Position numbers and translations under genes: made by a program. Positions 1-64,000 of a stretch of 64,000 nt of DNA are shown here, one piece after another. The first letter of the stretch is position 1. The number at the start of each line of letters is the position of its first letter. Under the pieces are notes generated by a model. It was not told the DNA's origin. It saw only the letters and a program-made list of their open reading frames with translations, and ran no database searches. This DNA is from an uncultured Fodinibius sp. (lineage in GTDB: Bacteria > Bacteroidota > Rhodothermia > Balneolales > Balneolaceae), in the NCBI GenBank assembly GCA_913056235.1, contig CAJXMW010000001.1, forward strand, positions 186,001 to 250,000. Reading direction: 5' to 3'.

Positions 1-707
1 TGCTCCCGAACGCTGACCTCCCCTTCTAATCCATTGAGCAAAATACGAAGTGCTGTTGATTTATCGCCGGTCACCCATTCTGAATTTACCAATGGTGGAA
101 AAATGTCAGCAATACCCTGTCCCTCCCCGCCGTGACATGAGGCACAGTTTTGAACATATAATCGCTTTCCATTCAAGATCGATGGATTGCCCTGCGCGTT
201 AAACGGTACATCGGCAGCTTCATCCAATCCAGGAATACGATCTAAAATATTTGCATAGGCATCTACAATTTCTTTGTTCAGTTTAGCCAACAACGGATGA
301 TTACGGTCTCGGTGATAATTGCCAAGTTTCTGATGCATTCCTTTCATTTGGTGATACCATTCGCCCACCATGTGACTTTGGATATGCATCCGCAGCTTAT
401 CCGACACCATTTTTTTATCGCCCTGCTCGTTACGTGCCCGGTTTCGAGCAATCATCTGCTGATGATTATAATCCATCTGCTCATACATTTTTTGTAGATC
501 ACCATACAGCACTTGCACCTCTTGAGGCAGTGTATCAGCTTTGGCTTGATATTCCGAGATTAATGATTGGTACTTTTCTTGCATCCCCGAATATGCCGTT
601 TCGAACTGCCTGAGCTCACCACTGCTCATATAACGAGAATCATTCATCCCACAAGATATCAGTAGTATACACAGCAACGAGCCAATGATCACACGCATTC
701 GCAACAT
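1..707 (-). CDS. c-type cytochrome lipoprotein, truncated by the window edge
   Basis: Reading leftwards from ATG 707 gives an open frame that runs off the window. The N-terminus has a short hydrophobic segment ending in a lipobox (LLISCG), so this should be a lipoprotein exported to the periplasm. A helical, Gln/Met/His-rich stretch follows (about residues 25-150), then a single CASCH heme-c motif at residues 188-192 in a class I cytochrome c-like context (NCASCHGGEGQG). The distal Met ligand lies beyond the edge. A second in-frame ATG at 698 is an alternative start; a GAGG precedes the pair. It is divergent from the copper ATPase for cbb3 oxidase, so electron transfer to a terminal oxidase is a reasonable inference. 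The heme motif is seen directly; the exact partner is unknown. Confidence 0.8.
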   Translation of the reverse strand, partial: MLRMRVIIGSLLCILLISCGMNDSRYMSSGELRQFETAYSGMQEKYQSLISEYQAKADTLPQEVQVLYGDLQKMYEQMDYNHQQMIARNRARNEQGDKKMVSDKLRMHIQSHMVGEWYHQMKGMHQKLGNYHRDRNHPLLAKLNKEIVDAYANILDRIPGLDEAADVPFNAQGNPSILNGKRLYVQNCASCHGGEGQGIADIFPPLVNSEWVTGDKSTALRILLNGLEGEVSVRE

Positions 708-798
708 ATCCTCACTATTTTCCTCTTCAGATTATCATGCTGGTATAACATAGAACGTTTTTTACTATTCCTGAAGCCGTTCTTGTATATTTATTATT

Positions 799-810
799 TG
801 CAAATTTGCA
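799..810. promoter_or_regulatory. 12-bp perfect palindrome in the divergent promoter region
   Basis: TGCAAATTTGCA lies in the 231-bp gap between the divergent cytochrome and CcoI genes. A second inverted repeat, GAAGG-AA-CCTTC, lies at about 831-842. Either could be an operator, but no known regulator motif is recognised, so this rests on symmetry and position only. Confidence 0.25.
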
Positions 811-938
811 GTCAATATTGCTCAAAACGAAGGAACCTTCAAAACAGTTTAATGAGTGCGAACAGTAGCTGGTCTTTGCCAACTTTGACCATTTAATGGC
901 TCGATGAAAGAAATTCAGAATTTTGTTTTAACATTGTA

Positions 939-3287
939 ATGAGCAACGATAAATGCACGCTATGCGACCTTCCTACTCCCGATCCTCCCATCACTGATTC
1001 AGAAGTGGAGGGGCAGTTTTGCTGTACGGGATGCCTGCAGGTATATGATCTGCTGCAAGATTTGGATCCCGAACAGGCCGAGCAGGTTCGCCAGGAAACC
1101 ATTAGCCGACGCCGCCGGGAGTGGGAAGCGGAACAACCGCCCGATTCTTCTGAAGAAGCCTTCCTAAAGGTCGACGGTATGCACTGCGCGACCTGCGAAT
1201 CATTTATCGAATCACTATCGAGGCAACAGGAGGGCATTTACAAAAGCGAAGCCAGTTATGCTTCAGAGCTGGTTAAGATTTATTACGATCCCGACCGCTT
1301 GGATAAAAATGAACTTCCGAAGCTGATCAGCAAAATGGGCTACTCGGCCCACCAAATGGATAGCTACATTGGTGACGATGAATTTTTGACCAAGATCCGA
1401 CTGCTGATCGGCGGCTTTTGTACCATCATGGGGCTGATCGTCTATAGCCTCATCCTGTATCCGCTCTATATCACTGGACAGCAGATGCTACCTTTTGCAC
1501 CTGTTGTGCAATATTTTTGGATGGCCAATGTCTTTTTAATGACTTCGATCACCCTCTTTTTTACGGGATTCCCGATCCTGCGTGGCGCTTGGGTGTCGCT
1601 TTCTGTACTCAAGCCGAATATGGATCTGCTCGTCGCCATTGCCGCGGTCAGCGCCTACTTGTTCAGTACTATAGCCCTCTTTATGGGCGTCAATGAGATG
1701 TATTTTGACGTGACCATGGCCATTGTGATGGTGGTTTCGCTCGGTAATTTCTATGAAAGCCGCATCAAAAAGCAGAAAAACTCCCTGCTAAGCGAGCTGA
1801 TGGGCAAACGAATTCGGCAAGCACGTGTACAGCAAAACGGTCAATTTTCGACAGTAGAAATCGATGCACTGGAAGCCGGCGATCGGGTGGTGGTTAAAGC
1901 CGGTGAACGTATCCCTGTTGATGGGACCATTATTGACGGTCAGGGCGTGGTAAACGAGGCGCTGATTACCGGCGAATCGCTGCCCGTATCCAAACAGCCC
2001 GGCGATCGGGCCGTCAGCGGTACCATTCTTACCCAGAATGCCCTCACCATCGAAACCGACGAACATGTGCAAAGCACGCTGGAGAAGATGATCAACCTGA
2101 TGTGGGACATCCAGGCCAGCCGATCGGGCAAACAGCGCCTGGTCGATAAGATTGCCGCTTATTTTGTACCGAGCGTCTTGGTTTTGGGCATAATCACTTT
2201 TGCCTACCACTTTACGTTAGGTGGAGCAATATCTGAATCAATGCTTTCAGCACTGGCGGTGCTCATTGTCTCGTGTCCATGCGCGTTGGGACTGGCTACG
2301 CCCCTTGCCGTCGCCTCCGGACTGCGTGATGCGCTGCGGAACAACATTATTTTTAAGACGGGCGCCGTCTTTGAAGAACAAAGCGACACTGATATTCTAG
2401 CCTTCGACAAAACGGGTACCCTTACCACCGGCCAGATGCATCTGCTGGACGAAGGCGACCATGAACAAGCCCTACAGTATGCCAGCGCCATCGAACAGTA
2501 CTCCTCGCATCCTGTAGCCAACGCAATCGCTAATCAGTACAAACAAGAGATTGAAGTCACTAATTTCCAGAGCACTTCCAGAGGAGTTACGGGTCTTATC
2601 GATGGAACTGAAATTCGTGTAGGTCAACCTGAATGGCTTGAAGGAAAAGGGGCAGAAATTTCCAGCGATCAATGGTCTCAAATCAAACAAGCCCGACAAA
2701 ACGGACACGTGCCAACAGGGGTCGCCTGGGATGGAATCGTGCAGAGTATTCTTGTAGTGGGCGACCAAATTCGGGAGGAGGCCAAATCCTTTATCGCATC
2801 CCTAAAAGAACAGGGCAAAGAAATTGCCATCATCACCGGCGACAGTGAAGAAGCAGCTCGTCCCCTACAGGAAAAGCTTAAACCAGACTTCCTGTTTACC
2901 GGAGCTCGTCCAGAGTCGAAAACCGAGATCATCAATAATCTCAAAAAATTTGGCACCGTAGCTATGATTGGCGACGGTAGCAATGATGCTTTGGCTTTGG
3001 CCGATGCTGACCTTGGAATAGGCTTTGGAGATCTGACAGCTATCGCTGCTGAATCAGCCCAGATTGTCATCCCCGAAGATCGGCTGGAGAAAATAAGCAA
3101 AGCCTTTAATGCCATGGACCAAACCAAGCGTCGTATCCGGCAGAACCTTGGTTGGGCCTTCTTGTATAACCTTATTGCTATCCCTCTTGCTATAGCGGGA
3201 CTCATTAATCCGCTGTTTGCTGCCCTTGCCATGGCTGGCAGCAGCCTGCTCGTGGTTGCGAACTCGTCTCGGGAAATGGAGTTGTGA
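939..3287 (+). CDS. ccoI: CcoI/FixI-type copper-translocating P-type ATPase
   Basis: A 782-residue P1B-type ATPase. The N-terminus has a Cys-rich putative metal-binding domain (CTLC near residue 6, then FCCTGC), followed by an HMA domain with MHCATC (Cys83 and Cys86). Eight predicted membrane segments, an actuator TGES motif, the transmembrane CPC (446-448), the phosphorylated Asp490 in DKTGTLT and the GDGSNDALAL hinge are all present. The extra N-terminal Cys domain plus one HMA domain is the layout of CcoI/FixI, which feeds copper to the cbb3 oxidase CuB site, rather than of a detoxifying CopA. The downstream TauE/SafE-like gene and the divergent cytochrome c agree. The start is ATG 939, with only a weak Shine-Dalgarno sequence. 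Confidence is high for Cu ATPase and good for the CcoI role. Confidence 0.9.
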   Translation: MSNDKCTLCDLPTPDPPITDSEVEGQFCCTGCLQVYDLLQDLDPEQAEQVRQETISRRRREWEAEQPPDSSEEAFLKVDGMHCATCESFIESLSRQQEGIYKSEASYASELVKIYYDPDRLDKNELPKLISKMGYSAHQMDSYIGDDEFLTKIRLLIGGFCTIMGLIVYSLILYPLYITGQQMLPFAPVVQYFWMANVFLMTSITLFFTGFPILRGAWVSLSVLKPNMDLLVAIAAVSAYLFSTIALFMGVNEMYFDVTMAIVMVVSLGNFYESRIKKQKNSLLSELMGKRIRQARVQQNGQFSTVEIDALEAGDRVVVKAGERIPVDGTIIDGQGVVNEALITGESLPVSKQPGDRAVSGTILTQNALTIETDEHVQSTLEKMINLMWDIQASRSGKQRLVDKIAAYFVPSVLVLGIITFAYHFTLGGAISESMLSALAVLIVSCPCALGLATPLAVASGLRDALRNNIIFKTGAVFEEQSDTDILAFDKTGTLTTGQMHLLDEGDHEQALQYASAIEQYSSHPVANAIANQYKQEIEVTNFQSTSRGVTGLIDGTEIRVGQPEWLEGKGAEISSDQWSQIKQARQNGHVPTGVAWDGIVQSILVVGDQIREEAKSFIASLKEQGKEIAIITGDSEEAARPLQEKLKPDFLFTGARPESKTEIINNLKKFGTVAMIGDGSNDALALADADLGIGFGDLTAIAAESAQIVIPEDRLEKISKAFNAMDQTKRRIRQNLGWAFLYNLIAIPLAIAGLINPLFAALAMAGSSLLVVANSSREMEL

Positions 3288-3425
3288 TCCCCCAACGACT
3301 AGAGGAATAAAGTCGTTGATCTATTTTGTGTATGACAGGGTGTGGCGGTCTAGCAGCTCGTTCTATATTTTCAAAAGCTACACTCCCTCATAGCCGTACA
3401 CTCGGATGAAATATTGCAACAAACC

Positions 3426-3518
3426 TGTCAGCGTGAGGAACTGAATTACGATCTTGTGACTGTGACAGCGCATACATGCACAAAAACGCGGACAGATCCA
3501 GACACAGGATGCTGTCAG
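3426..3518. repeat. Intergenic dispersed repeat, copy 1
   Basis: This element begins TGTCAGCGTGAG, continues with CGATCTT and TGACAGCG, and ends GGATGCTGTCAG. The same blocks in the same order occur at 58882-58956. The inner TGACAGC and the terminal GCTGTCA are reverse complements, so the element can fold on itself. It occupies most of the gap between ccoI and the next gene, where no coding sequence is seen. It looks like a degenerate member of the short extragenic palindromic families of Bacteroidota-type genomes. Confidence 0.55.
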
Positions 3519-3605
3519 TTTTTTATATCCATCCCTTTCTACCCCCAGCGGATTTGTCTATTTTCCAAACTATTATAACAACATGAGCACCAAAATAATA
3601 ACCAT

Positions 3606-4277
3606 ATGGATTGGGCATTAGCCGGCGTTATATTTGGATTTTTAGGCAGCTTTCACTGCGTGGGCATGTGCGGTCCACTGGCACTAGCTTTGCCGGGTGC
3701 CAACCAAGACACTTTTTCACTGGTACTATCACGCCTGCTCTATAATTTTGGGCGCGTAATCACCTACTCCACGCTGGGCGTGGCCGTGGGTTTGCTCAGC
3801 CAGATGGTAGCCATCAGCGGTTTTCAGCAGGTGCTGTCGATAAGCGTTGGTGTGCTCCTGCTACTTGGACTTACGGTATCGGCATTTCGTCAAAAAATTA
3901 ACGAGTGGAAATCCTACCCCTCTAAGTTCATGAAAAAGGCTACCGCTCCCATCAAATCACTATTCAAAAAAGGCACAATGGGATCGCTGTTCCTGATTGG
4001 ATTGCTGAATGGACTTCTTCCCTGTGGATTTGTCTACATGGCCCTGGCAACAGCCCTGACGACCGGCACTGTATTTGGCAGCTTGTTTTTTATGGCGGGA
4101 TTTGGACTTGGCACTATTCCGGCAATGTTGACCGTAAGCTTGGCCAGCGGACTCATTTCCGTTTCACTACGGCGGCGACTCAAGAATTTTTCGCCCTACT
4201 TTATTGCTGTGGTTGGTATTCTGCTCATCCTGCGAGGACTCGACCTGGCCATCCCATTTATCAGTCCACAATTGTAA
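3606..4277 (+). CDS. Sulfite exporter TauE/SafE family (DsbD/UreH-like) membrane protein
   Basis: A 223-residue polytopic membrane protein with about six hydrophobic segments. It opens with the signature SFHCVGMCGPLALALPG (about residues 14-32), and a second half-motif, LNGLLPCGFVYMAL, lies in the middle. Duplicated GxxxxxxCG(M/F) motifs of this type characterise the DsbD_2/'sulfite exporter TauE/SafE' proteins that follow ccoI/ccoS in cbb3 oxidase assembly loci; the Cys and Met residues may handle copper. It is downstream of ccoI but separated by 318 bp containing a repeat, so co-transcription is uncertain. The name is conventional; actual sulfite transport is not implied. An acidic Asp replaces the usual positively charged end just before the C-terminus, of no known meaning. 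Confidence 0.8.
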   Translation: MDWALAGVIFGFLGSFHCVGMCGPLALALPGANQDTFSLVLSRLLYNFGRVITYSTLGVAVGLLSQMVAISGFQQVLSISVGVLLLLGLTVSAFRQKINEWKSYPSKFMKKATAPIKSLFKKGTMGSLFLIGLLNGLLPCGFVYMALATALTTGTVFGSLFFMAGFGLGTIPAMLTVSLASGLISVSLRRRLKNFSPYFIAVVGILLILRGLDLAIPFISPQL

Positions 4278-4280
4278 TCT

Positions 4281-4670
4281 CTATTCCCACATACCTGTCG
4301 GCACAATTTCCAGCAGATGTCCGTCAGGATCCCGAAAATAAAACGACTCAACATTTTTATTCCATTGCTGCTCGTATTCAATCGCAATATTACTAGATCG
4401 AATATTCTCTTTTACTTCCATATACTTTTCTTTTGGCACCTCAAAAGCGATGTGCATATTGCCCTTTCCAAAATGAGGAGGCAAACTCTCATCTCCCTTG
4501 GTAGCTTCGGCGATAAAACACAATAGAACCGAAGATCCCGCGCGAAAGAATACATGTCGTCCCTCAACTTTGGAGATCACTTCCAGCTGCAGTTGTTGGC
4601 TGTAAAACGCCTCCGTCCTATCTAAGTCCTCTATATAAAGAGCTGTTTCTTTAATCTGTGTAATATCCAT
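4281..4670 (-). CDS. VOC (glyoxalase/bleomycin-resistance) family protein
   Basis: 129 residues, a single vicinal-oxygen-chelate module of two beta-alpha-beta-beta-beta units. The first unit begins ALYIEDLDRTEAFYSQQL and the second includes HIAFEVPKEKY. The C-terminal FRDPDGHLLEIV is the classic VOC ending, whose Glu is normally a metal ligand; the His of HIAF is another likely ligand. Such proteins act as dioxygenases, isomerases or thiol transferases on small electrophiles. The stop is only 3 bp from the convergent TauE/SafE gene. Substrate cannot be deduced. Confidence 0.85.
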   Translation of the reverse strand: MDITQIKETALYIEDLDRTEAFYSQQLQLEVISKVEGRHVFFRAGSSVLLCFIAEATKGDESLPPHFGKGNMHIAFEVPKEKYMEVKENIRSSNIAIEYEQQWNKNVESFYFRDPDGHLLEIVPTGMWE

Positions 4671-4772
4671 ATATCCTTTGTAATTAAATTAGCAGGCCAA
4701 TACATGGTTGAAGAGTTATAGAAGTAATCCCATGTTATATTCAATATAAATCCTGAAACCGAAATCCAAGCC

Positions 4773-5135
4773 ATGAAATTCTTAATCGCAAAGTATGCTA
4801 TTACGGCATTAATTATTGTTATCGTCTCGGAAGTAGCCAAACGCCTTGATCGGCTCGGAGCACTGCTGGCCTCGCTGCCTATTGTAACCATCATGGTGAT
4901 GATTTGGCTGTACCTGGAAGGTCAGGGAGATACCAAAATTGCTAACCATGCTTTTTATACGTTTTGGTATGTGCTGCCCACACTTCCCATGTTCCTTGCT
5001 ATGCCTGTCCTGCTAAATAAAGGATTTACGTTCTGGTGGTCACTGCTTATCTGTGTGGGCATCACCGTTATTTGTTTTGTTATTACTGCTTTGGCGGCCA
5101 AACAGTTTGAAGTAACGCTCATCCCTAATATTTAA
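4773..5135 (+). CDS. DUF3147 family membrane protein
   Basis: 120 residues with four hydrophobic helices. The motif ITALIIVIVSEVAKRLDRLGALLASLPIV is shortened here to its key part, SEVAKRLDRLGALLASLP (about residues 20-37), a pattern found in DUF3147 proteins. No catalytic residues are visible and the function is unknown. It stands alone between a leftward VOC gene and the leftward BNR-repeat gene. An inverted repeat (TTCCTAT/ATAGGAA, about 5184-5207) follows it but lacks a T-run. Confidence 0.75.
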   Translation: MKFLIAKYAITALIIVIVSEVAKRLDRLGALLASLPIVTIMVMIWLYLEGQGDTKIANHAFYTFWYVLPTLPMFLAMPVLLNKGFTFWWSLLICVGITVICFVITALAAKQFEVTLIPNI

Positions 5136-5281
5136 ATTCAATATCACCCCGAAAAAGTAAACCATCCAATAACCGTTTCCAGGATTCCTATCGATCCACG
5201 AATAGGAACAACATAAGGTTTTAGCCACTTCCTCATCGATTTCAAAGGAATTGGTAAGTTCGACTATAAAATTGTGAGTAA

Positions 5282-5314
5282 ATAAAAAAAAGGGAGCACC
5301 TTTCGATGCTCCCT
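5282..5314 (-). terminator. Intrinsic terminator of the BNR-repeat gene
   Basis: On the minus strand the sequence reads GGGAGCA - loop - TGCTCCC followed by eight Ts, about 25 bp past the stop at 5337. It is a textbook rho-independent terminator for the leftward gene. Confidence 0.85.
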
Positions 5315-5336
5315 GTAGTTAATAGGTTATTTTAAC

Positions 5337-8300
5337 TTACTCTTCAATCGGTGGTGCGTCGGTTGCTTCGAGTGCCTGTTTGAGTTCAGGCATTACGTTT
5401 TCAACAAACTGATCCAGATCTTGCTGAATCTTGTCCAGCTCGCGCATACCAACCTTCACCGTCTTTACATGCATTGGTGTAGGCCCATATGTTGATGACA
5501 AGGCATTATATCCTATATACAACCGTGAGCTCGGGGTCGGCTTTTGGGTGCGCTCACCAATCTCTTGCTTGGCTTCACTACCCTCCATTTCTTCCTTGAG
5601 ATTAAGCAGCTGAATTCGCGCTTCGTGCAGATCTCTGACCAGTGTGGTATCTTCTTTCGAGGCTCTGGACAGTGCCTTCTGCATCGCCTTCACGTGGCCA
5701 ATCTGCTTATCAAGCTTGTTAGAGGTTTTCGTCAATTCCTGCTGGAAGCCTTCCATATCTTCGCGGAACTCCGCAATCGTCTTATTAGAAGCGCGCTCCA
5801 GCGTACCTTCACGCAGTGGCTTCACCTCAAATTCCATCGGCTCCGAAAGTTGTGTAACTTTACCGAGCACCTTTTTGGAAAGTGTAGCCGTATAGGTACC
5901 AGGCATAGCCATGAAGCCACCGGGACTATAACCGCGCTCTTCAAGCTCCACTACATTTTTGGATGGATATTCCAGATCCCAGTTCACGCGATGAAAACCG
6001 GCCGAAGTTGGTCCTTCAACCTTACGGACGATATTTCCGTCCATATCCCGGATCGTAAGAATCACCTTTGGACCTTCCTGCCGTTTCTCAGCCTCAAGCT
6101 GATTCCAGCCAGGGAAAGGCACATCCTCATCATCACCCAATTGGGCTTCCTTCTCTTTACGCTGCTGTTCCAGCGACTTCAAACCGTCTTTCAGGTAATA
6201 GGTAAACACTGCTCCAAAAGGCGGATTTTCTGCCGAGTAGAAGTTGGCACCTTGGTATTCAACCTCCTCATCAGGTTGATACCAATACGCATCACGCGCC
6301 TGGAATAGCTTGGCATCCTGATTCAGCATCTGTGAATCAACGTGACGCAATGGTGCGTAGTTATCGAGGATGAAAACACCGCGTCCAAACGAACCGGCAA
6401 CGAGGTCATCCTTCTGACGCTGGATGACAATATCTCGTAGCGGAATGGTAGGCATTCCGCCATCCAGTTTCATCCACTCTTCGCCACCGTCGACCGTAAA
6501 GAAAACACCGAATTCGGTACCGGTAAACATCAGGTCTTTGTTGACATCATCTTGTACGAGTCGCCAAACGACGTGATCGTCAGGAAGACCCTCGCTAATA
6601 TGCTCCCATGATTCTCCGCGGTCGGTGCTTTTCAGGATGTACGGACTCATGTCGCCATACTTGTGATTATCCAGCACAGCATAGACCGTATTCGCATCAA
6701 AAAGGTCCGCTTTAATATCATTTACGAACGCCGTTTCGGGTACGCCATCAATATCACCAAGAACCACTTTTCGCCAGCTTTCACCGCCGTTTTCAGTAAC
6801 CTGTATGAGACCGTCATCTGTACCGGCATAAATCAGGCCTTCCTGTTTGGGGGATTCGGCAAGCGACGTAATAGTATTGTAATCTGACATGGCGTTCACA
6901 TCCCAGGCGTTATCCCAGCTTTGCTGCTTGCCCATGATATCAAATGTAATCCGTTCCTCATCACCTTTGGTGAGATCACCGGATATGGCGGTCCAGCTGT
7001 TTCCACGATTCTCCGAGATCCACACTTTGTGCGATGCAACCAGCAGTTTTGTAGGATTATGTGGACTTATCTCGACCGGGGAATCCCAGTTGAATCGTTG
7101 GTAGCTTTCGCCTTCCCCCGACTGTGGCTGAATCAACACTGCGTCGCCGGTGCGTTTATCTACACGATGCAGTACGCCCTGTTGGTACTCCCCGTAAAAA
7201 ATATTGGGATTCCCGGGCTCGGTCGCCGTATCGTGTCCGTCGGCACCCAACGTTTTCTTCCAGTCGCGATTGGTAATACCGTTTTCATTATCCGTTCGCG
7301 AGGGGCCCATCTGTGAACCGTTATCCTGCGTGCCGCCATAGACATTGTAGAACGGCTCAGCATCATCCACAGCAATCTTGTGGAACTGAGTAATAGGCAT
7401 ATTGTTGACGATAGTCCAAGTTTCCGCCAAATCATTACTCTCATAGAGTCCACCATCAGAACCCATTAGCAAGTAATCCGGGTCATCCTCTTTAAAAGCC
7501 AGTGCGTGATTATCCGAATGCTTTTTGTCTTCATTTAATATTCGGAAGTCCTTTCCGTGATTATCCGATACATGGGTTCGCACGTCCATCAAGTAAATTG
7601 TTCCAAAGTGATGGGGGGAAGCATACAGTTCTTGGTAGTAATGCGGGCCCGTTCCACCAGAGACGGTGTTAGACATTTTTTCCCAAGATTCGCCTCGGTC
7701 ATCAGACTTATAAACCCCACCGTTGGTGCGATCAAGTTCTATCGCAGCATATAGGATATCGGGTTTTTGTGGAGATATATCCATCCCGATTTTACCCAGG
7801 TTAGAACCGGGAATACCGTTTTCTAATTCTTTCCAGGTTTCTCCCCCATCGGTACTTTTGTGGATGCCGGAGCCGGGACCTCCACCAAGGTAGATAGGCA
7901 CAATACGTTGACGCTGCCAGGTGGCCGCATACATTCTGTCCGGATTTCGAGGATCAACTTCAATATCTGTCACCCCGGTCCATTGATTACCGCCCAGCTT
8001 TTTATCCCAAGTCTGACCGCCATCTGTAGACTTATATAAGCCGCGCTGACCACCGCCTTCCCACAACTGTCCCTGGGCTGCCACCCAGATCACATCTGAA
8101 TTTTCGGGATGGACAATAATCCGAGAAATATGCTCCGACTCCTTGAGTCCCATATTTTCCCAGGTCTTGCCCGCATCAGTGCTTTTGTAGATACCATCGC
8201 CGTAACCAACATGTCGGCCGCCCACATTTTCGCCTGTGCCAACCCAAATGGTGCTGGGCTTGTTGGGATCTATAGAAACACTGCCGATAGAATAGGAAGA

Positions 8301-8573
8301 CTGGTTATCAAAAATAGGCTTCCAAGTAACGCCGTCATTGGTAGTCTTCCAGACACCACCCGAACCGACCGCCACATACCATGTTTTTTGATCATCTGGA
8401 TGAATAGCAATATCCGCAATTCGTCCCGAAAACAGGGCCGGACCAATATTTCTAAATTCAATTCCGCTGTAATCTGCTTCCGAAACTGTTTTAGTTTCAT
8501 CCTGAGCTGCTAATGGCATACTGCCCAATGCAAAAAGGATGAGTAACAACAAAGAGGTGAGTTTTGTTTTCAT
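5337..8573 (-). CDS. Secreted BNR/Asp-box repeat (sortilin/VPS10-like) beta-propeller protein
   Basis: 1078 residues with a clear signal peptide (about residues 1-23, ending PLAAQ). At least eight Asp-box turns of the type SxDxGxTW are visible: KTTNDGVTW, KSTDAGKTW, KSTDGGQTW, KSTDGGETW, KSDDRGESW, VTENGGESW, KSTDRGESW and FTVDGGEEW. They indicate one or two beta-propellers like the 'WD40/YVTN/BNR-like glycosyl hydrolase' proteins abundant in marine Bacteroidota and Balneolota. The C-terminal 250 residues hold a beta-sandwich-like segment and a Lys/Glu-rich coiled coil (about 960-1020). No sialidase catalytic residues are identifiable, so hydrolase activity should not be assumed; glycan or protein binding or processing is equally possible. 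It is a single-gene unit with its own terminator. Confidence 0.88.
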   Translation of the reverse strand: MKTKLTSLLLLILFALGSMPLAAQDETKTVSEADYSGIEFRNIGPALFSGRIADIAIHPDDQKTWYVAVGSGGVWKTTNDGVTWKPIFDNQSSYSIGSVSIDPNKPSTIWVGTGENVGGRHVGYGDGIYKSTDAGKTWENMGLKESEHISRIIVHPENSDVIWVAAQGQLWEGGGQRGLYKSTDGGQTWDKKLGGNQWTGVTDIEVDPRNPDRMYAATWQRQRIVPIYLGGGPGSGIHKSTDGGETWKELENGIPGSNLGKIGMDISPQKPDILYAAIELDRTNGGVYKSDDRGESWEKMSNTVSGGTGPHYYQELYASPHHFGTIYLMDVRTHVSDNHGKDFRILNEDKKHSDNHALAFKEDDPDYLLMGSDGGLYESNDLAETWTIVNNMPITQFHKIAVDDAEPFYNVYGGTQDNGSQMGPSRTDNENGITNRDWKKTLGADGHDTATEPGNPNIFYGEYQQGVLHRVDKRTGDAVLIQPQSGEGESYQRFNWDSPVEISPHNPTKLLVASHKVWISENRGNSWTAISGDLTKGDEERITFDIMGKQQSWDNAWDVNAMSDYNTITSLAESPKQEGLIYAGTDDGLIQVTENGGESWRKVVLGDIDGVPETAFVNDIKADLFDANTVYAVLDNHKYGDMSPYILKSTDRGESWEHISEGLPDDHVVWRLVQDDVNKDLMFTGTEFGVFFTVDGGEEWMKLDGGMPTIPLRDIVIQRQKDDLVAGSFGRGVFILDNYAPLRHVDSQMLNQDAKLFQARDAYWYQPDEEVEYQGANFYSAENPPFGAVFTYYLKDGLKSLEQQRKEKEAQLGDDEDVPFPGWNQLEAEKRQEGPKVILTIRDMDGNIVRKVEGPTSAGFHRVNWDLEYPSKNVVELEERGYSPGGFMAMPGTYTATLSKKVLGKVTQLSEPMEFEVKPLREGTLERASNKTIAEFREDMEGFQQELTKTSNKLDKQIGHVKAMQKALSRASKEDTTLVRDLHEARIQLLNLKEEMEGSEAKQEIGERTQKPTPSSRLYIGYNALSSTYGPTPMHVKTVKVGMRELDKIQQDLDQFVENVMPELKQALEATDAPPIEE

Positions 8574-8672
8574 ACTGATGGAGTTGGTTGGAAAAAAGTT
8601 ATTAATATACCATAAGTATTTTGCAGCAACGTCACCAACAGCTTTACAGAATTTAATGCCTCAATATCCAGC

Positions 8673-8702
8673 AAAATAAAAAGCCTCCCCGCTAAGGGAG
8701 GC
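8673..8702 (-). terminator. Intrinsic terminator of the TonB receptor operon
   Basis: On the minus strand: GCCTCCC, a six-base loop, GGGAGGC, then TTTTTATTTT. It lies about 47 bp beyond the TonB-dependent receptor stop. Confidence 0.85.
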
Positions 8703-8748
8703 AAAGTTCACTAAATAACCTATCAACTTTGGCAGATTCGTATCACTG

Positions 8749-11163
8749 TCAAATATGACCGCGAATGCCAAAAATCACATTTCTTCCCGGTGCCGCAATA
8801 CCTGACGAATATGGCCGGTATCGCTCACTGGTGATATTCTCCAAACCAAAGTTCAGCGTTATATTCTCTGATATCGAATACATCGCTTTAACATTAAAGG
8901 TGTACCAACCAGGCGCATAAGGATTTCCGTTGGCATTGCTTGCATACAAGTGCGGTTTCCCTTTCTCAGAAGGAGCCAAGTCGGAGTAGGGAATTTCGCC
9001 ATTGTAATTAGCATAGACATCCACGGTAAGGTCGCCGGGGGTGTACCTCAGATGCGTACTGCCGAACGTTGGGGCTACGTGACGAACCGATACCTTTTGA
9101 CCACTATCATCTTCCTCTTCACCTTCTTGAAAGTTGATGTGAGAGGAGAGGTTCAGCGTCGGCGTAATCTGGTATTCCATACTGGCCTGCAGTCCCCAAA
9201 CTTTGGCTGAGGATACATTCTGGATTGCCTGCACCTGGCTCAGCGTGCCGTCATATAATACACTGTCCTGGCCATTCAGGGTAAAGTCGCGGCGGGCCAT
9301 CGCATTATCGAGAATGGTGTAAAAGGCCGTCACATCCAGCTTTAGCTTATTAGCAATCACCTTCTGAGCCCCCAGCTCAAAATTATAGGCGTACTCTGGA
9401 TCTAGGTTCGGATTCGGCACAATCACCGAGCCCGGCTCGGAGTCAAATATTTTGCCGATGTCGTCGATATTGGGCGCCCGAAAACCGGTAGAGATATGGC
9501 CATTGATCTGCCAGCTCTCAGCCGGTCGAAACACCGTGCCGATACTCCCCGTAATGGCCCCGCGGTTGAGCTCAGCCTTGTCGAACGGAAAATCTTCCAG
9601 ACGATCCGTAAAGTTGGCATCAATAAGATACTGGTTGTACCGCACGCCACCGGTCACCGTCCACTTGTCGCTGAGGTTGTTTTTGTAATTCAGGAAAGCA
9701 GCATACGATTGCCAGGAGGAATCATCGGGGTAACGAGTCGAGGTCGACAATCGCGCGCCGGTATTAATATTGGTCACGTGTGCCTTGGAATAGACCTTGT
9801 TGATAACACCTTCGATGCCGTAAAACAGCGTACTTTGATCAGTAAGCTGCTTCTCAAAATCAAAGTTCAGCGAGTAGGAGCGCACGTGCTCTTCGCGGTT
9901 TCGCAGGTTGGGATCTTGAAAGTCACGGTCATTGCGGCTCTCCTCGTAATCCTGGTAAGCTACTGTTGTTTTGAGCTGGTCAAACAGCTTTGAATCTGAA
10001 TAATAAGTAGCATTCAGATTGGTCATAAACCATTGCTGGGGACCGTAATACCACTCGGCATTGCTGAACTGACCATTATCTTTTTGGGTCAGTCGATCAT
10101 AGCGCGGGAGATCAGTCGTAGTAGAATAATGAACACCCAGCTTCAGATCCCAGTCGTCCGTGGGGCGATACCGGAATTTCTGCAATAAATTAATTTGGCT
10201 GTAGCCAGTGGGTTCCTGCACGTTGGGGCGCTCATTGGAAAGAACCATATCCTGTCCATTTACTCTTTCCACATATTCGGGTCGGCGATATTCATCGGGA
10301 CCGTTTGCACCCATTCTCATATCCTCATAGTCAGAATAAGTGAAGCTTGTCACAGATCCCCATTCGTCATAACCAAGGTTGAGATCGAAGTGGCCGGTCT
10401 TTTCCCAGTTGGCCGAAGCAATACGTGTTAAGGCATTAGCCTCAATCCGTGTTTCATCTTCGCTCAGACTCAGCTTTGGAGCAAGCGTGTTAAAGCTCAT
10501 GACCCCGCCAATAGCATCACTACCGTAGGTAACCGAACCTGGTCCCAGCACGACCTCGGTATTTTCGATCGAATTGGCATCCAGCGAGATAACATTCTGC
10601 AGGTTGCCCCCGCGAAAGATAGCGTTATTCATCCGCACGCCATCTACGACCAGCAACACGCGATTGGTGGCAAAGCCGCGAATCATAGGGCTGCCGCCGC
10701 CCATCTGGCTTTTCTGAATGAAGACCTCGTTGGAAACCCCCAGCAGATCCGCCGCTGTCTGCGGGTTTTGCAGCCGAGCTTCTTTTTGAGTGACCTGGGC
10801 TACCGATACCGGCACTTCGCTGGTACTTTGCATCCAGCGGTTGGCCGAGACGACCATCTGCCCCATCGGCACCGACTTCCGGGCCATGCCTACAGTCAGC
10901 CCCTGATCAACTATCTCATCATAAGACAGTCGAACATTCTGATAGCCAACATAGCTGAAGATTACGGTTCTTGTGTTCTGGAATTGTTTGATAGATGTCT
11001 GCCCTTTGGAGTCGGTTACTCCCGTAACCGAACGATCCTCGGTAAAAATATTTACGCCTGCCAAGGGTTCTCGGGTCTCTTCATCCACCACTGTAACAGT
11101 TTGCGAAAATGCTGATGATAGATACAGCAGTGTCATCAGCACCGTCAGTAGATACTTTTTCAT
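8749..11163 (-). CDS. TonB-dependent outer-membrane receptor (heme/siderophore-type)
   Basis: 804 residues. A signal peptide (about 1-20) is followed by a carboxypeptidase-regulatory-like beta-sandwich (about 21-95, PLAGVNIFTED...GVTDSKGQTSI), then a plug domain with LLVVDGVRMNNAIFRGGN (about 170-190) and GPGSVTYGSDAIGG, and a long beta-barrel ending in FGIRGHI, a typical C-terminal aromatic/hydrophobic strand. The plug motifs and the RGFATNRVLLVVDGVR context resemble the hemoglobin/heme/catecholate receptor group. It imports an iron chelate, heme or another ligand using TonB energy. The gene just upstream is a small membrane-anchored protein of unknown role, probably in the same transcript (36 bp gap). 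No obvious Fur box was found. Confidence 0.9.
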   Translation of the reverse strand: MKKYLLTVLMTLLYLSSAFSQTVTVVDEETREPLAGVNIFTEDRSVTGVTDSKGQTSIKQFQNTRTVIFSYVGYQNVRLSYDEIVDQGLTVGMARKSVPMGQMVVSANRWMQSTSEVPVSVAQVTQKEARLQNPQTAADLLGVSNEVFIQKSQMGGGSPMIRGFATNRVLLVVDGVRMNNAIFRGGNLQNVISLDANSIENTEVVLGPGSVTYGSDAIGGVMSFNTLAPKLSLSEDETRIEANALTRIASANWEKTGHFDLNLGYDEWGSVTSFTYSDYEDMRMGANGPDEYRRPEYVERVNGQDMVLSNERPNVQEPTGYSQINLLQKFRYRPTDDWDLKLGVHYSTTTDLPRYDRLTQKDNGQFSNAEWYYGPQQWFMTNLNATYYSDSKLFDQLKTTVAYQDYEESRNDRDFQDPNLRNREEHVRSYSLNFDFEKQLTDQSTLFYGIEGVINKVYSKAHVTNINTGARLSTSTRYPDDSSWQSYAAFLNYKNNLSDKWTVTGGVRYNQYLIDANFTDRLEDFPFDKAELNRGAITGSIGTVFRPAESWQINGHISTGFRAPNIDDIGKIFDSEPGSVIVPNPNLDPEYAYNFELGAQKVIANKLKLDVTAFYTILDNAMARRDFTLNGQDSVLYDGTLSQVQAIQNVSSAKVWGLQASMEYQITPTLNLSSHINFQEGEEEDDSGQKVSVRHVAPTFGSTHLRYTPGDLTVDVYANYNGEIPYSDLAPSEKGKPHLYASNANGNPYAPGWYTFNVKAMYSISENITLNFGLENITSERYRPYSSGIAAPGRNVIFGIRGHI

Positions 11164-11199
11164 AAAACAATGAGTATTTGTGTATTAGAAAGCTAAACG

Positions 11200-11757
11200 T
11201 TAAACCATGCAACTCATTGTTGGCTGGGGAGGGGGATCATCCAGATCTAAAACAATATTCTTGATGGAAGCCTTGCAAGCGGTATCTGAAATTTCATGCT
11301 GCCATGGTGTTAGCAATTCCGTCCCATGGACCAGTAAAAAGGTCTGATCAAGATAGGTCGAAAGTGAGGTCGTTTTCTGATGATCTTTGGGATGCTGCTG
11401 CAAGTAATTTGATACGTATTGCGATAGATTATTTAGCAGCTCTGTTTCGGCCTTATCCCAATGGCAGTAGTACCACATTTCGTTGCCGTGCTGCTCTTGG
11501 CGGATGACATCGTACATCTGTCCCCGGTATTCGAACTCCTGCTCTTCGTGCCATTGAAATTCGGGAGGAGAATCTTCACTCCATTCTACGGGAACCTTAA
11601 TCAGCTTTTTTTTCTCGCTGTAGTCACCCTCAATTCGTTCTTTCACGCTTCCCTTAACCGAATACAACCAGAAGTTATATACAAAGCCCGCCCCCAGAAA
11701 ATTGTAGGTAAAAAGAATAAGCAGCAGTATGGTCAACGCCCGTTTCATAACCCTCAA
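11200..11757 (-). CDS. Small secreted or membrane-anchored protein preceding the TonB receptor
   Basis: 185 residues. An N-terminal hydrophobic helix (LTILLLILFTYNFLGAGFVYNFWLY is represented by its core ILLLILFTYNFLGAGF) acts as signal anchor. The rest is acidic and soluble, ending in PPPQPTMSCMV. Proteins of this size, with a Pro-rich tail and one or two Cys, commonly precede TonB receptor genes in Bacteroidota-type genomes and have no assigned function. The gap to the receptor is 36 bp, so a two-gene operon is likely. ATG 11748 is an alternative start. Possible roles are a periplasmic ligand-handling or regulatory partner; this is inference from position only. Confidence 0.7.
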   Translation of the reverse strand: MRVMKRALTILLLILFTYNFLGAGFVYNFWLYSVKGSVKERIEGDYSEKKKLIKVPVEWSEDSPPEFQWHEEQEFEYRGQMYDVIRQEQHGNEMWYYCHWDKAETELLNNLSQYVSNYLQQHPKDHQKTTSLSTYLDQTFLLVHGTELLTPWQHEISDTACKASIKNIVLDLDDPPPQPTMSCMV

Positions 11758-11893
11758 TTATAACAAAATACGATGGCACTTAAGAACATACTTCTACCTG
11801 AGGTATCAAAACTATAACAGCGAAAGCGCCGCATGTAATTGGTCATATTTCTATCTATAGATGAGAGGCCAATTATATTATATAAAGCAAAGA

Positions 11894-11913
11894 GAAGGTA
11901 GAGAGCTACCTTC
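11894..11913. promoter_or_regulatory. 8-bp inverted repeat in the divergent promoter region
   Basis: GAAGGTAG-AGAG-CTACCTTC lies 85 bp before the GbsR-like regulator start and 136 bp before the divergent TonB operon. No T-run follows it in either direction on the sense side of a gene, so an operator is more plausible than a terminator. Confidence 0.35.
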
Positions 11914-11998
11914 TTGATCCCACCTAGTTTATCTTGTTCAATATGTACTGAATATTTTGTAGCTTGTATGTTTAAATATCGACATCAAATAGGCTCAC

Positions 11999-12472
11999 AT
12001 GGCTTCTGACGATCTTTACGAAAAGAAAAAACAATTTGTCGAAGAAATTAGCTTGCTGATGGAAGAAAGCGGAAAGCCGCGCATTGCCGGACAAATTATG
12101 GGTTGGCTGATGATTTGTGACCCGCCGCAGCAATCCTTCTCGGACCTTGTTGAGCATCTTGATGTCAGCAAAGCATCCATCAGCAATATGACTCGCATGT
12201 TGCTGCAGTCTGGACTTATCGAAAAGGTACGCATTCCGGGCGAACGACAAATCCACTTTCAAATTCAAGAAGAGGCCTGGGTGAATGTACTCGAGAACCA
12301 GCTCGAAAATATTAATGCCCTTCGCAAAATTTCGGCCACTGGCCTGGATCTACTTGAAGAAGATCCCGATACTGATAAAACCCGGCTACGGAAGATGAAC
12401 AAGTTTTATCAATTTGCCGAAAAGAACTTACCTAAACTTATTCACCAATATAAGAAAGAACATTTCGACTAG
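11999..12472 (+). CDS. GbsR/MarR-family transcriptional regulator
   Basis: 157 residues with a winged helix-turn-helix of the GbsR type. The recognition region is LVEHLDVSKASISNMTRMLLQSGLIEKV (key part: DVSKASISNMTRML, about residues 57-70), preceded by the IAGQIMGWLMICDPP helix typical of this family. A C-terminal dimerisation helix region follows. GbsR-type proteins repress osmolyte or efflux genes. The gene is divergent from the TonB operon and convergent with the RND drug-efflux operon, either of which could be its target. No ligand can be predicted. Confidence 0.85.
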   Translation: MASDDLYEKKKQFVEEISLLMEESGKPRIAGQIMGWLMICDPPQQSFSDLVEHLDVSKASISNMTRMLLQSGLIEKVRIPGERQIHFQIQEEAWVNVLENQLENINALRKISATGLDLLEEDPDTDKTRLRKMNKFYQFAEKNLPKLIHQYKKEHFD

Positions 12473-12581
12473 CTCAAAATTATCTCAAATAGAGGACTTT
12501 GCAGAACTCGATTTCACCCTGAATTTAGTTTAGGGTCTTTTGCCCAAAAGCCCTTAATAGCTTTTAAAGAGATAAAGCAGT

Positions 12582-12628
12582 AGATGCTGAAACTCCGAAT
12601 GCTCGGAATACGGCAAGTTCAGCATGAC
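12582..12628. repeat. Intergenic palindromic repeat (CTGAA...TTCAG family)
   Basis: AGATGCTGAAAC and CAAGTTCAGCATGAC form an outer inverted repeat (ATGCTGAA/TTCAGCAT). Between them sits a 20-bp insert which itself folds (TCCGA-ATGC-TCGGA). The outer arms resemble the hairpin arms at 30260-30280 and 39496-39512. It lies between the convergent GbsR-like gene and RND operon; no coding content is seen. Confidence 0.5.
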
Positions 12629-12650
12629 ACGTATGGGGTTTGCAAAGTCT

Positions 12651-12688
12651 AAAAAATAAAAGCCGCACCTTTCACAGTGCGACTTTTA
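12651..12688 (-). terminator. Intrinsic terminator of the RND drug-efflux operon
   Basis: On the minus strand: AAAAGTCGCAC, an eight-base loop, GTGCGGCTTTT, then ATTTTTT. It starts about 48 bp after the RND permease stop at 12736. Confidence 0.85.
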
Positions 12689-12735
12689 TCGGGGATAACG
12701 ATAGAGGGAGTCTATCGTTGATGGGATATGTCAAC

Positions 12736-15700
12736 TCAAGTAGAAAAAGTGTTTCGCCATTCTCGTACTTTCCGCTTGGTTTGCACACCTATATAGTACA
12801 TCGACGGCACCAGGAATAGCGTGAGCAACGTGGCAAAGCCGAGGCCAAAGATGATGGTCCAAGCCAACGCACCCCAGAAGGCCGCACTGTCACCACCGAA
12901 ATATATATTGGGATCCAAGCTGGCAAACAGTCCATAAAAATCGATATTTAATCCTATTGCCAGCGGAAAGAGCCCCAGTATCGTAGAGGCAGCTGTCAGA
13001 ATTACCGGATTCAAACGGACCCTGCCACCTTCGATGACGGCCTCTCGCAGATCCTTGCCCTCATTGCGTAGGATATCGGTATAATCGACCAGAATAATTC
13101 CGTTCTTGACCACAATTCCGGCCACGGCGATGATCCCCATCCCCGTTAGCACCACAGAAATATTCATCCCGAAGGTTGCAAAGCCGATAAAAACCCCGAT
13201 CAGACTAAAGACAACCTGCGACATAATGATCAGTGGCTTGCCGATAGAGTTAAACTGGGCAACAAGCGTTAAGAAAATGAGTAATACCGCAGCCACCAAT
13301 GCTACACTCAGGAAGTTCATGGTTTCGGCCTGATCCTCTTGCTGACCGGTAAGGGCCACAGAATAGCCTTCGGGAACTTCAAAGTCTTGCAAGGCCGTGC
13401 GGATTTGGGCATTAATTTCATTGGCATTGTAGCCTTCCAACACGTTGGATGAAAGCGTAACTACCCGCTGCAGGTCAATTCGGTTAATGGATCCATAGCT
13501 TTTGGTATACTTCGCATCCGCGACCGCCGAGATCGGAATCATGCCACCGGCAGTAGGTACCTGCATATTCATTAGCCTGGTGATATTGGAACGATCTTCC
13601 TTCTGGGCTCGGAGCGTAATATCGTATTCATCTTCTCCTTCGCGGAATGTAGAAACCGGTACGCCCAAAAGGGCTGTTCGTATCTGACTACCCAGCTGTG
13701 CGTTGTTGATGTTGTAGCTGTTGGCTTTCACCTCGTCAATATCCACAAGAATCTCGGGATTATTGACCTGAAGGTCGGATTTCAGCTCTTCGATACCCGT
13801 GATATTCTGCGAGGCGATATATTGCTGTAATTTGTTCGAAAGGCTTACAAGCCGATCGAAATCCTCCCCGGCAATCTCAATATTCACCGGTTTTCCGGTG
13901 GGCGGACCCGACTGCTCCTGCTCAACCACAATTTCGGCACTGGGGATACCCCGTAAATTTTTGCGGATGTCATTCAGTATTTTCTGCGTCGAAACACCCT
14001 GCCGATACTGATAGTCTACAAAAGAAATGCTGACCTTACTCTTGTTGGCACTTTGTGTTTTGTCCATATCAGAACGCGCAGCAGCCCCAACCGCCACATT
14101 GGAAATTACTGATTTTACAATGGGGTTATCCCTGCCAATAACTTCAAAAACGCGATCTTCAATCTCCTTGGTTACCTCGTTGGTCGTTTCCAGGTCGGTA
14201 CCTACCGGCATCTTGTTATAGATATACACAAAGTTAGGCTGACTCTCAGAGAAGAATACCACTTTGGGCGAAACAATACCCAGTAATACCACACTCATTA
14301 CCAGTCCTGCAACGGCACCTCCCAACGTATACCACGGACGATTACCCTCTAGAATCCAGGCAATGGCTGCCTTATAATTTTCCTGTATGCGCGGAAGTAC
14401 CGATTCATTAAACTTTGCGATCAGCGGTTTAAGTACGAATCGCTCTACTAGATACAACCCATAGAGGAATAGCAACAGATTGCCAACAAACCAGTTCCCA
14501 AACAAGTAAAAAATACCGGCAAGGGCAGCAAAAATTCCGCCCCCAATCCAAAGGCCTGTATTATCCCCATTGTGCTCGTCCTTGCCGCCGTTTCCATCTT
14601 CCTTTTCCATAAACGAGGCGGCAAAAACCGGGTTTATTACAAGGGCTACAACCAGCGAGGCTACCAGCGTTAATATCATGGTAATCGGCAGATACACCAT
14701 AAATTTTCCAATAATACCACCCCAGAATAACAGCGGTACGAAAGGGGCAATAGTTGTGAGTGTACCGGTAATCACCGGCAGCGCAATTTCTCCGGCCGCC
14801 CGCTTGGCCGCCTCGATCTTGCTGTAGTCTCGCTCATTAATATACCTGTAGATGTTCTCAACAATCACAATTGCGTTGTCGACCACAATACCCAGCCCCA
14901 GAATAAGGGCAAAGAGCACCACAATATTGATACTAAAGCCAAGAGATGGCATCACCGCAAAAGCAATAAGGGAGGAAAGTGGAATAGCCAGACCAACGTA
15001 TATGGCATTCTCGACGCCCATGATAAACATCAGCACCACTACTACAAACAAGAAGCCCATAATTACGGTGTTAAACAGATTGGAAACGCTCTGCCGGGTA
15101 TCATTAGAACGGTCTCCGGTATAGGTAATATTAAGACCTTCGGGCAAGGTGGTCTGCTGCATATCCTGTATAGCCGCTTGCGTACGGTCGGTTGCTTCAA
15201 TAAGGTTAGCGCCTCCCTGCTTTTTTACGTTCACGGTAATCACCGGTTCGCCACCAAGTCGAGCATAACTTTCCCGGTCGGCAAAGCCTCCCTTTATTTC
15301 GGCAATATCCTTGAGATACACATCACTGCCACGCGCATTTTGCAGGATAAGGTTCTTGAGATGTTTTGCACTGTCTACTTTCCCATCAACGCGTACGGCG
15401 TGCTCCATGCGTCCCAAGTCAAGGCCGCCGCCGGAAATTGTTACGTTCTTCTGCGCAATGGCCTGACTTATTTGCGGAAAAGTGATACCTGTGGCCTGCA
15501 TTTTGGCCATATCCGTATTGATCTGAATTTCGCGTTCGAGTCCACCGACAATCTGGGCTTCGTTAATTCCCGGGAGGCTTTCCACCTTATCTTGGATGTC
15601 TTTGGCATACTGCTTAAGGTCAACAATATCGAAATTACCAGAAAGGTTGACGTTCAAAATCGGCTGGTCGGAGGGGTTGATATCATCCACCGATGGTTCT

Positions 15701-16089
15701 TGGGTAAGCTGCTGCGGGAGCTCGGTACGGGCCTTGTCAACCGCATCATTGACCTCCTGTTGAGCCACCAGCTTATCTTTACTAGTCTCAAACTCAATAG
15801 TAATGACCGAGGTGGCCTGCTTGGAGACACTGCTTATTTCATCGACGCCATCAATCCCTTTCAGTTCCTGTTCAATGGGACGCGTAATAAGATTCTCAAC
15901 ATCTGCTGGCGACGCACCGGCATAAATCGTAACGATATTAAACGTCGGGATCTGCACTTCGGGAAACTGTTCCTTAGGCAGTGTCAGGTACGAAAAAACT
16001 CCCATAAGCGTAATCAGGACCGTCATCAAATAGACGGTGGTCCGATTATCTATTGAAAGACTCGAAATTTTAAATTCTTTGAAGCTCAT
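12736..16089 (-). CDS. HAE1-type RND multidrug efflux permease (AcrB/MexB-like)
   Basis: 1117 residues. The first membrane helix starts at about residue 18 and is followed by the porter domain (SPADVENLITRPIEQELKGIDG), the N-terminal helix bundle with GLGIVVDNAIVIVENI (proton-relay Asp), a second porter domain, and the C-terminal bundle including GIVVKNGIILVDY. It expels hydrophobic compounds across both membranes together with the adaptor and TolC proteins encoded beside it. At about residues 500-560, between the two halves, there is a Gly/Asp/Asn-rich linker plus two extra hydrophobic segments absent from AcrB, a variation seen in Bacteroidota-type homologues. It is the last gene of the TetR-TolC-adaptor-permease operon. 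Confidence 0.92.
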   Translation of the reverse strand: MSFKEFKISSLSIDNRTTVYLMTVLITLMGVFSYLTLPKEQFPEVQIPTFNIVTIYAGASPADVENLITRPIEQELKGIDGVDEISSVSKQATSVITIEFETSKDKLVAQQEVNDAVDKARTELPQQLTQEPSVDDINPSDQPILNVNLSGNFDIVDLKQYAKDIQDKVESLPGINEAQIVGGLEREIQINTDMAKMQATGITFPQISQAIAQKNVTISGGGLDLGRMEHAVRVDGKVDSAKHLKNLILQNARGSDVYLKDIAEIKGGFADRESYARLGGEPVITVNVKKQGGANLIEATDRTQAAIQDMQQTTLPEGLNITYTGDRSNDTRQSVSNLFNTVIMGFLFVVVVLMFIMGVENAIYVGLAIPLSSLIAFAVMPSLGFSINIVVLFALILGLGIVVDNAIVIVENIYRYINERDYSKIEAAKRAAGEIALPVITGTLTTIAPFVPLLFWGGIIGKFMVYLPITMILTLVASLVVALVINPVFAASFMEKEDGNGGKDEHNGDNTGLWIGGGIFAALAGIFYLFGNWFVGNLLLFLYGLYLVERFVLKPLIAKFNESVLPRIQENYKAAIAWILEGNRPWYTLGGAVAGLVMSVVLLGIVSPKVVFFSESQPNFVYIYNKMPVGTDLETTNEVTKEIEDRVFEVIGRDNPIVKSVISNVAVGAAARSDMDKTQSANKSKVSISFVDYQYRQGVSTQKILNDIRKNLRGIPSAEIVVEQEQSGPPTGKPVNIEIAGEDFDRLVSLSNKLQQYIASQNITGIEELKSDLQVNNPEILVDIDEVKANSYNINNAQLGSQIRTALLGVPVSTFREGEDEYDITLRAQKEDRSNITRLMNMQVPTAGGMIPISAVADAKYTKSYGSINRIDLQRVVTLSSNVLEGYNANEINAQIRTALQDFEVPEGYSVALTGQQEDQAETMNFLSVALVAAVLLIFLTLVAQFNSIGKPLIIMSQVVFSLIGVFIGFATFGMNISVVLTGMGIIAVAGIVVKNGIILVDYTDILRNEGKDLREAVIEGGRVRLNPVILTAASTILGLFPLAIGLNIDFYGLFASLDPNIYFGGDSAAFWGALAWTIIFGLGFATLLTLFLVPSMYYIGVQTKRKVREWRNTFST

Positions 16090-16109
16090 TATAGAATTCG
16101 ACTTTTAAA

Positions 16110-17147
16110 TTAATTTTCCTGGATGGTAATAGGCATTTGATCGCTCAGGGCATTGTAACCCACCGTTACCAGCCGATCGCCCGGGCGTAATCCCTTTTCA
16201 ATGAGCGCCTGATCGTTATAGGTTAGTCCAAACTCGATTGGCTGCTTGCTGGCTACCCAGCTGGGATTGCCCTTCTTTGCCACATACACAAAAGCATTAC
16301 CTTCGGGTTGTTGGATAGCATTAAGCGGTACCGTTACCTCATTGGAGCGCGTCACATCATTCACCCGAAGCTTCGCCAGCATATTAGGGCGTACCATTCC
16401 ATCCATATTGGGAATGTATATTTCGATGCTAAACGTGCGATTCGACGGATCAATTACCTCGCTCACCACATCAATGTTCTTTGTAAGCTGACGATCCAGG
16501 CTGGGCAGTTTCACTGTTACGCTGTCGGTACGGTCAACACGCGTGATATAAGCTTCTGAAATTTCGGCCGTCACCTTCAAGGCTTCGGAATTCGCAATTT
16601 GAAAAGCCGGTTTCGAGGGAGCAGCTGTTTCGCCCTCCTTCAGCATCACCCGATTCACCGTACCACCGATAGTCGCACGAACAGTGTAGTAGTCAAACTG
16701 CTCACGAAGCGTGGCCAGCTGATTTTCCAGCGATTTCACCTGATTTTTGGCACGGAGAAATTCAATTTCCGAACCAATATCCTCTTTACGAAGATTCTGC
16801 TGGCGCTCATACACTGTACGAGCCAATTCCAGCTGTGTTTTCACTTCTTCAATCTGGCTTTTAGTCACTTCTCCATCCAATGTGGCCAGCACATCGCCTT
16901 TGGAAACTTTGTCACCGGCATTCACTTTGACCGATTCAACCGTGGCCGAGGTTTTGGGCGAAATCAGAATGGTTTTATCCGACTCTACCGTCCCCTGAAT
17001 ATTCAGGAAGTGTTTGAACGTTCCCGTTTTCACCTCTTGGGTATAAACCGGCACAGCTTTACTGCCCGATTGTTCTTCATTGGGATTCGAGTCACCACAA
17101 GCGCTAACCAGCACCAGTAGTGATAAAATGCTTATTGCCTGTTTCAT
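16110..17147 (-). CDS. RND efflux periplasmic adaptor (HlyD/MFP family) lipoprotein
   Basis: About 345 residues starting MKQAISILSLLVLVSACGDSN, whose lipobox (VSAC) predicts an inner-membrane lipoprotein. Domains in order are the biotinyl-lipoyl-like half motif (VKVNAGDKVSKGDVLATLD), an alpha-helical hairpin (about 100-160), the second lipoyl half (ATIGGTVNRVMLKEGETA), a beta-barrel and a membrane-proximal domain. It joins the permease to TolC. An upstream in-frame ATG at 17165 would add six residues; ATG 17147 was chosen because it gives a normal signal peptide. The gap to the permease is 20 bp and to the TolC gene about 20 bp, so it is one operon. Confidence 0.9.
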   Translation of the reverse strand: MKQAISILSLLVLVSACGDSNPNEEQSGSKAVPVYTQEVKTGTFKHFLNIQGTVESDKTILISPKTSATVESVKVNAGDKVSKGDVLATLDGEVTKSQIEEVKTQLELARTVYERQQNLRKEDIGSEIEFLRAKNQVKSLENQLATLREQFDYYTVRATIGGTVNRVMLKEGETAAPSKPAFQIANSEALKVTAEISEAYITRVDRTDSVTVKLPSLDRQLTKNIDVVSEVIDPSNRTFSIEIYIPNMDGMVRPNMLAKLRVNDVTRSNEVTVPLNAIQQPEGNAFVYVAKKGNPSWVASKQPIEFGLTYNDQALIEKGLRPGDRLVTVGYNALSDQMPITIQEN

Positions 17148-17167
17148 ATCAGCTAAAGTTATCATTG

Positions 17168-18709
17168 TTATTTAAGTTCAATTTTATCTTTTAATTCCGA
17201 CGGATTCTGGCTCACAAAAGGTACCTTGCCAATAGCCTGATCGTATCGTGCTTTAGCACTCAGGTAGTTGAACGCCATTTGAGCATAGGCCATCTCAGCT
17301 TCGCGCAGCTGCAGCTCTGCATCGGTGACCTCCTGCTGTGAGCCCAGTCCATTTTGATATCTTTTGAGTGCACGTTCATAACCATCCTGTGCCTGTTGTA
17401 GCGCTTGTTTGCGCGCCGAAGCCGTTTGTAACGCTTCACGGATATCACCCTTGGCCGCCACAATTTGTTTTTGTGTACTTTGCTTAGCCTGGTATTCTTG
17501 CAGTTTCAAATCTCTGAGCTGAATCTTGGCCTGCTGCACCGAGGCATCACGGCTAAATCCCTGGAAAATAGGCAAGCTTACATTCAGCATCAGCGTCTGT
17601 GAGCGAGCACGGCTCTGCTCCGTCCCAAATACATTGGGTCTACCGGCTTCAGAGGCTGTCCATTGCAAATTATAGGATGTAGTCACCGTTGGCAGGTAGC
17701 GGCTCTTTTGGGCTTTAATCTGCTTATTCTGCAACTTTTGTTGAACATCGATTGCGCGCATGTCACCGCGAAGCTCCATTGCTTTGCTTAACAACAGCGA
17801 ATCTGCTTGCAGTGTAAGCGGCGTCATCCGGTCCACTTTCTTAAGAGCTTTATTTTCGGATGTACTAGCTGCCTCATCTTTAATATTGTAGTCATTTAAG
17901 CTGCCCACGACCCCAATATCCAGCGATACCGGAATGCCCATGGCGTCGAGTAGGTTATTGGTCGCGTCCTCAACGGCAAACTCGGCCTGCGTAACCTGTG
18001 GCTGTTGATTAGAAAGCTGTACCTCCAGCTGCTGTACGGCATATTCATCCACAAACCCCTGCTCCAATCGTTTGCGGGTATCTTCCAGATTCTTCTTAAT
18101 ACGTTCCAGACGATCACGCTGTAGGCGAAGCTGCTGTTTGGCAATAAGGACCTGATAAAAAGCCTGCCGGGTTTGGGTGACAACCTGCTGCGCTGTGGCA
18201 AGCAGATTTTCGGCCTGTGCAGCCTTAAACAACTTTGAACTACTCACCCCTACAAAAGCACGTCCGCTAAATAATATTTGTGAAACATTAAACCCACCCG
18301 ACCAATTATTGTCGGTTCCAAAAGCTACCGGCACCAGCTTATTCGGATCACCGTTGGGATTAAAAACTACTTCTGGGATAAAGTTCACCGGCACTTCCAG
18401 ATTCCGGGTGTAGTTGGCCGAAGCTGAAATCTCAGGTATAACTTCACTCCACGCCGTACGCACCTGCTGCCTCGCATCTTCTATCGACAACAGTGCACGC
18501 TTGATCTGCGTGTTATTGGCCAGAGATATCTGGATAGCCTGTGTAACCGTAATATTGTTATTTATCTGCAAACTGTCGGGCAGGTTGGCGCGATCTTGCG
18601 CCCTGACAGGGGCAATGGTAAGAGCCAGTAACAGAACAACGGCCCCTAACTGTCCGAAAATCCCAGCCCTGCAGCAAGTTAATCTTTGGTTAATATTTTG
18701 GTCAATCAT
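17168..18709 (-). CDS. TolC-family outer-membrane efflux channel
   Basis: 513 residues. A signal peptide ends around APVRAQD (residue 38). Two long heptad-rich helical repeats follow, typical of the outer-membrane efflux protein family (for example ATAQQVVTQTRQAFYQVLIA and its partner QLREAEMAYAQMAFNYLSAK). Three copies make the outer-membrane barrel and periplasmic tunnel. It lies second in the operon after the TetR gene (15 bp gap) and before the adaptor. Confidence 0.92.
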   Translation of the reverse strand: MIDQNINQRLTCCRAGIFGQLGAVVLLLALTIAPVRAQDRANLPDSLQINNNITVTQAIQISLANNTQIKRALLSIEDARQQVRTAWSEVIPEISASANYTRNLEVPVNFIPEVVFNPNGDPNKLVPVAFGTDNNWSGGFNVSQILFSGRAFVGVSSSKLFKAAQAENLLATAQQVVTQTRQAFYQVLIAKQQLRLQRDRLERIKKNLEDTRKRLEQGFVDEYAVQQLEVQLSNQQPQVTQAEFAVEDATNNLLDAMGIPVSLDIGVVGSLNDYNIKDEAASTSENKALKKVDRMTPLTLQADSLLLSKAMELRGDMRAIDVQQKLQNKQIKAQKSRYLPTVTTSYNLQWTASEAGRPNVFGTEQSRARSQTLMLNVSLPIFQGFSRDASVQQAKIQLRDLKLQEYQAKQSTQKQIVAAKGDIREALQTASARKQALQQAQDGYERALKRYQNGLGSQQEVTDAELQLREAEMAYAQMAFNYLSAKARYDQAIGKVPFVSQNPSELKDKIELK

Positions 18710-18724
18710 TCTTAGCTCTAAAGT

Positions 18725-19387
18725 TTAATTGTTGTTCATATTTTGAATGCCCTTAATGTGGACGTCTAAAAACTGCCCGATCATCGTTTCCATATCGAGC
18801 TCGAAATCCTGCAGTATTTTTTGCAGATGTCGTTGCGATCGTACTTGGTAGAGCTGCATCATGCCGCGCATTGATGCCCAAATTTGTACAGCTAGTAGCT
18901 TGGGATCCATCTGCCTAGCAATCGAGCCATCCTGCATTCCAATCTGGATGGCACGGGTAAGGTACATCAATAGTTTGCGGCCAACTTCTTCGCAGTCCTC
19001 AGCTAACTCATCCCCTTCAAAGTCCTCCTCATCAATCAGCGACTCATAATAAATCATCGCCTTTGCATGCTCGGGATGCGTGGAGGTATACGAAATGAAT
19101 GTTTCGCCGAGCTTGCGCACCAATTCTATACCCAATTTTTCTTCCTGTATAACATGCGCAAACTTATCATTTAACTGCTGCAATCCCTTTCTACAGATTG
19201 CAAGATACAAGGCCGCCTTTTGGGAAAAGTAGAGATACAATGTACCCTTGCTGAGCTCGGCTTCTTCGGCAATCTCATCCATCGTGGCCTGATGGAACCC
19301 TTGGCGTTGGATTACTGCCTCAGCCGCATCAATAATTTGATTGCGGCGCCGCTGTTGTTCGCGTTTTCTACGTTCTTCTTTTCCCAC
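18725..19387 (-). CDS. TetR/AcrR-family repressor of the efflux operon
   Basis: 220 residues. The N-terminal HTH reads QIIDAAEAVIQRQGFHQATM and ELSKGTLYLYFSQKAAL (about residues 17-60), a standard TetR DNA-binding domain. The C-terminal ligand-binding domain (about 80-210) is all helical. As first gene of the TolC-adaptor-RND operon it most probably autorepresses and responds to pump substrates. A candidate operator lies upstream at 19479-19500. Confidence 0.9.
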   Translation of the reverse strand: MGKEERRKREQQRRRNQIIDAAEAVIQRQGFHQATMDEIAEEAELSKGTLYLYFSQKAALYLAICRKGLQQLNDKFAHVIQEEKLGIELVRKLGETFISYTSTHPEHAKAMIYYESLIDEEDFEGDELAEDCEEVGRKLLMYLTRAIQIGMQDGSIARQMDPKLLAVQIWASMRGMMQLYQVRSQRHLQKILQDFELDMETMIGQFLDVHIKGIQNMNNN

Positions 19388-19707
19388 TTATGACTATTAG
19401 TTATAAATTATACCGGCCTTAAAACATTTTAAAGCCTTATTTAACCTGTCTTAAACCGGATTCTAAATAATATTATTCATTTAATGACTTTCATTCATTG
19501 AAGGATAATTTACAAAGTTTAGTCATGAATAAACAAATTAAATTTCATTTGATCCCAGAAAGGCTAAATGACAATTTGCTAAAGCTTACCAAGCGGCACT
19601 CTGGACCTTCAAACTAATCGGAGAGTGTATTAAAATATGGGGAGGCAGTCTAATTCGTGGTTTAACTACTCCTTAAAAATATTAGCAATTTCTCAGGCTG
19701 ACAACCG
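19388..19707. promoter_or_regulatory. Promoter region of the efflux operon, with operator candidate
   Basis: 320 bp without a gene, AT-rich. At 19479-19500, ATGACTTTCATTCATT with AATGA/TCATT arms is an imperfect inverted repeat of the size used by TetR/AcrR repressors. Two copies of TAAACCGG-like/ACCGGCCTTAAA sequence (about 19411-19462) also flank it. The right part, downstream of the reductase gene at 19708, shows nothing recognisable. Confidence 0.35.
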
Positions 19708-20565
19708 CTACGCATCCACAAAATTATTGATAAAGGTCCGCGCATCTGTCGGCTTTCGATCCAACAACTGTTCCAGGTGATCATAGGTAAAATTCAGCGC
19801 GCCGTTAACAAAACTCCGGGCCGTCATCACGCTCATTGCAATCTGTTCATCCGGAAGCCCTATTTCGTGCAGCCTTTGCTCGAACTCAGATACTGACACA
19901 TCGTGATATGAAATTTCTTTACCCGATGCCTCGCTAAGCATACCCGCCAGCTCCTCAAGGGTATAAGTCTGAGCAGAGGTAATCTCATAGATTTCATTTC
20001 TATGGGCTTTTGGATTAGCCACAGCATTGGCCAGTGCCTCGGCCATCTCGGTGCGGTAGGCAAGGTTAATTTTTTGCCCTTCGGAGGGAAACGCCCACTG
20101 ACCGCTCTCGAGCGCATTACCCCAAAAGAGTGGCAAAAATTCGGTATAGAAAGTATGACGGAAAATACTATAGGCAAGCCCGGAATCTTTCAGAGCTTTT
20201 TCAGTTTTGGCATGATCTTCTGCCATAGGACTCAATTCTTTGTCGGCCTGAACCATACTGGTATAAAACAATTGTTGCACCCCGGCTTCATCGGCAGCTT
20301 TAATTACGTTGTTGTGCTGTGCTACTCGTCCCTCAATAGTACTCGAAGAAATAAGCAACACTACATCGATACCAGTTACAGCCTCTCTGATAGAATCATA
20401 ATCAGTATAATCACCAATCCGAGTCTCTATGCCTTTTTCCCTGAGCTCCGCGCCCTTTTCCCTGCTCCTGACAAGTCCGGCAATATTATCGGCTTGCTTC
20501 TGATCTAGCAAAAACTCAATCGTTTGTGATCCCAAATGTCCGTTTGCGCCTGTTACAAGTATCAT
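19708..20565 (-). CDS. NmrA/QorB-like NAD(P)H-dependent reductase (atypical SDR)
   Basis: 285 residues. The N-terminal Rossmann motif is VTGANGHLGSQTIEFLL (TGxxGxxG), followed by LVRSREKGAELREKG, the cofactor-2'-phosphate region. The motifs YTSMVQAD and HAKTEKAL match the NmrA-like, quinone oxidoreductase 2 subgroup, in which the usual YxxxK pair is replaced. It probably reduces quinones or senses the NADP(H) state. It is a single leftward gene between the efflux promoter and the metal ATPase. Confidence 0.87.
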   Translation of the reverse strand: MILVTGANGHLGSQTIEFLLDQKQADNIAGLVRSREKGAELREKGIETRIGDYTDYDSIREAVTGIDVVLLISSSTIEGRVAQHNNVIKAADEAGVQQLFYTSMVQADKELSPMAEDHAKTEKALKDSGLAYSIFRHTFYTEFLPLFWGNALESGQWAFPSEGQKINLAYRTEMAEALANAVANPKAHRNEIYEITSAQTYTLEELAGMLSEASGKEISYHDVSVSEFEQRLHEIGLPDEQIAMSVMTARSFVNGALNFTYDHLEQLLDRKPTDARTFINNFVDA

Positions 20566-20675
20566 AATCGGTGCAACAATGATTTAATTTTTGGATGATA
20601 AAATAGCTATGCAAAACCTACCAGATAATCGGTTCATCATTTTACAACAATGATACTCCCTCATGCGTGCCATTG

Positions 20676-22613
20676 TTATACCTCACAACATCTATCCGGC
20701 TCATTTGCTACTTCTTGCTCAGCAGTACTCGTGGCAAATAACCGAAAGCCAGCATCAGAATATTTATGTTGTATTCTAATCGCGTTGGCTATCGCCAGCA
20801 AGGCCACACCCACATCGGCAAAGATGGCGCCCCACATATTGGCCATGCCCAATACGGCCAGCACCATTACACCTACTTTTACGCCAAGGGCAAAACCAAT
20901 ATTCTGCCAAACCACGCGGTGGGTAAAATGGGCAATTTCAATAGCAAGAGGAATTTTGGAGGGCTGGTCTGTTTGGATTACCACATCCGCCGTCTCCACT
21001 GTAGCATCCGAGCCGATTCCGCCCATGGCAATACCTACATCAGCCAGCGTAATCACCGGGGCATCATTCACGCCATCACCAATAAAACCTACCGTTTGGG
21101 ATGGATTCAGTGCCTGTTTTACTTGATTGTATTTGTCCTCCGGCAAAAGACTTCCGTAAGCGCGGTCAAGTCCCAGTTTTCGAGCCACGTGATCGACCAC
21201 CTGCTGGTTGTCCCCGGAGAGCATCACGAGGTCGCTGACGCCCAGCTCGTGAAGATGTTCAATCGCCTGCTTGCTATCAGCTTTGATGCGATCCGCAATA
21301 CAGATTGTCCCTACATGCGTACCATCTTCGGCCACATGTACATAGGTGTAAGGATCATCAAATCCATCGGCGGCAAGTTGAATATCAAACTTCTTTAAAA
21401 GGTCCAGATTCCCGACCACTATCTCTTTCTGATTAACGGTCCCTTTTAGCCCTTTGCCTGATACTTCGTGCTGATTTTCAACGGGATACAACTTTTGGCT
21501 ACCGGCTTGGTTCAGAATCGCCTTTGCGATTGGATGCGTGGACTGTTGCTCCAACGAGGCAGCCAGCCTGATTAGTTCATCACTGTCGTATCCGTTCATA
21601 GGTCGTACTTCCTGCACCTCGAATGAGCCCTCAGTCATCGTGCCCGTTTTATCCATAAACAGTGTTTTCATCTTGCGAAGCTGATCGAGGAAATCGGACC
21701 CCTTAAACAGAATACCATTGCGCGAAGCCGCACCGATGCCACCGAAATAGCCGAGTGGAATTGAGATAACCAATCCGCAGGGACACGAAACGACCAAGAA
21801 AATAAGGGCGCGGTAAAACCAATCCTGGAAGACGTAACTTTCGACAAACAGGTATGGCACAAACGTAAGCGCCACGGCCATCCAAACCACGACGGGCGTA
21901 TACACTTTGGCAAAACGGGTCATAAATCGTTGGGTGGGCGCCTTCCGCCTGGAAGCTTCTTGCACCATCCTCAGGATGTTGGATAACTTGGTATCTTCAT
22001 AAGCGCTTGTCACTTTTACACGAACGGGTTTCTGCTGGTTGATCGCTCCCGCCCAAACCTCCTGACCAGCCTCTAGCATGATCGGTTTAGATTCACCGGT
22101 CAGCGCCGCGGTATTAAAAGAGCCTTTATCGGTAAGCAGATCGCCGTCCAGCGGAACCTTTTCACCGGGCTTCACGCGAATGATATCGCCTATCTCCACT
22201 TCCGAGGGATGCACCTCCTTCGCCGATCCCCCGCGCTCCACGGTGGCCACATCCGGTTGTTGATTGATGAGCGCTTTGATAGAGCTTTTAGCTCGATGCA
22301 CCGCGCCGTGCTGAGCATATTCGCCCACCATGTAAAAGAGCATCACCGCCACGCCCTCGGCATATTCCCCAATGGCAAAAGCGCCGACCGTAGCAATCCC
22401 CATCAGCAAAAACTCACTGAAAATGGTACCGTTTTTGATCGACTTAAACGCTTTCATCCATACGGAGGCTCCGACCGACAGGTACGAAAGTCCATAGAGC
22501 GCTATATAGATATACTTTTGTCCGGAAAACGAAACGCCATGTTCAATCACCAAGGCCCCCATTAAGAAGAGCGCACTGGCAACAGCTTCTTTATATTTTT
22601 TCAGGAATGTCAT
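20676..22613 (-). CDS. Zn2+/Cd2+/Pb2+-type P1B ATPase (ZntA/CadA-like)
   Basis: 645 residues with eight membrane segments. The metal site is CPC (277-279, VVSCPCGLVISIP), phosphorylation Asp321 lies in FMDKTGTMTEG and the hinge is GDGVNDAPVI. The last membrane helices carry a Lys (ALGVKVGV) and FADVGV, the K...DxG signature of the divalent-cation subgroup P1B-2, so export of Zn, Cd or Pb is expected rather than Cu. There is no N-terminal HMA domain; the C-terminus ends with a Cys pair (DRCCEV) which may bind metal. Two genes upstream is an AraC regulator with its own HMA-like domain, a likely sensor. Confidence 0.92.
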   Translation of the reverse strand: MTFLKKYKEAVASALFLMGALVIEHGVSFSGQKYIYIALYGLSYLSVGASVWMKAFKSIKNGTIFSEFLLMGIATVGAFAIGEYAEGVAVMLFYMVGEYAQHGAVHRAKSSIKALINQQPDVATVERGGSAKEVHPSEVEIGDIIRVKPGEKVPLDGDLLTDKGSFNTAALTGESKPIMLEAGQEVWAGAINQQKPVRVKVTSAYEDTKLSNILRMVQEASRRKAPTQRFMTRFAKVYTPVVVWMAVALTFVPYLFVESYVFQDWFYRALIFLVVSCPCGLVISIPLGYFGGIGAASRNGILFKGSDFLDQLRKMKTLFMDKTGTMTEGSFEVQEVRPMNGYDSDELIRLAASLEQQSTHPIAKAILNQAGSQKLYPVENQHEVSGKGLKGTVNQKEIVVGNLDLLKKFDIQLAADGFDDPYTYVHVAEDGTHVGTICIADRIKADSKQAIEHLHELGVSDLVMLSGDNQQVVDHVARKLGLDRAYGSLLPEDKYNQVKQALNPSQTVGFIGDGVNDAPVITLADVGIAMGGIGSDATVETADVVIQTDQPSKIPLAIEIAHFTHRVVWQNIGFALGVKVGVMVLAVLGMANMWGAIFADVGVALLAIANAIRIQHKYSDAGFRLFATSTAEQEVANEPDRCCEV

Positions 22614-22692
22614 TAAAATTCATTCTTAACATTTGGTGCTTTTGCCCTCTTTTTGTTCTTCCCTAAATGATAAAGGGGAAAAGATTTTTTTA

Positions 22693-23136
22693 TTAGACAC
22701 AATCATCGTGTACAATGTCCCTCTCCCTAATTTTTTGGAGAGAGAATAGAAGAGGGTCAAAATCAGTAAATTTAATGATCTTCTTCGATCCATTCCCACG
22801 CATCCTCGACCTTATCGATGGGAAAAACTTCATTTCTTCTTTGATGACTGGATCCATCAGCCGAGTGCCCCACTCTTGCCACTTCTTTTCACCGACGATG
22901 GCAATGCGATCGAAATAACCAATATATTCGGCATCCAACTGCAGGTCTTTCCAGACAGCGGCAGCATCTGCCCAGCCCTGAAAATCCTCCATGATCATCA
23001 AAAGATGTGGATCATCAGATTCAGCAATGTGCCGTTTAAGCGAGGGGACTAGCTCATCCAAATCCTTTTTGGTTAATTTCCCAGATGCTTTAAGTGCAAG
23101 TACTCCGCGATCGGTATTTTCATTCACTTCAATCAT
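22693..23136 (-). CDS. SpoIIAA-like (STAS/SEC14 fold) protein with a C-terminal frameshift
   Basis: The open frame encodes 147 residues, but only the first ~105 match the family (GKLTKKDLDELVPSL, MIMEDFQGWADAAAVWKDL, FDRIAIVGEKKWQEWG). After KEEMKFFP the frame continues as low-quality Arg/Lys-rich sequence. One frame away the DNA reads IDKVEDAWEWIEEDH then stop at 22772, which is the normal family ending. A single missing base near 22820-22828 (a C-run beside a T-run on the coding strand) explains this. The ancestral gene is therefore about 22772-23136. The family is thought to bind hydrophobic ligands or membranes. It lies between the metal ATPase and its AraC regulator. Confidence 0.8.
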   Translation of the reverse strand: MIEVNENTDRGVLALKASGKLTKKDLDELVPSLKRHIAESDDPHLLMIMEDFQGWADAAAVWKDLQLDAEYIGYFDRIAIVGEKKWQEWGTRLMDPVIKEEMKFFPSIRSRMRGNGSKKIIKFTDFDPLLFSLQKIRERDIVHDDCV

Positions 23137-23306
23137 CGCAAGACAATGGTTTTGTTAGTTCGACTTCAATTTCTATCACTAAAATAAGCGCCGAACTATT
23201 GCCTTTCTTGCATAATTATGTAAATCATGTGCAGGATTTTGTTTGGCAAACTACGAAGCCACCCGTTATTTAACCTTATTGCCTTGATGTTTTCGTGGTT
23301 AAAAAC

Positions 23307-23873
23307 TCAGATTGAGTCGATGGAAGTGCGTTTATTCTCCTTGATATCTTTGAAGTGGGAGGGCGACAGGCCCGTCTCTTTTTTAAATTGACGAGAAAAA
23401 TGCTGTTGGCTGCTATAATCCAGTTCCAGTGCAATCTCGCTGAGTGTCTTCTCATCATAGACAATAAGCTCTTTTGCCCGCTCAATTTTCTGAAGAATAA
23501 AATAACGCTCGATAGACTTGCCTTCGACAGCCGAAAAAAGGCGGCTCAACTGTTGGTAATCTTTATGGATCTTTTCAGCAATGTAGTCAGACAGATTCTT
23601 ATCCATAGGTTTTGTCGCGCGCACCTGTTGAATAATAAGCTGCTTGATCTGCTCCACGATTCGACTGTTTTCATCGTTAATGAGATCAAACCCATTTTCG
23701 CGAATCACAGAAGCTAATCGATTATACTCAATCTCGTTAATTTTCTCAGCCAGGTATAACTCTCCGAGCTCAATTTTTTGCACCTTAAAACCAGCCTCCA
23801 ATAGCTTTTCTTCCAGTACCTCGGCGCAATGACTGCAAACCATATTTTTTACATGAAAATGTTGTGTATCCAT
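23307..23873 (-). CDS. AraC-family regulator with N-terminal HMA-like metal-binding domain
   Basis: 188 residues. Residues 1-65 form a short HMA-like unit with NMVCSHC (M11-x-C13-x-x-C16), the MxCxxC metal-binding loop of copper/zinc chaperones and P-type ATPases. Residues 75-180 hold a complete AraC double HTH, including IALELDYSSQQHFSRQFKKET and the GLSPSHF ending. Direct metal binding through the Cys pair would make it a metal-responsive activator, probably of the nearby Zn/Cd ATPase. A 170-bp gap separates it from the SpoIIAA-like gene. The domain content is read directly; the target gene is inferred from position. Confidence 0.85.
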   Translation of the reverse strand: MDTQHFHVKNMVCSHCAEVLEEKLLEAGFKVQKIELGELYLAEKINEIEYNRLASVIRENGFDLINDENSRIVEQIKQLIIQQVRATKPMDKNLSDYIAEKIHKDYQQLSRLFSAVEGKSIERYFILQKIERAKELIVYDEKTLSEIALELDYSSQQHFSRQFKKETGLSPSHFKDIKENKRTSIDSI

Positions 23874-24178
23874 AACCCCAAAACTAGTAAATAACCAACA
23901 GAATCGGAATCAATATACTCAGTATCTAACCCATGATCTTTCCATTCAATGGCTTCCATGAGCAACAATTTTTTTTACAATTCGACGAACACTATATCAT
24001 TCTGAAATAAAGCTGAACACTATTTATCCAACACGATGAACTCAAATTGGTCTCCGGATGAAAGATATTGCGTTCAGAACCCTATTTATTCGTTTGAAAA
24101 ACCTACAAACATTTAAGTTATTACAACTGATGTAACTACAACAATTGTTCAAACTAATTTTTAGCTAAACCGGCACTT
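23874..24178. promoter_or_regulatory. Divergent promoter region (AraC/MarR) with small palindrome
   Basis: 305 bp without a gene between the HMA-AraC gene and the MarR gene. AACAATTGTT at 24140-24149 is a perfect 10-bp palindrome about 30 bp before the MarR start, and TTACAACTGATGTAAC just upstream is a looser inverted repeat. MarR proteins usually bind such sites near their own promoters. Nothing else is seen. Confidence 0.35.
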
Positions 24179-24667
24179 ATGGAATTCAAGAAAGCAATTA
24201 AACAAACGAAATTTCCTAATCCTCAGGTGGAAGCAATACTGAATGTCGTTTATAGTGCTAATCACTTTGAAAATATTATGCGAAAGCTGTTAAATGAGTT
24301 TGACTTGAGCCATGAGCAGTATAACGTCCTTCGTATACTGCGGGGAAATCATCCCGATGCCTACGAGCTCAATGAAATTCGTGACCGAATGCTGAACAGC
24401 TGGAGCAACGTGTCAAGACTGGTCGAAAAGCTCCGTAAAAAAGGATATGTGAGCAGACAACCTAAACAAGAGAATCGGCGCAAGGTAGAAATTAAAATTA
24501 CTGACGAAGGGCTACACTTTCTGGACAAGGTTGATCAGCAGCTGACCACCGATGAATTAATGGAACAAGCATTGGATCCAGATAAGGCAAAAAAACTGTC
24601 AGCCCTGCTGGACGAAATGAGAACAAACCTTGATGAGATATTCAGTCAATCAGAATTTACAGAATAA
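24179..24667 (+). CDS. MarR-family transcriptional regulator
   Basis: 162 residues with a winged HTH: LSHEQYNVLRILRG, LNEIRDRMLNSWSNVSRLVEKL and the wing RQPKQENRRKVEIKITDEG. It resembles MarR members that sense electrophiles or oxidants through Cys or ligand binding, although no Cys is present here, so a ligand-type mechanism is more likely. It heads a rightward group of an AraC gene (frameshifted), an outer-membrane protein, DoxX, WrbA and a DsbA-like protein, a set typical of quinone/electrophile stress. Confidence 0.88.
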   Translation: MEFKKAIKQTKFPNPQVEAILNVVYSANHFENIMRKLLNEFDLSHEQYNVLRILRGNHPDAYELNEIRDRMLNSWSNVSRLVEKLRKKGYVSRQPKQENRRKVEIKITDEGLHFLDKVDQQLTTDELMEQALDPDKAKKLSALLDEMRTNLDEIFSQSEFTE

Positions 24668-24682
24668 AACCTGCTGTTGACT

Positions 24683-25596
24683 ATGATTCGTACTGAAAAA
24701 TCTATTCCCGAAGTCAATATTAAAGATACCTTCGTAGCAGTTGACAGTGAAGAGGTATGCGGCACACAGGAGGATGACTATGAGTTCTTGATCATCAAAA
24801 GCATAAATGGGATTACTGTACCTCAACCTCATAAAACCGACTACTATAACTTGTCTATAGCCTTAAAGGGCAGTTGCAGGCAGGAGATTAATGAACACCA
24901 AAAGATCCTTTCTCCGGGACATTTGTTGTTTACCTCTCCCAGAGATATTACTGCTACAAGACAGTGCAGTTCAGATTTTAAAATCCGGCAGGTATTGTTC
25001 ACCAAGAGGTTTTTGCTGGAGGCCAATATATCTCGTAAAGCCCTGGAAGAACTGCTATGGATTGATCCCGGCAAGCCTCCACTGTTTGAATTAGATAGTG
25101 ATGCATTTGGGAAAGCAAAACAACTGTTTAACAAGTTAGCAAAAGAAGCCTCTCTTTCACGTCCTTATTATAAGCAGATTCTGCGGAACGGTATTATTGA
25201 ACTGCTGTTCAGGATAAATCGCCTTGAAAAGTCCTGTCTCAGAAAAGTTCTCAAACATCCTCCCAATCCAATCGCCTGTACAAAGAATTCAAGGAGTTAA
25301 TAGATGAACACTTTATCGAGAAAAAGAAGGTGAGCGAATATGCAGAGCTACTGCACGTAACGCCCAAATACCTTAGTGAAGTTGTTAAAGAAGAGAGTAG
25401 CTCAACGGCTTTGGAGCATATCCATGAGCAAGTGATGCGGGAAGCCAGGAATCAGCTTCTCCATACCCACAAATCAGCTAAAGAGATTGCTTATCACTTA
25501 GGATTTACTACCCCTTCTCAATTTGGCCGTTTTTTCAAACGAAAAACCGAACAGAGCCCTATCCAATTTCGGAAAAGCCGAAGAACTGAACACTAA
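24683..25596 (+). pseudogene. AraC-family regulator interrupted by a single-base frameshift
   Basis: The first frame (ATG 24683, stop near 25300) encodes an AraC N-terminal cupin-like domain (YYNLSIALKGSCRQEI, ILSPGHLLFTSPRD, VLFTKRFLLEAN). The second frame carries the C-terminal double HTH (VSEYAELLHVTPKYLSEVVKE; HLGFTTPSQFGRFFKRKT). Between them the second frame is open from 25228 and reads SNRLYKEFKELIDEHF, the normal linker into AraC HTHs. The frames differ by an effective one-base deletion somewhere in 25228-25260, an interval with two AAAA runs. TTG 24677 is an alternative start. A full-length family member is about 300 residues, matching the sum. If the shift is real, the protein is inactive; if a sequencing error, this is one intact gene. 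Confidence 0.85.
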
Positions 25597-25679
25597 ATCC
25601 GAAAAATTGCCATTTATCGGCTGGCAATCATCATATACTTTATTATTGAACTAATTCCAGTACAACAGTAGTACACACA

Positions 25680-26324
25680 ATGAAAAAGTTTGTTATTCTA
25701 GTCACTGTTTTAACAACGGTAGTGAACATGTCGGCTGCTCAAAATCTGCAGCAGGAGTTGTTGAGCGGAGCTGATAAAATGGTATTTCAAATGACCTTCT
25801 CCCAGCAATGGAGTCAACGGTCTGATATCCAAATCAATGGACTGGCGTTCTACAACCGGTTCTATGCTCCGGAGAAAAGAATATTTGATGAGGCTGTTAT
25901 TCAAACCTCAATAACAGGGTCACTTAGCAAACACGTTAGTGCCGGGCCTAATCTCTTTTACAGCAACGTTGCCGGCCTGCAACCCGGCGTACTGCTCAAT
26001 GCTCAAATCCGACTGGCAGGTATTGATATTAAGATAAGTCCACAGGTGGCATATAATGTCCCCAGCACGGCCCTGCAAGGTGGAATAACTCTGCTGCTTC
26101 GAAAGACAGTACCGGTAAGCTCACAATGGAATATCGGAGCAAATGCCTTTTTGATGGGATCCTGGCTACGCTTTGACACGCATGATCGGAGTATTGTTCA
26201 GGCCCGTATTGGCCCGGTATATCGGGATAGGTTTCAGTTTGGGTTGAGTTACGACCTGGACCAGTATAGCTCAAAGATATTGCAAGAAGATCAAATCGGA
26301 TTTTTTGTACGAACACTTTTTTAA
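25680..26324 (+). CDS. Outer-membrane beta-barrel-like protein of unknown function
   Basis: 214 residues with a signal peptide (about 1-20, ending MSAAQ). The rest alternates hydrophobic and polar residues in short strands with aromatic girdles (for example QFGLSYDLDQYSS) and finishes with FFVRTLF, a terminal Phe suitable for outer-membrane barrel assembly. About eight to ten strands would fit. It is not assignable to a named family by eye. It is followed after 33 bp by the DoxX gene. Confidence 0.65.
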   Translation: MKKFVILVTVLTTVVNMSAAQNLQQELLSGADKMVFQMTFSQQWSQRSDIQINGLAFYNRFYAPEKRIFDEAVIQTSITGSLSKHVSAGPNLFYSNVAGLQPGVLLNAQIRLAGIDIKISPQVAYNVPSTALQGGITLLLRKTVPVSSQWNIGANAFLMGSWLRFDTHDRSIVQARIGPVYRDRFQFGLSYDLDQYSSKILQEDQIGFFVRTLF

Positions 26325-26357
26325 CTCATAAGTCGAAATTAAAACCAAAAGACAATC

Positions 26358-26768
26358 ATGTTTAATACAAACCAACAAAACAACCTACAGTTAATCGCAC
26401 GAATTTTACTAAGCAGTATTTTCCTTGTTTCCCTGCTCGGCAAAATAACAGGGTTCGAGGGCACAATTCAATACATGTCTGCCAAAGGCATTCCATTACC
26501 CTCGCTATTAATTTGGGGAGCCATCGCTGCAGAACTTGCAGGTGCCCTGGCCTTACTAACAGGATATAAGATGAAAGAAGCGGGACTGTTGCTTGCGCTC
26601 TACCTGGTACCTACCAGCCTGATATTCCACAATTTCTGGGCTATGGAAGGCCAGCAGTTCCAGATGCAGCTCATCTCTTTTATGAAAAACGTCAGCATTA
26701 TTGGCGGACTATTGCTTCTCACTAGTACTCAAAGCAATCAGCACAAATCAACAACTGAACAGCAGTAA
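26358..26768 (+). CDS. DoxX family membrane protein
   Basis: 136 residues with four membrane helices. The start [25 protein letters not shown] and the motif MSAKGIPLP are standard for the DoxX/SURF4-like family. Some members work with thiol or quinone redox partners during oxidative stress. The neighbours WrbA (29 bp downstream) and a DsbA-like protein fit such a role. No catalytic residue is visible. Confidence 0.87.
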
Positions 26769-26797
26769 TTTCTAAGCCTAAAACCTTAAGCAATATT

Positions 26798-27448
26798 ATG
26801 TATACCGAATCAATAAATGTATCGGTCATTTTTTACAGCATGTATGGCCACGTATATGAGATGGCCGAAGCCGTATCCAAAGGCATAAATTCTGTTGACA
26901 ATGCAGAGCCGAAAATGCATCAAGCACCCGAGCTAATGCCGGAAGATGTCCTCAAAGACTCCGGTGCCTGGGAAGCAAAAGAAGCGTTTGATCATATACC
27001 CGAAGCCACACCGGAAGTGCTGGAAAATTCCGATGCCATTATCTTTGGCACCCCTACCCGCTTCGGAATGATGGCGGCGCAGATGCGTAACTTTCTTGAC
27101 CAAACTGGTAAGCAGTGGGCCGAAGGGGCACTTACCGGCAAAGTGGGCAGTGTGTTCGCCAGTGTCGGCGGTCAACATGGCGGCCACAAAACCACCATTC
27201 GAAATTTTCATACGACGCTTCTTCATCACGGGATGGCGGTTGTTGGCGTACCCTACTTCGAAGACCGACTGAATGAGATGGATGAGATATCTGGCGGAAC
27301 CCCGTATGGCGCTACCACGGTCGCCGGCGCAACCGGCGGCAGAACCCCAAGCGAAAATGAGTTGGAGATTGCCAAAACGCAAGGCAAGCACGTCGCTGAA
27401 ATGGCTCTCCAATTAAGTAACGAAGAAGCTACTATAGCCGCCGAGTAA
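26798..27448 (+). CDS. wrbA: NAD(P)H:quinone oxidoreductase, WrbA type
   Basis: 216 residues with a flavodoxin-like fold. FMN-binding loop [13 protein letters not shown] (about residues 14-26), the central [21 protein letters not shown] motif (key part [18 protein letters not shown]) and [12 protein letters not shown] are diagnostic of WrbA. It reduces quinones by two electrons, avoiding semiquinone radicals. Length is close to the family norm. It belongs to the MarR-headed stress group, between DoxX and the DsbA-like gene. Confidence 0.92.
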
Positions 27449-27533
27449 ATAACTGCACTCAATTCAAGGGAGCAGGTTGGCCGGTTATCCCTGCTCCCCT
27501 TTAATCAATTTTAACCTAAAAATTATAGGAGTT

Positions 27534-28433
27534 ATGGATCAACAACTTGAAATCACACAATTCACTGATCCCGTTTGTACTTGGTGCTGGGGCAGTGAAC
27601 CCATCATCCGAAAGCTGCAATGGCGCTTTGGGGATCAAATCAACATCTCATATATCATGGGCGGACTGGTCGATGATATTCGTGAATTCTATGATCGCGC
27701 CAACGATATTGGCGGTGATCCTGAAGAATCCAATAAGAATATAGCCCAACACTGGCTGGAGGCTTCCGAAAAACACGGCATGCCGGTCGGAACAGACGGC
27801 TTTGAGCTGTTTACTGATGAGCATCCGTCTTCCTACCCTCAAAATATTGCTTATAAGGCAGCACAGATGCAGAGCGAAGAGCTCGCTAATAAATTCTTGC
27901 GTCGGATAAGAGAAGCCACGGCCACCGAAGCACGTCAAACCAACCGACGTGACGAACTGATAGGATTGGCAAGTGAAGTTGGTCTTGATATTGTGCCATT
28001 TATTGAAGCGTTAGATGATAGTTCGGCGCGAGATGCCTTCGAAGAAGACCTACGATTCACCCGTAAACATCACGTTCGAGCCTTTCCCTCGTTTCGATTG
28101 TCTTACAAACAGGAGCATATCATGCTGCATGGGTATCAGTCCTATGGAGCACTGAAAACACTTATCAAAAATACGACCGACGGGGCACTCACCGAACGAC
28201 CGGTTCAAAAATCAGAAGAAGCAGTACTGAAGTTTATTAATCATTTTGAGTCTGTAGCACCCGTGGAAATTAAAATAGCTTTTGACCTTACTGATGATGA
28301 AATGGACTGCCTGATAACACCACTGCTTCACCAAGAAGAGGTGCGCAAAGTGTGGGCCGGCAATGGTTACCTCATCCGTCCAACCCAAAAAACCGTAGCA
28401 TGCGACAAGGAATCCGGCGTTTGCACATTTTGA
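27534..28433 (+). CDS. DsbA/FrnE-like thioredoxin-fold protein
   Basis: 299 residues. The start is ATG 27534, preceded by AGGAGTT. TDPVCTWCWGSEP carries a CxxC active site (CTWC, about residues 16-19); the all-helical insertion and the cis-Pro loop (VRAFPSFRL) complete the DsbA fold. There is no signal peptide, so it acts in the cytoplasm, like FrnE or SpxH/YjbH-type proteins. About 75 extra residues at the C-terminus form a small helical domain ending ACDKESGVC, with a second Cys pair. It probably handles disulfide or electrophile stress. The 85-bp gap from wrbA suggests the end of the operon. Confidence 0.85.
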   Translation: MDQQLEITQFTDPVCTWCWGSEPIIRKLQWRFGDQINISYIMGGLVDDIREFYDRANDIGGDPEESNKNIAQHWLEASEKHGMPVGTDGFELFTDEHPSSYPQNIAYKAAQMQSEELANKFLRRIREATATEARQTNRRDELIGLASEVGLDIVPFIEALDDSSARDAFEEDLRFTRKHHVRAFPSFRLSYKQEHIMLHGYQSYGALKTLIKNTTDGALTERPVQKSEEAVLKFINHFESVAPVEIKIAFDLTDDEMDCLITPLLHQEEVRKVWAGNGYLIRPTQKTVACDKESGVCTF

Positions 28434-28559
28434 TTTTGGGTTACCTCCCTAAAGAAGTTAATCTGGAACCACAACTGGTGAGCCAATTTTGGTACTTTCC
28501 CAAGTATTAGGTGAAGGGATTCCCTTATGAGAATATGGACCACCTATAAATAGTAAATA

Positions 28560-28583
28560 GGCGACTGAATTTCCTCAGCCGCC
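28560..28583 (-). terminator. Hairpin after the OsmC gene
   Basis: GGCGACTGA and TCAGCCGCC pair over nine positions with one wobble and a six-base loop. It lies 20 bp beyond the leftward OsmC stop. The T-rich tail is weak (TATTTACTATTTAT), so termination is plausible but not certain. Confidence 0.5.
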
Positions 28584-28604
28584 CAAAATAATTTAATGGC
28601 AATA

Positions 28605-29039
28605 CTATACAGTCTCTGTAAGCTTTGCATCCAGTGTAATTTCTGTCCCGGCCAACGCCTTGGATACGGGACATCCTTCTTTGGCCCCTTCCGCAAATTC
28701 CAGGAACGTATCTTCACTGATTCCGGGAACATCGGCTTTGGCAATAAGATGTATTCCGGTTATCGCCGGACCGCTATTCGTCACTTCAAATGTAACTTTT
28801 GCCCGTGCATCTACTGATTGGGGATTATGTCCAGCTTCGCCCAGCTCGTTGGAAAGAGCCATAGCATAGCAGCCGGCATGAGCAGCTCCGATCAACTCTT
28901 CAGGATTTGTTCCCTCTCCATTTTCAAACCGGGAGGCAAAGGTGTACTCTCCCTCATAGGAACCGCTGTCGAACTTCATGATTCCATTTCCATTTTTTAA
29001 ATCACCATTCCAGGTTGCATCTGCTTTACTTGTAGGCAT
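28605..29039 (-). CDS. osmC: OsmC-family peroxiredoxin
   Basis: 144 residues. The two redox Cys lie in AAHAGCYAMALSNEL (about residue 57) and EGCPVSKAL (about 122), the paired-cysteine signature of OsmC/Ohr; the TNPEELIGAAHAGC segment is closer to OsmC than Ohr. It reduces organic hydroperoxides using the catalytic Cys of the first motif. It is leftward, convergent with the DsbA-like gene, and probably transcribed with or after the NnrS-like gene (24 bp upstream). Confidence 0.88.
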   Translation of the reverse strand: MPTSKADATWNGDLKNGNGIMKFDSGSYEGEYTFASRFENGEGTNPEELIGAAHAGCYAMALSNELGEAGHNPQSVDARAKVTFEVTNSGPAITGIHLIAKADVPGISEDTFLEFAEGAKEGCPVSKALAGTEITLDAKLTETV

Positions 29040-29063
29040 AATAACTATGATGTTTATTTAAGA

Positions 29064-30194
29064 TTAGTTATTGCTGTTAATTGTTTGTTTTGAAACTTGA
29101 GTTTTTTGCTTTCGTTGACGTAAAGATTTTCGAATAAGCTGTATCATAATACCGCCCAAAAAGAGGATAATTGCCAGCACATTGCCATAACTTCCAATTT
29201 TTCTGACTACCGGCATCCAAATCAGATCCCCAATGACCCGGGTTACTAAAAAGCCGTGTAATAGGATAAGTGGTAAGTAAAAATACCGGTGCCATGGTAC
29301 CAGTTTACCTGACAGAGACGGGATGATGACTGAGGCATGGGCGAATATCATACTGAAGACAAAACCCACAAAGATCATGTGCAGCAGTCCGTCGTACAGT
29401 GGACCTGCCGTAGCAAATCCTATGAACAGCCCAAAAAGTCCCGCCAGGATGAGCCATCCATATCCAGATAACAAACAGATGGCACTGTACCGGGTCCACT
29501 GTGCCGCCTTGACCGTCCGCCGGGCAATGTCATACTTAATCAGCCAGCCGGAGATCCCTATCAATAAAACCGAGACTATACTCCATCCCACTATACGATT
29601 GATATGTGTTATAGCAAGTGCAAGAATCCATCCCAGAATGAGTCCTGCAAACAGTTGCTGCGCTTGTTTAGGCGGACGCATGATACGGTTCAGTTCCAGC
29701 CGTTCGCCAAAGATCGTAAGCATGGGGAAAGCCGCCCACCAGCCTACCAGCGTATAAATTTGATATCCATAGACATATAGCAAATTCCCAACCAGCAGCG
29801 AAGCTGCTCCCAATGCCATAATCAGGTGATAAACCTTTGGCTGTAAATATTGCAAATAACTCATTACCAGCGTCAGGCCAATGGATCCCAATATTAACGC
29901 CCATCCTCCCGGCACTAGCCATCCGCTGAGCATAAGTACCGTGGATGCTGCCATCAAGACCGGAGCAAAATAGGCCCATTTATTTTCCAGAGCAGCAGCC
30001 CGTTCCAAACCGATGAGAGCGCCCAGGAATCCATTAATCATGAGCGGACCGTGAGCCATTGGTGAGATGGCAGAACTTGATCCCGCCAAAAGACCCAGAC
30101 GAACCAGGCCGGCATACAGGCCTGTCAACAATCCTATAGCAGCAAAAAACAACAGGCTTACTAATATGTAGGTTGGTGTTTTAGCGGACTTCAA
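29064..30194 (-). CDS. Multi-span membrane protein, NnrS-like
   Basis: 376 residues with about eleven or twelve hydrophobic helices and a basic cytoplasmic tail. Segments such as PMAHGPLMINGFLGALIGLE and DGLLHMIFVGFVFSMIFAHAS place His and Met inside or at the ends of helices, like the heme/copper-containing NnrS proteins that protect against NO-derived nitrosative stress. The identity is by pattern only, and a distant membrane heme protein of other function is possible. Gene order with DUF2249, SufT and ferredoxin genes upstream, and a nirK-like gene nearby, supports a nitrogen-oxide role. Confidence 0.5.
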   Translation of the reverse strand: MKSAKTPTYILVSLLFFAAIGLLTGLYAGLVRLGLLAGSSSAISPMAHGPLMINGFLGALIGLERAAALENKWAYFAPVLMAASTVLMLSGWLVPGGWALILGSIGLTLVMSYLQYLQPKVYHLIMALGAASLLVGNLLYVYGYQIYTLVGWWAAFPMLTIFGERLELNRIMRPPKQAQQLFAGLILGWILALAITHINRIVGWSIVSVLLIGISGWLIKYDIARRTVKAAQWTRYSAICLLSGYGWLILAGLFGLFIGFATAGPLYDGLLHMIFVGFVFSMIFAHASVIIPSLSGKLVPWHRYFYLPLILLHGFLVTRVIGDLIWMPVVRKIGSYGNVLAIILFLGGIMIQLIRKSLRQRKQKTQVSKQTINSNN

Positions 30195-30217
30195 TGTTTT
30201 TTGTTTTAAGCTTGGGT

Positions 30218-30283
30218 GTCATTCTGGGCCATGTCTCTTTTAAAATATTTTAGTGATAGATCCTGAAATGAATTCAGGATGAC
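30218..30283. repeat. Intergenic palindromic repeat (GTCATTCTG...CAGGATGAC)
   Basis: The element begins GTCATTCTG and ends TTCAGGATGAC. Its right half is a hairpin, ATCCTGAA - loop - TTCAGGAT (30260-30280). It sits in the 123-bp gap between the SufT-like and NnrS-like genes. Sequences of this design recur in intergenic regions of Bacteroidota-type genomes. No T-run follows, so it is not a good terminator. Confidence 0.55.
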
Positions 30284-30317
30284 TTGGTGGTAGATATAAT
30301 ATTGGCTTTCAATCTGT

Positions 30318-30665
30318 TTACTGCATAGGCGGTGGATGTGCAAAAAATTCAACATCGTCTTTGATCATATCCACATTCCATTCCGGCTCCCAAACCAGTC
30401 GCGTCTCAAAATTTTCAATTTCATCCATCGACTGTAACGTTTCTTCGATCTGCTGCTGTAAGTAGCGGCGCATCGGACAGCCCGGCGTGGTAACGGTATA
30501 TTCGATAATAACCTTGCCATCGTCACACAAGATGTTATATACCAGCCCTAGGTCTACGATGTTTACGCCCAGTTCGGGATCAATTACATCGCGCAGCTGC
30601 CGGACTATCGTACGCCTTTTATCGGGAGTTAAATACATCGGATTATTACTATGCTGTTTTGCCAA
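30318..30665 (-). CDS. MIP18/SufT-like (DUF59) iron-sulfur assembly protein
   Basis: 115 residues. The motifs DPELGVNIVDLGLVYNI (about residues 28-44) and TVTTPGCPMRRYLQQQI (the conserved Cys, about residue 63) define the DUF59 family, which includes SufT and PaaD and helps insert Fe-S clusters into target proteins. The first codons overlap the upstream DUF2249 gene by 17 bp, so they are translationally coupled. Ferredoxin lies just before. The cluster therefore links Fe-S biogenesis or repair to the neighbouring nitrogen-oxide genes. Confidence 0.88.
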   Translation of the reverse strand: MAKQHSNNPMYLTPDKRRTIVRQLRDVIDPELGVNIVDLGLVYNILCDDGKVIIEYTVTTPGCPMRRYLQQQIEETLQSMDEIENFETRLVWEPEWNVDMIKDDVEFFAHPPPMQ

Positions 30666-30888
30666 TCCTCACCTTCCATACGTCGGGCCCCTCTTCGAGG
30701 TATTTCCAGGTAAACTTTTGATCGGCCCGTTCAGCGGCCATTTCGTATTTTAGTGGTTTCGGATCATGATCATTGATAATGACAAAAGTTTCTCCTGCAT
30801 CGAGATCGTCAAATGTTTCAAAAATAGTTGGATGTTTTCGTTTAGGTTCGATTTTTCGAACGTCAATTTTTTGTTCAGATTCAGACAT
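30649..30888 (-). CDS. DUF2249 domain protein, single domain
   Basis: 79 residues forming one DUF2249 unit: IDVRKIEPKRKHPTIFETFD, then NDHDPKPLKYEM and WKYLEEGPDVWKVRIGK. The HDPKPL motif is the hallmark. The family has no settled biochemical function; it is often found beside hemerythrin-like and denitrification genes. It overlaps the SufT-like gene by 17 bp and follows the ferredoxin gene by 49 bp. A three-unit paralogue lies at 36332-37075. Confidence 0.88.
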   Translation of the reverse strand: MSESEQKIDVRKIEPKRKHPTIFETFDDLDAGETFVIINDHDPKPLKYEMAAERADQKFTWKYLEEGPDVWKVRIGKTA

Positions 30889-30937
30889 TGTGTTCAGTTT
30901 TGGTTTAATAATTATAGGTTATACCGTTTACGGATAA

Positions 30938-31294
30938 CTACTTCCCTGCTTTTGCCTCTTCCCAGCTTTCAATCAGGTGCTCTCGCTTGTTTTCTCGGTC
31001 GCTCCATGCGTCAACTTCCGGCAGCGGTTCTTTTGCTTCATTGATAACATGTTCGGCCCATTCCTCCGACAGCTGTTCATTAAGCTCTATATAATCCACC
31101 CATTCCATAGGGACTTCATCATCGGGGTATATCGCTTCTTCGGGACATTCGGCCACGCAGGCATCGCAATCGATGCACTCCCAGGGATCAATTACCAGAA
31201 AATTGGGCCCTTCCCGAAAGGCATCTACGGGACAAACCGCGGCGCAGTTGGTATGCTTGCACTGAATACATGGATCCGTCACGACGTAAGCCAT
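30938..31294 (-). CDS. fdxA: 7Fe ferredoxin (FdxA type)
   Basis: 118 residues. The N-terminal 60 residues carry CIQCKHTNCAAVCPVDAF and ECIDCDACVAECPEEAI, the FdxA pattern for one [3Fe-4S] and one [4Fe-4S] cluster. The acidic helical C-terminal extension (about 70-118) is usual for this group. It donates low-potential electrons in the cytoplasm. It is the first gene of the leftward ferredoxin-DUF2249-SufT group and diverges from the Ric-like/SufR-like pair. Confidence 0.9.
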   Translation of the reverse strand: MAYVVTDPCIQCKHTNCAAVCPVDAFREGPNFLVIDPWECIDCDACVAECPEEAIYPDDEVPMEWVDYIELNEQLSEEWAEHVINEAKEPLPEVDAWSDRENKREHLIESWEEAKAGK

Positions 31295-31458
31295 AACTTC
31301 TCAAATAAGGTTGTTTTCATTGGTTCAACCCAAAGGTAGGAGTCCCGAAAATTAATATCAACTATAAAAACGGTTTTAACCTTTTTTATTGATTTATCTT
31401 GAAATCATTTATACTTTAAGTAACGGATTGAAACCAAAACAACTGGAGATTAATACGT

Positions 31459-32217
31459 ATGAAAACAGATCAATCCCTTGCCCAACTAACCCCGGAAGCA
31501 ACGATCGGACAGATCATTAATGCCAACACCGAGGCGGGTGAACTACTTGCTTCCATTGGGTTGTCTGTATCAGAGCATGAGAGTGAAACCTTACGGTCGG
31601 TTTGCCAGCAACAACAGTGGAGTGAAGTTGAAGTACTAAAGTGGGTGAAAAAGCACACCAACGGTACAAACGGCAATACCATGACCCAACCATCGGAGAC
31701 TTCCCTGTCCAACATTACAGGATTATCCAATTGGACGGAATACCTGGAGCGAGAATTTGTAAAACCCAACCAATCCCTGCTGGAAGAGTTACACCAAAGC
31801 TTCCCGAGAGTCCTTAAAATTCACGGTAACCAGTATACGTGGTTGAAAGATACGAAATGGCATTTTGAGCAGTTTCAGGAGAATCTGGAAATGTATTTTG
31901 AATTCGAGCAGAGAACATTCTTTCCGCTTGTTGAACAGCTTTCATCCACAAAGAAAAAGAGTCTCAATCACGGTGTAGTCCAAAAGCTCAACAACTCATT
32001 CGGGATTATCCAGCGGGACCAAGACCGGCTGAAACGTCAGATGAATACGATTCGGGAAAAAGACAACGGTTTCAACAATCCCGCCAATACCTGCTCAACA
32101 CTCCGAATTCAAAACAAGAACTTTACCCTTTTATTTGATAAGCTGGAACAACAGTTCCAGATAGAAGCTGACCACCTTCTGCCGAAGATTAAAAAGAAAT
32201 TACAAGCCCAAAAATAA
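31459..32217 (+). CDS. Ric/ScdA-like protein lacking the usual iron ligands
   Basis: 252 residues. The N-terminal ~65 residues align with the ScdA_N/DUF542 domain, TIGQIINANTEAGELLASIGL, but the family's Cys-Cys after GIDF is replaced by Ser38-Glu39 (GLSVSEHESETL). The C-terminal part follows the Ric hemerythrin-like layout (VLKIHGNQYTWL; FEFEQRTFFPLV; NNPANTCSTL; IEADHLLPKI), yet most di-iron His positions are other residues: PNQ for THH, Tyr for His in EMYFEFEQ, Gln for the late HxH. Ric repairs Fe-S clusters damaged by NO; this copy may sense, scaffold or regulate rather than carry iron. It is followed after 6 bp by the SufR-like regulator. The alignment is by eye. Confidence 0.7.
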   Translation: MKTDQSLAQLTPEATIGQIINANTEAGELLASIGLSVSEHESETLRSVCQQQQWSEVEVLKWVKKHTNGTNGNTMTQPSETSLSNITGLSNWTEYLEREFVKPNQSLLEELHQSFPRVLKIHGNQYTWLKDTKWHFEQFQENLEMYFEFEQRTFFPLVEQLSSTKKKSLNHGVVQKLNNSFGIIQRDQDRLKRQMNTIREKDNGFNNPANTCSTLRIQNKNFTLLFDKLEQQFQIEADHLLPKIKKKLQAQK

Positions 32218-32223
32218 ACTACT

Positions 32224-32853
32224 ATGTTTACTGGATCGAAAAAGGATATTGTCGAACTTATTAAACGCAGGGGTACGCTTTCGATCGACGAAGCCGTAGA
32301 ACAAATTGAATTGGCCAAAACCACTCTCCGTGAACATTTTCTTCAGCTGGAAAGGGATGGCTATGTGGAACGCGATTATGTACGCTCCGGACCGGGACGT
32401 CCCAGCCTACAGTACCAGCTTACACCCAAAGGAAACAGTGTTTTTCCGTCTTCCGAGTCCAAGTTGATCCGTAATATCATCAAATACCTGAAATCAAAAG
32501 GTAATGAGCAGTTAGTAGAAGATTTCTTTGAGGATTTCTGGAACCAGCGCCTGGAAGAAGCCGAAGACCGAATTGAGGCATCAGGTGCTGACGATCCGGA
32601 ATCCAAAATAACGGTACTGATGGAGATGCTGGACGAAGAAGGTTTTATGCCGGAATTTGACCTGGATCGGGAATCCGAAAAACTTGCGGTCAAAGAATGC
32701 AACTGTCCCTTTAGCGAAGTGATAAAGGAGACCCGCCTGCCCTGCAAGCTCGAGCAGATGTTTTACCGAAAACTCTTCAGCGAAAAAACCGAACGAATTA
32801 CCTACATCGCCGATGGCGATCATTCCTGCACCTATGATATCCCTGTAGGTTGA
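32224..32853 (+). CDS. SufR-like winged-helix regulator with Fe-S-type cysteines
   Basis: 209 residues. Residues 5-75 form a winged HTH (GTLSIDEAVEQIELAKTTLREHF; wing YVRSGPGRPSLQYQLTPKG). The C-terminal region has Cys159-x-Cys161, Cys174 and Cys202 in ECNCPFSEV, LPCKLEQ and GDHSCTYDI. This spacing and context resemble SufR, which uses a Cys-ligated cluster to repress Fe-S assembly genes. It is the second gene with the Ric-like gene (6 bp gap) and divergent from the ferredoxin group, so it probably regulates both arms in response to iron, oxygen or NO. Cluster binding is inferred. Confidence 0.82.
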   Translation: MFTGSKKDIVELIKRRGTLSIDEAVEQIELAKTTLREHFLQLERDGYVERDYVRSGPGRPSLQYQLTPKGNSVFPSSESKLIRNIIKYLKSKGNEQLVEDFFEDFWNQRLEEAEDRIEASGADDPESKITVLMEMLDEEGFMPEFDLDRESEKLAVKECNCPFSEVIKETRLPCKLEQMFYRKLFSEKTERITYIADGDHSCTYDIPVG

Positions 32854-32936
32854 ACCAAATAATATGTTGCATTACTGAATATTGCAATGGCATTAAAAAA
32901 GATAAAATACTCCAATAACTTATATATATACTTGTT

Positions 32937-34304
32937 ATGATTGTTCACGATTTAGCCAAGTTTGTACATAACGCAACCTACAATGATTTATCGGACGAGG
33001 CCGTTAATCAGCTGAAAATAAGGCTTTTGGATTCCCTGGGTACCGCGATCGGGGCCGTAGAAGGGCCACCGGTTCAGTCGATCCGGCGGATGATTGATGA
33101 TTTGGACGGAGCAAAATCAAGCACACTCATTGGCGGCGAAAAGACAAGTCCAGATCGCGCGGCCCTCTACAACAGCGGACTGGTTCGCTACCTGGATTTT
33201 AATGACAGTTACCTGGCCAAGGGAGAAACCTGTCATCCCAGCGATAATATTGGCTCTATTCTGGCGGCGGGCGAAACGACCAATCTGAGCGGCAAAGATT
33301 TTCTGGCGGCCCTGGCCGTCGCCTACCAGGTTCAGTGCCGGCTCAGCGATGAGGCCCCCGTGCGCGACAAGGGATTTGATCACACCACGCAGGGTTCATA
33401 CGCCGTAGCCGCGGGCGTTTCCAAAGCACTGGGATTGGAGGAAAAACAAACGGCGAATGCCATTGCGATTGCCGGTACTGCCCTAAATGCCCTTCGGGTA
33501 ACGCGAACCGGAGCGCTTTCCAACTGGAAGGGACTGGCTTATCCCCATACCGCATTCGGCGGAACCCACGCTGCACTGTTGGCGAAGTACGATATTACAG
33601 GTCCACCCGCCGTATTTGAGGGCAACAAAGGATTTATGGATTCCATTGCGGGCGAATTCACCATTGACTGGTCCAACGAAAACCTGGAGCGCGTTACAGA
33701 TACCATCATCAAGAAGTACAACGCGGAGATTCATTCCCAATCCTCTATTGAAGGGATTATTGAGCTAAAAAATAAACACGGCTTTTCCGCTGAAGATGTG
33801 GAGAAGGTAGAAATCGAAATTTTTGATGTAGCCTACCATATCATCGGCGGCGGCGAAGAAGGCGACAAAACCATTGTCCGCACCAAAGAAGAGGCCGACC
33901 ACAGCCTGCAGTATATGGTTTCGGCGGCGCTGCTCGACGGACAAGTAATGCCGGAGCAATACGAGAAAGACCGCATCGAAGCCGACGATATTCAAACACT
34001 GCTTCAAAAGGTGCAGGTTACTCCCAGTGAAACCTACAGCAATCGCTTTCCCGATGAAATGCCCACAAAACTGACCGTGCATCTTACAAACGGTGAACAC
34101 CACTCTATCGAAAAAAGCGATTACGAAGGGTTTCATACGCGTCCCATGAGCTGGGACACGATCATTCAGAAATTTGAAGGACTAGCTGAACCTTATACCA
34201 GCAAAGACCTGCGTGATCAAATTGTTAAAACAACACAAAATTTAGAACAACATTCGGTTTCCGAACTGATGGAATTATTAACAAAAGTGAAATTAGAATC
34301 CTAA
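32937..34304 (+). CDS. MmgE/PrpD family protein
   Basis: 455 residues, the usual family length. Characteristic segments are LKIRLLDSLGTAIGA, YNSGLVRYLDFNDSYLA (the FNDxxL active-site region), HPSDNIGSILA, and RVTRTGALSNWKGLAYP. Members dehydrate 2-methylcitrate, decarboxylate cis-aconitate or epimerise iminodisuccinate; sequence alone does not choose between them. None of the methylcitrate-cycle partners is next to it. Instead a phosphosulfolactate-synthase-like gene follows after 63 bp, suggesting a joint pathway. No clear Shine-Dalgarno precedes ATG 32937. Confidence 0.9.
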   Translation: MIVHDLAKFVHNATYNDLSDEAVNQLKIRLLDSLGTAIGAVEGPPVQSIRRMIDDLDGAKSSTLIGGEKTSPDRAALYNSGLVRYLDFNDSYLAKGETCHPSDNIGSILAAGETTNLSGKDFLAALAVAYQVQCRLSDEAPVRDKGFDHTTQGSYAVAAGVSKALGLEEKQTANAIAIAGTALNALRVTRTGALSNWKGLAYPHTAFGGTHAALLAKYDITGPPAVFEGNKGFMDSIAGEFTIDWSNENLERVTDTIIKKYNAEIHSQSSIEGIIELKNKHGFSAEDVEKVEIEIFDVAYHIIGGGEEGDKTIVRTKEEADHSLQYMVSAALLDGQVMPEQYEKDRIEADDIQTLLQKVQVTPSETYSNRFPDEMPTKLTVHLTNGEHHSIEKSDYEGFHTRPMSWDTIIQKFEGLAEPYTSKDLRDQIVKTTQNLEQHSVSELMELLTKVKLES

Positions 34305-34367
34305 GGAATATTTGAATTATGTGGATACGGTTTCCGTATCCCAACAAAAATAAAAAAGGTGGCTATT

Positions 34368-35192
34368 ATGGCCGACGAAAAAACATTCGATTTCCTCAAC
34401 AAAAACGAACGAGAATCCAAACCCCGAACGACCGGCGTAACCGAAATCCGTGGTCCCTATTATGCCGTAATGGGCAAACGTTATCTTAACGATATTATGG
34501 AAACAATGGGCGAACACGTGGATTCGCTGAAGTTTTCCGGCGGATCGTTTTCTATCATGCCCAAGGACAAAGTGACCGAGCTGATTGATATCGCACACGA
34601 CCATGATTCGCTGGTTTCCACCGGCGGCTTTATGGAGTATGTACTCACCCAGGGCAAGGGAGCCGTCGATCAATATATCCAGACCTGCAAAGATTACGGT
34701 TTTGATATCATTGAGCTTTCGGCGGGATTTATTTCCCTGCCTACTGACGACTGGCTCCGGTTAATTGACAAGGTGCAGGACGCCGGACTGAAGGCAAAAC
34801 CCGAAATCGGTATTCAGTTTGGGGCCGGCGGCGATACAGCTAAAGGAGAACTTGAATCCGAAGGTACCCTGGACACCGGCTATGCCGTAAAACAGGCCAA
34901 ACGTTTTGTGGAAGCCGGAGCCTATATGATCATGATTGAATCGGAAGGTATTACCGAAAATGCAGATCCCTGGAGAACGGACGTGCCCGCCGAATTTATC
35001 AATGAAATTGGCTTGGAAAAGCTGATGTTTGAAGCTGCCGACCCTGAAGTGTTCGCCTGGTACGTCAAGAACTATGGTCCCGAAGTCAACATGTTTGTTG
35101 ATCACAGCCAGATTGTACAGCTCGAAACACTGCGCCGCGGCATCTGGGGCACCAAAAGTCTTTGGGGACGCGTGCTTACGTATAAAGATTAA
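34368..35192 (+). CDS. Phosphosulfolactate synthase-like (ComA family) protein
   Basis: About 274 residues. ATG 34368 was chosen because AAGGTGG stands six bases before it; a GTG nine bases upstream is the alternative. The TIM-barrel motifs GPYYAVMGKRYL, VDSLKFSGGSFSIMP, GFDIIELSAGFISLP and KPEIGIQFGAGG match the ComA family, which adds sulfite to phosphoenolpyruvate to make phosphosulfolactate in coenzyme M synthesis. Neither ComB phosphatase nor ComC dehydrogenase is next to it. Sulfonate or sulfonolipid metabolism, or another Michael addition, is possible. It is probably co-transcribed with the MmgE/PrpD gene. Confidence 0.85.
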   Translation: MADEKTFDFLNKNERESKPRTTGVTEIRGPYYAVMGKRYLNDIMETMGEHVDSLKFSGGSFSIMPKDKVTELIDIAHDHDSLVSTGGFMEYVLTQGKGAVDQYIQTCKDYGFDIIELSAGFISLPTDDWLRLIDKVQDAGLKAKPEIGIQFGAGGDTAKGELESEGTLDTGYAVKQAKRFVEAGAYMIMIESEGITENADPWRTDVPAEFINEIGLEKLMFEAADPEVFAWYVKNYGPEVNMFVDHSQIVQLETLRRGIWGTKSLWGRVLTYKD

Positions 35193-35201
35193 ATTTTTTT
35201 C

Positions 35202-35234
35202 AGATGTGGTATACCTTGGAGGTATACTACATCT
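35202..35234 (+). terminator. 15-bp hairpin after the ComA-like gene
   Basis: AGATGTGGTATACCT and AGGTATACTACATCT pair over 15 positions (one G-U) with a three-base loop TGG, followed by TTAATTT. It begins 10 bp after the ComA-like stop and separates that unit from the thioesterase gene. The tail is only moderately T-rich. Confidence 0.65.
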
Positions 35235-35253
35235 TTAATTTACATATAGAAAT

Positions 35254-35991
35254 ATGTTTGAAAAACAGTTTGAGCTAGGATATTTCGAAATGGGTCAACA
35301 TGGAGAAGCATCCCCTGTTACCATCTTAACGTTGTTGGAAGAAGCCGCAGCCGACCATTGTTTATCCATTGGACATAGCCTGTATGATCTTCTGGAAAAA
35401 GGAATCGGATGGGTTCTTCTATCGGGACGCATGGTGATGGAACGTTATCCTGTATACAAAGAAAAGATTACTGTCAAAACCTGGTTGTCTGATTTCAGAA
35501 CATTCAGAGGTACGCGAGAAAACCTAATTATGGGAGAAGAAGGTGATATTATTGGTAGAGCAAAGGGCTTCTGGTTGTTTTTTGATATAGAAAGAAGAAG
35601 ACCCGCCCGGATTTTTGATGAAATTCTTGACAGATGGGATATCAACCCCGAAGAAAGTATTGAAGTGGATAGTACTGAAGTAGAAGCTCTCGATTCGGCG
35701 TTATATAGGAATAAATTTTTCGTACACCGGTATGATATGGACTCAAACGAGCATGTCAGTAACCTGCGGTATTTGCAGTGGGCTATGGAGTCTATACCTA
35801 CTGAAATAAAAGATCACTGTTATCTCCACACTATTGATGGAAATTTTGTAGGAGAAGCTCAATATGGACATACCATTGAGTCCCTTGTTGAGCCAGATGG
35901 CCCTGAAAAAACGTTCATTCATACAATTCGAGACCTAGATGACAACCAGGTCTGCTCAACTGCAAGAACCGTATGGAAAGATTACAAATAA
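35254..35991 (+). CDS. Acyl-ACP thioesterase
   Basis: 245 residues made of two hot-dog folds. The first unit includes EEAAADHCLSIGHSLYDL and GWVLLSGRMVMERYP; the second begins around KFFVHRYDMDSNEHVSNLRYLQW, where the Asn-x-His pair (NEH) matches the catalytic D-N-x-H region of FatA/FatB-type enzymes. It releases free fatty acids from acyl carrier protein. It starts 20 bp after a strong hairpin and is probably a separate unit. A link to membrane lipid supply during stress is possible but not shown. Confidence 0.88.
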   Translation: MFEKQFELGYFEMGQHGEASPVTILTLLEEAAADHCLSIGHSLYDLLEKGIGWVLLSGRMVMERYPVYKEKITVKTWLSDFRTFRGTRENLIMGEEGDIIGRAKGFWLFFDIERRRPARIFDEILDRWDINPEESIEVDSTEVEALDSALYRNKFFVHRYDMDSNEHVSNLRYLQWAMESIPTEIKDHCYLHTIDGNFVGEAQYGHTIESLVEPDGPEKTFIHTIRDLDDNQVCSTARTVWKDYK

Positions 35992-36331
35992 ATCCTAAAA
36001 CAGAACCAGATTCTGAGTACAAGCAAAGGAACAATGTTTCCACCGACATCGCCCGAAATGTCAAAGAAACGAACAGATTCGGCGCCCGATCAGGAAAGGC
36101 ATTTCGCAATTTGAGCAAGGAAGTTTTAAGGAGGGGGCACTTGATGAAAAACAAAGCAAATGTAAACTCAACCGAAGAGAAACTGACTTTTAAAGTTGAA
36201 ATAAAATGTAACGAACCAACGAATCATTAACTGTATAATCCCCTGTACTATTTTTTACCTCTCAAGATTTACTAAAGACAAAAAGTGACTAATAGTAGGA
36301 ATTGATAGTCTTAAATACTTTGAATAAAGCT
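35992..36331. other. Intergenic gap with weak coding content
   Basis: 340 bp between the thioesterase and the DUF2249 gene. The only candidate is the very short frame at 36144-36230, listed separately. No hairpin, palindrome or known element is seen; the region just before 36332 is AT-rich as expected for a promoter. Confidence 0.4.
36144..36230 (+). CDS. Possible 28-residue small protein
   Basis: ATG 36144 is preceded by a strong AAGGAGGGGG nine bases upstream. It encodes 28 residues rich in Lys, Asn and Glu, including EEKLTFKVEIKCNE. The ribosome-binding site is the only support; length and composition cannot confirm it. Confidence 0.25.
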   Translation: MKNKANVNSTEEKLTFKVEIKCNEPTNH

Positions 36332-37075
36332 ATGAGTAACACAACACAAGAACTGGATGTACGCAATCTTATTCCCATTAAACGACATGAAAAACTCCTA
36401 AAGCTTTTCAAAGAGCTACCCGTCGGAGAAAGCTTTACTTTCATTAATGACCACGATCCCAAGCCTCTGTACTACGAGTTTCGATCGATATACGGAAATG
36501 TAATTGGCTGGGAGTATCTGCAGCGTGGCGGACAAGAATGGAAAGTAAAAGTGACACGAACCGAGGAGTCAAAGGGACGCGAATTTGAGGAGATTTCAAC
36601 CCTGATGGACCTGCGCGAAGCTGATAAAAAAGACTGGAAGCATATTGTTTTCCACCGCTATGGCATGATGATGAAAGGAGATACGATGGAACTGATTGCT
36701 AAAGATAACCTCGAAGAGATTCAGAACATTTTTAGTAAAAAATTCACAAATGAATATAAGTGGGAAAATAAAAAGGAAGAGCCGGGTAAATATATCGCCC
36801 ACATCACCAAAAAAGAAACCGGTGACGGTATTGCTGCAGATGATATAAGTGTTGTAAATAAGTTCGATGTCCGCCCACATCCACCGGCCAAACGGCACGA
36901 TATGATTTTTGAAGCTTTTGAAGCCTTGGAACCGGGCGAAGCATTTGTATTTACCAATGACCACGATCCCAAACCGTTGTACTATCAGATGGAAGCGGAA
37001 AGTAAAGAACCGTTTGAATGGGAATACCTGCTGGCTATGCCCGAGGAATGGAAGGTAAAGGTCACAAAACAATAA
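36332..37075 (+). CDS. DUF2249 protein with three tandem units
   Basis: 247 residues from ATG 36332 (an upstream in-frame TTG at 36302 is less likely). Units 1 and 3 (about 8-75 and 178-247) are plain DUF2249 domains: LDVRNLIPIKRHEKLLKLF with NDHDPKPLYYEF, and FDVRPHPPAKRHDMIFEAF with NDHDPKPLYYQM. The middle segment (about 87-165) follows the same secondary pattern, LMDLREADKKDWKHIVFHRY ... YKWENKKEEPGKYIAHITK, but lacks HDPKP, so it looks like a diverged copy. Function is unknown. It lies just before a Cys-rich secreted protein and the nirK-like gene, suggesting a link to nitrogen-oxide or copper chemistry. Confidence 0.85.
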   Translation: MSNTTQELDVRNLIPIKRHEKLLKLFKELPVGESFTFINDHDPKPLYYEFRSIYGNVIGWEYLQRGGQEWKVKVTRTEESKGREFEEISTLMDLREADKKDWKHIVFHRYGMMMKGDTMELIAKDNLEEIQNIFSKKFTNEYKWENKKEEPGKYIAHITKKETGDGIAADDISVVNKFDVRPHPPAKRHDMIFEAFEALEPGEAFVFTNDHDPKPLYYQMEAESKEPFEWEYLLAMPEEWKVKVTKQ

Positions 37076-37187
37076 TACTGGTGTCACGGAGACCGACAAT
37101 ATTTAACAAAAAAGATTAAAGAGTATTTTGTCTTAATTAAAATAATGCCTATACTCCTTCAGAGACAATAAACACGTAGGCGATGAC

Positions 37188-37547
37188 ATGAAGAAAATAT
37201 ACTCGATCATATTACTTTTTACTTTCACAGTTGGCACGTTACAGCCGATCATGCCAATGATCGAGTATCAGCTTTTTAAGGGCGATCTCATTGAGCTATT
37301 GGCTGGAAATGGCTGCCCGTCCGAAAAGTCTTGCGACATGATTCAGTGCTTTTCGGATGTCGATTGCCCCAGCTGTGACCACAATCAAAAACTTCTGGAT
37401 ACAAACTACTATCCCCTGGCATTGAGAATCACTACTGTTCCTGATCCCCGTGTCTTTCTGATCGGTAAAAGTTTTGACCTCCCTATTGCCAATAACGTCA
37501 CAAGCCCCACGATACTCCCAAAGCCTCCACCTCCGTGGTTGGGCTAA
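37188..37547 (+). CDS. Small Cys-rich secreted protein upstream of nirK-like gene
   Basis: 119 residues with a signal peptide or anchor (about 1-20). Five Cys lie in a short stretch (about residues 44-66: GCPSEKSC, IQC, VDCPSC), able to bind a metal. The C-terminus is PTILPKPPPPWLG, Pro-rich like other small secreted proteins next to metal or TonB loci of this phylum. No named family is recognised. It is 128 bp before the nirK-like gene and may be a copper-handling partner; this is inference. Confidence 0.65.
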   Translation: MKKIYSIILLFTFTVGTLQPIMPMIEYQLFKGDLIELLAGNGCPSEKSCDMIQCFSDVDCPSCDHNQKLLDTNYYPLALRITTVPDPRVFLIGKSFDLPIANNVTSPTILPKPPPPWLG

Positions 37548-37675
37548 CATCCGTGGATTCAGTGAGCTATTCGTCTTGCATGATGAAGAAAGAGGATTCG
37601 CTCATCCACAGATATTACACACAATGCTTCATCACCAAATTTTAGCTCACTAACATCTTAAGACAAGGTATAACT

Positions 37676-38863
37676 ATGAATTTTTTGAAATACACACTTC
37701 TCTCGGCCGGACTATTTCTGGCAATGAGCCTATCCACGGCCTTTGCACAAGGGAACGAACAACAAAAAGCAGAATATAAAATTGGAGATAACTGGTACGG
37801 ACTACCGGATGCCAAGATCTTTCAGGAAGATTACGACGGGCCACCGGTTGTGGGTAATCATATTACCAAGTTGCCGAATGTAGCTCCGCTTGAAGAAGGC
37901 AACCAGACCCACGACATCCGTATGGATATTGTGGCGCAGGAAGTTGAGGTTGCTCCGGATATCCGCTACAAAGCCTGGACGTTTGGCGGATCAGTACCCG
38001 GGCCAGTCATTCACGTTCGTCAAGGTGATAAAATTAACTTTACGATGAAAAACCGATCCCATGAAAAAGTATCGGTTTCGCAGCCGGCCAAAGGAGGCTC
38101 GATGTTCCTCGAGCAGCTGAGCAATAACAATATGCAGAAGCCCAAGGCAGTTGCCCAGCCGATGATGCACTCGATGGACTTCCATGCAGGTACCGTTGCT
38201 GCTAATGATAAATGGCAAAACGTGCCTCCGGGAATGTCTATTCAATTTGAATGGATCGCCAACTATCCCGGTGTTTACATCTATCACTGTGGAACACCAC
38301 CGGTGCTTCAGCACATGTCCATGGGACAGTATGGCGTTGTCATCGTATCGCCCAAAGAAGGATATCCGACAGACGAACAGGTAGACAAGGAGTTTGCCGT
38401 GGTGCAATCTGAATTTTATTTGAAGCAAAAGCAAACCGAAGAAGACTCCAGTCTGTATGAAGAAGGTGGCGAAAAACCAACCTCGCTTTATGAGCTGGAT
38501 TATGACGCAGCTATGAAAAAACAGCCGACCATTGTTGCCTTTAACGGGCACCAGAATGCTATGATGGACAATCCATTAAAAGTGAAAAAAGGCGACCGCG
38601 TGCGACTGTACATGCTCAATGTAGGTCCCACAGATGTAGCGAGCACCCACGTCATTGGCGCTATCTTCGACCGCGTATGGTACGAGGGCAATATTCAAAA
38701 CGAATGGCGCGGCATGCAGACTGTATTGCTCGGTGCAAGCAACGGGGCCGTTCTGGAATTTATCGTTCCTGAAAACGGGCACTACGTTCTGGTTGATCAC
38801 GAAATGGCCGACGCTGAAAAAGGTGCCAAAGGCCTGATCGTCACCGAAAATGAATCCAAATAA
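37676..38863 (+). CDS. nirK: NirK/AniA-like two-domain multicopper nitrite reductase
   Basis: 395 residues with a signal peptide (ends TAFAQ). Two cupredoxin domains carry the ligand set: His165 (type 1) and His170 (type 2) with catalytic-type Asp168 in HSMDFH; His204 and Cys205 in YHCG; His213; catalytic-type His325 in STHVIG; and type 2 His375 in VDHEMAD. This is the AniA-like (class II) pattern. At the axial type 1 position, five residues after His213, where NirK has Met, there is Gln218 (HMSMGQYG). About 30 extra residues precede HSMDFH. It likely reduces nitrite to NO with electrons from the azurin next to it. An oxidase role cannot be ruled out. The 128-bp upstream gap contains AGTGAGCTA/TAGCTCACT. 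Confidence 0.8.
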   Translation: MNFLKYTLLSAGLFLAMSLSTAFAQGNEQQKAEYKIGDNWYGLPDAKIFQEDYDGPPVVGNHITKLPNVAPLEEGNQTHDIRMDIVAQEVEVAPDIRYKAWTFGGSVPGPVIHVRQGDKINFTMKNRSHEKVSVSQPAKGGSMFLEQLSNNNMQKPKAVAQPMMHSMDFHAGTVAANDKWQNVPPGMSIQFEWIANYPGVYIYHCGTPPVLQHMSMGQYGVVIVSPKEGYPTDEQVDKEFAVVQSEFYLKQKQTEEDSSLYEEGGEKPTSLYELDYDAAMKKQPTIVAFNGHQNAMMDNPLKVKKGDRVRLYMLNVGPTDVASTHVIGAIFDRVWYEGNIQNEWRGMQTVLLGASNGAVLEFIVPENGHYVLVDHEMADAEKGAKGLIVTENESK

Positions 38864-38898
38864 TTTTACATAACTCAACTATTAAATCATACAACACT

Positions 38899-39393
38899 AT
38901 GAAATCTCTCCGAAAAATAACTGCACTTTTCACCCTCTTGTTAATGCCCTTTTTAGCGGCCAATGCGTTTAATACCCAAACTGATGGCCCGGATGAGGAC
39001 GTTCGTACTATCAAGATCAAGGGTACCGACCAGATGAAGTTCGATGTGACTGAAATCAACGCAGTACCGGGTGAAAAAATCCGTATTGTCTTAACAACCG
39101 TGAGCAAGCTGCCTAAAATGGCAATGTCTCACAATGTAGTTGTACTTAAAAAAGGAGCAGATGCAGAAGCATTTGCCAACGCATCAGCCATGGCCCGCGA
39201 CAACGACTATATCGCGCCGGACATGAAAGATCAGATTATTGCCGCAACGGCATTGGCCGGAGGGGGTGACACGGTTGAAATCACCTTTACTGTGCCAGAA
39301 GATGCAGGATCCTATACCTACATCTGCTCGTTCCCAGGCCATTATTTGGGTGGGATGAAGGGTACACTGAATGTAAAAAAACCTTCCAGCTAA
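38899..39393 (+). CDS. Azurin-like blue copper protein
   Basis: 164 residues with a signal peptide (about 1-24, ending ANAF). Ligands are His78 (MSHNVV), Cys143, His148 and Met153 in CSFPGHYLGGMKG, the azurin arrangement with one additional residue before the Met. LAGGGDTVEITFTVPE precedes it. It carries electrons in the periplasm. The gene is 35 bp after the nirK-like gene, so it is almost certainly its co-transcribed electron donor. A stem-loop follows it. Confidence 0.9.
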   Translation: MKSLRKITALFTLLLMPFLAANAFNTQTDGPDEDVRTIKIKGTDQMKFDVTEINAVPGEKIRIVLTTVSKLPKMAMSHNVVVLKKGADAEAFANASAMARDNDYIAPDMKDQIIAATALAGGGDTVEITFTVPEDAGSYTYICSFPGHYLGGMKGTLNVKKPSS

Positions 39394-39414
39394 TAGCTAG
39401 CTGATGTCATACAA

Positions 39415-39448
39415 ACAAAGGGTGGTCGTTCACGGCTGCCCTTTGTTA
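39415..39448 (+). terminator. Stem-loop after the azurin gene
   Basis: ACAAAGGG and CCCTTTGT pair, with a G/C-rich loop, about 22 bp after the azurin stop. The tail is TATATAACT, poor in T, so termination is likely but not textbook. Confidence 0.6.
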
Positions 39449-39495
39449 TATAACTTTCAAAACAGATTTAGTTCATGAACTGCTAGATAATTGAC

Positions 39496-39512
39496 GCTGA
39501 AACAAATTCAGC
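39496..39512. repeat. Short CTGAA...TTCAG palindrome
   Basis: GCTGAA-ACAAA-TTCAGC, a 6-bp hairpin in the gap before the CopD-like gene. The arms match the palindromes at 12582-12628 and, less closely, 30260-30280, suggesting a minimal member of the same intergenic family. Confidence 0.35.
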
Positions 39513-39548
39513 AAGATATTTATTTTTCAAATTCTCAACTAATTCTGC

Positions 39549-40040
39549 ATGTATTATCTTTCCGTCTTCATTCACATTCTCTCGGCTATCTTTTGGATTG
39601 GGGGCATGCTGTTTACCGCCGCCGTACTCGTCCCGGCCTCACGCCACCAGCTTCTGACTGATAAAAAAGGAGCATTCTTCGCATTGGTTGGTAGAAAATT
39701 CAGCCGTATTTCGTGGCTACTGTTTATCATTTTGATCATCACCGGCATCACCAATCTGCTAGCCCGTGGCTATGATTTTGCTGACTTGACCACTTCAACA
39801 TTCTGGAACAGTAGCTTTGGCCAGCCCTTGTTTATCAAGCTGCATCTTTTTGGCCTCGTGCTGATCCTCAGCGGCATTCACGATTTTTATGCTGGTCCCA
39901 GAGCTGCCGAACTGATGGACAGTCATCCGGAAAGTGCAAAGACAAAAACATTCCGAAAACTATCGAGCTGGATAGGACGGATAAACCTGCTACTGGGGCT
40001 CAGCATCCTTTATTATGCCATGCAGCTTCTACGAGGATAA
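39549..40040 (+). CDS. CopD-like integral membrane protein
   Basis: 163 residues with four membrane helices. FIHILSAIFWIGGMLFTAAVLVPA at the start (key part HILSAIFWIGGMLF) and FIKLHLFGLVLILSGIHDFY carry His and Trp residues as in the CopD/DUF4149 type of membrane protein, thought to handle copper or heme. It follows the azurin and is convergent with the Czc operon (24 bp between stops). Metal binding is not proven. Confidence 0.72.
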   Translation: MYYLSVFIHILSAIFWIGGMLFTAAVLVPASRHQLLTDKKGAFFALVGRKFSRISWLLFIILIITGITNLLARGYDFADLTTSTFWNSSFGQPLFIKLHLFGLVLILSGIHDFYAGPRAAELMDSHPESAKTKTFRKLSSWIGRINLLLGLSILYYAMQLLRG

Positions 40041-40064
40041 ATCTGCAAATGGTATCCGCAATTG

Positions 40065-40535
40065 CTATTCATCTATTCTAACCGTGGTATGCGCCTCGGG
40101 ATGACGAATTTGGCCTCCTTCGTAGGCTGTATATAGCAGGGCGCCCACTGCGGCCAAGGCAGCAACTAACAAAACACCCATCAGTACATTTTTGTAACGA
40201 AGGTTATAGTTCGCCACAAACAAGCTTACCAAGGCCAGCCCTCCTGTGATAAACGAAAACCACATCGCAATTTCTGCCGCCTCCTCATGATCGTGGATCG
40301 CATCATGGGATATCGAAGTCGCATACTCTTCCAGAACCTCCTCGGCGCCTTCCCCGGTTTCAACTGCGATGTAGCTGGTGATCGCCCCCAGCACAAACAA
40401 CACCATCGCAATTTTTTGAATGGAATCCTTCTTTTTCCAGAGTCCCCAGCCCAAAATCAGCAAGCCAAATAGCATACTAAAGATTGGGAAATGATTGATT
40501 GTCAGGTGTAAATAAGCATCATTCATGACAGACAC
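40065..40535 (-). CDS. DUF2231-like membrane protein at the end of the Czc operon
   Basis: 156 residues with four helices. YLHLTINHFPIFSMLFGLLILGWG carries the NHFPI motif (about residues 14-18) found in DUF2231-like and cytochrome b-related small membrane proteins, and a His-rich loop ISHDAIHDHEEAAEIA follows. It is 16 bp after the RND permease stop and so probably in the same transcript. Its role in metal export is unknown; heme or metal binding by the His residues is possible. Confidence 0.72.
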   Translation of the reverse strand: MSVMNDAYLHLTINHFPIFSMLFGLLILGWGLWKKKDSIQKIAMVLFVLGAITSYIAVETGEGAEEVLEEYATSISHDAIHDHEEAAEIAMWFSFITGGLALVSLFVANYNLRYKNVLMGVLLVAALAAVGALLYTAYEGGQIRHPEAHTTVRIDE

Positions 40536-40551
40536 CTCTTTTAGTTAATAG

Positions 40552-43500
40552 TTAGAATACTTCATCTTTAGCAACCAGTTCTTTGCCTTTCTCCATCCAG
40601 TGATAGATAGTGGGTAAGACCAGCAATGTAAGGAGTGTTGCCGTAACCAACCCGCCAACTACCACCGAAGCCAACGGACGCTGGACTTCTGAGCCAGGCC
40701 CTACGTTGAACGCCATCGGTATAAATCCGAGGCTCGCTACCAGGGCCGTCATCAACACAGGTCGCAGGCGGTCACTGGCACCTTTGATGACCGCTGTTTT
40801 TAAATCCTCACCCTCTTTGCGCAGATCGTTGAGATGAGAAACCAACACGATTCCGTTGAGTACAGCTACTCCAAACAGGGCCACAAAACCAATACTGGCC
40901 GACACAGACAAATACAGCCCCCGCATCCATAGTATAAAGATACCCCCGGACAGGGCCAGCGGGAGATTCAGGAATATCAGCATGGTAAAGCGAAACTTGC
41001 CAAACATCATGTAGAGCAGTCCAATTATTATCAACAGCGAAATGGGCACCACAATGAACAAGTGATTCATAGCCCGCTGCTGATTCTCAAACGATCCGCC
41101 ATACTCAATAAAGTAGCCTGCTGGAATATCAACCTTTTCGTCAATAGCTTCCTGCAAGTTCGACACGTAGGTTCCCACGTCGATGCCCGAAATGTTGATC
41201 CCGAGAATAGCACGCCGCCATCCGTTCTCACGTGAAATCTGTCGCGGCCCCTCTTCGGCATAAATATCAGCCACCTCTTTCAATGGAATATATCCGCCGC
41301 CCGGTAATTGCAGGGGCACATCCATAATATCTTGGAAATCGCTCCGCAAATTCTTGGGCAGTCGAACATTGATATCAAATCGGCGCTGCCCCTCGAAAAT
41401 CTGTCCGGCGTCACTGCCACCAATACCGGTCTCAATAACATTCTGCACGTCATTCACATTGAGCCCATACGAAGCCACCGCTTCGCGATCAATTTTAATA
41501 TTGTAATATGGCTGACCACTACCCTGCTCTAATAAGAAGTTCTCCGTTCCCTCAACCTCATCCAAAATACCGGATATCCGACGCCCTACTGCATTCAGGG
41601 TATCCAACTCTTCGCCAAACACCTTAACAGCAAGGTCTGATTTTACGCCGCTGGTCAACTCATCCACCCGCATGGCAATGGGCTGAGTAAAGTTGTATGA
41701 CAAACCGGGTTCGGTTTCCAGGTAGGGTCTTATCTGATCGATAATATCCTGCTTGCTCATACCTTCGCGCCATTGATCACGGGGGTGCAGCATCACCCAG
41801 ACATCCGTCTGATGAACCCCCATCCAGTCATTGGCCAGATCGGAGCGGCCCGTTTTGGGGACAACCGTCCTTATCTCAGGAATATTCTTGGTTATTTTTC
41901 CGGCCAACCAGTTGGCGTTTTCCACGGATTCATCAAGCGTCACCGACGGCATACGCACCTGCTCAATAAGGATAGAACCTTCATCAAGTTCGGGCAGAAA
42001 CTGCGTTCCCAGAAACGGCATAAGCGCCATGGAAATCCCAAAAACCACCACGGCAGAACCGATCGTAATCGCTTTCTTGTCCAGGCTCTTTTCTAGGAAC
42101 TTTTCGTAGCGGGGTTTCAGCCAGTTGATGACGTAATTTTTGCGCGTTTTTACGCCGTTTCGAAACACCAAGGCCGAAATGGCAGGCACATATACCAGCG
42201 CCAGGATCAGCGATCCCAGTACGGCAGCACCCACCGTAATGGCCATTGGGCGGTACAAAATGCCCTCCATGCCGGAGAACGTCATCACCGGTACATACAC
42301 CATTAGAATAATTAATACGCCATAGAAAATAGGTCGGGCCACTTCGTGAGCGGCTTCACGGATAATAACGAGTTTCGATTTGTCGGATTTATCGCTGTTT
42401 AGTTTTTCTACGATATTCTCCACCATCACCACGGATCCATCCACTACCATCCCAAAGTCAATAGCTCCAAGACTCATCAGGTTGGCCGCCAGCCCGAGCT
42501 GATCCATACCAATGAAGGCAAACAGCATCGACAATGGAATAACCGCCGCGACAATAATGGCCCCCGTAATTTCTCCCAGCAACAGCAGCAGCACGGCAAT
42601 CACAAAAAATCCACCTTCCACCAGGTTTGTAACAATGGTATCGGTGGTACGATCGATGAGATCGGATTGATCATAAAATTTTTCAATGGATACACCTTCG
42701 GGCAAGCTCTTGTTCACTTCGGCAAACTTCTTATCCATTTTATTGATCACTTCGCGACCGTTGGCGCCCCGAAGCATCATTACAATACCCGTAACAATCT
42801 CACCATTACCGTCTTGCGTAACAGCCCCCTGGCGCAACTGCCGACCGATACTCACATCAGCCACATCTTTGACATAGATCGGACGATCCTCGGTACGCTT
42901 CACAATTATATTTTCGATATTCTTGGTGTCCGAAATCTGTCCGAACCCACGAACGATATACTGCTCCCGGTTATGCTCAAGGTAATTACCCCCGGAAACA
43001 CTGTTATTATTTTTGATGGCCTCGGTTAAATCCTTCAGTCCAATTCCAAAATTGCGAAGCTTATCGGGATTCACAGCCACTTCAAATTGCTTGACAAAGC
43101 CACCGAATGAATTTATTTCAGTAACACCGTCCACTGTTTTAAGCTGAGGGGCGATCAGCCAATCCTGAATGGTACGAAGTTCCGTAAGTGAGCGATTTTC
43201 ACCGCGAACGACGTACTGCACAATTTCGCCCATAGCCGTTGATATTGGCCCAAGGTTGGGGGTCGACACGCCATCCGGCAACTCCTCGGAGATACTCTGT
43301 ACGCGCTGACTCACCTGCTGGCGGGCAAAATAGATATCCGTTCCCTCTTCAAATAGAACCGTCACCGCCGAGAGTCCGAATTGTGAAATCGAACGCACCT
43401 CCTTCACATTCGGCAAGCCGTTCATCGATGTTTCAATCGGATAGCTTACCAGCCGCTCTACGTCATAAGGCGAATATTGCCCTGCCTTGGTAATGACCAG

Positions 43501-43641
43501 TACCTGCGTTGGAGTTACATCGGGCTGGGAGTTTATGGGGATGTTCGAAAGAGAAAAAATACCCCCGGCCGCCATCAACAAAACCAGCGACAGCGCAACA
43601 AATTTCTGTTTGAGACTAAAATCAATAATGCTCTTTAACAT
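40552..43641 (-). CDS. czcA: HME-type RND heavy-metal efflux permease (CzcA-like)
   Basis: 1029 residues. The first helix begins near residue 12, and the porter motif VERLVSYPIETSMNGLPNVK is present. The diagnostic segment of helix 4 reads DFGMVVDGSVVMVEN (Asp395, Asp401, Glu408), the DFGxxxDGxxxxVEN pattern of the Czc (HME1-type) transporters for divalent Zn, Co and Cd. Cu/Ag exporters (CusA) have AIGxxxDAAxxxIEN instead. Divalent-metal export is therefore favoured despite the copper genes nearby. It exports metal from periplasm or cytosol with the adaptor and TolC partners encoded upstream. Confidence 0.88.
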   Translation of the reverse strand: MLKSIIDFSLKQKFVALSLVLLMAAGGIFSLSNIPINSQPDVTPTQVLVITKAGQYSPYDVERLVSYPIETSMNGLPNVKEVRSISQFGLSAVTVLFEEGTDIYFARQQVSQRVQSISEELPDGVSTPNLGPISTAMGEIVQYVVRGENRSLTELRTIQDWLIAPQLKTVDGVTEINSFGGFVKQFEVAVNPDKLRNFGIGLKDLTEAIKNNNSVSGGNYLEHNREQYIVRGFGQISDTKNIENIIVKRTEDRPIYVKDVADVSIGRQLRQGAVTQDGNGEIVTGIVMMLRGANGREVINKMDKKFAEVNKSLPEGVSIEKFYDQSDLIDRTTDTIVTNLVEGGFFVIAVLLLLLGEITGAIIVAAVIPLSMLFAFIGMDQLGLAANLMSLGAIDFGMVVDGSVVMVENIVEKLNSDKSDKSKLVIIREAAHEVARPIFYGVLIILMVYVPVMTFSGMEGILYRPMAITVGAAVLGSLILALVYVPAISALVFRNGVKTRKNYVINWLKPRYEKFLEKSLDKKAITIGSAVVVFGISMALMPFLGTQFLPELDEGSILIEQVRMPSVTLDESVENANWLAGKITKNIPEIRTVVPKTGRSDLANDWMGVHQTDVWVMLHPRDQWREGMSKQDIIDQIRPYLETEPGLSYNFTQPIAMRVDELTSGVKSDLAVKVFGEELDTLNAVGRRISGILDEVEGTENFLLEQGSGQPYYNIKIDREAVASYGLNVNDVQNVIETGIGGSDAGQIFEGQRRFDINVRLPKNLRSDFQDIMDVPLQLPGGGYIPLKEVADIYAEEGPRQISRENGWRRAILGINISGIDVGTYVSNLQEAIDEKVDIPAGYFIEYGGSFENQQRAMNHLFIVVPISLLIIIGLLYMMFGKFRFTMLIFLNLPLALSGGIFILWMRGLYLSVSASIGFVALFGVAVLNGIVLVSHLNDLRKEGEDLKTAVIKGASDRLRPVLMTALVASLGFIPMAFNVGPGSEVQRPLASVVVGGLVTATLLTLLVLPTIYHWMEKGKELVAKDEVF

Positions 43642-43659
43642 GGTCGATATAGCTATAAG

Positions 43660-44886
43660 TTAGTCAGCAAATTGTTCGAAACGTTCCAGTGCCTTCAGGC
43701 TAAATACCTGGGTGACGGCAATCTTTTCCCCGGGTTCGAGGCCGGCTCCAATAACCGCACGATCTTCGGTCATTCGTTTAACCTGAATCACGCGTTTTAC
43801 GTATTGACGAGGGGCCCGCTGAACAAAGACTGCCGCTTCCTGCTCCTCAAACTGAATAGCTGAAAGCGGAATCGTAAAGGTTGAATCCATTGGCTGGGCA
43901 GCATATTTCATGCGAACACTCTGCCCCACAATGGGCCAGTCTTCTTCGGTAGATACAATGCTGTTTAGGACAATCGAGCGGTTCTCTTCGTCCAGGGCCG
44001 GATTGACCGAAGTTACCTCTCCTTCAATGCGTTTGCCTTGCGGGGTGCCATCTTGAGGTTTCTCTGTGATCACCACCGGAGTGCCCTCCCGTACGAAGGG
44101 AGCATCAGCCGGCGATACAAATCCGCGCACCAATACTTCGGTGTTGTCGATAATATCCAGCAGCTTGTCGTAGGCGTTAACGGCCTCTCCCAGATCAATT
44201 AAATGCTGATTTAGTACACCCGAAATTGGGGCACGAAGCGTCAACTCGGCTTTGGGATCAGTCGTAAAGGGATCCCAATTTTGAACTTCTTGCGGCGAAA
44301 TACCTACAGCCCGTAGTCGCGCCAGCGAAGCACTCTGTTTACTCTTGGCACGCCGGAGATCAGCTTGTGCCCGTTCGAGGGTACGTTGCGGACTGATCTG
44401 CTCTTCGGTAAGTACTTTCAACCGATCTACCTGCTGCTGTTGATAGGTAATCTCAGCCGTGGACTCAAGATAATCCCCAACCAGGTTTGCAAACTCCAGG
44501 CTTTCGATCTCCAGCAGCGGATCACCTTTTTGGACGCGTTCTCCTTCGTGCACATAAATTTTTGATACCCGCCCATTGATCGGGGAACTGACCACAGAAA
44601 TATGTTCCGGAGCCGCAAAAACCTGGCCGGGTGCATTAATATCAAAACTAATCTTTTCACTCTTGACCGTATAGAGCTGAATATTTAAATCTTCGGCCTG
44701 TTGTTCGGTGAGCTGTATCACCTGCTCGGTCTTCTTCTGGGACAATGAGGGTGGTGTCCCGGGATCAGGTTGGGTAGCTTTATCATTGGTCTCAGAACCA
44801 CAACTGCTCAAAAACAACAGCAGTCCGATGACCAAGCCCAAGGGAGTGTATGATGAGTACCGATGTCGGGTTAAATGAACGTTCAT
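43660..44886 (-). CDS. czcB: Metal-efflux periplasmic adaptor (CzcB/CusB-like) lipoprotein
   Basis: About 408 residues from ATG 44886 (an upstream frame extends to 44949 but overlaps the TolC gene). A hydrophobic segment ends in a lipobox, LFLSSCGSETND. Domains follow in order: lipoyl half (INGRVSKIYVHEGERVQKGDPLLEIES), a helical hairpin (about 130-185), lipoyl half (APISGVLNQHLIDLGEAV), beta-barrel and membrane-proximal domain. It links CzcA and the TolC partner. It lacks the Met/His-rich N-terminal region of CusB and CzcB, so metal capture by that route is not indicated. Confidence 0.87.
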   Translation of the reverse strand: MNVHLTRHRYSSYTPLGLVIGLLLFLSSCGSETNDKATQPDPGTPPSLSQKKTEQVIQLTEQQAEDLNIQLYTVKSEKISFDINAPGQVFAAPEHISVVSSPINGRVSKIYVHEGERVQKGDPLLEIESLEFANLVGDYLESTAEITYQQQQVDRLKVLTEEQISPQRTLERAQADLRRAKSKQSASLARLRAVGISPQEVQNWDPFTTDPKAELTLRAPISGVLNQHLIDLGEAVNAYDKLLDIIDNTEVLVRGFVSPADAPFVREGTPVVITEKPQDGTPQGKRIEGEVTSVNPALDEENRSIVLNSIVSTEEDWPIVGQSVRMKYAAQPMDSTFTIPLSAIQFEEQEAAVFVQRAPRQYVKRVIQVKRMTEDRAVIGAGLEPGEKIAVTQVFSLKALERFEQFAD

Positions 44887-44905
44887 AATAAATTCAGCTA
44901 TAGTT

Positions 44906-46144
44906 TTATTTGAATATGATATCCTTTTGCAGGTATTTCTCCAGTTCAATAACTCTCAGATAATAATCCCTGAGGGTGTCGTAATAAGATTGCTGAGTTC
45001 GCAAATAGGTGCGCTGGGCTTCCAATAGTGTCAACAGATCCAGCTCTCCCATCCGGTATCCTTTTTGAGTCATATCAACCAGCTCTTTTGATTTCTTCTG
45101 GATGGATTTTCGGAATCGTTTGATATTTGCCTGCGTGGTCTCATAACCATGCCAAGCCTGCTCAGCCTGTTTTTTGATTGACAGCTCTTCTTCCTGGAAG
45201 CGCCATTCCTGCACGCGGTACTGGGCCTTTGATTGTTGAACCTTATTCGATTGATTAACCCCAAACCACAGAGGAATACTAACACCTACTTCAAAAGCAT
45301 TGAAATCAAATCCATTACCAAAATCCTGGCGATAGTATTTTAGGTTGATATCCGGCAAATACCCGCTTTTGGCCACCTTTGTTTGATAAGATGCTGCCAG
45401 CTGATCTTTGCTAAATTGCTGAAGCTGGGGATGCTGCTGCAACTGCTGTAATACTTCATCCTGATTGATATCTACAGCTACATAGTGCAGCGTGTCGGGA
45501 AAGCTTATATCATACGTTTGTTGTTCTTCCTCCAGGCCTATGGTCTCAAAAAGGTTGTAGCGAGCATCCATAATATCCTGATACGCTTTTTCCATGCTGT
45601 TTTGCGCCTCCGTAAGCTGAAGGTTGGCCTGCATGGCATCAATTTCCGAGGATTCCCCCAGATCGGCCCGCGACTGTGCAGCATCGCGCAGGCTTTTAAA
45701 CAGGTCCACGCGCTCACGGGCCAAGTGGCTCGATTCAATAGCATAAGCCAGTCGTGTATAGGCCGACTTTACATCGGCTTTAAGCTGAAGCCTCAATGCT
45801 TCCAGCTCTAACTCCATGGAACGGGTTTTGGCTTTTTCGCTCTTCAAACGGTAATAGCCGGTAAGCGGAAAATCCAGCGATTGTGATACAACCCAGCGTT
45901 GTTCAGCAAATGACCCCTGTCCTATACCTTCTTTGGCATAGTTTACTTCGGGATTATTAATACCCAAACTCAGCGGTTGCTGCTGTCGCTGGGCCTCAAT
46001 ACGATTTTTGAGCTGATTAACACGAGGGTTATGCTGATATGCAATTTCCAGGGCTTTGCCCACACTCAAGTTATTGAGGTCAGTGGTATCCGCGGGGGTT
46101 GACTGAAATGAGATCAGAATTACTAGAACTACAGAAAAAATCAT
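44906..46144 (-). CDS. czcC: TolC-family outer-membrane partner of the Czc system
   Basis: 412 residues. A hydrophobic N-terminus (about 1-20) is followed by the paired helical repeats of the outer-membrane efflux family (for example LRLQLKADVKSAYTRLAYAI and EAQRTYLRTQQSYYDTLRDY). It completes the CzcCBA pump. Its stop lies 19 bp before the adaptor start; a 45-bp stem-loop separates it from the upstream sensor kinase. Confidence 0.87.
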   Translation of the reverse strand: MIFSVVLVILISFQSTPADTTDLNNLSVGKALEIAYQHNPRVNQLKNRIEAQRQQQPLSLGINNPEVNYAKEGIGQGSFAEQRWVVSQSLDFPLTGYYRLKSEKAKTRSMELELEALRLQLKADVKSAYTRLAYAIESSHLARERVDLFKSLRDAAQSRADLGESSEIDAMQANLQLTEAQNSMEKAYQDIMDARYNLFETIGLEEEQQTYDISFPDTLHYVAVDINQDEVLQQLQQHPQLQQFSKDQLAASYQTKVAKSGYLPDINLKYYRQDFGNGFDFNAFEVGVSIPLWFGVNQSNKVQQSKAQYRVQEWRFQEEELSIKKQAEQAWHGYETTQANIKRFRKSIQKKSKELVDMTQKGYRMGELDLLTLLEAQRTYLRTQQSYYDTLRDYYLRVIELEKYLQKDIIFK

Positions 46145-46154
46145 TTCGCTAAAT

Positions 46155-46199
46155 TTTGACCGTTAGTACGCAATAGCGCGCAGTTTGTCTACGGTCAAA
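46155..46199. promoter_or_regulatory. 9-bp perfect inverted repeat between sensor kinase and czcC
   Basis: TTTGACCGT and ACGGTCAAA (perfect, 27 bp apart) lie between the kinase stop and czcC start. The DNA may form an RNA hairpin that modulates the ratio of sensor to pump, or a response-regulator site for czcCBA. No T-run is present. Confidence 0.5.
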
Positions 46200-46230
46200 T
46201 CTATAAAGGAAATCTGTAGAGAATATGGAT

Positions 46231-47550
46231 TTAGAATCGAAGCGTAATTTCGGCTCCTGCTCCCTCTTTATTCTCGGCCCGGTAACCAAAACCGTGCAGC
46301 TTACAAATGCTTTTCACCAGCGACAGGCCCAGCCCGGTTCCATTGTTCTTACCTAATTCGTTGGAACGACCATTACCCTTTTTAAAACGATCGAATAACG
46401 AACCGTTCAAGGCCTCCGGTATTCCCGGCCCCTCATCGATAACTTTAAACTCATGGTTTTCCGCCCCACCATTGAGAGTAATGGTAATCGACGCTCCTTC
46501 GGGCGAAAACTTTACCGCATTTTGCACAATATTATAGATAGCGGAGTGAATAAGCTCTTGATTGCCTTGTACCGACAGCTCTTCACTGAACTCTTTTTCA
46601 AGAGATATATTTTTCAGGGTGATAAAATCATTCAACTCTTCAAGAACCTTCTCGGTAACTCCTGCGATATCTACCTGTTCGTCAAGCTCATACTGCTTAT
46701 TTTCTACGCGGCTAATCAACAAGAGCGCGTTACTCAGGCGGCTTAACCGCACTGCGGTTTCCTGGATCTCATTAGCCGATCTCAACGTTTGTCGGTCAAG
46801 CTGATCTGATCTGGAAAGGATTTTCTCGGCTTTTTGTCGAATGATCGAAAGTGGTGTCAATAATTCGTGCGATGCATTCTGGATAAACTTTTTTTGATCC
46901 TCGAATGACGAGCGGATTTCATTCATCATGGTATTAAGTGCCCGATTTAATACATCAATCTCATCGGTCGATGAATCCGGAAATCGTTCGTCAAAATCAG
47001 TAGGATCCGAAATCGTCTCGAGAGTATCCACCGTATCGTAAAAGGGCGTCAAAATCCGATCAAACACCATCTGGTTGAGCAGATAAAGCAACAAAATCCA
47101 AATCAGCAAGCCCGCCAGTACACTCAGCAGAATCGTCATGCTGATGTTCTGCCAGGCCGCAACTTCTTCATAAATATTCAGGTTGTAATACTGATCATTC
47201 ACTGAGATAGTTGTAGCCAGTCGCCTGTATGACTCGGAACTTGCCTCATCAGGGCTCCGCACAGTATCAATAGTAGCAAAGCTGTTGGTATTGGGCTCCA
47301 CCGTTCCGTCATAGGGATTAATTTCAACCCATTCGTAGGAACCGAGTCCACCAAGCTTACGAATCTCTTTGAGGCTTGCCGGATCGCCCTGTACCTGATT
47401 TATGATATCAATCTTATGCTGCAGCAGATGATTATCCAACTCATCATAAACAGTATCGTTGACCAGATAATACATCCCAATACTGGTCAGCACAAAAATA
47501 ACTACCGAAAGAACCAGGTTACTGAGCAGTATTTTATTGTTCAGTTTCAT
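46231..47550 (-). CDS. Heavy-metal-type sensor histidine kinase
   Basis: About 439 residues from ATG 47550, overlapping the response-regulator stop by 17 bp. A first helix (LLSNLVLSVVIFVLTSIG), a periplasmic loop (about 35-140), a second helix (ILLSVLAGLLIWILLLYLL), HAMP, HisKA with SHELLTPLS (phospho-His) and a HATPase with N-box NAVKFSPEG, GPGIPE and GTGLGLSLVKS are visible. Context implies it senses periplasmic metal and drives the Czc operon. The loop has no Cys or obvious His cluster, so the metal-sensing residues are not evident. Confidence 0.88.
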   Translation of the reverse strand: MKLNNKILLSNLVLSVVIFVLTSIGMYYLVNDTVYDELDNHLLQHKIDIINQVQGDPASLKEIRKLGGLGSYEWVEINPYDGTVEPNTNSFATIDTVRSPDEASSESYRRLATTISVNDQYYNLNIYEEVAAWQNISMTILLSVLAGLLIWILLLYLLNQMVFDRILTPFYDTVDTLETISDPTDFDERFPDSSTDEIDVLNRALNTMMNEIRSSFEDQKKFIQNASHELLTPLSIIRQKAEKILSRSDQLDRQTLRSANEIQETAVRLSRLSNALLLISRVENKQYELDEQVDIAGVTEKVLEELNDFITLKNISLEKEFSEELSVQGNQELIHSAIYNIVQNAVKFSPEGASITITLNGGAENHEFKVIDEGPGIPEALNGSLFDRFKKGNGRSNELGKNNGTGLGLSLVKSICKLHGFGYRAENKEGAGAEITLRF

Positions 47551-48223
47551 AGGCCTCCAGCTTATATCCGACTCCATATACCGTTTCAATCAACTCCGGA
47601 GCCCCGGCTTCCGAAAGCTTTTTCCTGAGATTTTTCATATGCGAATTTATAAAATCCAGTGAAAAGCGGTCGTCAATTTTACTGCCCCAGATATGCTCTG
47701 CCAACGCAATACGCGTAATTGTTTTATTCTTGTTGAGCACCAGATAGCGCAAAATCTTGTATTCTGTCTCTGTAAGATCGATCGGCTTGCCACCATAGCT
47801 TACCTCCATATGATTGAGATTCAAAAGTAGCTTTCCGATCAAAATTTCATTATCGCTAATTTTAAACCGCCGCCGCAGCACGGCATGAATGCGGGCTCGC
47901 AGTTCAGCCATCGCAAAGGGCTTGGCCAGATAATCGTCACTCCCCAACTCCAGGCCTTTGACCTTATCCTCTACCTCACCGCGAGCAGTTAGGATAACCA
48001 CCACGGTTTCGTCATAGTACTTTTTAATCATCTTTAACAGCTCCAGACCATTCCCGTCGGGCAGTCCTAAGTCAAGCAGTACCAAATCATACTCATCACC
48101 GGCTACCAAATCGCGCCCTTCCTGAAGCGTTTCGGCACAGTCTACGCTAAACTGCTCCTCCAGCAGTTGTTCTTCCAGCTCTTCATTTAATAACGGCTCA
48201 TCTTCGACGACCAGCGCTCGCAT
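47534..48223 (-). CDS. OmpR/PhoB-family response regulator of the Czc operon
   Basis: 229 residues. The receiver domain has phospho-acceptor Asp51 (LVLLDLGLP), T and K switch residues (ILTARGE, YLAKPFA), and a C-terminal winged helix (YKILRYLVLNKNKTITRIAL; IETVYGVGYKLE). It is the first gene of the leftward operon regulator-kinase-czcC-B-A-DUF2231 and overlaps the kinase by 17 bp. It likely binds its own promoter (48224-48415), which is AT-rich. Confidence 0.9.
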   Translation of the reverse strand: MRALVVEDEPLLNEELEEQLLEEQFSVDCAETLQEGRDLVAGDEYDLVLLDLGLPDGNGLELLKMIKKYYDETVVVILTARGEVEDKVKGLELGSDDYLAKPFAMAELRARIHAVLRRRFKISDNEILIGKLLLNLNHMEVSYGGKPIDLTETEYKILRYLVLNKNKTITRIALAEHIWGSKIDDRFSLDFINSHMKNLRKKLSEAGAPELIETVYGVGYKLEAYETEQ

Positions 48224-48415
48224 AATTTTTAGGGTTTAGTGCTAACTATCAAACAACTCACAATTTACAAGTTATAAAAGAATTCTATAGAAAATATGTA
48301 TTCCTCACATTTGGCGGAACACCAACCTGTGCATTTTAACAGGCTACACTATATGGTAAGAAATGATGATGCTGATTAGCTCAAATATGATACCCGCATA
48401 TCTCAATATCTGTTT

Positions 48416-49111
48416 CTAAACAGCGGACCCTCTCCAGATAACACGTCCGATTATCTCAAAGTTGTCTGCGCTTAAATCAAGTTTAAGAGGCTCGAATTTA
48501 TCATTGATTGTGGATAACAATAGTTTTTTCGAAGGCAACCGTTGGATAAGCTTAATACGAATTTCATCATCAAAACGGACTAAAAAGATCCCATCATTTG
48601 AAGCATCTTTCTTTTCGGTATTTACCACTATCAGGCTTCCCGGTTTAATATTAGGACTCATAGAATCACATTGAACAATGACAGCAATCAGCTGTTTTGA
48701 ATCAGGATTAATGACATGTTCAACAAACGTGTTGCAGAGGGGCAACGTATAAGAAGGGTTGTCCAACTGCTGCATTTTTAACTTCCCCTCTCCTCCTTTT
48801 TCTGAGGGAGCCATTTTATGAAGCGGTAAATTTATAAAGCGGATAGGATCAGCTGAAGATTTGTTTTCGCCATCTTCACAACTGCCTTTCAAGACAGGCT
48901 TTTCACCCTTCAACAGCCATTCCGTATTAACTCTTGTCTCATTGTTGAGAATATTATTCAGAAACAATAGGTCGGGGACTGATTTGCCTTTACGATACCG
49001 ATAATAGGTAGCCCTGCTGCATTCCCCCATTTCTGCCATCTCTTGGGGAGAACAGCCTAATACCCTCTCCAATTCTTGTAACCTGTCACATAAAATTTGG
49101 GAAGCTGGCAT
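48416..49111 (-). CDS. HTH/S24 (LexA/CI-like) repressor
   Basis: 231 residues. The N-terminal HTH (LGCSPQEMAEMGECSRATYYRYRKG, key part EMGECSRATYYRY) is followed by a linker and a C-terminal S24 domain: CDSMSPNIKPGSLIVVN holds the nucleophilic Ser, and IRIKLIQRLPSKK the general-base Lys. Such proteins are autocleaving repressors of the LexA/CI type or have kept only dimerisation. No clear Ala-Gly or Cys-Gly cleavage dipeptide is identified. A 20-bp perfect palindrome lies 4 bp upstream of its start. The divergent neighbour is a multi-PAS kinase. No other phage genes are nearby, so it is a chromosomal regulator rather than a prophage repressor. Confidence 0.88.
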   Translation of the reverse strand: MPASQILCDRLQELERVLGCSPQEMAEMGECSRATYYRYRKGKSVPDLLFLNNILNNETRVNTEWLLKGEKPVLKGSCEDGENKSSADPIRFINLPLHKMAPSEKGGEGKLKMQQLDNPSYTLPLCNTFVEHVINPDSKQLIAVIVQCDSMSPNIKPGSLIVVNTEKKDASNDGIFLVRFDDEIRIKLIQRLPSKKLLLSTINDKFEPLKLDLSADNFEIIGRVIWRGSAV

Positions 49112-49115
49112 AAGC

Positions 49116-49135
49116 TAATCTCAAATTTGAGATTA
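49116..49135. promoter_or_regulatory. 20-bp perfect palindromic operator of the S24 repressor
   Basis: The palindrome contains AATCTCAAATTTGAGATT and ends in TA on each side. It lies four bases before the repressor ATG, overlapping its likely ribosome-binding and promoter region and inside the divergent promoter region of the PAS kinase. Autorepression is the natural reading. Confidence 0.7.
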
Positions 49136-49259
49136 CATTCCATTATAATTAAGATAAAATAAGTTTAAAAAAAATGTCGGCTTTTTTTCATTCGCAGTTA
49201 GGAGCATCCCGATTAGACTTTATTCTTTCAAATTAAGTGACCACTAATCTACCCATTCT

Positions 49260-52200
49260 ATGACCATACAGGAAAACCTGTTGTTTACCGACAATCCAAT
49301 TCCAATGCTTGTTTGTTCAGAAGGGGATAAAAAGATATTGGATGTTAATAAATCTTTTATTGAACGATATGGGAACGGCACGGCAATTGTTGGTTCCCGG
49401 CTCGATGATATTACTCAACCAATACCTTCGGATATTGCGCCTGCGAATTCCTCTCTTTCTCCGGAAAGGGATTTTCTAACCTTAATGCTTCCCAATGGAA
49501 AGAGCATTATGGTTGAATTAACCTATAACAAAATTCCCGGGGACGACAAGCCATATTACCTGGGTACCATTGAAGAATTATTTCCTTCTCTGCATAACGA
49601 AAATGCTGTTCAACACCCCATCTTTAAATCTATCTTTGATAAAGCACTTGATATTATACTGGTAGCTAATGATCAAGGCCAATTTCAACAAGTCAATAAC
49701 ACCGCCTGTCAAAAATTAGGTTACGAAAAAGAAGAGTTGCTAGAGATGGGGGTTCAGGATATCACCTATGAACCCATGAAATCATATACCAATAAAAAAT
49801 GGGAAGACTTTTTACGTACGGGCACCGACAAAGGAGAGTACCTATTGGAAACCAAAGATGGAGAAGTGCTACCTACAGAATATCGAGCGGTAGCAAATAT
49901 CCAGCCCGGGCAACATCTCTCCATTTTGCGGGATGTAAGTGACTATCACCAGGTAAAAAAAGAGCTCGAAGTTAGTGAAGACCGCTTTTCGCGACTTCTT
50001 GAAGCAATTCCGGATGCCTTATTTATTGTCAGCGAAGATGGCACCATCGATTTTTGTAATTCGCAGGCTGAAGAGATGCTGGGATATCGTGAAGATGAGC
50101 TGCTTGGTGAAAGTATTGATATCCTTGTACCTAAAACCAAGCGTGGAGACCACAAAGGATACAGACAGTCTTTTACCGAAAATCCGTACAAAAGACCTAT
50201 GGGATCCGATCTAAAATTAAATGCCTTGCGAAAGGATGGTAGCAAGGTACCTGTTGACATTATGCTTGGTCCCCTTAAAGAAAACGGAAGCCTGCAAACG
50301 CTGGCCGTCGTTCGAGATATATCAGATTTGCGAAAAACCCGAAATAAGTTAGAGAGAGAAAAGGAGTTTACTAAGCTTCTTCACGATTTAACCAAGATTG
50401 CCAATGAATCGAAAAGTGTTGATGAAGCCCTGAGCAGAAGCATTAAACAAATATGCAGTTTTATGAACTGGCCGGTCGGCCATGCTTATCTTCCCGCTCA
50501 AGACGGTTCCGGAGAGTTTTATCCCACTGATCATTGGCATCTCTCAGACCCGCAAAAGTTTGCTAATTTTAAGAACTTCACCATGGGAACCCGTTTTTCT
50601 GCCGGTATGGGCATGGTGGGCAGTGTAATTGAAACGGGGGAACCTCAATGGCGGGATAATGTACATAAAGATCCTAATTTTGTTCGTCGTCTGCCAGATG
50701 AGGACCTGGGTATCAGGGCTTGCTTTGCTTTCCCAATCCTTGTGGATAATAGCGTTGTTGGAATATTGGAATTCTTCGCTTCTCATATTTTGGAAGAAGA
50801 TCCTCTACTGTTGGAGAAAATGGCCACTATAGGATATCAGCTGGGACGCGTTTATGAGCGGGACAACGCTCAGAAAAAATTAAAAAAGAGAGAACAAAAA
50901 TTTAGAAAACTCTTTAATACCGCCTCTGATGCCATCTTAATTCTCGGGAAAGAGAAAGTGCATGACTGCAATCAAAGTGCGGAAGATCTATTTCGGTGTT
51001 CCTGCCATCAGTTGCAGAAAAGTACGTTGACAGACTTTTTCCCAGAAAAAGAAACTAACATAGCTATTTCTGAGGAAATGGGGCGGCAGAAGCTGAAAAA
51101 TGCCTTCAATGGCAATGACCAATTTTTCGAATGGAAGTTTCGGCGTGCCGACGGTTCCATATTTGATGCCGAGGTCAGTTTGATCTATATGGAAATGGAT
51201 GGGCAAGATTATATACAGGCTGTCATTCGTGATATTACCGAGCGGAAGCAAAAAGACCAGCTTATCCGCAAGAATATGGAGCTTTTTAGCCAACTATTTG
51301 CAAATTCCCCGGTAGGAATTGTGATGTTGGATGATGATCATCGTATAAAAAATATAAATTCCCATTTTGAAAAGATCTTTGGATACAGCCTGCCAGAGAT
51401 AAAAAACAAGAAGGGCGATGAATTATTGGCACCAGATAATTTAAAAAATGAAGCATATAACATAACAGAAAAAACCATGGATGGTGCCCCTATGCAGGTG
51501 GAATCGGTAAGAATCCACAAAAATGGGCAAAAAATTCCAGTTCTAATTGCGTCTGTTCCCGTTGAAATAGAGAATGAAATTATCGCTGTCTTTGGTATTT
51601 ATATCGATTTGTCCGAACGTCGGAAGGTCGAGGAAAAGCTCGAAAAACAACTCAAAGAGAAAAAAGTGTTGCTCGCTGAAATCCATCACCGCGTTAAGAA
51701 TAACCTGGCGGTCATTTCGGGACTCCTAGAACTCCAAAAAGAATCGACCGAACATGAAGAAGCTTATCAAAAAATGCAGGATAGCCAAGCGCGCATCCAA
51801 AGCATGAGCTTAATTCATGAGCAACTGTACCAGATGGAATTTTATGCTTCCCTGGAATTTGATAAATATGTCAAGAGTCTGGCAAACACCATTGCCTCAA
51901 GTAATCGAGAGGATGATACGGAAATAGACCTCATCTATGATACGGAGCCGGTAGAATTAAATATTGATCAGGCTATTACCTGTGGTTTGTTTTTAAATGA
52001 ACTGTTAACCAATGCCTTTAAACATGCCTTTATTGGTAGGGATGCGGGTATAGTCTCTATTTCCATCCACAAACAAGACGAGCAGCAGGTGATTATTGAA
52101 GTCAAAGATAATGGCATTGGATTACCAGAAGATTTTAAGATGGACCAAAAAAACTCCTTAGGTTTCAGCTTAATTAAAACTCTGACTCAACAACTTTCTG

Positions 52201-52271
52201 GCGATCTTGAAGTTTCTGAGGATGAAGGTAGCTGCTTTACCTTATCGTTTGAGAAAGAGTCCCTAGAATAA
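49260..52271 (+). CDS. Multi-PAS/GAF hybrid-free sensor histidine kinase (HisKA_2 type)
   Basis: 1003 residues, cytoplasmic (no membrane helix). Domains, approximate: PAS 1 (1-105), PAS 2 (120-235), PAS 3 (240-360, with GTIDFCNSQAEEMLGYREDE), GAF (370-535), PAS 4 (545-665), PAS 5 (670-795), HisKA_2 (800-880) with ALL-type motif EIHHRVKNNLAVISGLLEL (key part IHHRVKNNLAV, His810) and HATPase (890-1003, ELLTNAFKHAF, DNGIGLPEDF). Kinases of this group usually phosphorylate separate receivers. It diverges from the S24 repressor and shares its operator region, so the repressor may control it. PAS ligands (heme, flavin or none) cannot be read. Confidence 0.9.
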   Translation: MTIQENLLFTDNPIPMLVCSEGDKKILDVNKSFIERYGNGTAIVGSRLDDITQPIPSDIAPANSSLSPERDFLTLMLPNGKSIMVELTYNKIPGDDKPYYLGTIEELFPSLHNENAVQHPIFKSIFDKALDIILVANDQGQFQQVNNTACQKLGYEKEELLEMGVQDITYEPMKSYTNKKWEDFLRTGTDKGEYLLETKDGEVLPTEYRAVANIQPGQHLSILRDVSDYHQVKKELEVSEDRFSRLLEAIPDALFIVSEDGTIDFCNSQAEEMLGYREDELLGESIDILVPKTKRGDHKGYRQSFTENPYKRPMGSDLKLNALRKDGSKVPVDIMLGPLKENGSLQTLAVVRDISDLRKTRNKLEREKEFTKLLHDLTKIANESKSVDEALSRSIKQICSFMNWPVGHAYLPAQDGSGEFYPTDHWHLSDPQKFANFKNFTMGTRFSAGMGMVGSVIETGEPQWRDNVHKDPNFVRRLPDEDLGIRACFAFPILVDNSVVGILEFFASHILEEDPLLLEKMATIGYQLGRVYERDNAQKKLKKREQKFRKLFNTASDAILILGKEKVHDCNQSAEDLFRCSCHQLQKSTLTDFFPEKETNIAISEEMGRQKLKNAFNGNDQFFEWKFRRADGSIFDAEVSLIYMEMDGQDYIQAVIRDITERKQKDQLIRKNMELFSQLFANSPVGIVMLDDDHRIKNINSHFEKIFGYSLPEIKNKKGDELLAPDNLKNEAYNITEKTMDGAPMQVESVRIHKNGQKIPVLIASVPVEIENEIIAVFGIYIDLSERRKVEEKLEKQLKEKKVLLAEIHHRVKNNLAVISGLLELQKESTEHEEAYQKMQDSQARIQSMSLIHEQLYQMEFYASLEFDKYVKSLANTIASSNREDDTEIDLIYDTEPVELNIDQAITCGLFLNELLTNAFKHAFIGRDAGIVSISIHKQDEQQVIIEVKDNGIGLPEDFKMDQKNSLGFSLIKTLTQQLSGDLEVSEDEGSCFTLSFEKESLE

Positions 52272-52802
52272 TTTGACTGCATATCCTTTATCAATATTTA
52301 TTCTTTTTGGGATGCATAAGGCCTGATCGTATAAGAATTATTAGCTAGCCACATCCTGCGCAGGACCATTTGCCCATTTGCAGGTGGATGAAGTGGTGCC
52401 GCATAAATAGGCTGAAAAGATTAAAAATTATCTACAAATAGGTACTAATTGCAGAAATAAAACCTGCCACCAGCTCAGGCATGCCGTCTATAAATACGTA
52501 GGTAAAACCAACAAATTAAAAGAATTAAAATAAGTACTTGGGCTGCCGTGAATCTACCTATGGACTTTTTATCGCGAGTTGAAGAAACATATAATCGAGG
52601 CTAAAGAACCACTTTGCAGACTTGCGAAATACAGCTTTATAAATCATTGCAGAGTTGCATTAAAAATTCACGCTTATGATTAGAAGCAAAAAGCAACCCC
52701 TCTCAGACCCTATCTGATCGTTCCCTTGCTTATCAAAGTTGTGGCACCACATTTGCTTTCCATAGAGTGTCAATCTTACTTGAATTAAAAGAGGAGAATA
52801 TT
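52272..52802. other. Gene-poor gap with a possible coding remnant
   Basis: 531 bp without a clear gene. On the minus strand, upstream of a TAG at 52432-52434, a frame reads VFIDGMPELVAGFISA and continues to the stop, but has no usable start and an adjacent frame holds a hydrophobic helix, suggesting a broken small gene. A GTGG-CA-CCAC inverted repeat lies at about 52740. Otherwise nothing is recognised. Confidence 0.4.
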
Positions 52803-53573
52803 ATGGGACGATTAGAAAATAAATCTATTATTGTAACCGGCGGTGCCTCTGGTATTGGAAAGGAAACCTGCCTGAAATTAGCCGAAGAAGGAGCTACGGT
52901 CGCGATCACCGACGTACAGAAATCAGAAGGAGAAAAGCTTGCAAAAAATATTAAAAGCAAAGACGGTAAAGCCCGCTACTGGAATCTCGATGTCACCGAT
53001 GAGGATCAAATAAAAAAGGTCTTCTCTGAAATTAATGACTGGGCTGGTGCTATAGATGGAATAGTGAACAACGCCGGTATTTCGGGTACCAATAAGCCTA
53101 CCGACGAAATTACCAAAGAAGAATGGGATAAGGTAATGGACGTTAATGTTGATGGTGTATTCTTATGCACCAAGCATGTTATCCCGTACATGAGAGAGGC
53201 CGGCGGAGGTAGTATCATAAATCTCTCCTCGATATATGGAATTATCGGGAACAAAGATCTGCCCGCGTATCATGCATCAAAAGGGGCCGTTCGGGTTATG
53301 ACAAAAAATGACGCCCTTATCTATGCCGAGGATAATATCAGGGTCAATTCAGTTCATCCCGGCTTTATCTGGACCCCTCTTGTTGAGGAGCTTGCGGAGC
53401 GTTCGGATGAAAGCGTAGAAGAGTTTCGGGCTCAACTCGATACCCTACACCCAATCGGACATGTTGGAGAACCCCGAGACATAGCAAACGGCATTGCCTT
53501 TCTTGCCAGCGATGAAGCCAAATTTATGACAGGAAGCGAACTCGTCATTGATGGAGGCTATACCGCTCAATAA
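52803..53573 (+). CDS. Short-chain dehydrogenase/reductase
   Basis: 256 residues from ATG 52803, preceded by AAGAGGAG. Classical SDR motifs: VTGGASGIGKETCLKLA (cofactor), NNAGISG, catalytic Ser in SIINLSSIYGIIG, and Tyr-x-x-x-Lys in YHASKGAV. The end MTGSELVIDGGYTAQ is typical of cyclopentanol/glucose-1-dehydrogenase-like members. NAD is suggested by Asp in the second beta-strand end (ITDVQ). Substrate unknown. A strong terminator follows. Confidence 0.92.
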   Translation: MGRLENKSIIVTGGASGIGKETCLKLAEEGATVAITDVQKSEGEKLAKNIKSKDGKARYWNLDVTDEDQIKKVFSEINDWAGAIDGIVNNAGISGTNKPTDEITKEEWDKVMDVNVDGVFLCTKHVIPYMREAGGGSIINLSSIYGIIGNKDLPAYHASKGAVRVMTKNDALIYAEDNIRVNSVHPGFIWTPLVEELAERSDESVEEFRAQLDTLHPIGHVGEPRDIANGIAFLASDEAKFMTGSELVIDGGYTAQ

Positions 53574-53596
53574 ACAGAACGTTCAATTCTAAATTG

Positions 53597-53626
53597 AAAA
53601 GCCGCCTGTTCAAGGCGGCTTTTTTA
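53597..53626 (+). terminator. Intrinsic terminator of the dehydrogenase gene
   Basis: AAAAGCCGCC, TGTTCAA loop, GGCGGCTTTTTT; about 25 bp after the stop. Textbook and nearly symmetric. Confidence 0.9.
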
Positions 53627-54239
53627 TTGGGGCTGTTTTAATCCCCTCGTGATATTCTTGCTCATCGTTATCGATATCACAGTGTTAAATAGTTGATTCG
53701 TCAGTTAGATTAAAACATCACAGTACACCGATGAATCCATCCGAAAAACCAATTCTTCTTGAGAAATAGCACTTTGAACCCCCTATTCGATCATTTTTAT
53801 GAGGAGCTTTTGTAGTACTCTCTCATAGAACCGAACGGAGTTTTTATCCAACATTCAAAGATTACAGTGAGGCAGGCAAAGATCCCAACCAACAACCTGC
53901 TTTGGGGAGAGGAACCCCTCGAGCAATATATACTTTCCTGTTATTAGCCGGTTGTTTCTACTATTGGAGCAGGCAGACATTCTCCATTTTCTACAGCTCC
54001 CGGAATGATCTTCTCATATCCTTTGGATTTTTGCCGTTCTGCTAGGCATTATTATTGGGATTAATAGTCAAGAACCAACTACTGAACAACGTTTTGTTAT
54101 CGATCCACATTTTACTTGCGTGCTGCATCATTGTGGGGATAGCAGGCTGACCGGCTATCCTTCGTTGAATGGGATTTTCTCGAAACATAACAAAATCAAG
54201 TTGGCAGCCGGGATTCTCTTTTCCTCCTGACTAAACACC
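53627..54239. pseudogene. Decayed region, probable remnant of a small membrane-protein gene
   Basis: 613 bp without an intact gene. From about 53802 one plus frame is open without a start codon and reads KDYSEAGKDPNQQPALGRGT, then a hydrophobic segment (AIYTFLLLAGCFYYWS). Two further hydrophobic stretches, VLLGIIIGINS and LLSIHILLACCIIVGIAG, lie in other frames just downstream. The pattern suggests a membrane protein of a few helices broken by several frameshifts. No family is assignable. Confidence 0.4.
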
Positions 54240-54515
54240 TCATACGGTTACCGACTCAAGGCGACGCCGAGAACGAACTGCGGGAGCCTTTTTATCGCGC
54301 TTGTGATACTGATCAATGGCTATAAATGCCTTTACCATAGCATCTTCCACAAACAGTCCATGGGCGAAAATTTTAGTTTTGCCATTGCTAAAAATCACAT
54401 GTGTCATCCTGGAGGTACTATGGTGGGCTGCATGGCACTTATAGAAACCTTTATAGCGATCCGTTCGGTAATATTCTCTGAAATTTCTGTCGCTATTTTC
54501 TGGTTGAGTTGTCAT
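54240..54515 (-). CDS. Small hypothetical protein
   Basis: 91 residues, hydrophilic, no membrane segment. Contents include YYRTDRYKGFYKCHAAHHST with several His and Tyr, VEDAMVKAFIAIDQYHKRD, and a basic tail (VRSRRRLESVTV). No recognised family. The Arg-rich tail might bind nucleic acid. The start lacks a good Shine-Dalgarno. It lies in a decayed neighbourhood, so it could be the intact survivor of a small island; kept as a plausible gene only. Confidence 0.5.
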   Translation of the reverse strand: MTTQPENSDRNFREYYRTDRYKGFYKCHAAHHSTSRMTHVIFSNGKTKIFAHGLFVEDAMVKAFIAIDQYHKRDKKAPAVRSRRRLESVTV

Positions 54516-54979
54516 AACTGTAATAATATTTATTTGCGGTAATCCAAACCGTTAGGGGTTTAATTACTCAGGGGCCTAACCTTTCTAAAACTGGAGACGC
54601 GAGCAATAAATAACCTGCGCTTTATTTGTTAACTACGATTAAGCTACAACTCTTCATTAAAATTTCCTAATAAATATTAACAAATAGTAATATTCAGCAC
54701 TAAGTATTGGGAGGCAAGCCGTTACAGCTACCATTATTTATGATATATTGCTTGAAAAATATGGAAATGGAAGGCGGCTCAATCGGTGTGAGAGACGTTC
54801 AACGTAAATTACTTTTCCTGCTACTAAGAAGAGGCTCGTCTAGGTCGGGAGTACTTTAGTCCCGTGGAAATCCTACTCTAGACAACAACTGTATTACCCC
54901 AAGCTTCAAGAGATATAGCCGGAGTCTAACGCCAGCTACCAGACCGAAAGCTCTTACCGTTGATTTTCAGTTACAAAAC
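54516..54979. other. Gene-poor AT-rich stretch
   Basis: About 460 bp between the small hypothetical gene and the broken small gene. No frame with coding character, no strong hairpin and no known RNA element is seen. The stretch is a candidate for undetected decay. Confidence 0.4.
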
Positions 54980-54993
54980 AAGGAGGCAATTAT

Positions 54994-55238
54994 ATCTTAA
55001 GTTATAAAAGAGAAAGAAAAAAGAATCCGATTCCTGATGAAGGGATTTATAAGACAGTGGCTATATCAGATAGCAAACAATTAGAGAACTTTGAAGATCA
55101 TACTGATGATGTAACCGGCCTTGGCGACAAGCTAAAGCTCTGGGATTACAAAGTAGAGCTAGATATCCATAAGACCCTGAGTATGTTAACGAGAGTATTA
55201 ATCAGCTGGATTTTGAACTAAATGTGCAGTATATCTAA
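54994..55238 (+). pseudogene. Broken small gene: good ribosome-binding site, ATC for ATG, frameshift
   Basis: AAGGAGG at 54980-54986 is followed, seven bases on, by ATC where ATG would be expected. The frame then reads well as protein (NPIPDEGIYKTVAISDSKQL, FEDHTDDVTGLGDKLKLWDY, KVELDIHKTLSM) but stops at 55219. One frame away the sequence continues sensibly to 55238 (VNESINQLDFELNVQYI). One start mutation and one lost base near 55185 explain both. The ancestral protein was about 81 residues, soluble and acidic, with no recognised family. Confidence 0.55.
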
Positions 55239-55331
55239 TCTATGTTCTGCAAATGTCCTACCTTCAAAATGTAGTTAATTGCTTACCTGTTACTAGGCAA
55301 TACCTTACCGCTAATACTGTAATTTTAAAAG

Positions 55332-55404
55332 TGCCCCCACCAGGAGTCGAACCCGGATTTAAGGTTTAGGAAACCTCCGTTCTGTCCACTTGAACTATGG
55401 GGGC
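55332..55404 (-). tRNA. tRNA-Arg (anticodon CCT)
   Basis: 73 nt on the minus strand fold as a complete cloverleaf: acceptor GCCCCCA/TGGGGGC, D-stem GTTC/GAAC, anticodon arm GAGGT-TTCCTAA-ACCTT with anticodon CCT, and T-arm CCGGG-TTCGACT-CCTGG. The discriminator is A; CCA is not encoded. It reads AGG codons. Confidence 0.95.
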
Positions 55405-55473
55405 ATTAACGGCAGCAATCGTTAACAACGATAAGCAGTACACCAACAGACATTCAAGTTATTTTTCTTTCAC

Positions 55474-55568
55474 GTTACAGGATACAAGATCCAACTGGCA
55501 GGATGTAGGATGCAAAAGACAGCTTCGCTCATCCCAGAACCTGTATCCAGCATCTTGCATCCTGTAAC
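55474..55568. repeat. Inverted repeat of GGATACA/GGATGCA units
   Basis: The ends are GTTACAGGATACAAGATCC and, inverted, GTTACAGGATGCAAGATGC (16 of 19 identical). Internal GGATGTAGGATGC units repeat the same theme. It lies between the tRNA and the DUF5686-type gene and overlaps the upstream, probably non-coding extension of that reading frame. It belongs to the style of intergenic palindromes seen elsewhere in the window. Confidence 0.55.
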
Positions 55569-55632
55569 AAAATTAGGTAATAATAGTACAAGAACTTGTG
55601 CTCCAAAACCTAAACTATTTCCATCAAAGCTG

Positions 55633-58014
55633 GTGAACTTGAAAACTACTTCTTTACTTTTTGCAATAGTGCTGTTGAGCTCTTCCGCATGGGCCCAAAA
55701 AACCATCCGCGGCACCATCACCGACGCGAAAACCGGCGAAACACTCGTGGCCACCAACATCCTCATCGAAGGCACCTACCGCGGTACCATCACCAATGAA
55801 AACGGTGCCTACTCTCTCAGCATCCCCGACTCGCTGCTGCCGGCCACACTGCTGGTGCGCTATATCGGTTACCAAAGCCAGCACCGGCAGATTACCAAAA
55901 AAACCGCCACGGAGCAAAACTTTGCCCTGCAGCCCTCAGTCACCGAGATGGAAGAGATCGTCGTCACCGACGAGGATCCCAGCGTAAAAATCATGCGCCA
56001 AGTCATCGAACGCAAGCAGCAATGGCGCAAAAAACTCAACACCTACCAGGCCGACGCCTACACGCGCCAGAGCCTGGCCAACGACACCGCCATCGTTTCC
56101 ATCACCGAATCGGCCTCAAAGGTTTTCTGGGATAAAAAGCAGGGCCACCGCGAAGTACAAAAATCCAAACGACAGACCGCCAACATCGAAGCCGCCAACA
56201 ACTTTGCGGGCGTCAGCTACCTGCCAAACTTTTACGATGACAATATCGAAATCGCCGGATTCAAGGTCGTCGGCGTCACCCATCCCAAGGCACTGGACTA
56301 CTACAACTTTAAACTGGTCAACCAGACTTCACTCGACGGCCAAACCGTATTCGAAATACAGGTAACCCCCGACCGCAAGCTACAGCCACTGTTCAAAGGC
56401 ACCGTCCACGTGCTCGACCAGGCCTACGCCATGCTGCGTGTCAACCTCAAACCCAATGACGTCATCAACTTTCCGCGGCCCGTCAAATCCTTCGAACTCT
56501 CCTACAAACAACAGTTCAATAACTACGGACAGGACTTCTGGCTGCCGGTGGATATACGAATCACCGGCGACGTCAAAATATCGATGGTCGGCCTCAACTT
56601 CCCGATGATCAAATTCAAGCAGCTCTCCCGCATCACCGACTACCAGGTTAACGCCCCGCTGCCCGACTCACTCTACCAACAAGACGATGTTTTCAGCGTT
56701 GACAGCACCACCATCGGCACCGATTCCCTCATCACGCAGCAACTCGATGCCGTCCCCCTCTCCAACGAAGAAGAGCTGGCCTACACCACACTCGACAGCA
56801 GCATGACCCTCGAGAAGGCCTTCAAGCCTAGCGGCTTTCTGGCTGGTTTTATGGATGATGACGGAGAAGATAACGCTGGCGGTGACCTATTTAATTTTAT
56901 GGAACAGGTGCCGGGTAATATCAGCCCCGATCTCCGATACAATCGTGTAGACGAAGGGTACTTTGGATTACGATATTCCATAGATGCCACTGACTGGCTC
57001 GAGCTGCGCGGAAAGGGCGGATACAGCATGTACAAATCGTGGGACTACGGCGGCGGGCTTTCACTGCGATGGCTTAACGTAAAAGGTCTGCAATCAACCC
57101 TCGGCTGGGACTTTGCTGCCCAAACCGTCACACGCATGAATTCTCCCATCTACAAACCGTACTATACCATGATCCCGAACCTGCTTGGCAACGCCGGCTA
57201 CTTCGACTACTACCGCTCCGAAGGCTATCGTGCTTTCTCCAATTGGGAATTCCCGTCAGACCTTTCCCTCGAATTCGGATTCAGCAGCAAAGATCATATA
57301 ACGCTAAGAACTCATACCGCTTACGATATAGTGGGCAAAGAAAATTTTCGCCTCAATCCCCCCATTGAAGAAGGCCACCTGCAGGCTATCGACTTGCACA
57401 TAGGTTATAACCTTGACGAGGGATACAACTTCGGCCTTACGGGACAGAAGTTTATTCGCTTGGGCATTGAGCACTCCTCGGATGAACTCGGAAGTGACTT
57501 TGACTATACCAAATACACCGGGCATCTTTCCTGGACCTTTCCCACTTTTTACCAGCGCCGCCTGCTGGCCAACTCACTGGATATTAACCTTCGGGGCGGC
57601 ACCTACAGCGGCGATCTCCCCTTCCAGAAATGGGGCCTTGTAGATGCAGCTATCGGCCAATCAGCACCCTACGGTGTCATGAAAGCAGCTCGAAACCGCC
57701 CATACGAAGGGGAACAATACCTTGGCGTAACCATGGAACACAACTTCCGGACTATTCCCTTTGAAGCCCTTGGACTCACGTCCCTTGTCGAGCGTAATAT
57801 AGGACTGATCATTTTTGGCGGGGCTGCTAAAACCTGGGCTCCTGAAAGCGAAGAACTGCATTATCGATTTTACCGGCCAAATGAAACGAACGGCATACAC
57901 TGGGAGGCCGGTGCCTCAATCAATGGCATCCTGGGACTGTTTCGCCTTGACTTTGCTGCTCGCCTCGACGAGCCGGCCCTGCTCGTAAATCTGAGTGTCG
58001 CCCGCCTATTTTAA
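55633..58014 (+). CDS. Surface protein with carboxypeptidase-like and DUF5686-like regions
   Basis: About 793 residues from GTG 55633 (MNLKTTSLLFAIVLLSSSAWA as signal peptide; the frame is open to 55510 but that part is repeat DNA). Residues about 22-110 are a carboxypeptidase-regulatory-like beta-sandwich (KTIRGTITDAKTGETLVATN ... VRYIGYQS). The remainder matches the DUF5686 pattern: VKIMRQVIERKQQWRKKL, TYQADAYTRQ, and a C-terminal beta-barrel ending NLSVARLF. Such proteins sit in the outer membrane and are of unknown function, often near TonB systems. It is monocistronic. Confidence 0.85.
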   Translation: MNLKTTSLLFAIVLLSSSAWAQKTIRGTITDAKTGETLVATNILIEGTYRGTITNENGAYSLSIPDSLLPATLLVRYIGYQSQHRQITKKTATEQNFALQPSVTEMEEIVVTDEDPSVKIMRQVIERKQQWRKKLNTYQADAYTRQSLANDTAIVSITESASKVFWDKKQGHREVQKSKRQTANIEAANNFAGVSYLPNFYDDNIEIAGFKVVGVTHPKALDYYNFKLVNQTSLDGQTVFEIQVTPDRKLQPLFKGTVHVLDQAYAMLRVNLKPNDVINFPRPVKSFELSYKQQFNNYGQDFWLPVDIRITGDVKISMVGLNFPMIKFKQLSRITDYQVNAPLPDSLYQQDDVFSVDSTTIGTDSLITQQLDAVPLSNEEELAYTTLDSSMTLEKAFKPSGFLAGFMDDDGEDNAGGDLFNFMEQVPGNISPDLRYNRVDEGYFGLRYSIDATDWLELRGKGGYSMYKSWDYGGGLSLRWLNVKGLQSTLGWDFAAQTVTRMNSPIYKPYYTMIPNLLGNAGYFDYYRSEGYRAFSNWEFPSDLSLEFGFSSKDHITLRTHTAYDIVGKENFRLNPPIEEGHLQAIDLHIGYNLDEGYNFGLTGQKFIRLGIEHSSDELGSDFDYTKYTGHLSWTFPTFYQRRLLANSLDINLRGGTYSGDLPFQKWGLVDAAIGQSAPYGVMKAARNRPYEGEQYLGVTMEHNFRTIPFEALGLTSLVERNIGLIIFGGAAKTWAPESEELHYRFYRPNETNGIHWEAGASINGILGLFRLDFAARLDEPALLVNLSVARLF

Positions 58015-58117
58015 GTACCACATCTATCGTTTCACATCTGCCGTTTGGCCATTCCAACTTTAGTCATTTTTTCATATACTTAGACTCATTTTAAATAAGC
58101 AACAAACAGATTTATCT

Positions 58118-58657
58118 ATGTTCGATCTTGGATCCGGCTTTCAACGCATCGCTACTATTTTGAGTATCTTTCTATGTTCCTTGGTACTGGTTTATTGCTC
58201 AACAGAACAATCCGACCCCCAAAAAACAAATGGCCAGGCTAAGGGAGTCCAAAAAGCCAAACAGGACGTTCCGGAATTGGCCGATGCCATGGGTCAGCTT
58301 CAAAACTATCTGCACAAATATTCCCTCGCTGTTGATGCCAAAAATCACGAACTGGCCACGTTCTATTTCCATGAGGTACGCGCTTCAGCAGATGGAATCA
58401 AGCAAAATATTCCGGGATATGAGGGGTATGACATCGCTCGGTTTATGAAGAACTTTCTGGATCCTACACTTGAACCGGTGGAAACGGCCTTGGCAAATAG
58501 AAACTGGGAGAAGGTTCGCGAAAACACCATTACCATGGTTAACGCCTGCAACTCTTGCCACAATGCAACCAGCCATGGATTTATAGAGATTACCCCTGGC
58601 TTTGATAATAATCCATACAACCAAGATTTCTCGGCTCCAAGTTCAGCCAGCAATTAA
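58118..58657 (+). CDS. Single-heme c-type cytochrome lipoprotein
   Basis: 179 residues. A hydrophobic stretch ends in LVYCSTEQ, a lipobox-like site, so membrane anchoring on the periplasmic side is expected. A four-helix-like region follows, and the heme motif CNSCH lies near the C-terminus (Cys144, Cys147, His148). The C-terminal heme position resembles class II cytochromes (cytochrome c' type), which bind NO, but the sequence is not otherwise diagnostic. No oxidase gene is adjacent. Confidence 0.8.
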   Translation: MFDLGSGFQRIATILSIFLCSLVLVYCSTEQSDPQKTNGQAKGVQKAKQDVPELADAMGQLQNYLHKYSLAVDAKNHELATFYFHEVRASADGIKQNIPGYEGYDIARFMKNFLDPTLEPVETALANRNWEKVRENTITMVNACNSCHNATSHGFIEITPGFDNNPYNQDFSAPSSASN

Positions 58658-58702
58658 AGGAAAGCGCAAAAATAGAGGGGCCCTAACGCTAACAGATCCG
58701 AT

Positions 58703-58731
58703 TCTAGTGCAAGTTTGTAACTTGTGCTAGA
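58703..58731. repeat. REP-like palindrome
   Basis: TCTAGTGCAAGTT-TGT-AACTTGTGCTAGA forms a 13-bp stem (two G-U pairs) with a three-base loop. The AAGTTTGTAACTTG core is typical of short extragenic palindromes in these phyla. It follows the cytochrome gene by 45 bp without a T-run. Confidence 0.6.
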
Positions 58732-58881
58732 TCGATTTCTGCTCAGTTAATTCTGATTGACCTTTCAATACTTGGCTCCTGTCACAAATCACAGTCTTGC
58801 GACTGTTTGATTACTCGTGGATATATTGCTCGTTTCATTATCTGATTCCAAGCCCAGAACTCGGCTAAAACACTCAAAATA

Positions 58882-58956
58882 TGTCAGCGTGAGCAACAGC
58901 TTTGCGATCTTGACAGCGTTTGAGCTATGCTCCATCCGCAAAACGGATGCTGTCAG
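58882..58956. repeat. Intergenic dispersed repeat, copy 2
   Basis: Starts TGTCAGCGTGAG and ends GGATGCTGTCAG, sharing all main blocks with the copy at 3426-3518 but about 18 bp shorter. ATCCG-CAAAA-CGGAT forms an internal hairpin. The last bases supply the stop codon of the leftward glsB-like gene. The preceding 150 bp hold nothing else recognisable. Confidence 0.55.
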
Positions 58957-59237
58957 GATTTCCCTCGAAACGGATTTTGGCCCCGGGTAACCACGCCTAT
59001 AGCCACAGCAAAAAGCGCCGAGCCCAAAATCGACCAGATAATTGGGAACGTTTCACCATTAATTTCAACAGGAAGGATAAAGGTAAGTCCCATTTTCGCA
59101 GCCAGCCATTTGCCAATAAGGGCGCCGATGAATCCCACAACAGTAGAAATGAGACATCCTCCAAGCGAATAGCCGGCAATGCTCTGCCCGATGGCTCCGC
59201 ATATCGCGGCGATTATCAAGAGAAGCAAAAATTCCAT
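58953..59237 (-). CDS. GlsB/YeaQ/YmgE stress-response membrane protein
   Basis: 94 residues with three hydrophobic helices rich in Gly: IIAAICGAIGQSIAG, STVVGFIGALIGKWLA, ILGSALFAVAIGV. This is the transglycosylase-associated-protein family, induced under general stress. Length is slightly above the usual 80-90. It lies 14 bp downstream of the ABC transporter ATPase gene and may be its last operon gene. Its stop is formed by the end of an intergenic repeat. Confidence 0.87.
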   Translation of the reverse strand: MEFLLLLIIAAICGAIGQSIAGYSLGGCLISTVVGFIGALIGKWLAAKMGLTFILPVEINGETFPIIWSILGSALFAVAIGVVTRGQNPFRGKS

Positions 59238-59251
59238 ATTACGTTGATAAA

Positions 59252-60298
59252 TTAGTCTTCATCTTCAAGAATAACCGCTGATTCCAACGGCTTGATAACA
59301 ACAGCATCATTAGGCTCAAAAAGCACGCGATTGTCCGTATGCACCAAGTATTTCTCACCGCTCAATTTCACATGATACGTAATATCGTGACCTTTGAATT
59401 CGCGTCCAAGTACAGTGCCCACCTCTTCGGGTTTTTGATTGGTCGGCTTCTCCAATGTCAGGTGCTCCGGGCGAATAGAACAGAGCACATGCCCCTTTGC
59501 ATCAGCATTGAGGCGAAGAGCTCCCAAGTTAGTGTTTACTTCTGAACTGCCGTTGGCATCCGCATGAAAAATGTTGGTACGCCCCAAGAACTGCGCCACA
59601 AACTTTGTCTTGGGATTGTAGTACACTTCTTCCGGCGTTCCCACTTGTTCAATGTGTCCGTCATTCATCACGGCAATACGATCAGCAAACGAAAGCGCTT
59701 CTTCTTGGTCGTGTGTAACGAGCAACGCACTCATACCGGCCTTCTTAAGGATATCACGCACCTCTTTGCGCATGGAGTCGCGCAGCATCGCATCCAGGTT
59801 CGAAAAGGGTTCATCCAGCAGTACCAGTTTGGGCTTGGGGGCAATAGCACGCGCCAAGGCTACCCGCTGCTGCTGTCCCCCCGAAAGCTCACTCGGATTT
59901 CGGTCCTTGTAGTCGCCCATCCCCGTTCGGCACAGCACCTCCTCGGCATAAACATGGCGCTTGTGTTTGGGGATATCCGTGAGACCAAAAGCCACATTAT
60001 CAATTACAGACAAGTGTGGGAAAAGCGCATAATCCTGGAAAACAAAGCCGATACCACGATCCTGCGGCGCCACATGATGATCAGGCGACTCCAGCAGATG
60101 GCCATCTATTCTCACTTCGCCGTGGTCGGCACGCTCGAATCCAGAAATCAGTCGAAGGCAGGTCGTTTTGCCGCATCCACTGGGACCAAGAAGCGCAAAA
60201 ATCTCATGTTCTTTCACTTCAAAGTCCAGCGAATCCACCACCGGACCATTTTCATCAAATGATTTCGTTAGATTTCTTACCGTAAGTAAATCTTTCAT
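59252..60298 (-). CDS. fbpC: Ferric-ion-type ABC transporter ATP-binding protein (FbpC/AfuC)
   Basis: 348 residues from ATG 60298, overlapping the permease stop by four bases (ATGA). Walker A GPSGCGKTT, signature LSGGQQQRVALARA, Walker B KLVLLDEPFSNLD and switch VTHDQEEALSFADRI are complete; a C-terminal TOBE domain (about 240-345) is present. With the adjacent two-half permease it forms an importer of the Fe3+ or related (putrescine, thiamine) type. The ATPase alone cannot define the substrate. The substrate-binding protein gene is not in the window. Confidence 0.9.
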   Translation of the reverse strand: MKDLLTVRNLTKSFDENGPVVDSLDFEVKEHEIFALLGPSGCGKTTCLRLISGFERADHGEVRIDGHLLESPDHHVAPQDRGIGFVFQDYALFPHLSVIDNVAFGLTDIPKHKRHVYAEEVLCRTGMGDYKDRNPSELSGGQQQRVALARAIAPKPKLVLLDEPFSNLDAMLRDSMRKEVRDILKKAGMSALLVTHDQEEALSFADRIAVMNDGHIEQVGTPEEVYYNPKTKFVAQFLGRTNIFHADANGSSEVNTNLGALRLNADAKGHVLCSIRPEHLTLEKPTNQKPEEVGTVLGREFKGHDITYHVKLSGEKYLVHTDNRVLFEPNDAVVIKPLESAVILEDED

Positions 60299-61869
60299 GT
60301 TTTCTTCCACTCTTTTGAAAATAAAAAGCCTACAAACAGCGACGAAAATAGCAAAATTGTTAGTGCAAAAGGTGCTGCTTTGGCAAACATTGCTTCCCCG
60401 GTGTAGGACCACACATTCAGTGCCAGCGTATCAAACCCCAGGGGCGCTAATAAAAACGTGATTGAGAGTTCTTTCATTGCAGATAAAAAAACCAAGGAAG
60501 CTGACGCAATAATTCCCCCACGCAATAACGGCAAAGTAACCTTAAAAAATGATTTTATAGACGAATACCCCAACGACCGCGATGCTTCTTCGAGCTGAGG
60601 AGGGGCTTGGTAAAGGGCACTGCGTACCGGTCCAATTGCTTCGGCCAAAAAATGCAGAGAATAGGCAATGACCAATAACGTAAGCGACTGGTACAGCACA
60701 GTTGATACCTGCAGCGAGAAAAATACAAACGCCAGGGCAAAAGCCAGTGGAGGGGTCGCATATCCCAGATATGCCACCCGCTCGATGGGATTGCTAAGCT
60801 TTGTTTTATAGCGAACTCCAATATACGCCAGCGGCAGGGCCATCAGCGTGGTGACTACAGCCGCGGGGGCCGATGCTTTCACCGAATTCAGAAATGCATG
60901 CCACAGATCAAGTGACACCGAAGCAAATGACGTTTGATTAAGCCAAAACACAATAGACGACACCGGCAATACAATAGCTACTAAAAATACCACAGCTACA
61001 AAGGTATAGGCCGGAATAGCCCAGGGTCCCAAATCCAGATAGCTCTTTGCCTTTGAAATGCCCCGCCCGAGGCGATGGAAAATTGCTTTCTTCAGCAACT
61101 TGTATTCCAGCACCAAGGCAGCCGAGGTGAGTCCCAATAACATCAAAGCCAGCCAAGCTGCGTAAATTCGGTCATAAGCCGCAATGTACTGTAAATAGAG
61201 CGCGTAGCTGAAGGTCTCAAAACGCATCAGCGAAACCGTTCCAAAATCACCAATCACATGCAGGCTGATTAACAGCGATCCCGCCAAAAAAGCCGGCCGG
61301 AGCTGAGGCAATATCACCTTCAAAAAGGTGGACTTGGCATCGTGACCGAGCGACCGCGACACCTCTTCGATTGATTGATCCATCCCCAGCAGTGCCGTAC
61401 GAAGATTGAGATATAAATAGGGGAAGGTACAAATAGACAAGACCAACACCGATCCCGCAAAACCGCTAATGCGGGGAATATTCAATCCAAACCAAGCTTG
61501 AAACGTCCCGTTATATCCTCCCATCCCCATCAAGGCATAGGCCATTACATATCCCGGGATAGCAAGCGGCAAGACGCCCAACAGCGTAATAAATCGTCGA
61601 GCTTTTACCTTCACACGGACCGACAAATAAGCCAGCGGCAAAGCAAGGAGTGCATCTACAATTAAAACACTGACCGCCAATAGTAAGGTGTTACCCAGTA
61701 GGCGCAGGTTACGCATCCGGAACACCACATTGTTAAGCATTTCAGGAGAAGCCCCAAACGCTCTAATCAAAAGGTAAACCAAGGGTAGTAATACACCAGC
61801 TGCAATACATCCCGCAAAAAGCAGGAGATACCACGGCGGGGATTTCCTATGTCTTTGATTACCTAAAAT
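60295..61869 (-). CDS. fbpB: Ferric-ion-type ABC transporter permease (FbpB-like), non-canonical start
   Basis: About 524 residues, two fused halves each with six helices and the EAA loop (GMDQSIEEVSRSLGHDA; APPQLEEASRSLGYSS). The first helix is plainly encoded (WYLLLFAGCIAAGVLLPLVY) upstream of the nearest standard start, a TTG at 61782. No ATG, GTG or TTG lies between the in-frame stop and that helix. ATT 61869, preceded by AGAGAAG, is the best candidate start; such starts are rare. A lost start codon or an unseen change is the alternative. It imports iron or a similar cation with the ATPase downstream (four-base overlap). Confidence 0.82.
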   Translation of the reverse strand: MLGNQRHRKSPPWYLLLFAGCIAAGVLLPLVYLLIRAFGASPEMLNNVVFRMRNLRLLGNTLLLAVSVLIVDALLALPLAYLSVRVKVKARRFITLLGVLPLAIPGYVMAYALMGMGGYNGTFQAWFGLNIPRISGFAGSVLVLSICTFPYLYLNLRTALLGMDQSIEEVSRSLGHDAKSTFLKVILPQLRPAFLAGSLLISLHVIGDFGTVSLMRFETFSYALYLQYIAAYDRIYAAWLALMLLGLTSAALVLEYKLLKKAIFHRLGRGISKAKSYLDLGPWAIPAYTFVAVVFLVAIVLPVSSIVFWLNQTSFASVSLDLWHAFLNSVKASAPAAVVTTLMALPLAYIGVRYKTKLSNPIERVAYLGYATPPLAFALAFVFFSLQVSTVLYQSLTLLVIAYSLHFLAEAIGPVRSALYQAPPQLEEASRSLGYSSIKSFFKVTLPLLRGGIIASASLVFLSAMKELSITFLLAPLGFDTLALNVWSYTGEAMFAKAAPFALTILLFSSLFVGFLFSKEWKKT

Positions 61870-62090
61870 GGTGTGTTTGCTTCTCTGAGAAGTGAAAAAT
61901 TTAGATCAAATCTAAATAGAAAGCTGCTAGATAGCAACCCTTTCGACAAAATAAATTGGTCGTCAAAACAATTAGAATCCCTATATTTAAATGCATACTT
62001 TTTCTCTAAATCGTTTTGCACCATAGGTTTTTTTGAGTAAAATTAACTTACGGGCATAAAAATTTATCTAATTCATTAAAAATAACAGCC

Positions 62091-62609
62091 ATGAAACAAA
62101 TAGGTATTTTTCTAATCACATCCATCATTGCCATTAGCTTATTGAATGCATGTGGACCCAGTGAAGAAGAAATTAAACAGAGAGAACAGGCGCGGCAGGA
62201 CTCTCTTGAGAAAGTTCGGCAGCAGCGCATGGAACAGCAACGACAAGACAGTATTCAACAGGCCCGCCAGGATAGTATCGAAGCTGCCAAGAAACGCGAG
62301 CGTGAGCGCAACAATATTGAGTATGCCAGTGATGGTGCTTTTTCAGTTCAGGTAGGATCATGGAGATCAAGCGATAAAGCACAAAAACAGGCTCAGGAAT
62401 GGAAAAACCGGGGCTACGAACATGCATATGTTGTGAAGTACGGTAAGGTCGAAACTGGGAATATTTGGTTTCGCATTCGTCTGGGGCAGGTAGCTACCAT
62501 GGATATGGCCAAGAAACTGCAAGAGAAGATAATGCGTAAACACAACGAAAAAGGATGGATTACTAACACCAAGGCCGATACTGTTAAAGTTATGAAGCCC
62601 GAAGACTAA
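62091..62609 (+). CDS. SPOR-domain lipoprotein
   Basis: 172 residues. A signal peptide ends with a lipobox, LLNACGPS, so the protein is lipidated. Residues about 25-75 form a Gln/Arg-rich coiled coil (RQDSLEKVRQQRMEQQRQD). The SPOR domain follows (about 85-165): FSVQVGSWRSSDKAQKQAQE and YVVKYGK...IWFRIRLGQV. SPOR domains bind denuded peptidoglycan at division septa. It is monocistronic with a terminator. Confidence 0.9.
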   Translation: MKQIGIFLITSIIAISLLNACGPSEEEIKQREQARQDSLEKVRQQRMEQQRQDSIQQARQDSIEAAKKRERERNNIEYASDGAFSVQVGSWRSSDKAQKQAQEWKNRGYEHAYVVKYGKVETGNIWFRIRLGQVATMDMAKKLQEKIMRKHNEKGWITNTKADTVKVMKPED

Positions 62610-62630
62610 ATGATTTTCTATTAAACACGG

Positions 62631-62666
62631 AAGCACCGTGGGTAAAACCGCGGTGCTTTTTTGTTT
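62631..62666 (+). terminator. Intrinsic terminator of the SPOR lipoprotein gene
   Basis: AAGCACCGTGG, TAAAA region, CCGCGGTGCTT, then TTTTGTTTT. Strong stem and T-run about 22 bp after the stop. Confidence 0.9.
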
Positions 62667-62707
62667 TCATCTCCTTTCTACTAAAGGAACTATTACCACC
62701 TGTATCC

Positions 62708-63634
62708 ATGAGTTCTTTCCCTGACATACCAGACAATCCTTCAAAATTAGACACCTATCTAGCTGAACGGGAGTCGACCTATAAACTAAAAGAAGGGACC
62801 GAGGCAAAGATAATCTGGCACTCACAGGACGGCCCTTCCCAAACGGAGTATGCGATCGTATACTTACACGGCTTTCGCGCCTCCCATCCTGAGGGTGACC
62901 CGGTACACCGGACCATTGCTGAGAAGTTTGGCTACAACCTGTTCTTAAGTCGAATGCAAGAACACGGTATAGAGGCTCAGTATCCCCTGCTGGACCTGAC
63001 TGTAGAAAAGCTGTTGCAATCTGCGCGATTTGCCTTTGAGATCGGCAAGCGTATCGGTAAAAAAGTGATCGTAATGGGCACCTCCACCGGTGGTTCGCTG
63101 GCGCTCTGGCTCGCTTCTCAACCGGCTTTTGCAAAACATATTTCATCTCTCGTCCTATATTCACCGCTCATCAGGTTTCACGGGATTAAAGAACATCTAC
63201 TAACGAATGCAGCAACTCGGAGTCTACTTCAACTTGTGCCCGGCAAGAAATACCTGATCAAAACCAAAGGCATGACCTACGCAGAAGAGCGAATTTGGAA
63301 CAGAAACTACGCCTTACAGGGCGCCCTCCAACTGGGATCTTTTATTCAAAAATACATGAACGATTCGCTTTTCCGGAAGGTAGATCTACCCACTTTTATC
63401 GGATACTATTACAAAAATAGGAAACAACAAGATACGGTGGTTTCGGTTTCCGCAATCAAAAAAATGGCTGAAATCCTTGACTCTCGCACAGAATTAGCAC
63501 AAACCATGAACTTTACCGAGGCAAAAAGCCACGTGATTTGCAGTTCATTATTATCAAACGCTGTCTCCGATGTTATTGATAACACAGAACGTTTTCTGAA
63601 AAAGCTTGGCTCGCATACAACTAGAGAAAAATAG
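62708..63634 (+). CDS. Alpha/beta hydrolase
   Basis: 308 residues. The oxyanion-region YLHGFRAS (about 52-59), nucleophile elbow GTSTGG (Ser126) and a later His in KSHVICS, with a probable Asp near KMAEILDS, give the catalytic set of alpha/beta hydrolases. It lacks a signal peptide, so a cytoplasmic esterase or lipase-like role is likely. Substrate unknown. It is followed by a gene-poor region with a terminator further on. Confidence 0.85.
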   Translation: MSSFPDIPDNPSKLDTYLAERESTYKLKEGTEAKIIWHSQDGPSQTEYAIVYLHGFRASHPEGDPVHRTIAEKFGYNLFLSRMQEHGIEAQYPLLDLTVEKLLQSARFAFEIGKRIGKKVIVMGTSTGGSLALWLASQPAFAKHISSLVLYSPLIRFHGIKEHLLTNAATRSLLQLVPGKKYLIKTKGMTYAEERIWNRNYALQGALQLGSFIQKYMNDSLFRKVDLPTFIGYYYKNRKQQDTVVSVSAIKKMAEILDSRTELAQTMNFTEAKSHVICSSLLSNAVSDVIDNTERFLKKLGSHTTREK

Positions 63635-63974
63635 TTAATTATTGCATTGTCAAATATTAGAACACCCAAAAACTTACCACAATTCTTGTGCAGAAGGCTC
63701 TATTTAATGTATATTTAAAAGCGCTCAAGTAGCGTCTCTCTTGATGAATAGTCAGGGCCTCACACCTGATACGTGTGAGGCCTTATTTTTTTGAATCCTT
63801 TCTCCTTTCCTTGCGTAAGCCTTTATTCTAAGGCATGATCATTTTTCTCAACGGCTTCATATCACAAACTTAATTTAGGCGTCCGATCATTTTTGCGTAC
63901 CATGTTCATAAAATTTTTTATGTTTACAGGTTCATTTCATCCGGGAAAAGTTTTTTAACATCAAATCCGCAGCA
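63635..63974. other. Intergenic region with a detached terminator
   Basis: 340 bp. Apart from the terminator at 63754-63792, no coding or known RNA element is recognised. The 120 bp between the hydrolase stop and that terminator could hold a long 3' UTR or a small RNA; sequence gives no further support. Confidence 0.4.
63754..63792 (+). terminator. Strong intrinsic terminator
   Basis: GGCCTCACAC, seven-base loop, GTGTGAGGCC, then TTATTTTTTT. It is 120 bp after the hydrolase stop, so it may end that transcript or a small RNA. Confidence 0.85.
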
Positions 63975-64000
63975 ATGAAAAATTTTAAAATTAATCACAG
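63975..64000 (+). CDS. Possible 5' end of a gene cut by the window edge
   Basis: ATG 63975 begins MKNFKINH, basic like the N-terminus of an exported protein, before the window ends. No strong Shine-Dalgarno is seen (GCAGCA). Too short to assess further. Confidence 0.3.

Follow-up and report, generated by a model that had tools for sequence, protein, structure and literature searches.

A divergent gene module of an uncultured Fodinibius sp. was confirmed as real and is kept across many genomes. It lies in a stretch of 64,000 nucleotides, here called the window. What is observed is a recurring gene set, a palindrome with fixed promoter geometry, the tie of this palindrome to a SufR-like regulator, and conserved ligand residues in that regulator. 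Because the gene set, the cysteines and the intergenic palindrome are conserved in many genomes, the module is more than a chance arrangement. The best reading of the SufR-like protein is a SufR-family repressor of a small nitrosative and Fe-S stress regulon. We consider it probable that this Fe-S repressor switches both arms of the module on when its cluster is damaged by NO or another agent.

Layout and conservation of the module

The six open reading frames of the divergent module occupy the positions given for them in an earlier sequence-only reading (Table 1). In the left arm, the DUF2249 gene overlaps the SufT-like gene by 17 bases, and the OsmC gene follows 24 bp past the membrane-protein gene, so that the arm may extend to OsmC. 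In the right arm, the SufR-like gene starts 6 bp after RicL. The shared control region (31295–31458) has the proposed size of 164 bp, which is the gap between the start codons of ferredoxin and RicL. A nirK-azurin pair had been placed next to the module; it is near, not adjacent, at 37676–39393, and genes for an MmgE/PrpD protein, a ComA-like protein, an acyl-ACP thioesterase, a short ORF, the triple DUF2249 protein and a hypothetical protein intervene.

Table 1. Features of the module and its surroundings in the window
Feature	Position	Strand	Basis or remark
OsmC-family protein	28605..29039	-	PF02566 62.6 bits, cut-off 27.5; possible last gene of the left arm
Membrane protein, 12 helices, predicted heme-copper-oxidase subunit I fold	29064..30194	-	AF2 model and fold matches
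SufT/PaaD-like DUF59 protein	30318..30665	-	PF01883 62.3 bits, cut-off 23.5
DUF2249 protein, single domain	30649..30888	-	PF10006 98.8 bits
FdxA-type ferredoxin, first gene of the left arm	30938..31294	-	NF045490 129.7 bits, cut-off 135
Left promoter, -7-like box TACCTTTG	31331..31338	-	20 bases from left TTG
Left promoter, TTG element	31359..31361	-	5 bases from palindrome
Operator palindrome AAAACGGTTTTAACCTTTTT, predicted SufR-like site	31367..31386	.	Motif scoring and genome searches
Right promoter, TTG element	31389..31391	+	2 bases from palindrome
Right promoter, -7-like box TACTTTAA	31412..31419	+	20 bases past right TTG
RicL, Ric-fold protein without Cys pair, most di-iron ligands replaced	31459..32217	+	TIGR03652 54.2 bits, cut-off 204.7
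SufR-like winged-helix regulator, predicted [Fe-S] repressor of both arms	32224..32853	+	TIGR02702 73.5 bits, cut-off 178.8
Triple DUF2249 protein, conserved neighbour	36302..37075	+	PF10006 195.1 bits, 3 stretches
NirK-type copper nitrite reductase, divergent	37676..38863	+	TIGR02376 194 bits, cut-off 296.3
Azurin	38899..39393	+	TIGR02695 78.3 bits, cut-off 105.1; PF00127 58.5 bits, cut-off 21.2

Genes lying at most 8 kb from the SufR-like gene were counted at 37 Balneolaceae loci (f1). RicL is present at 34 of the 37, ferredoxin at 25, a DUF2249 protein (single or triple) at 22, and the SufT-like protein and the membrane protein at 21 each; RicL, ferredoxin, the SufT-like protein and the membrane protein occur together at 19. 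A triple-DUF2249-type protein of at least 200 aa is found at 19/37 loci and OsmC at 15/37. Ferredoxin identity is 67–96% among the other Balneolaceae loci that carry the gene. Five loci with another gene order (f7) contain Ric (5), DUF2249 (4), SufT (4), the membrane protein (4) and ferredoxin (3). The window's own genome has a second copy of the module, and the SufR-type regulator is present in Fodinibius, Gracilimonas, Rhodohalobacter, Salinivenus and Rhodothermus-type bacteria. Across genomes, the orthologues are therefore found in a conserved neighbourhood and are not scattered.

The palindrome, its regulator and the nitrogen-oxide setting

The N terminus of the SufR-like protein is a winged helix (PF08220 HTH_DeoR, 27.1 bits, cut-off 21), and the cysteines are at positions 159, 161, 174 and 202, as previously read. 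Cys161, Cys174 and Cys202 are kept in all 59 SufR-like sequences. The protein scores below the cut-off of the SufR equivalog TIGR02702 (Table 1) and gives no match to the Rrf2 domain PF02082 up to E 0.1.

The control region contains a palindrome of the AAAACGGT-N4-ACCGTTTT type, flanked by two promoter-like elements, which is the predicted operator of the SufR-like protein. The palindrome scores 13–15 of 16 in 37 of 53 upstream regions; of 2650 Markov-shuffled regions, 8 reached 13 and none scored higher, with a template picked after viewing the real regions. At 32/36 loci the right TTG is separated from the palindrome by 2 bases and from the following box by 20. The left TTG is absent in 10 of 37 loci, and all 27 loci that have it place it 5 bases from the palindrome with a box at 20 bases. 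None of the 8 scored loci from sister families (f3) has a left TTG at the expected position, which indicates that two-sided control is not universal. Sites with a matrix score of at least 11 occur in only two of the five f7 loci (19.9 and 14.8) and in neither of the two f12 loci. At one locus (L236) the regulator is a remnant and the palindrome is still there. The cyanobacterial SufR operator, CAAC-N6-GTTG, has no exact match in the control region; there is one match with a single mismatch, at 31326, and the count in the window is at chance level.

A whole-genome search of 146 genomes for the palindrome plus right TTG gave 61 matches, compared with 4 for the reversed pattern. The window's own genome has two, the window locus and the second module copy. 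In some relatives, palindrome copies lie upstream of genes for truncated globin, the HTHP heme protein, NDH-2 and CtaA. The palindrome might instead belong to an Rrf2/NsrR-like or Crp/Fnr-like regulator, with the SufR-like gene merely a target. Rrf2-type genes are near 4/37 f1 and 7/10 f3 loci, and Crp/Fnr-type genes near 8/37 f1 loci, each neighbour family being assigned from one representative. However, all 27 exact matches in the 146 genomes adjoin a SufR-like or RicL gene (within 1.3 kb), and the SufR-like regulator is encoded in 23 of the 24 genomes that carry such a match. Nor is the palindrome a TTGA-N6-TCAA box; the window has a single box of that type, at 45065. Another regulator as the owner of the site is thus very improbable.

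NirK-type matches are found in 41 of 47 genomes with the SufR-like regulator and in 30 of 99 without it, a comparison that ignores kinship. NrfA is not enriched (9/47 versus 14/99, p 0.47), and 4 of the 47 genomes have neither NirK nor NrfA in the match lists compared. At the Balneolaceae loci, NirK is near 12 of 37 and azurin near 14 of 37; at the f3 loci, NrfH is near 7/10 and NrfA near 6/10. Genes for NirK, NrfHA, truncated haemoglobin and a cbb3-type oxidase are among the neighbours of the module in relatives. No operator copy was found at nirK and azurin, so that the pair lies near the module but is not predicted to belong to its regulon.

The same circuit could respond to another signal, either oxidative stress or the overall state of Fe-S clusters or iron, as cyanobacterial SufR does, and the nitrogen-oxide genes would then be mere neighbours in a respiratory island. 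The lack of an operator copy at nirK, the nearby OsmC gene and the superoxide dismutase near a related SufR-like subfamily (4/5 loci) are in line with such a signal. Against it, the neighbours and the other palindrome copies involve globin, HTHP, NDH-2, NirK, NrfHA and DUF2249 genes. In addition, sufB is located on contig C6, another contig than the SufR-like gene, with no palindrome at a matrix score of at least 15 in the surrounding 18 kb. We regard this explanation as possible, though not probable. The sequence-only reading had proposed a small cluster-sensing regulon in which Fe-S maintenance is coupled to nitrogen-oxide genes. The conserved neighbourhood, the regulator-linked palindrome between both promoters and the nitrogen-oxide neighbours favour the core of this proposal. 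It is supported only in part: repair of the known type is unlikely for RicL, the NnrS label finds no support in the NnrS model, and nirK-azurin is not a predicted member.

RicL and the left-arm proteins

The leftward ferredoxin, DUF2249 and SufT-like (PF01883) assignments are borne out by open reading frames and domain matches. The SufT-like protein is below the NCBIfam cut-offs for SufT and PaaD. The ferredoxin is just below the cut-off of the FdxA model NF045490 and passes those of several Fer4 models and DUF3470. The membrane protein gives no Pfam or NCBIfam match up to E 0.1. It had been labelled NnrS-like, a label that the NnrS model PF05940 does not support, as this model matches no protein of the genome at an E value of 10 or less; the predicted fold is that of heme-copper-oxidase subunit I. 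The AF2 model (pLDDT 89.2) aligns with CcoN (8smr_E; VIA-align Z 28.2, rmsd 3.5, 351 aligned) and with nitric oxide reductase (4xyd_A; Z 25.9); the best Foldseek E is only 2.4e-3. Only three histidines, His48, His272 and His286, are invariant among 24 aligned sequences.

RicL scores under the cut-off of the Ric model TIGR03652 (Table 1), and its predicted fold matches Ric 9r7j_D (Foldseek TMt 0.88, rmsd 1.8 over 159 columns, E 7.5e-4) and YtfE 5fnn_B (E 1.7e-4, though with an rmsd of 13 over both domains). In place of the N-terminal Cys pair of Ric, the window RicL has S38 and E39, and the pair is missing from every degenerate row of the ligand table that has those columns. The di-iron ligands of Ric we take to be H84, H105, H129, E133, H160, H204 and E208 (E. 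coli numbering); only three of the seven positions are kept in the window copy (H122, E150 and E236). RicL forms its own group in the tree, apart from Ric, and canonical Ric occupies its place beside the regulator in the sister families (f3). With the Cys pair and most iron ligands gone, RicL probably does not act as a repair enzyme of the known type.

RicL could still work as an iron-repair or NO-linked di-iron protein with an altered metal site. The modelled Ric fold, the three retained ligand positions, the copies at L095–L099 that retain more ligands than the window copy, and purifying selection (dN/dS 0.14–0.17 in eight Fodinibius-type pairs) argue for a working protein. Such a role is nevertheless unlikely: the Cys pair is absent, Fodinibius-type copies have Tyr at the H129 position and Gln at the H204 position, and a separate canonical Ric is encoded in the window's genome (248 bits) and in those of at least L079, L085 and L099. 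Furthermore, RicL looks broken in L072 and L077 despite an intact regulator. Tentatively, and with some doubt, we suggest that a lineage of SufR type abandoned suf control to serve as the nitrosative-stress switch of Balneolaceae. Its companion would be a pseudo-Ric, a Ric paralogue that has lost the iron site and taken the place of canonical Ric next to the regulator. Instead of taking part in iron repair, this paralogue would now work with the SufR-like protein in regulation and might, for instance, hand the regulator its cluster, remove the cluster or shield it. It would be a ready example of a repair protein turned to another use.

Proposed switch and comparison with known systems

We infer DNA binding, repression, dimer formation, the cluster, the NO signal and the role of each protein as follows. 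The SufR-like protein would be a homodimeric winged-helix repressor with a [4Fe-4S] cluster on Cys161, Cys174 and Cys202, Cys159 being optional. In the unstressed cell, the holo dimer would sit on the palindrome, over the TTG elements of both promoters, and thereby shut off the left arm (ferredoxin, DUF2249, SufT-like protein, membrane protein and perhaps OsmC) as well as its own RicL-SufR operon. NO, formed from nitrite by a neighbouring NirK, or another cluster-destroying agent would remove the cluster, the dimer would leave the DNA, and both arms would be expressed. Their products would provide a capacity to deliver or repair Fe-S clusters and to handle NO at the membrane. The response would end once freshly synthesised SufR-like protein had restored the holo repressor. 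Iron limitation, superoxide and oxygen would likewise damage the cluster of the SufR-like protein.

The genes that this SufR-type regulator appears to govern, those for DUF2249, ferredoxin, DUF59 and heme-copper-fold proteins, often lie close to nitrite reductases. Most likely, salt-loving Balneolaceae share one-switch divergent gene sets in which damage to an Fe-S regulator calls up nitrogen-oxide coping proteins. The regulator's family has until now been known for the control of Fe-S assembly and is here linked to nitrogen-oxide coping.

SufR is often divergent and autoregulatory (PMC6034842, PMC8593673), and a 2021 review describes it as a dedicated suf repressor of Cyanobacteria and Actinobacteria (PMC8593673). 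Like SufR of Cyanobacteria, Mycobacterium tuberculosis (Rv1460) and Streptomyces, the window regulator has a winged-helix N terminus and a C-terminal Cys set, and its cysteine spacing of 13 and 28 is that of the Rv1460 cluster cysteines C203, C216 and C244 (PMC6034842). Unlike SufR, it is under the equivalog cut-off, its site is not CAAC-N6-GTTG, and its predicted targets are the ferredoxin, DUF2249, SufT-like and membrane-protein genes, with sufB elsewhere.

NsrR, DNR, NorR and HcpR are regulator families other than SufR, and they use DNA motifs other than the module's palindrome. Their regulons contain dnrN/ytfE, nnrS, globins and denitrification genes, an output similar to that seen here, and the available part of the regulon descriptions names no SufR-type regulator (PMC1274295). 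In archaea and Thermus, DUF2249 has been linked to denitrification, though its function is not settled (PMC11218638). In Haloferax mediterranei, DUF2249 genes near nirK/nor are induced under denitrification (PMC11218638), and Thermus DrpA/DrpB are proposed nitrate sensors (PMC11218638, PMC6282519). The module resembles these clusters in having DUF2249 genes near nitrogen-oxide genes (PMC11218638); a SufR-type divergent switch does not appear in the parts of their descriptions available (PMC11218638, PMC6282519). With the predicted operator, the role of DUF2249 becomes testable in bacteria.

With Ric/YtfE/ScdA, the module shares the Ric fold of RicL and the canonical Ric beside the f3 regulator, whereas RicL itself has neither the Cys pair nor most of the ligands and stands apart in the tree. 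In Corynebacterium glutamicum, the genes of nitrate respiration and NO detoxification are repressed by ArnR, a winged-helix [4Fe-4S] protein with three cysteines, which NO releases (PMC12343034). In contrast to the SufR-like protein, it has its cysteines at 179, 193 and 223 and targets narKGHJI and hmp; it is a precedent for an NO-released repressor of this kind (PMC12343034).

Gene content and conservation of the module

The window covers bases 186001-250000 of contig C1 in a genome of 3.97 Mb, and every reading frame claimed by the sequence-only reading was found in it. The left arm of the divergent module contains, in order, an FdxA-type ferredoxin, a DUF2249 protein, a SufT-like protein (PF01883) and a 12-helix membrane protein, with an OsmC gene 24 bp further on. 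The right arm consists of RicL, a degenerate Ric-like protein, and after 6 bp the SufR-like regulator. The gap between the start codons of the two arms measures 164 bp. A scan for sigma-70 promoters and terminators gave counts near chance.

The regulator search over 146 genomes, including that of the window, gave matches in 52, with a close copy in 47 (best identity 41-100%) and only a distant one in 5 (28-29%). A Ric/RicL query matched 74 of the 146. Together with the window, 60 regions, each at most 20 kb long, were compared. Among the 37 loci from Balneolaceae (f1), the genes within 8 kb of the regulator include RicL (34), ferredoxin (25), a DUF2249 protein (22, pooled from single proteins, 14, and proteins of the triple family and size, 19), SufT-like protein and membrane protein (21 each), OsmC (15), azurin (14) and NirK (12); these counts take in loci at contig ends and, for some genomes, two loci each. 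RicL, ferredoxin, SufT-like protein and membrane protein are all present in 19 of the 37. The gene set that the sequence-only reading had proposed as a unit is conserved. MmgE/PrpD (PF03972) and ComA-like (PF02679) genes, which begin 83 bp after the regulator in the window, are near it in 15 and 13 Balneolaceae loci, respectively. MmgE/PrpD dehydratases are not known to require an Fe-S cluster, and this would suit a cluster-damage regulon.

In the five loci of group f7, the module set occurs in a different gene order and with a canonical Ric; we take f7 to be Rhodothermus-type and f12 Salinibacter-type. In the ten loci of the sister family (f3), the regulator is near Ric in 8, NrfH in 7 and NrfA in 6. 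A scan of named genomes with exact peptide patterns revealed 44 loci, a lower bound that says nothing on absence elsewhere. These belong to Fodinibius, Aliifodinibius, Gracilimonas, Balneola, Rhodohalobacter, Salinivenus and Rhodothermus, to other Balneolaceae/Balneolales, and to a small number of records named as Bacteroidetes, Chitinophagaceae or uncultured bacterium.

The module occurs twice in the window's own genome (G000), the second time at about 484-488 kb of C1 (locus L061, about 478-488 kb). Identity between the two copies is 96% for the ferredoxin, 97% for the DUF2249 protein, 64% for the SufR-like regulator and 45% for RicL, which diverges far faster than its neighbours. The second copy adjoins a cbb3-type oxidase, with OsmC and azurin further off and a canonical Ric some 7 kb away.

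Features of the module region, in window positions
Feature	Position	Sequence or remark
Inverted repeat between SufT-like and membrane genes	about 30259-30285	ATCCTGAA...TTCAGGATGAC; found by eye
Left promoter box	31331-31338	TACCTTTG
Predicted operator palindrome, window copy	31367-31386	AAAACGGTTTTAACCTTTTT
Right promoter box	31412-31419	TACTTTAA
RicL	31459-32217	
SufR-like regulator	32224-32853	
MmgE/PrpD and ComA-like proteins	32937-35189	
Triple DUF2249 protein	36302-37075	three DUF2249 domains in tandem

RicL and the membrane protein

When RicL of the window is mapped on canonical Ric, with the ligands assigned from the E. coli numbering, S38/E39 replace the Cys pair and V101, Y146, Q188 and Q232 replace four His ligands, so that H122, E150 and E236 alone are kept. 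The nine canonical Ric genes that adjoin the regulator (eight from f3, one from f7) keep all nine positions, and loci L095-L099 are intermediate in ligand retention. In an unrooted tree of 51 sequences, for which the program flagged long branches, all 33 sequences without the CCGG motif lie on one side of a single branch (100/99), and all 18 with the motif, four of them from Balneolaceae, lie on the opposite side. Based on this split, RicL appears to be a paralogous lineage that has replaced Ric rather than the product of recent decay.

The possibility that RicL is recent junk was rejected, because it forms one well-supported group in the unrooted tree and is under purifying selection. For eight Fodinibius-type pairs, dN/dS is 0.14-0.17 for RicL versus 0.02-0.08 for the regulator; the window/L061 values lack three genes, and the RicL value of 0.018 for L096/L098 comes with saturated dS. 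Judged by dN/dS, RicL is under loose constraint. In L072 and L077, RicL is apparently broken and the regulator intact (assembly errors are possible), which counts against an obligatory partnership of the two. The predicted RicL model (pLDDT 90.2) matches Ric structures, and a phmmer search of the PDB gave seven matches at E 0.2-1.2, six of which are YtfE/ScdA. An inverted repeat of the type listed in the table between the SufT-like and membrane genes was also seen by eye upstream of RicL in L067; because the same form recurs there, it may be a dispersed repeat.

The membrane protein has no match in Pfam or NCBIfam, and its earlier description as NnrS-like is not supported by the NnrS model, which gave no match. 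Its AF2 model (pLDDT 89.2) superposes on CcoN with Z 28.2 and on nitric oxide reductase with Z 25.9, across about 350 residues, and the best Foldseek E-value is 2.4e-3. Three histidines never vary among 24 sequences: His48, His272 and His286. The protein may plausibly carry heme and handle NO.

The predicted operator palindrome and its promoter-like elements

A 20-bp palindrome, AAAACGGT-N4-ACCGTTTT, is conspicuous in the upstream regions of regulator loci. There are 54 such regions, of which 53 were scored (L093 was too short). The palindrome scores 13 to 15 of 16 in 37 of them, which were used to train a matrix; among 2650 Markov-shuffled control regions, 8 score 13 and none higher. The template was derived from the same regions as were scored, and the genome-wide search carries more weight. 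Other matches in the 64-kb window have three mismatches each. A TTGA-N6-TCAA box was rejected as the intergenic site after a pattern search.

The genome-wide pattern, consisting of the palindrome and the right TTG with at most one mismatch, gave 61 matches in 43 of the 146 genomes versus 4 for the reversed pattern. A SufR-like or RicL gene is no more than 1.3 kb away from 45 of these 61 matches, among them every one of the 27 that are exact. Exact matches occur in 24 genomes, 23 of which have the regulator; the other one, G018 (71% complete), has RicL at its site. Of the 16 matches left, 8 come from genomes that lack the regulator, 4 are internal to unrelated genes (G057 C2, G022 C45, G021 C3 and G104 C219) and 4 are intergenic. 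Two of the intergenic matches overlap and are situated between NDH-2 and DUF3565 genes (G036 C290), and a third is upstream of a 158-aa gene (G036 C25, matrix score 18.8). The fourth, with a matrix score <15, coincides with the start of an HTHP heme-protein gene and precedes FdxA, and a truncated-globin gene comes next (G119 C53). The matrix also picks out sites that separate globin from HTHP genes in L088, precede HTHP in L084 and adjoin CtaA in L096-L099. In L236 (G082 C300) the regulator is a remnant and the palindrome intact, with SufT-like and membrane genes to one side of it and, to the other, genes for triple DUF2249, NirK and Ric. In L236, L238 and L239, Ric genes have long NirK-type frames (551-562 aa) as direct neighbours.

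An extensive regulon across the genome of the window was rejected, as the loose pattern gave 143 matches versus 214 for the reversed control and the strict pattern gave 2. Direct operator control of nirK and azurin was also rejected, because neither gene has a palindrome copy in the window.

In 32 of 36 loci, 2 bases separate the right end of the palindrome from a TTG, with a TAnnTT-like box a further 20 bases away. On the left side the spacer to the TTG is 5 bases, and the box again comes 20 bases later in all 27 loci that have a left TTG. These elements resemble Bacteroidota promoters of the TTG / TAnnTTTG type. A repressor bound to the palindrome would occlude the TTG on either side. The left TTG is absent in 10 of 37 loci, of which eight are f3 and one is cut short; the f3 palindrome apparently serves only the operon that encodes the regulator.

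When the matrix was applied to the 16 low-scoring regions, sites at or near the module were found in L077, L084, L087, L088, L091, L092, L094, L095 and L097 (several of them weak). Weaker sites occur in L108 and L110, and there is no site at score >=11 in L109 and L112-L115. In 61 sequences, part of which formed the training set, the matrix matched 74 times versus 18 for the reversed control at score 11, 54 versus 1 at score 15, and 42 versus 0 at score 20.

The SufR-like regulator and its predicted role

Cys161, Cys174 and Cys202 are kept in all 59 regulator sequences, and the Cys159 position contains Cys in 53, Asn in 5 (superoxide-dismutase-linked sequences) and Ser in 1. Because the window regulator scores 73.5 with the SufR model, under the cut-off of 178.8, it is by the tests applied SufR-like and not SufR; one sequence from the dismutase-linked subfamily reaches 115.7. 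The sufB gene is on a different contig, and the surrounding 18 kb contain no palindrome at matrix score >=15. A phmmer search of the PDB with the regulator gave designed proteins without a passing stretch and general HTH matches. The second SufR-like subfamily (L116-L120) is 26-29% identical and has Asn at the Cys159 position, with an Fe/Mn superoxide dismutase near 4 of 5 loci and an NADPH-dependent FMN reductase (PF03358, from one representative) near all 5.

Among the 47 genomes that have the regulator, 41 contain a NirK-type gene, compared with 30 of the 99 genomes that lack the regulator (Fisher p 4.5e-11, ignoring kinship); presence was taken at E up to 1e-25, which admits many frames below the curated cut-off. 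NrfA, counted at E below 1e-100, is not enriched (9/47 versus 14/99, p 0.47). The NirK enrichment and the adjacent genes support nitrite/NO, a candidate signal, as the setting of the module.

Most likely, a SufR-family [Fe-S] repressor that is released by cluster damage governs both arms. It is predicted to hold both arms and its own gene in check and would be released when its cluster is damaged, for which NO from nitrite reduction would be the likeliest agent. Control of both arms by the SufR-like protein through the palindrome is, in our estimate, highly probable, and we lean towards NO as the main signal. No description of this regulon was found among open-licence papers.

The cyanobacterial SufR operator, CAAC-N6-GTTG according to PMC8593673, does not occur in the control region of the window and was rejected as its intergenic site. 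Cys161, Cys174 and Cys202 have the same spacing as C203, C216 and C244 of M. tuberculosis SufR, whose serine variants are reported to have failed to complement (PMC6034842). A precedent for such a protein sensing NO is provided by ArnR of Corynebacterium, as described in PMC12343034.
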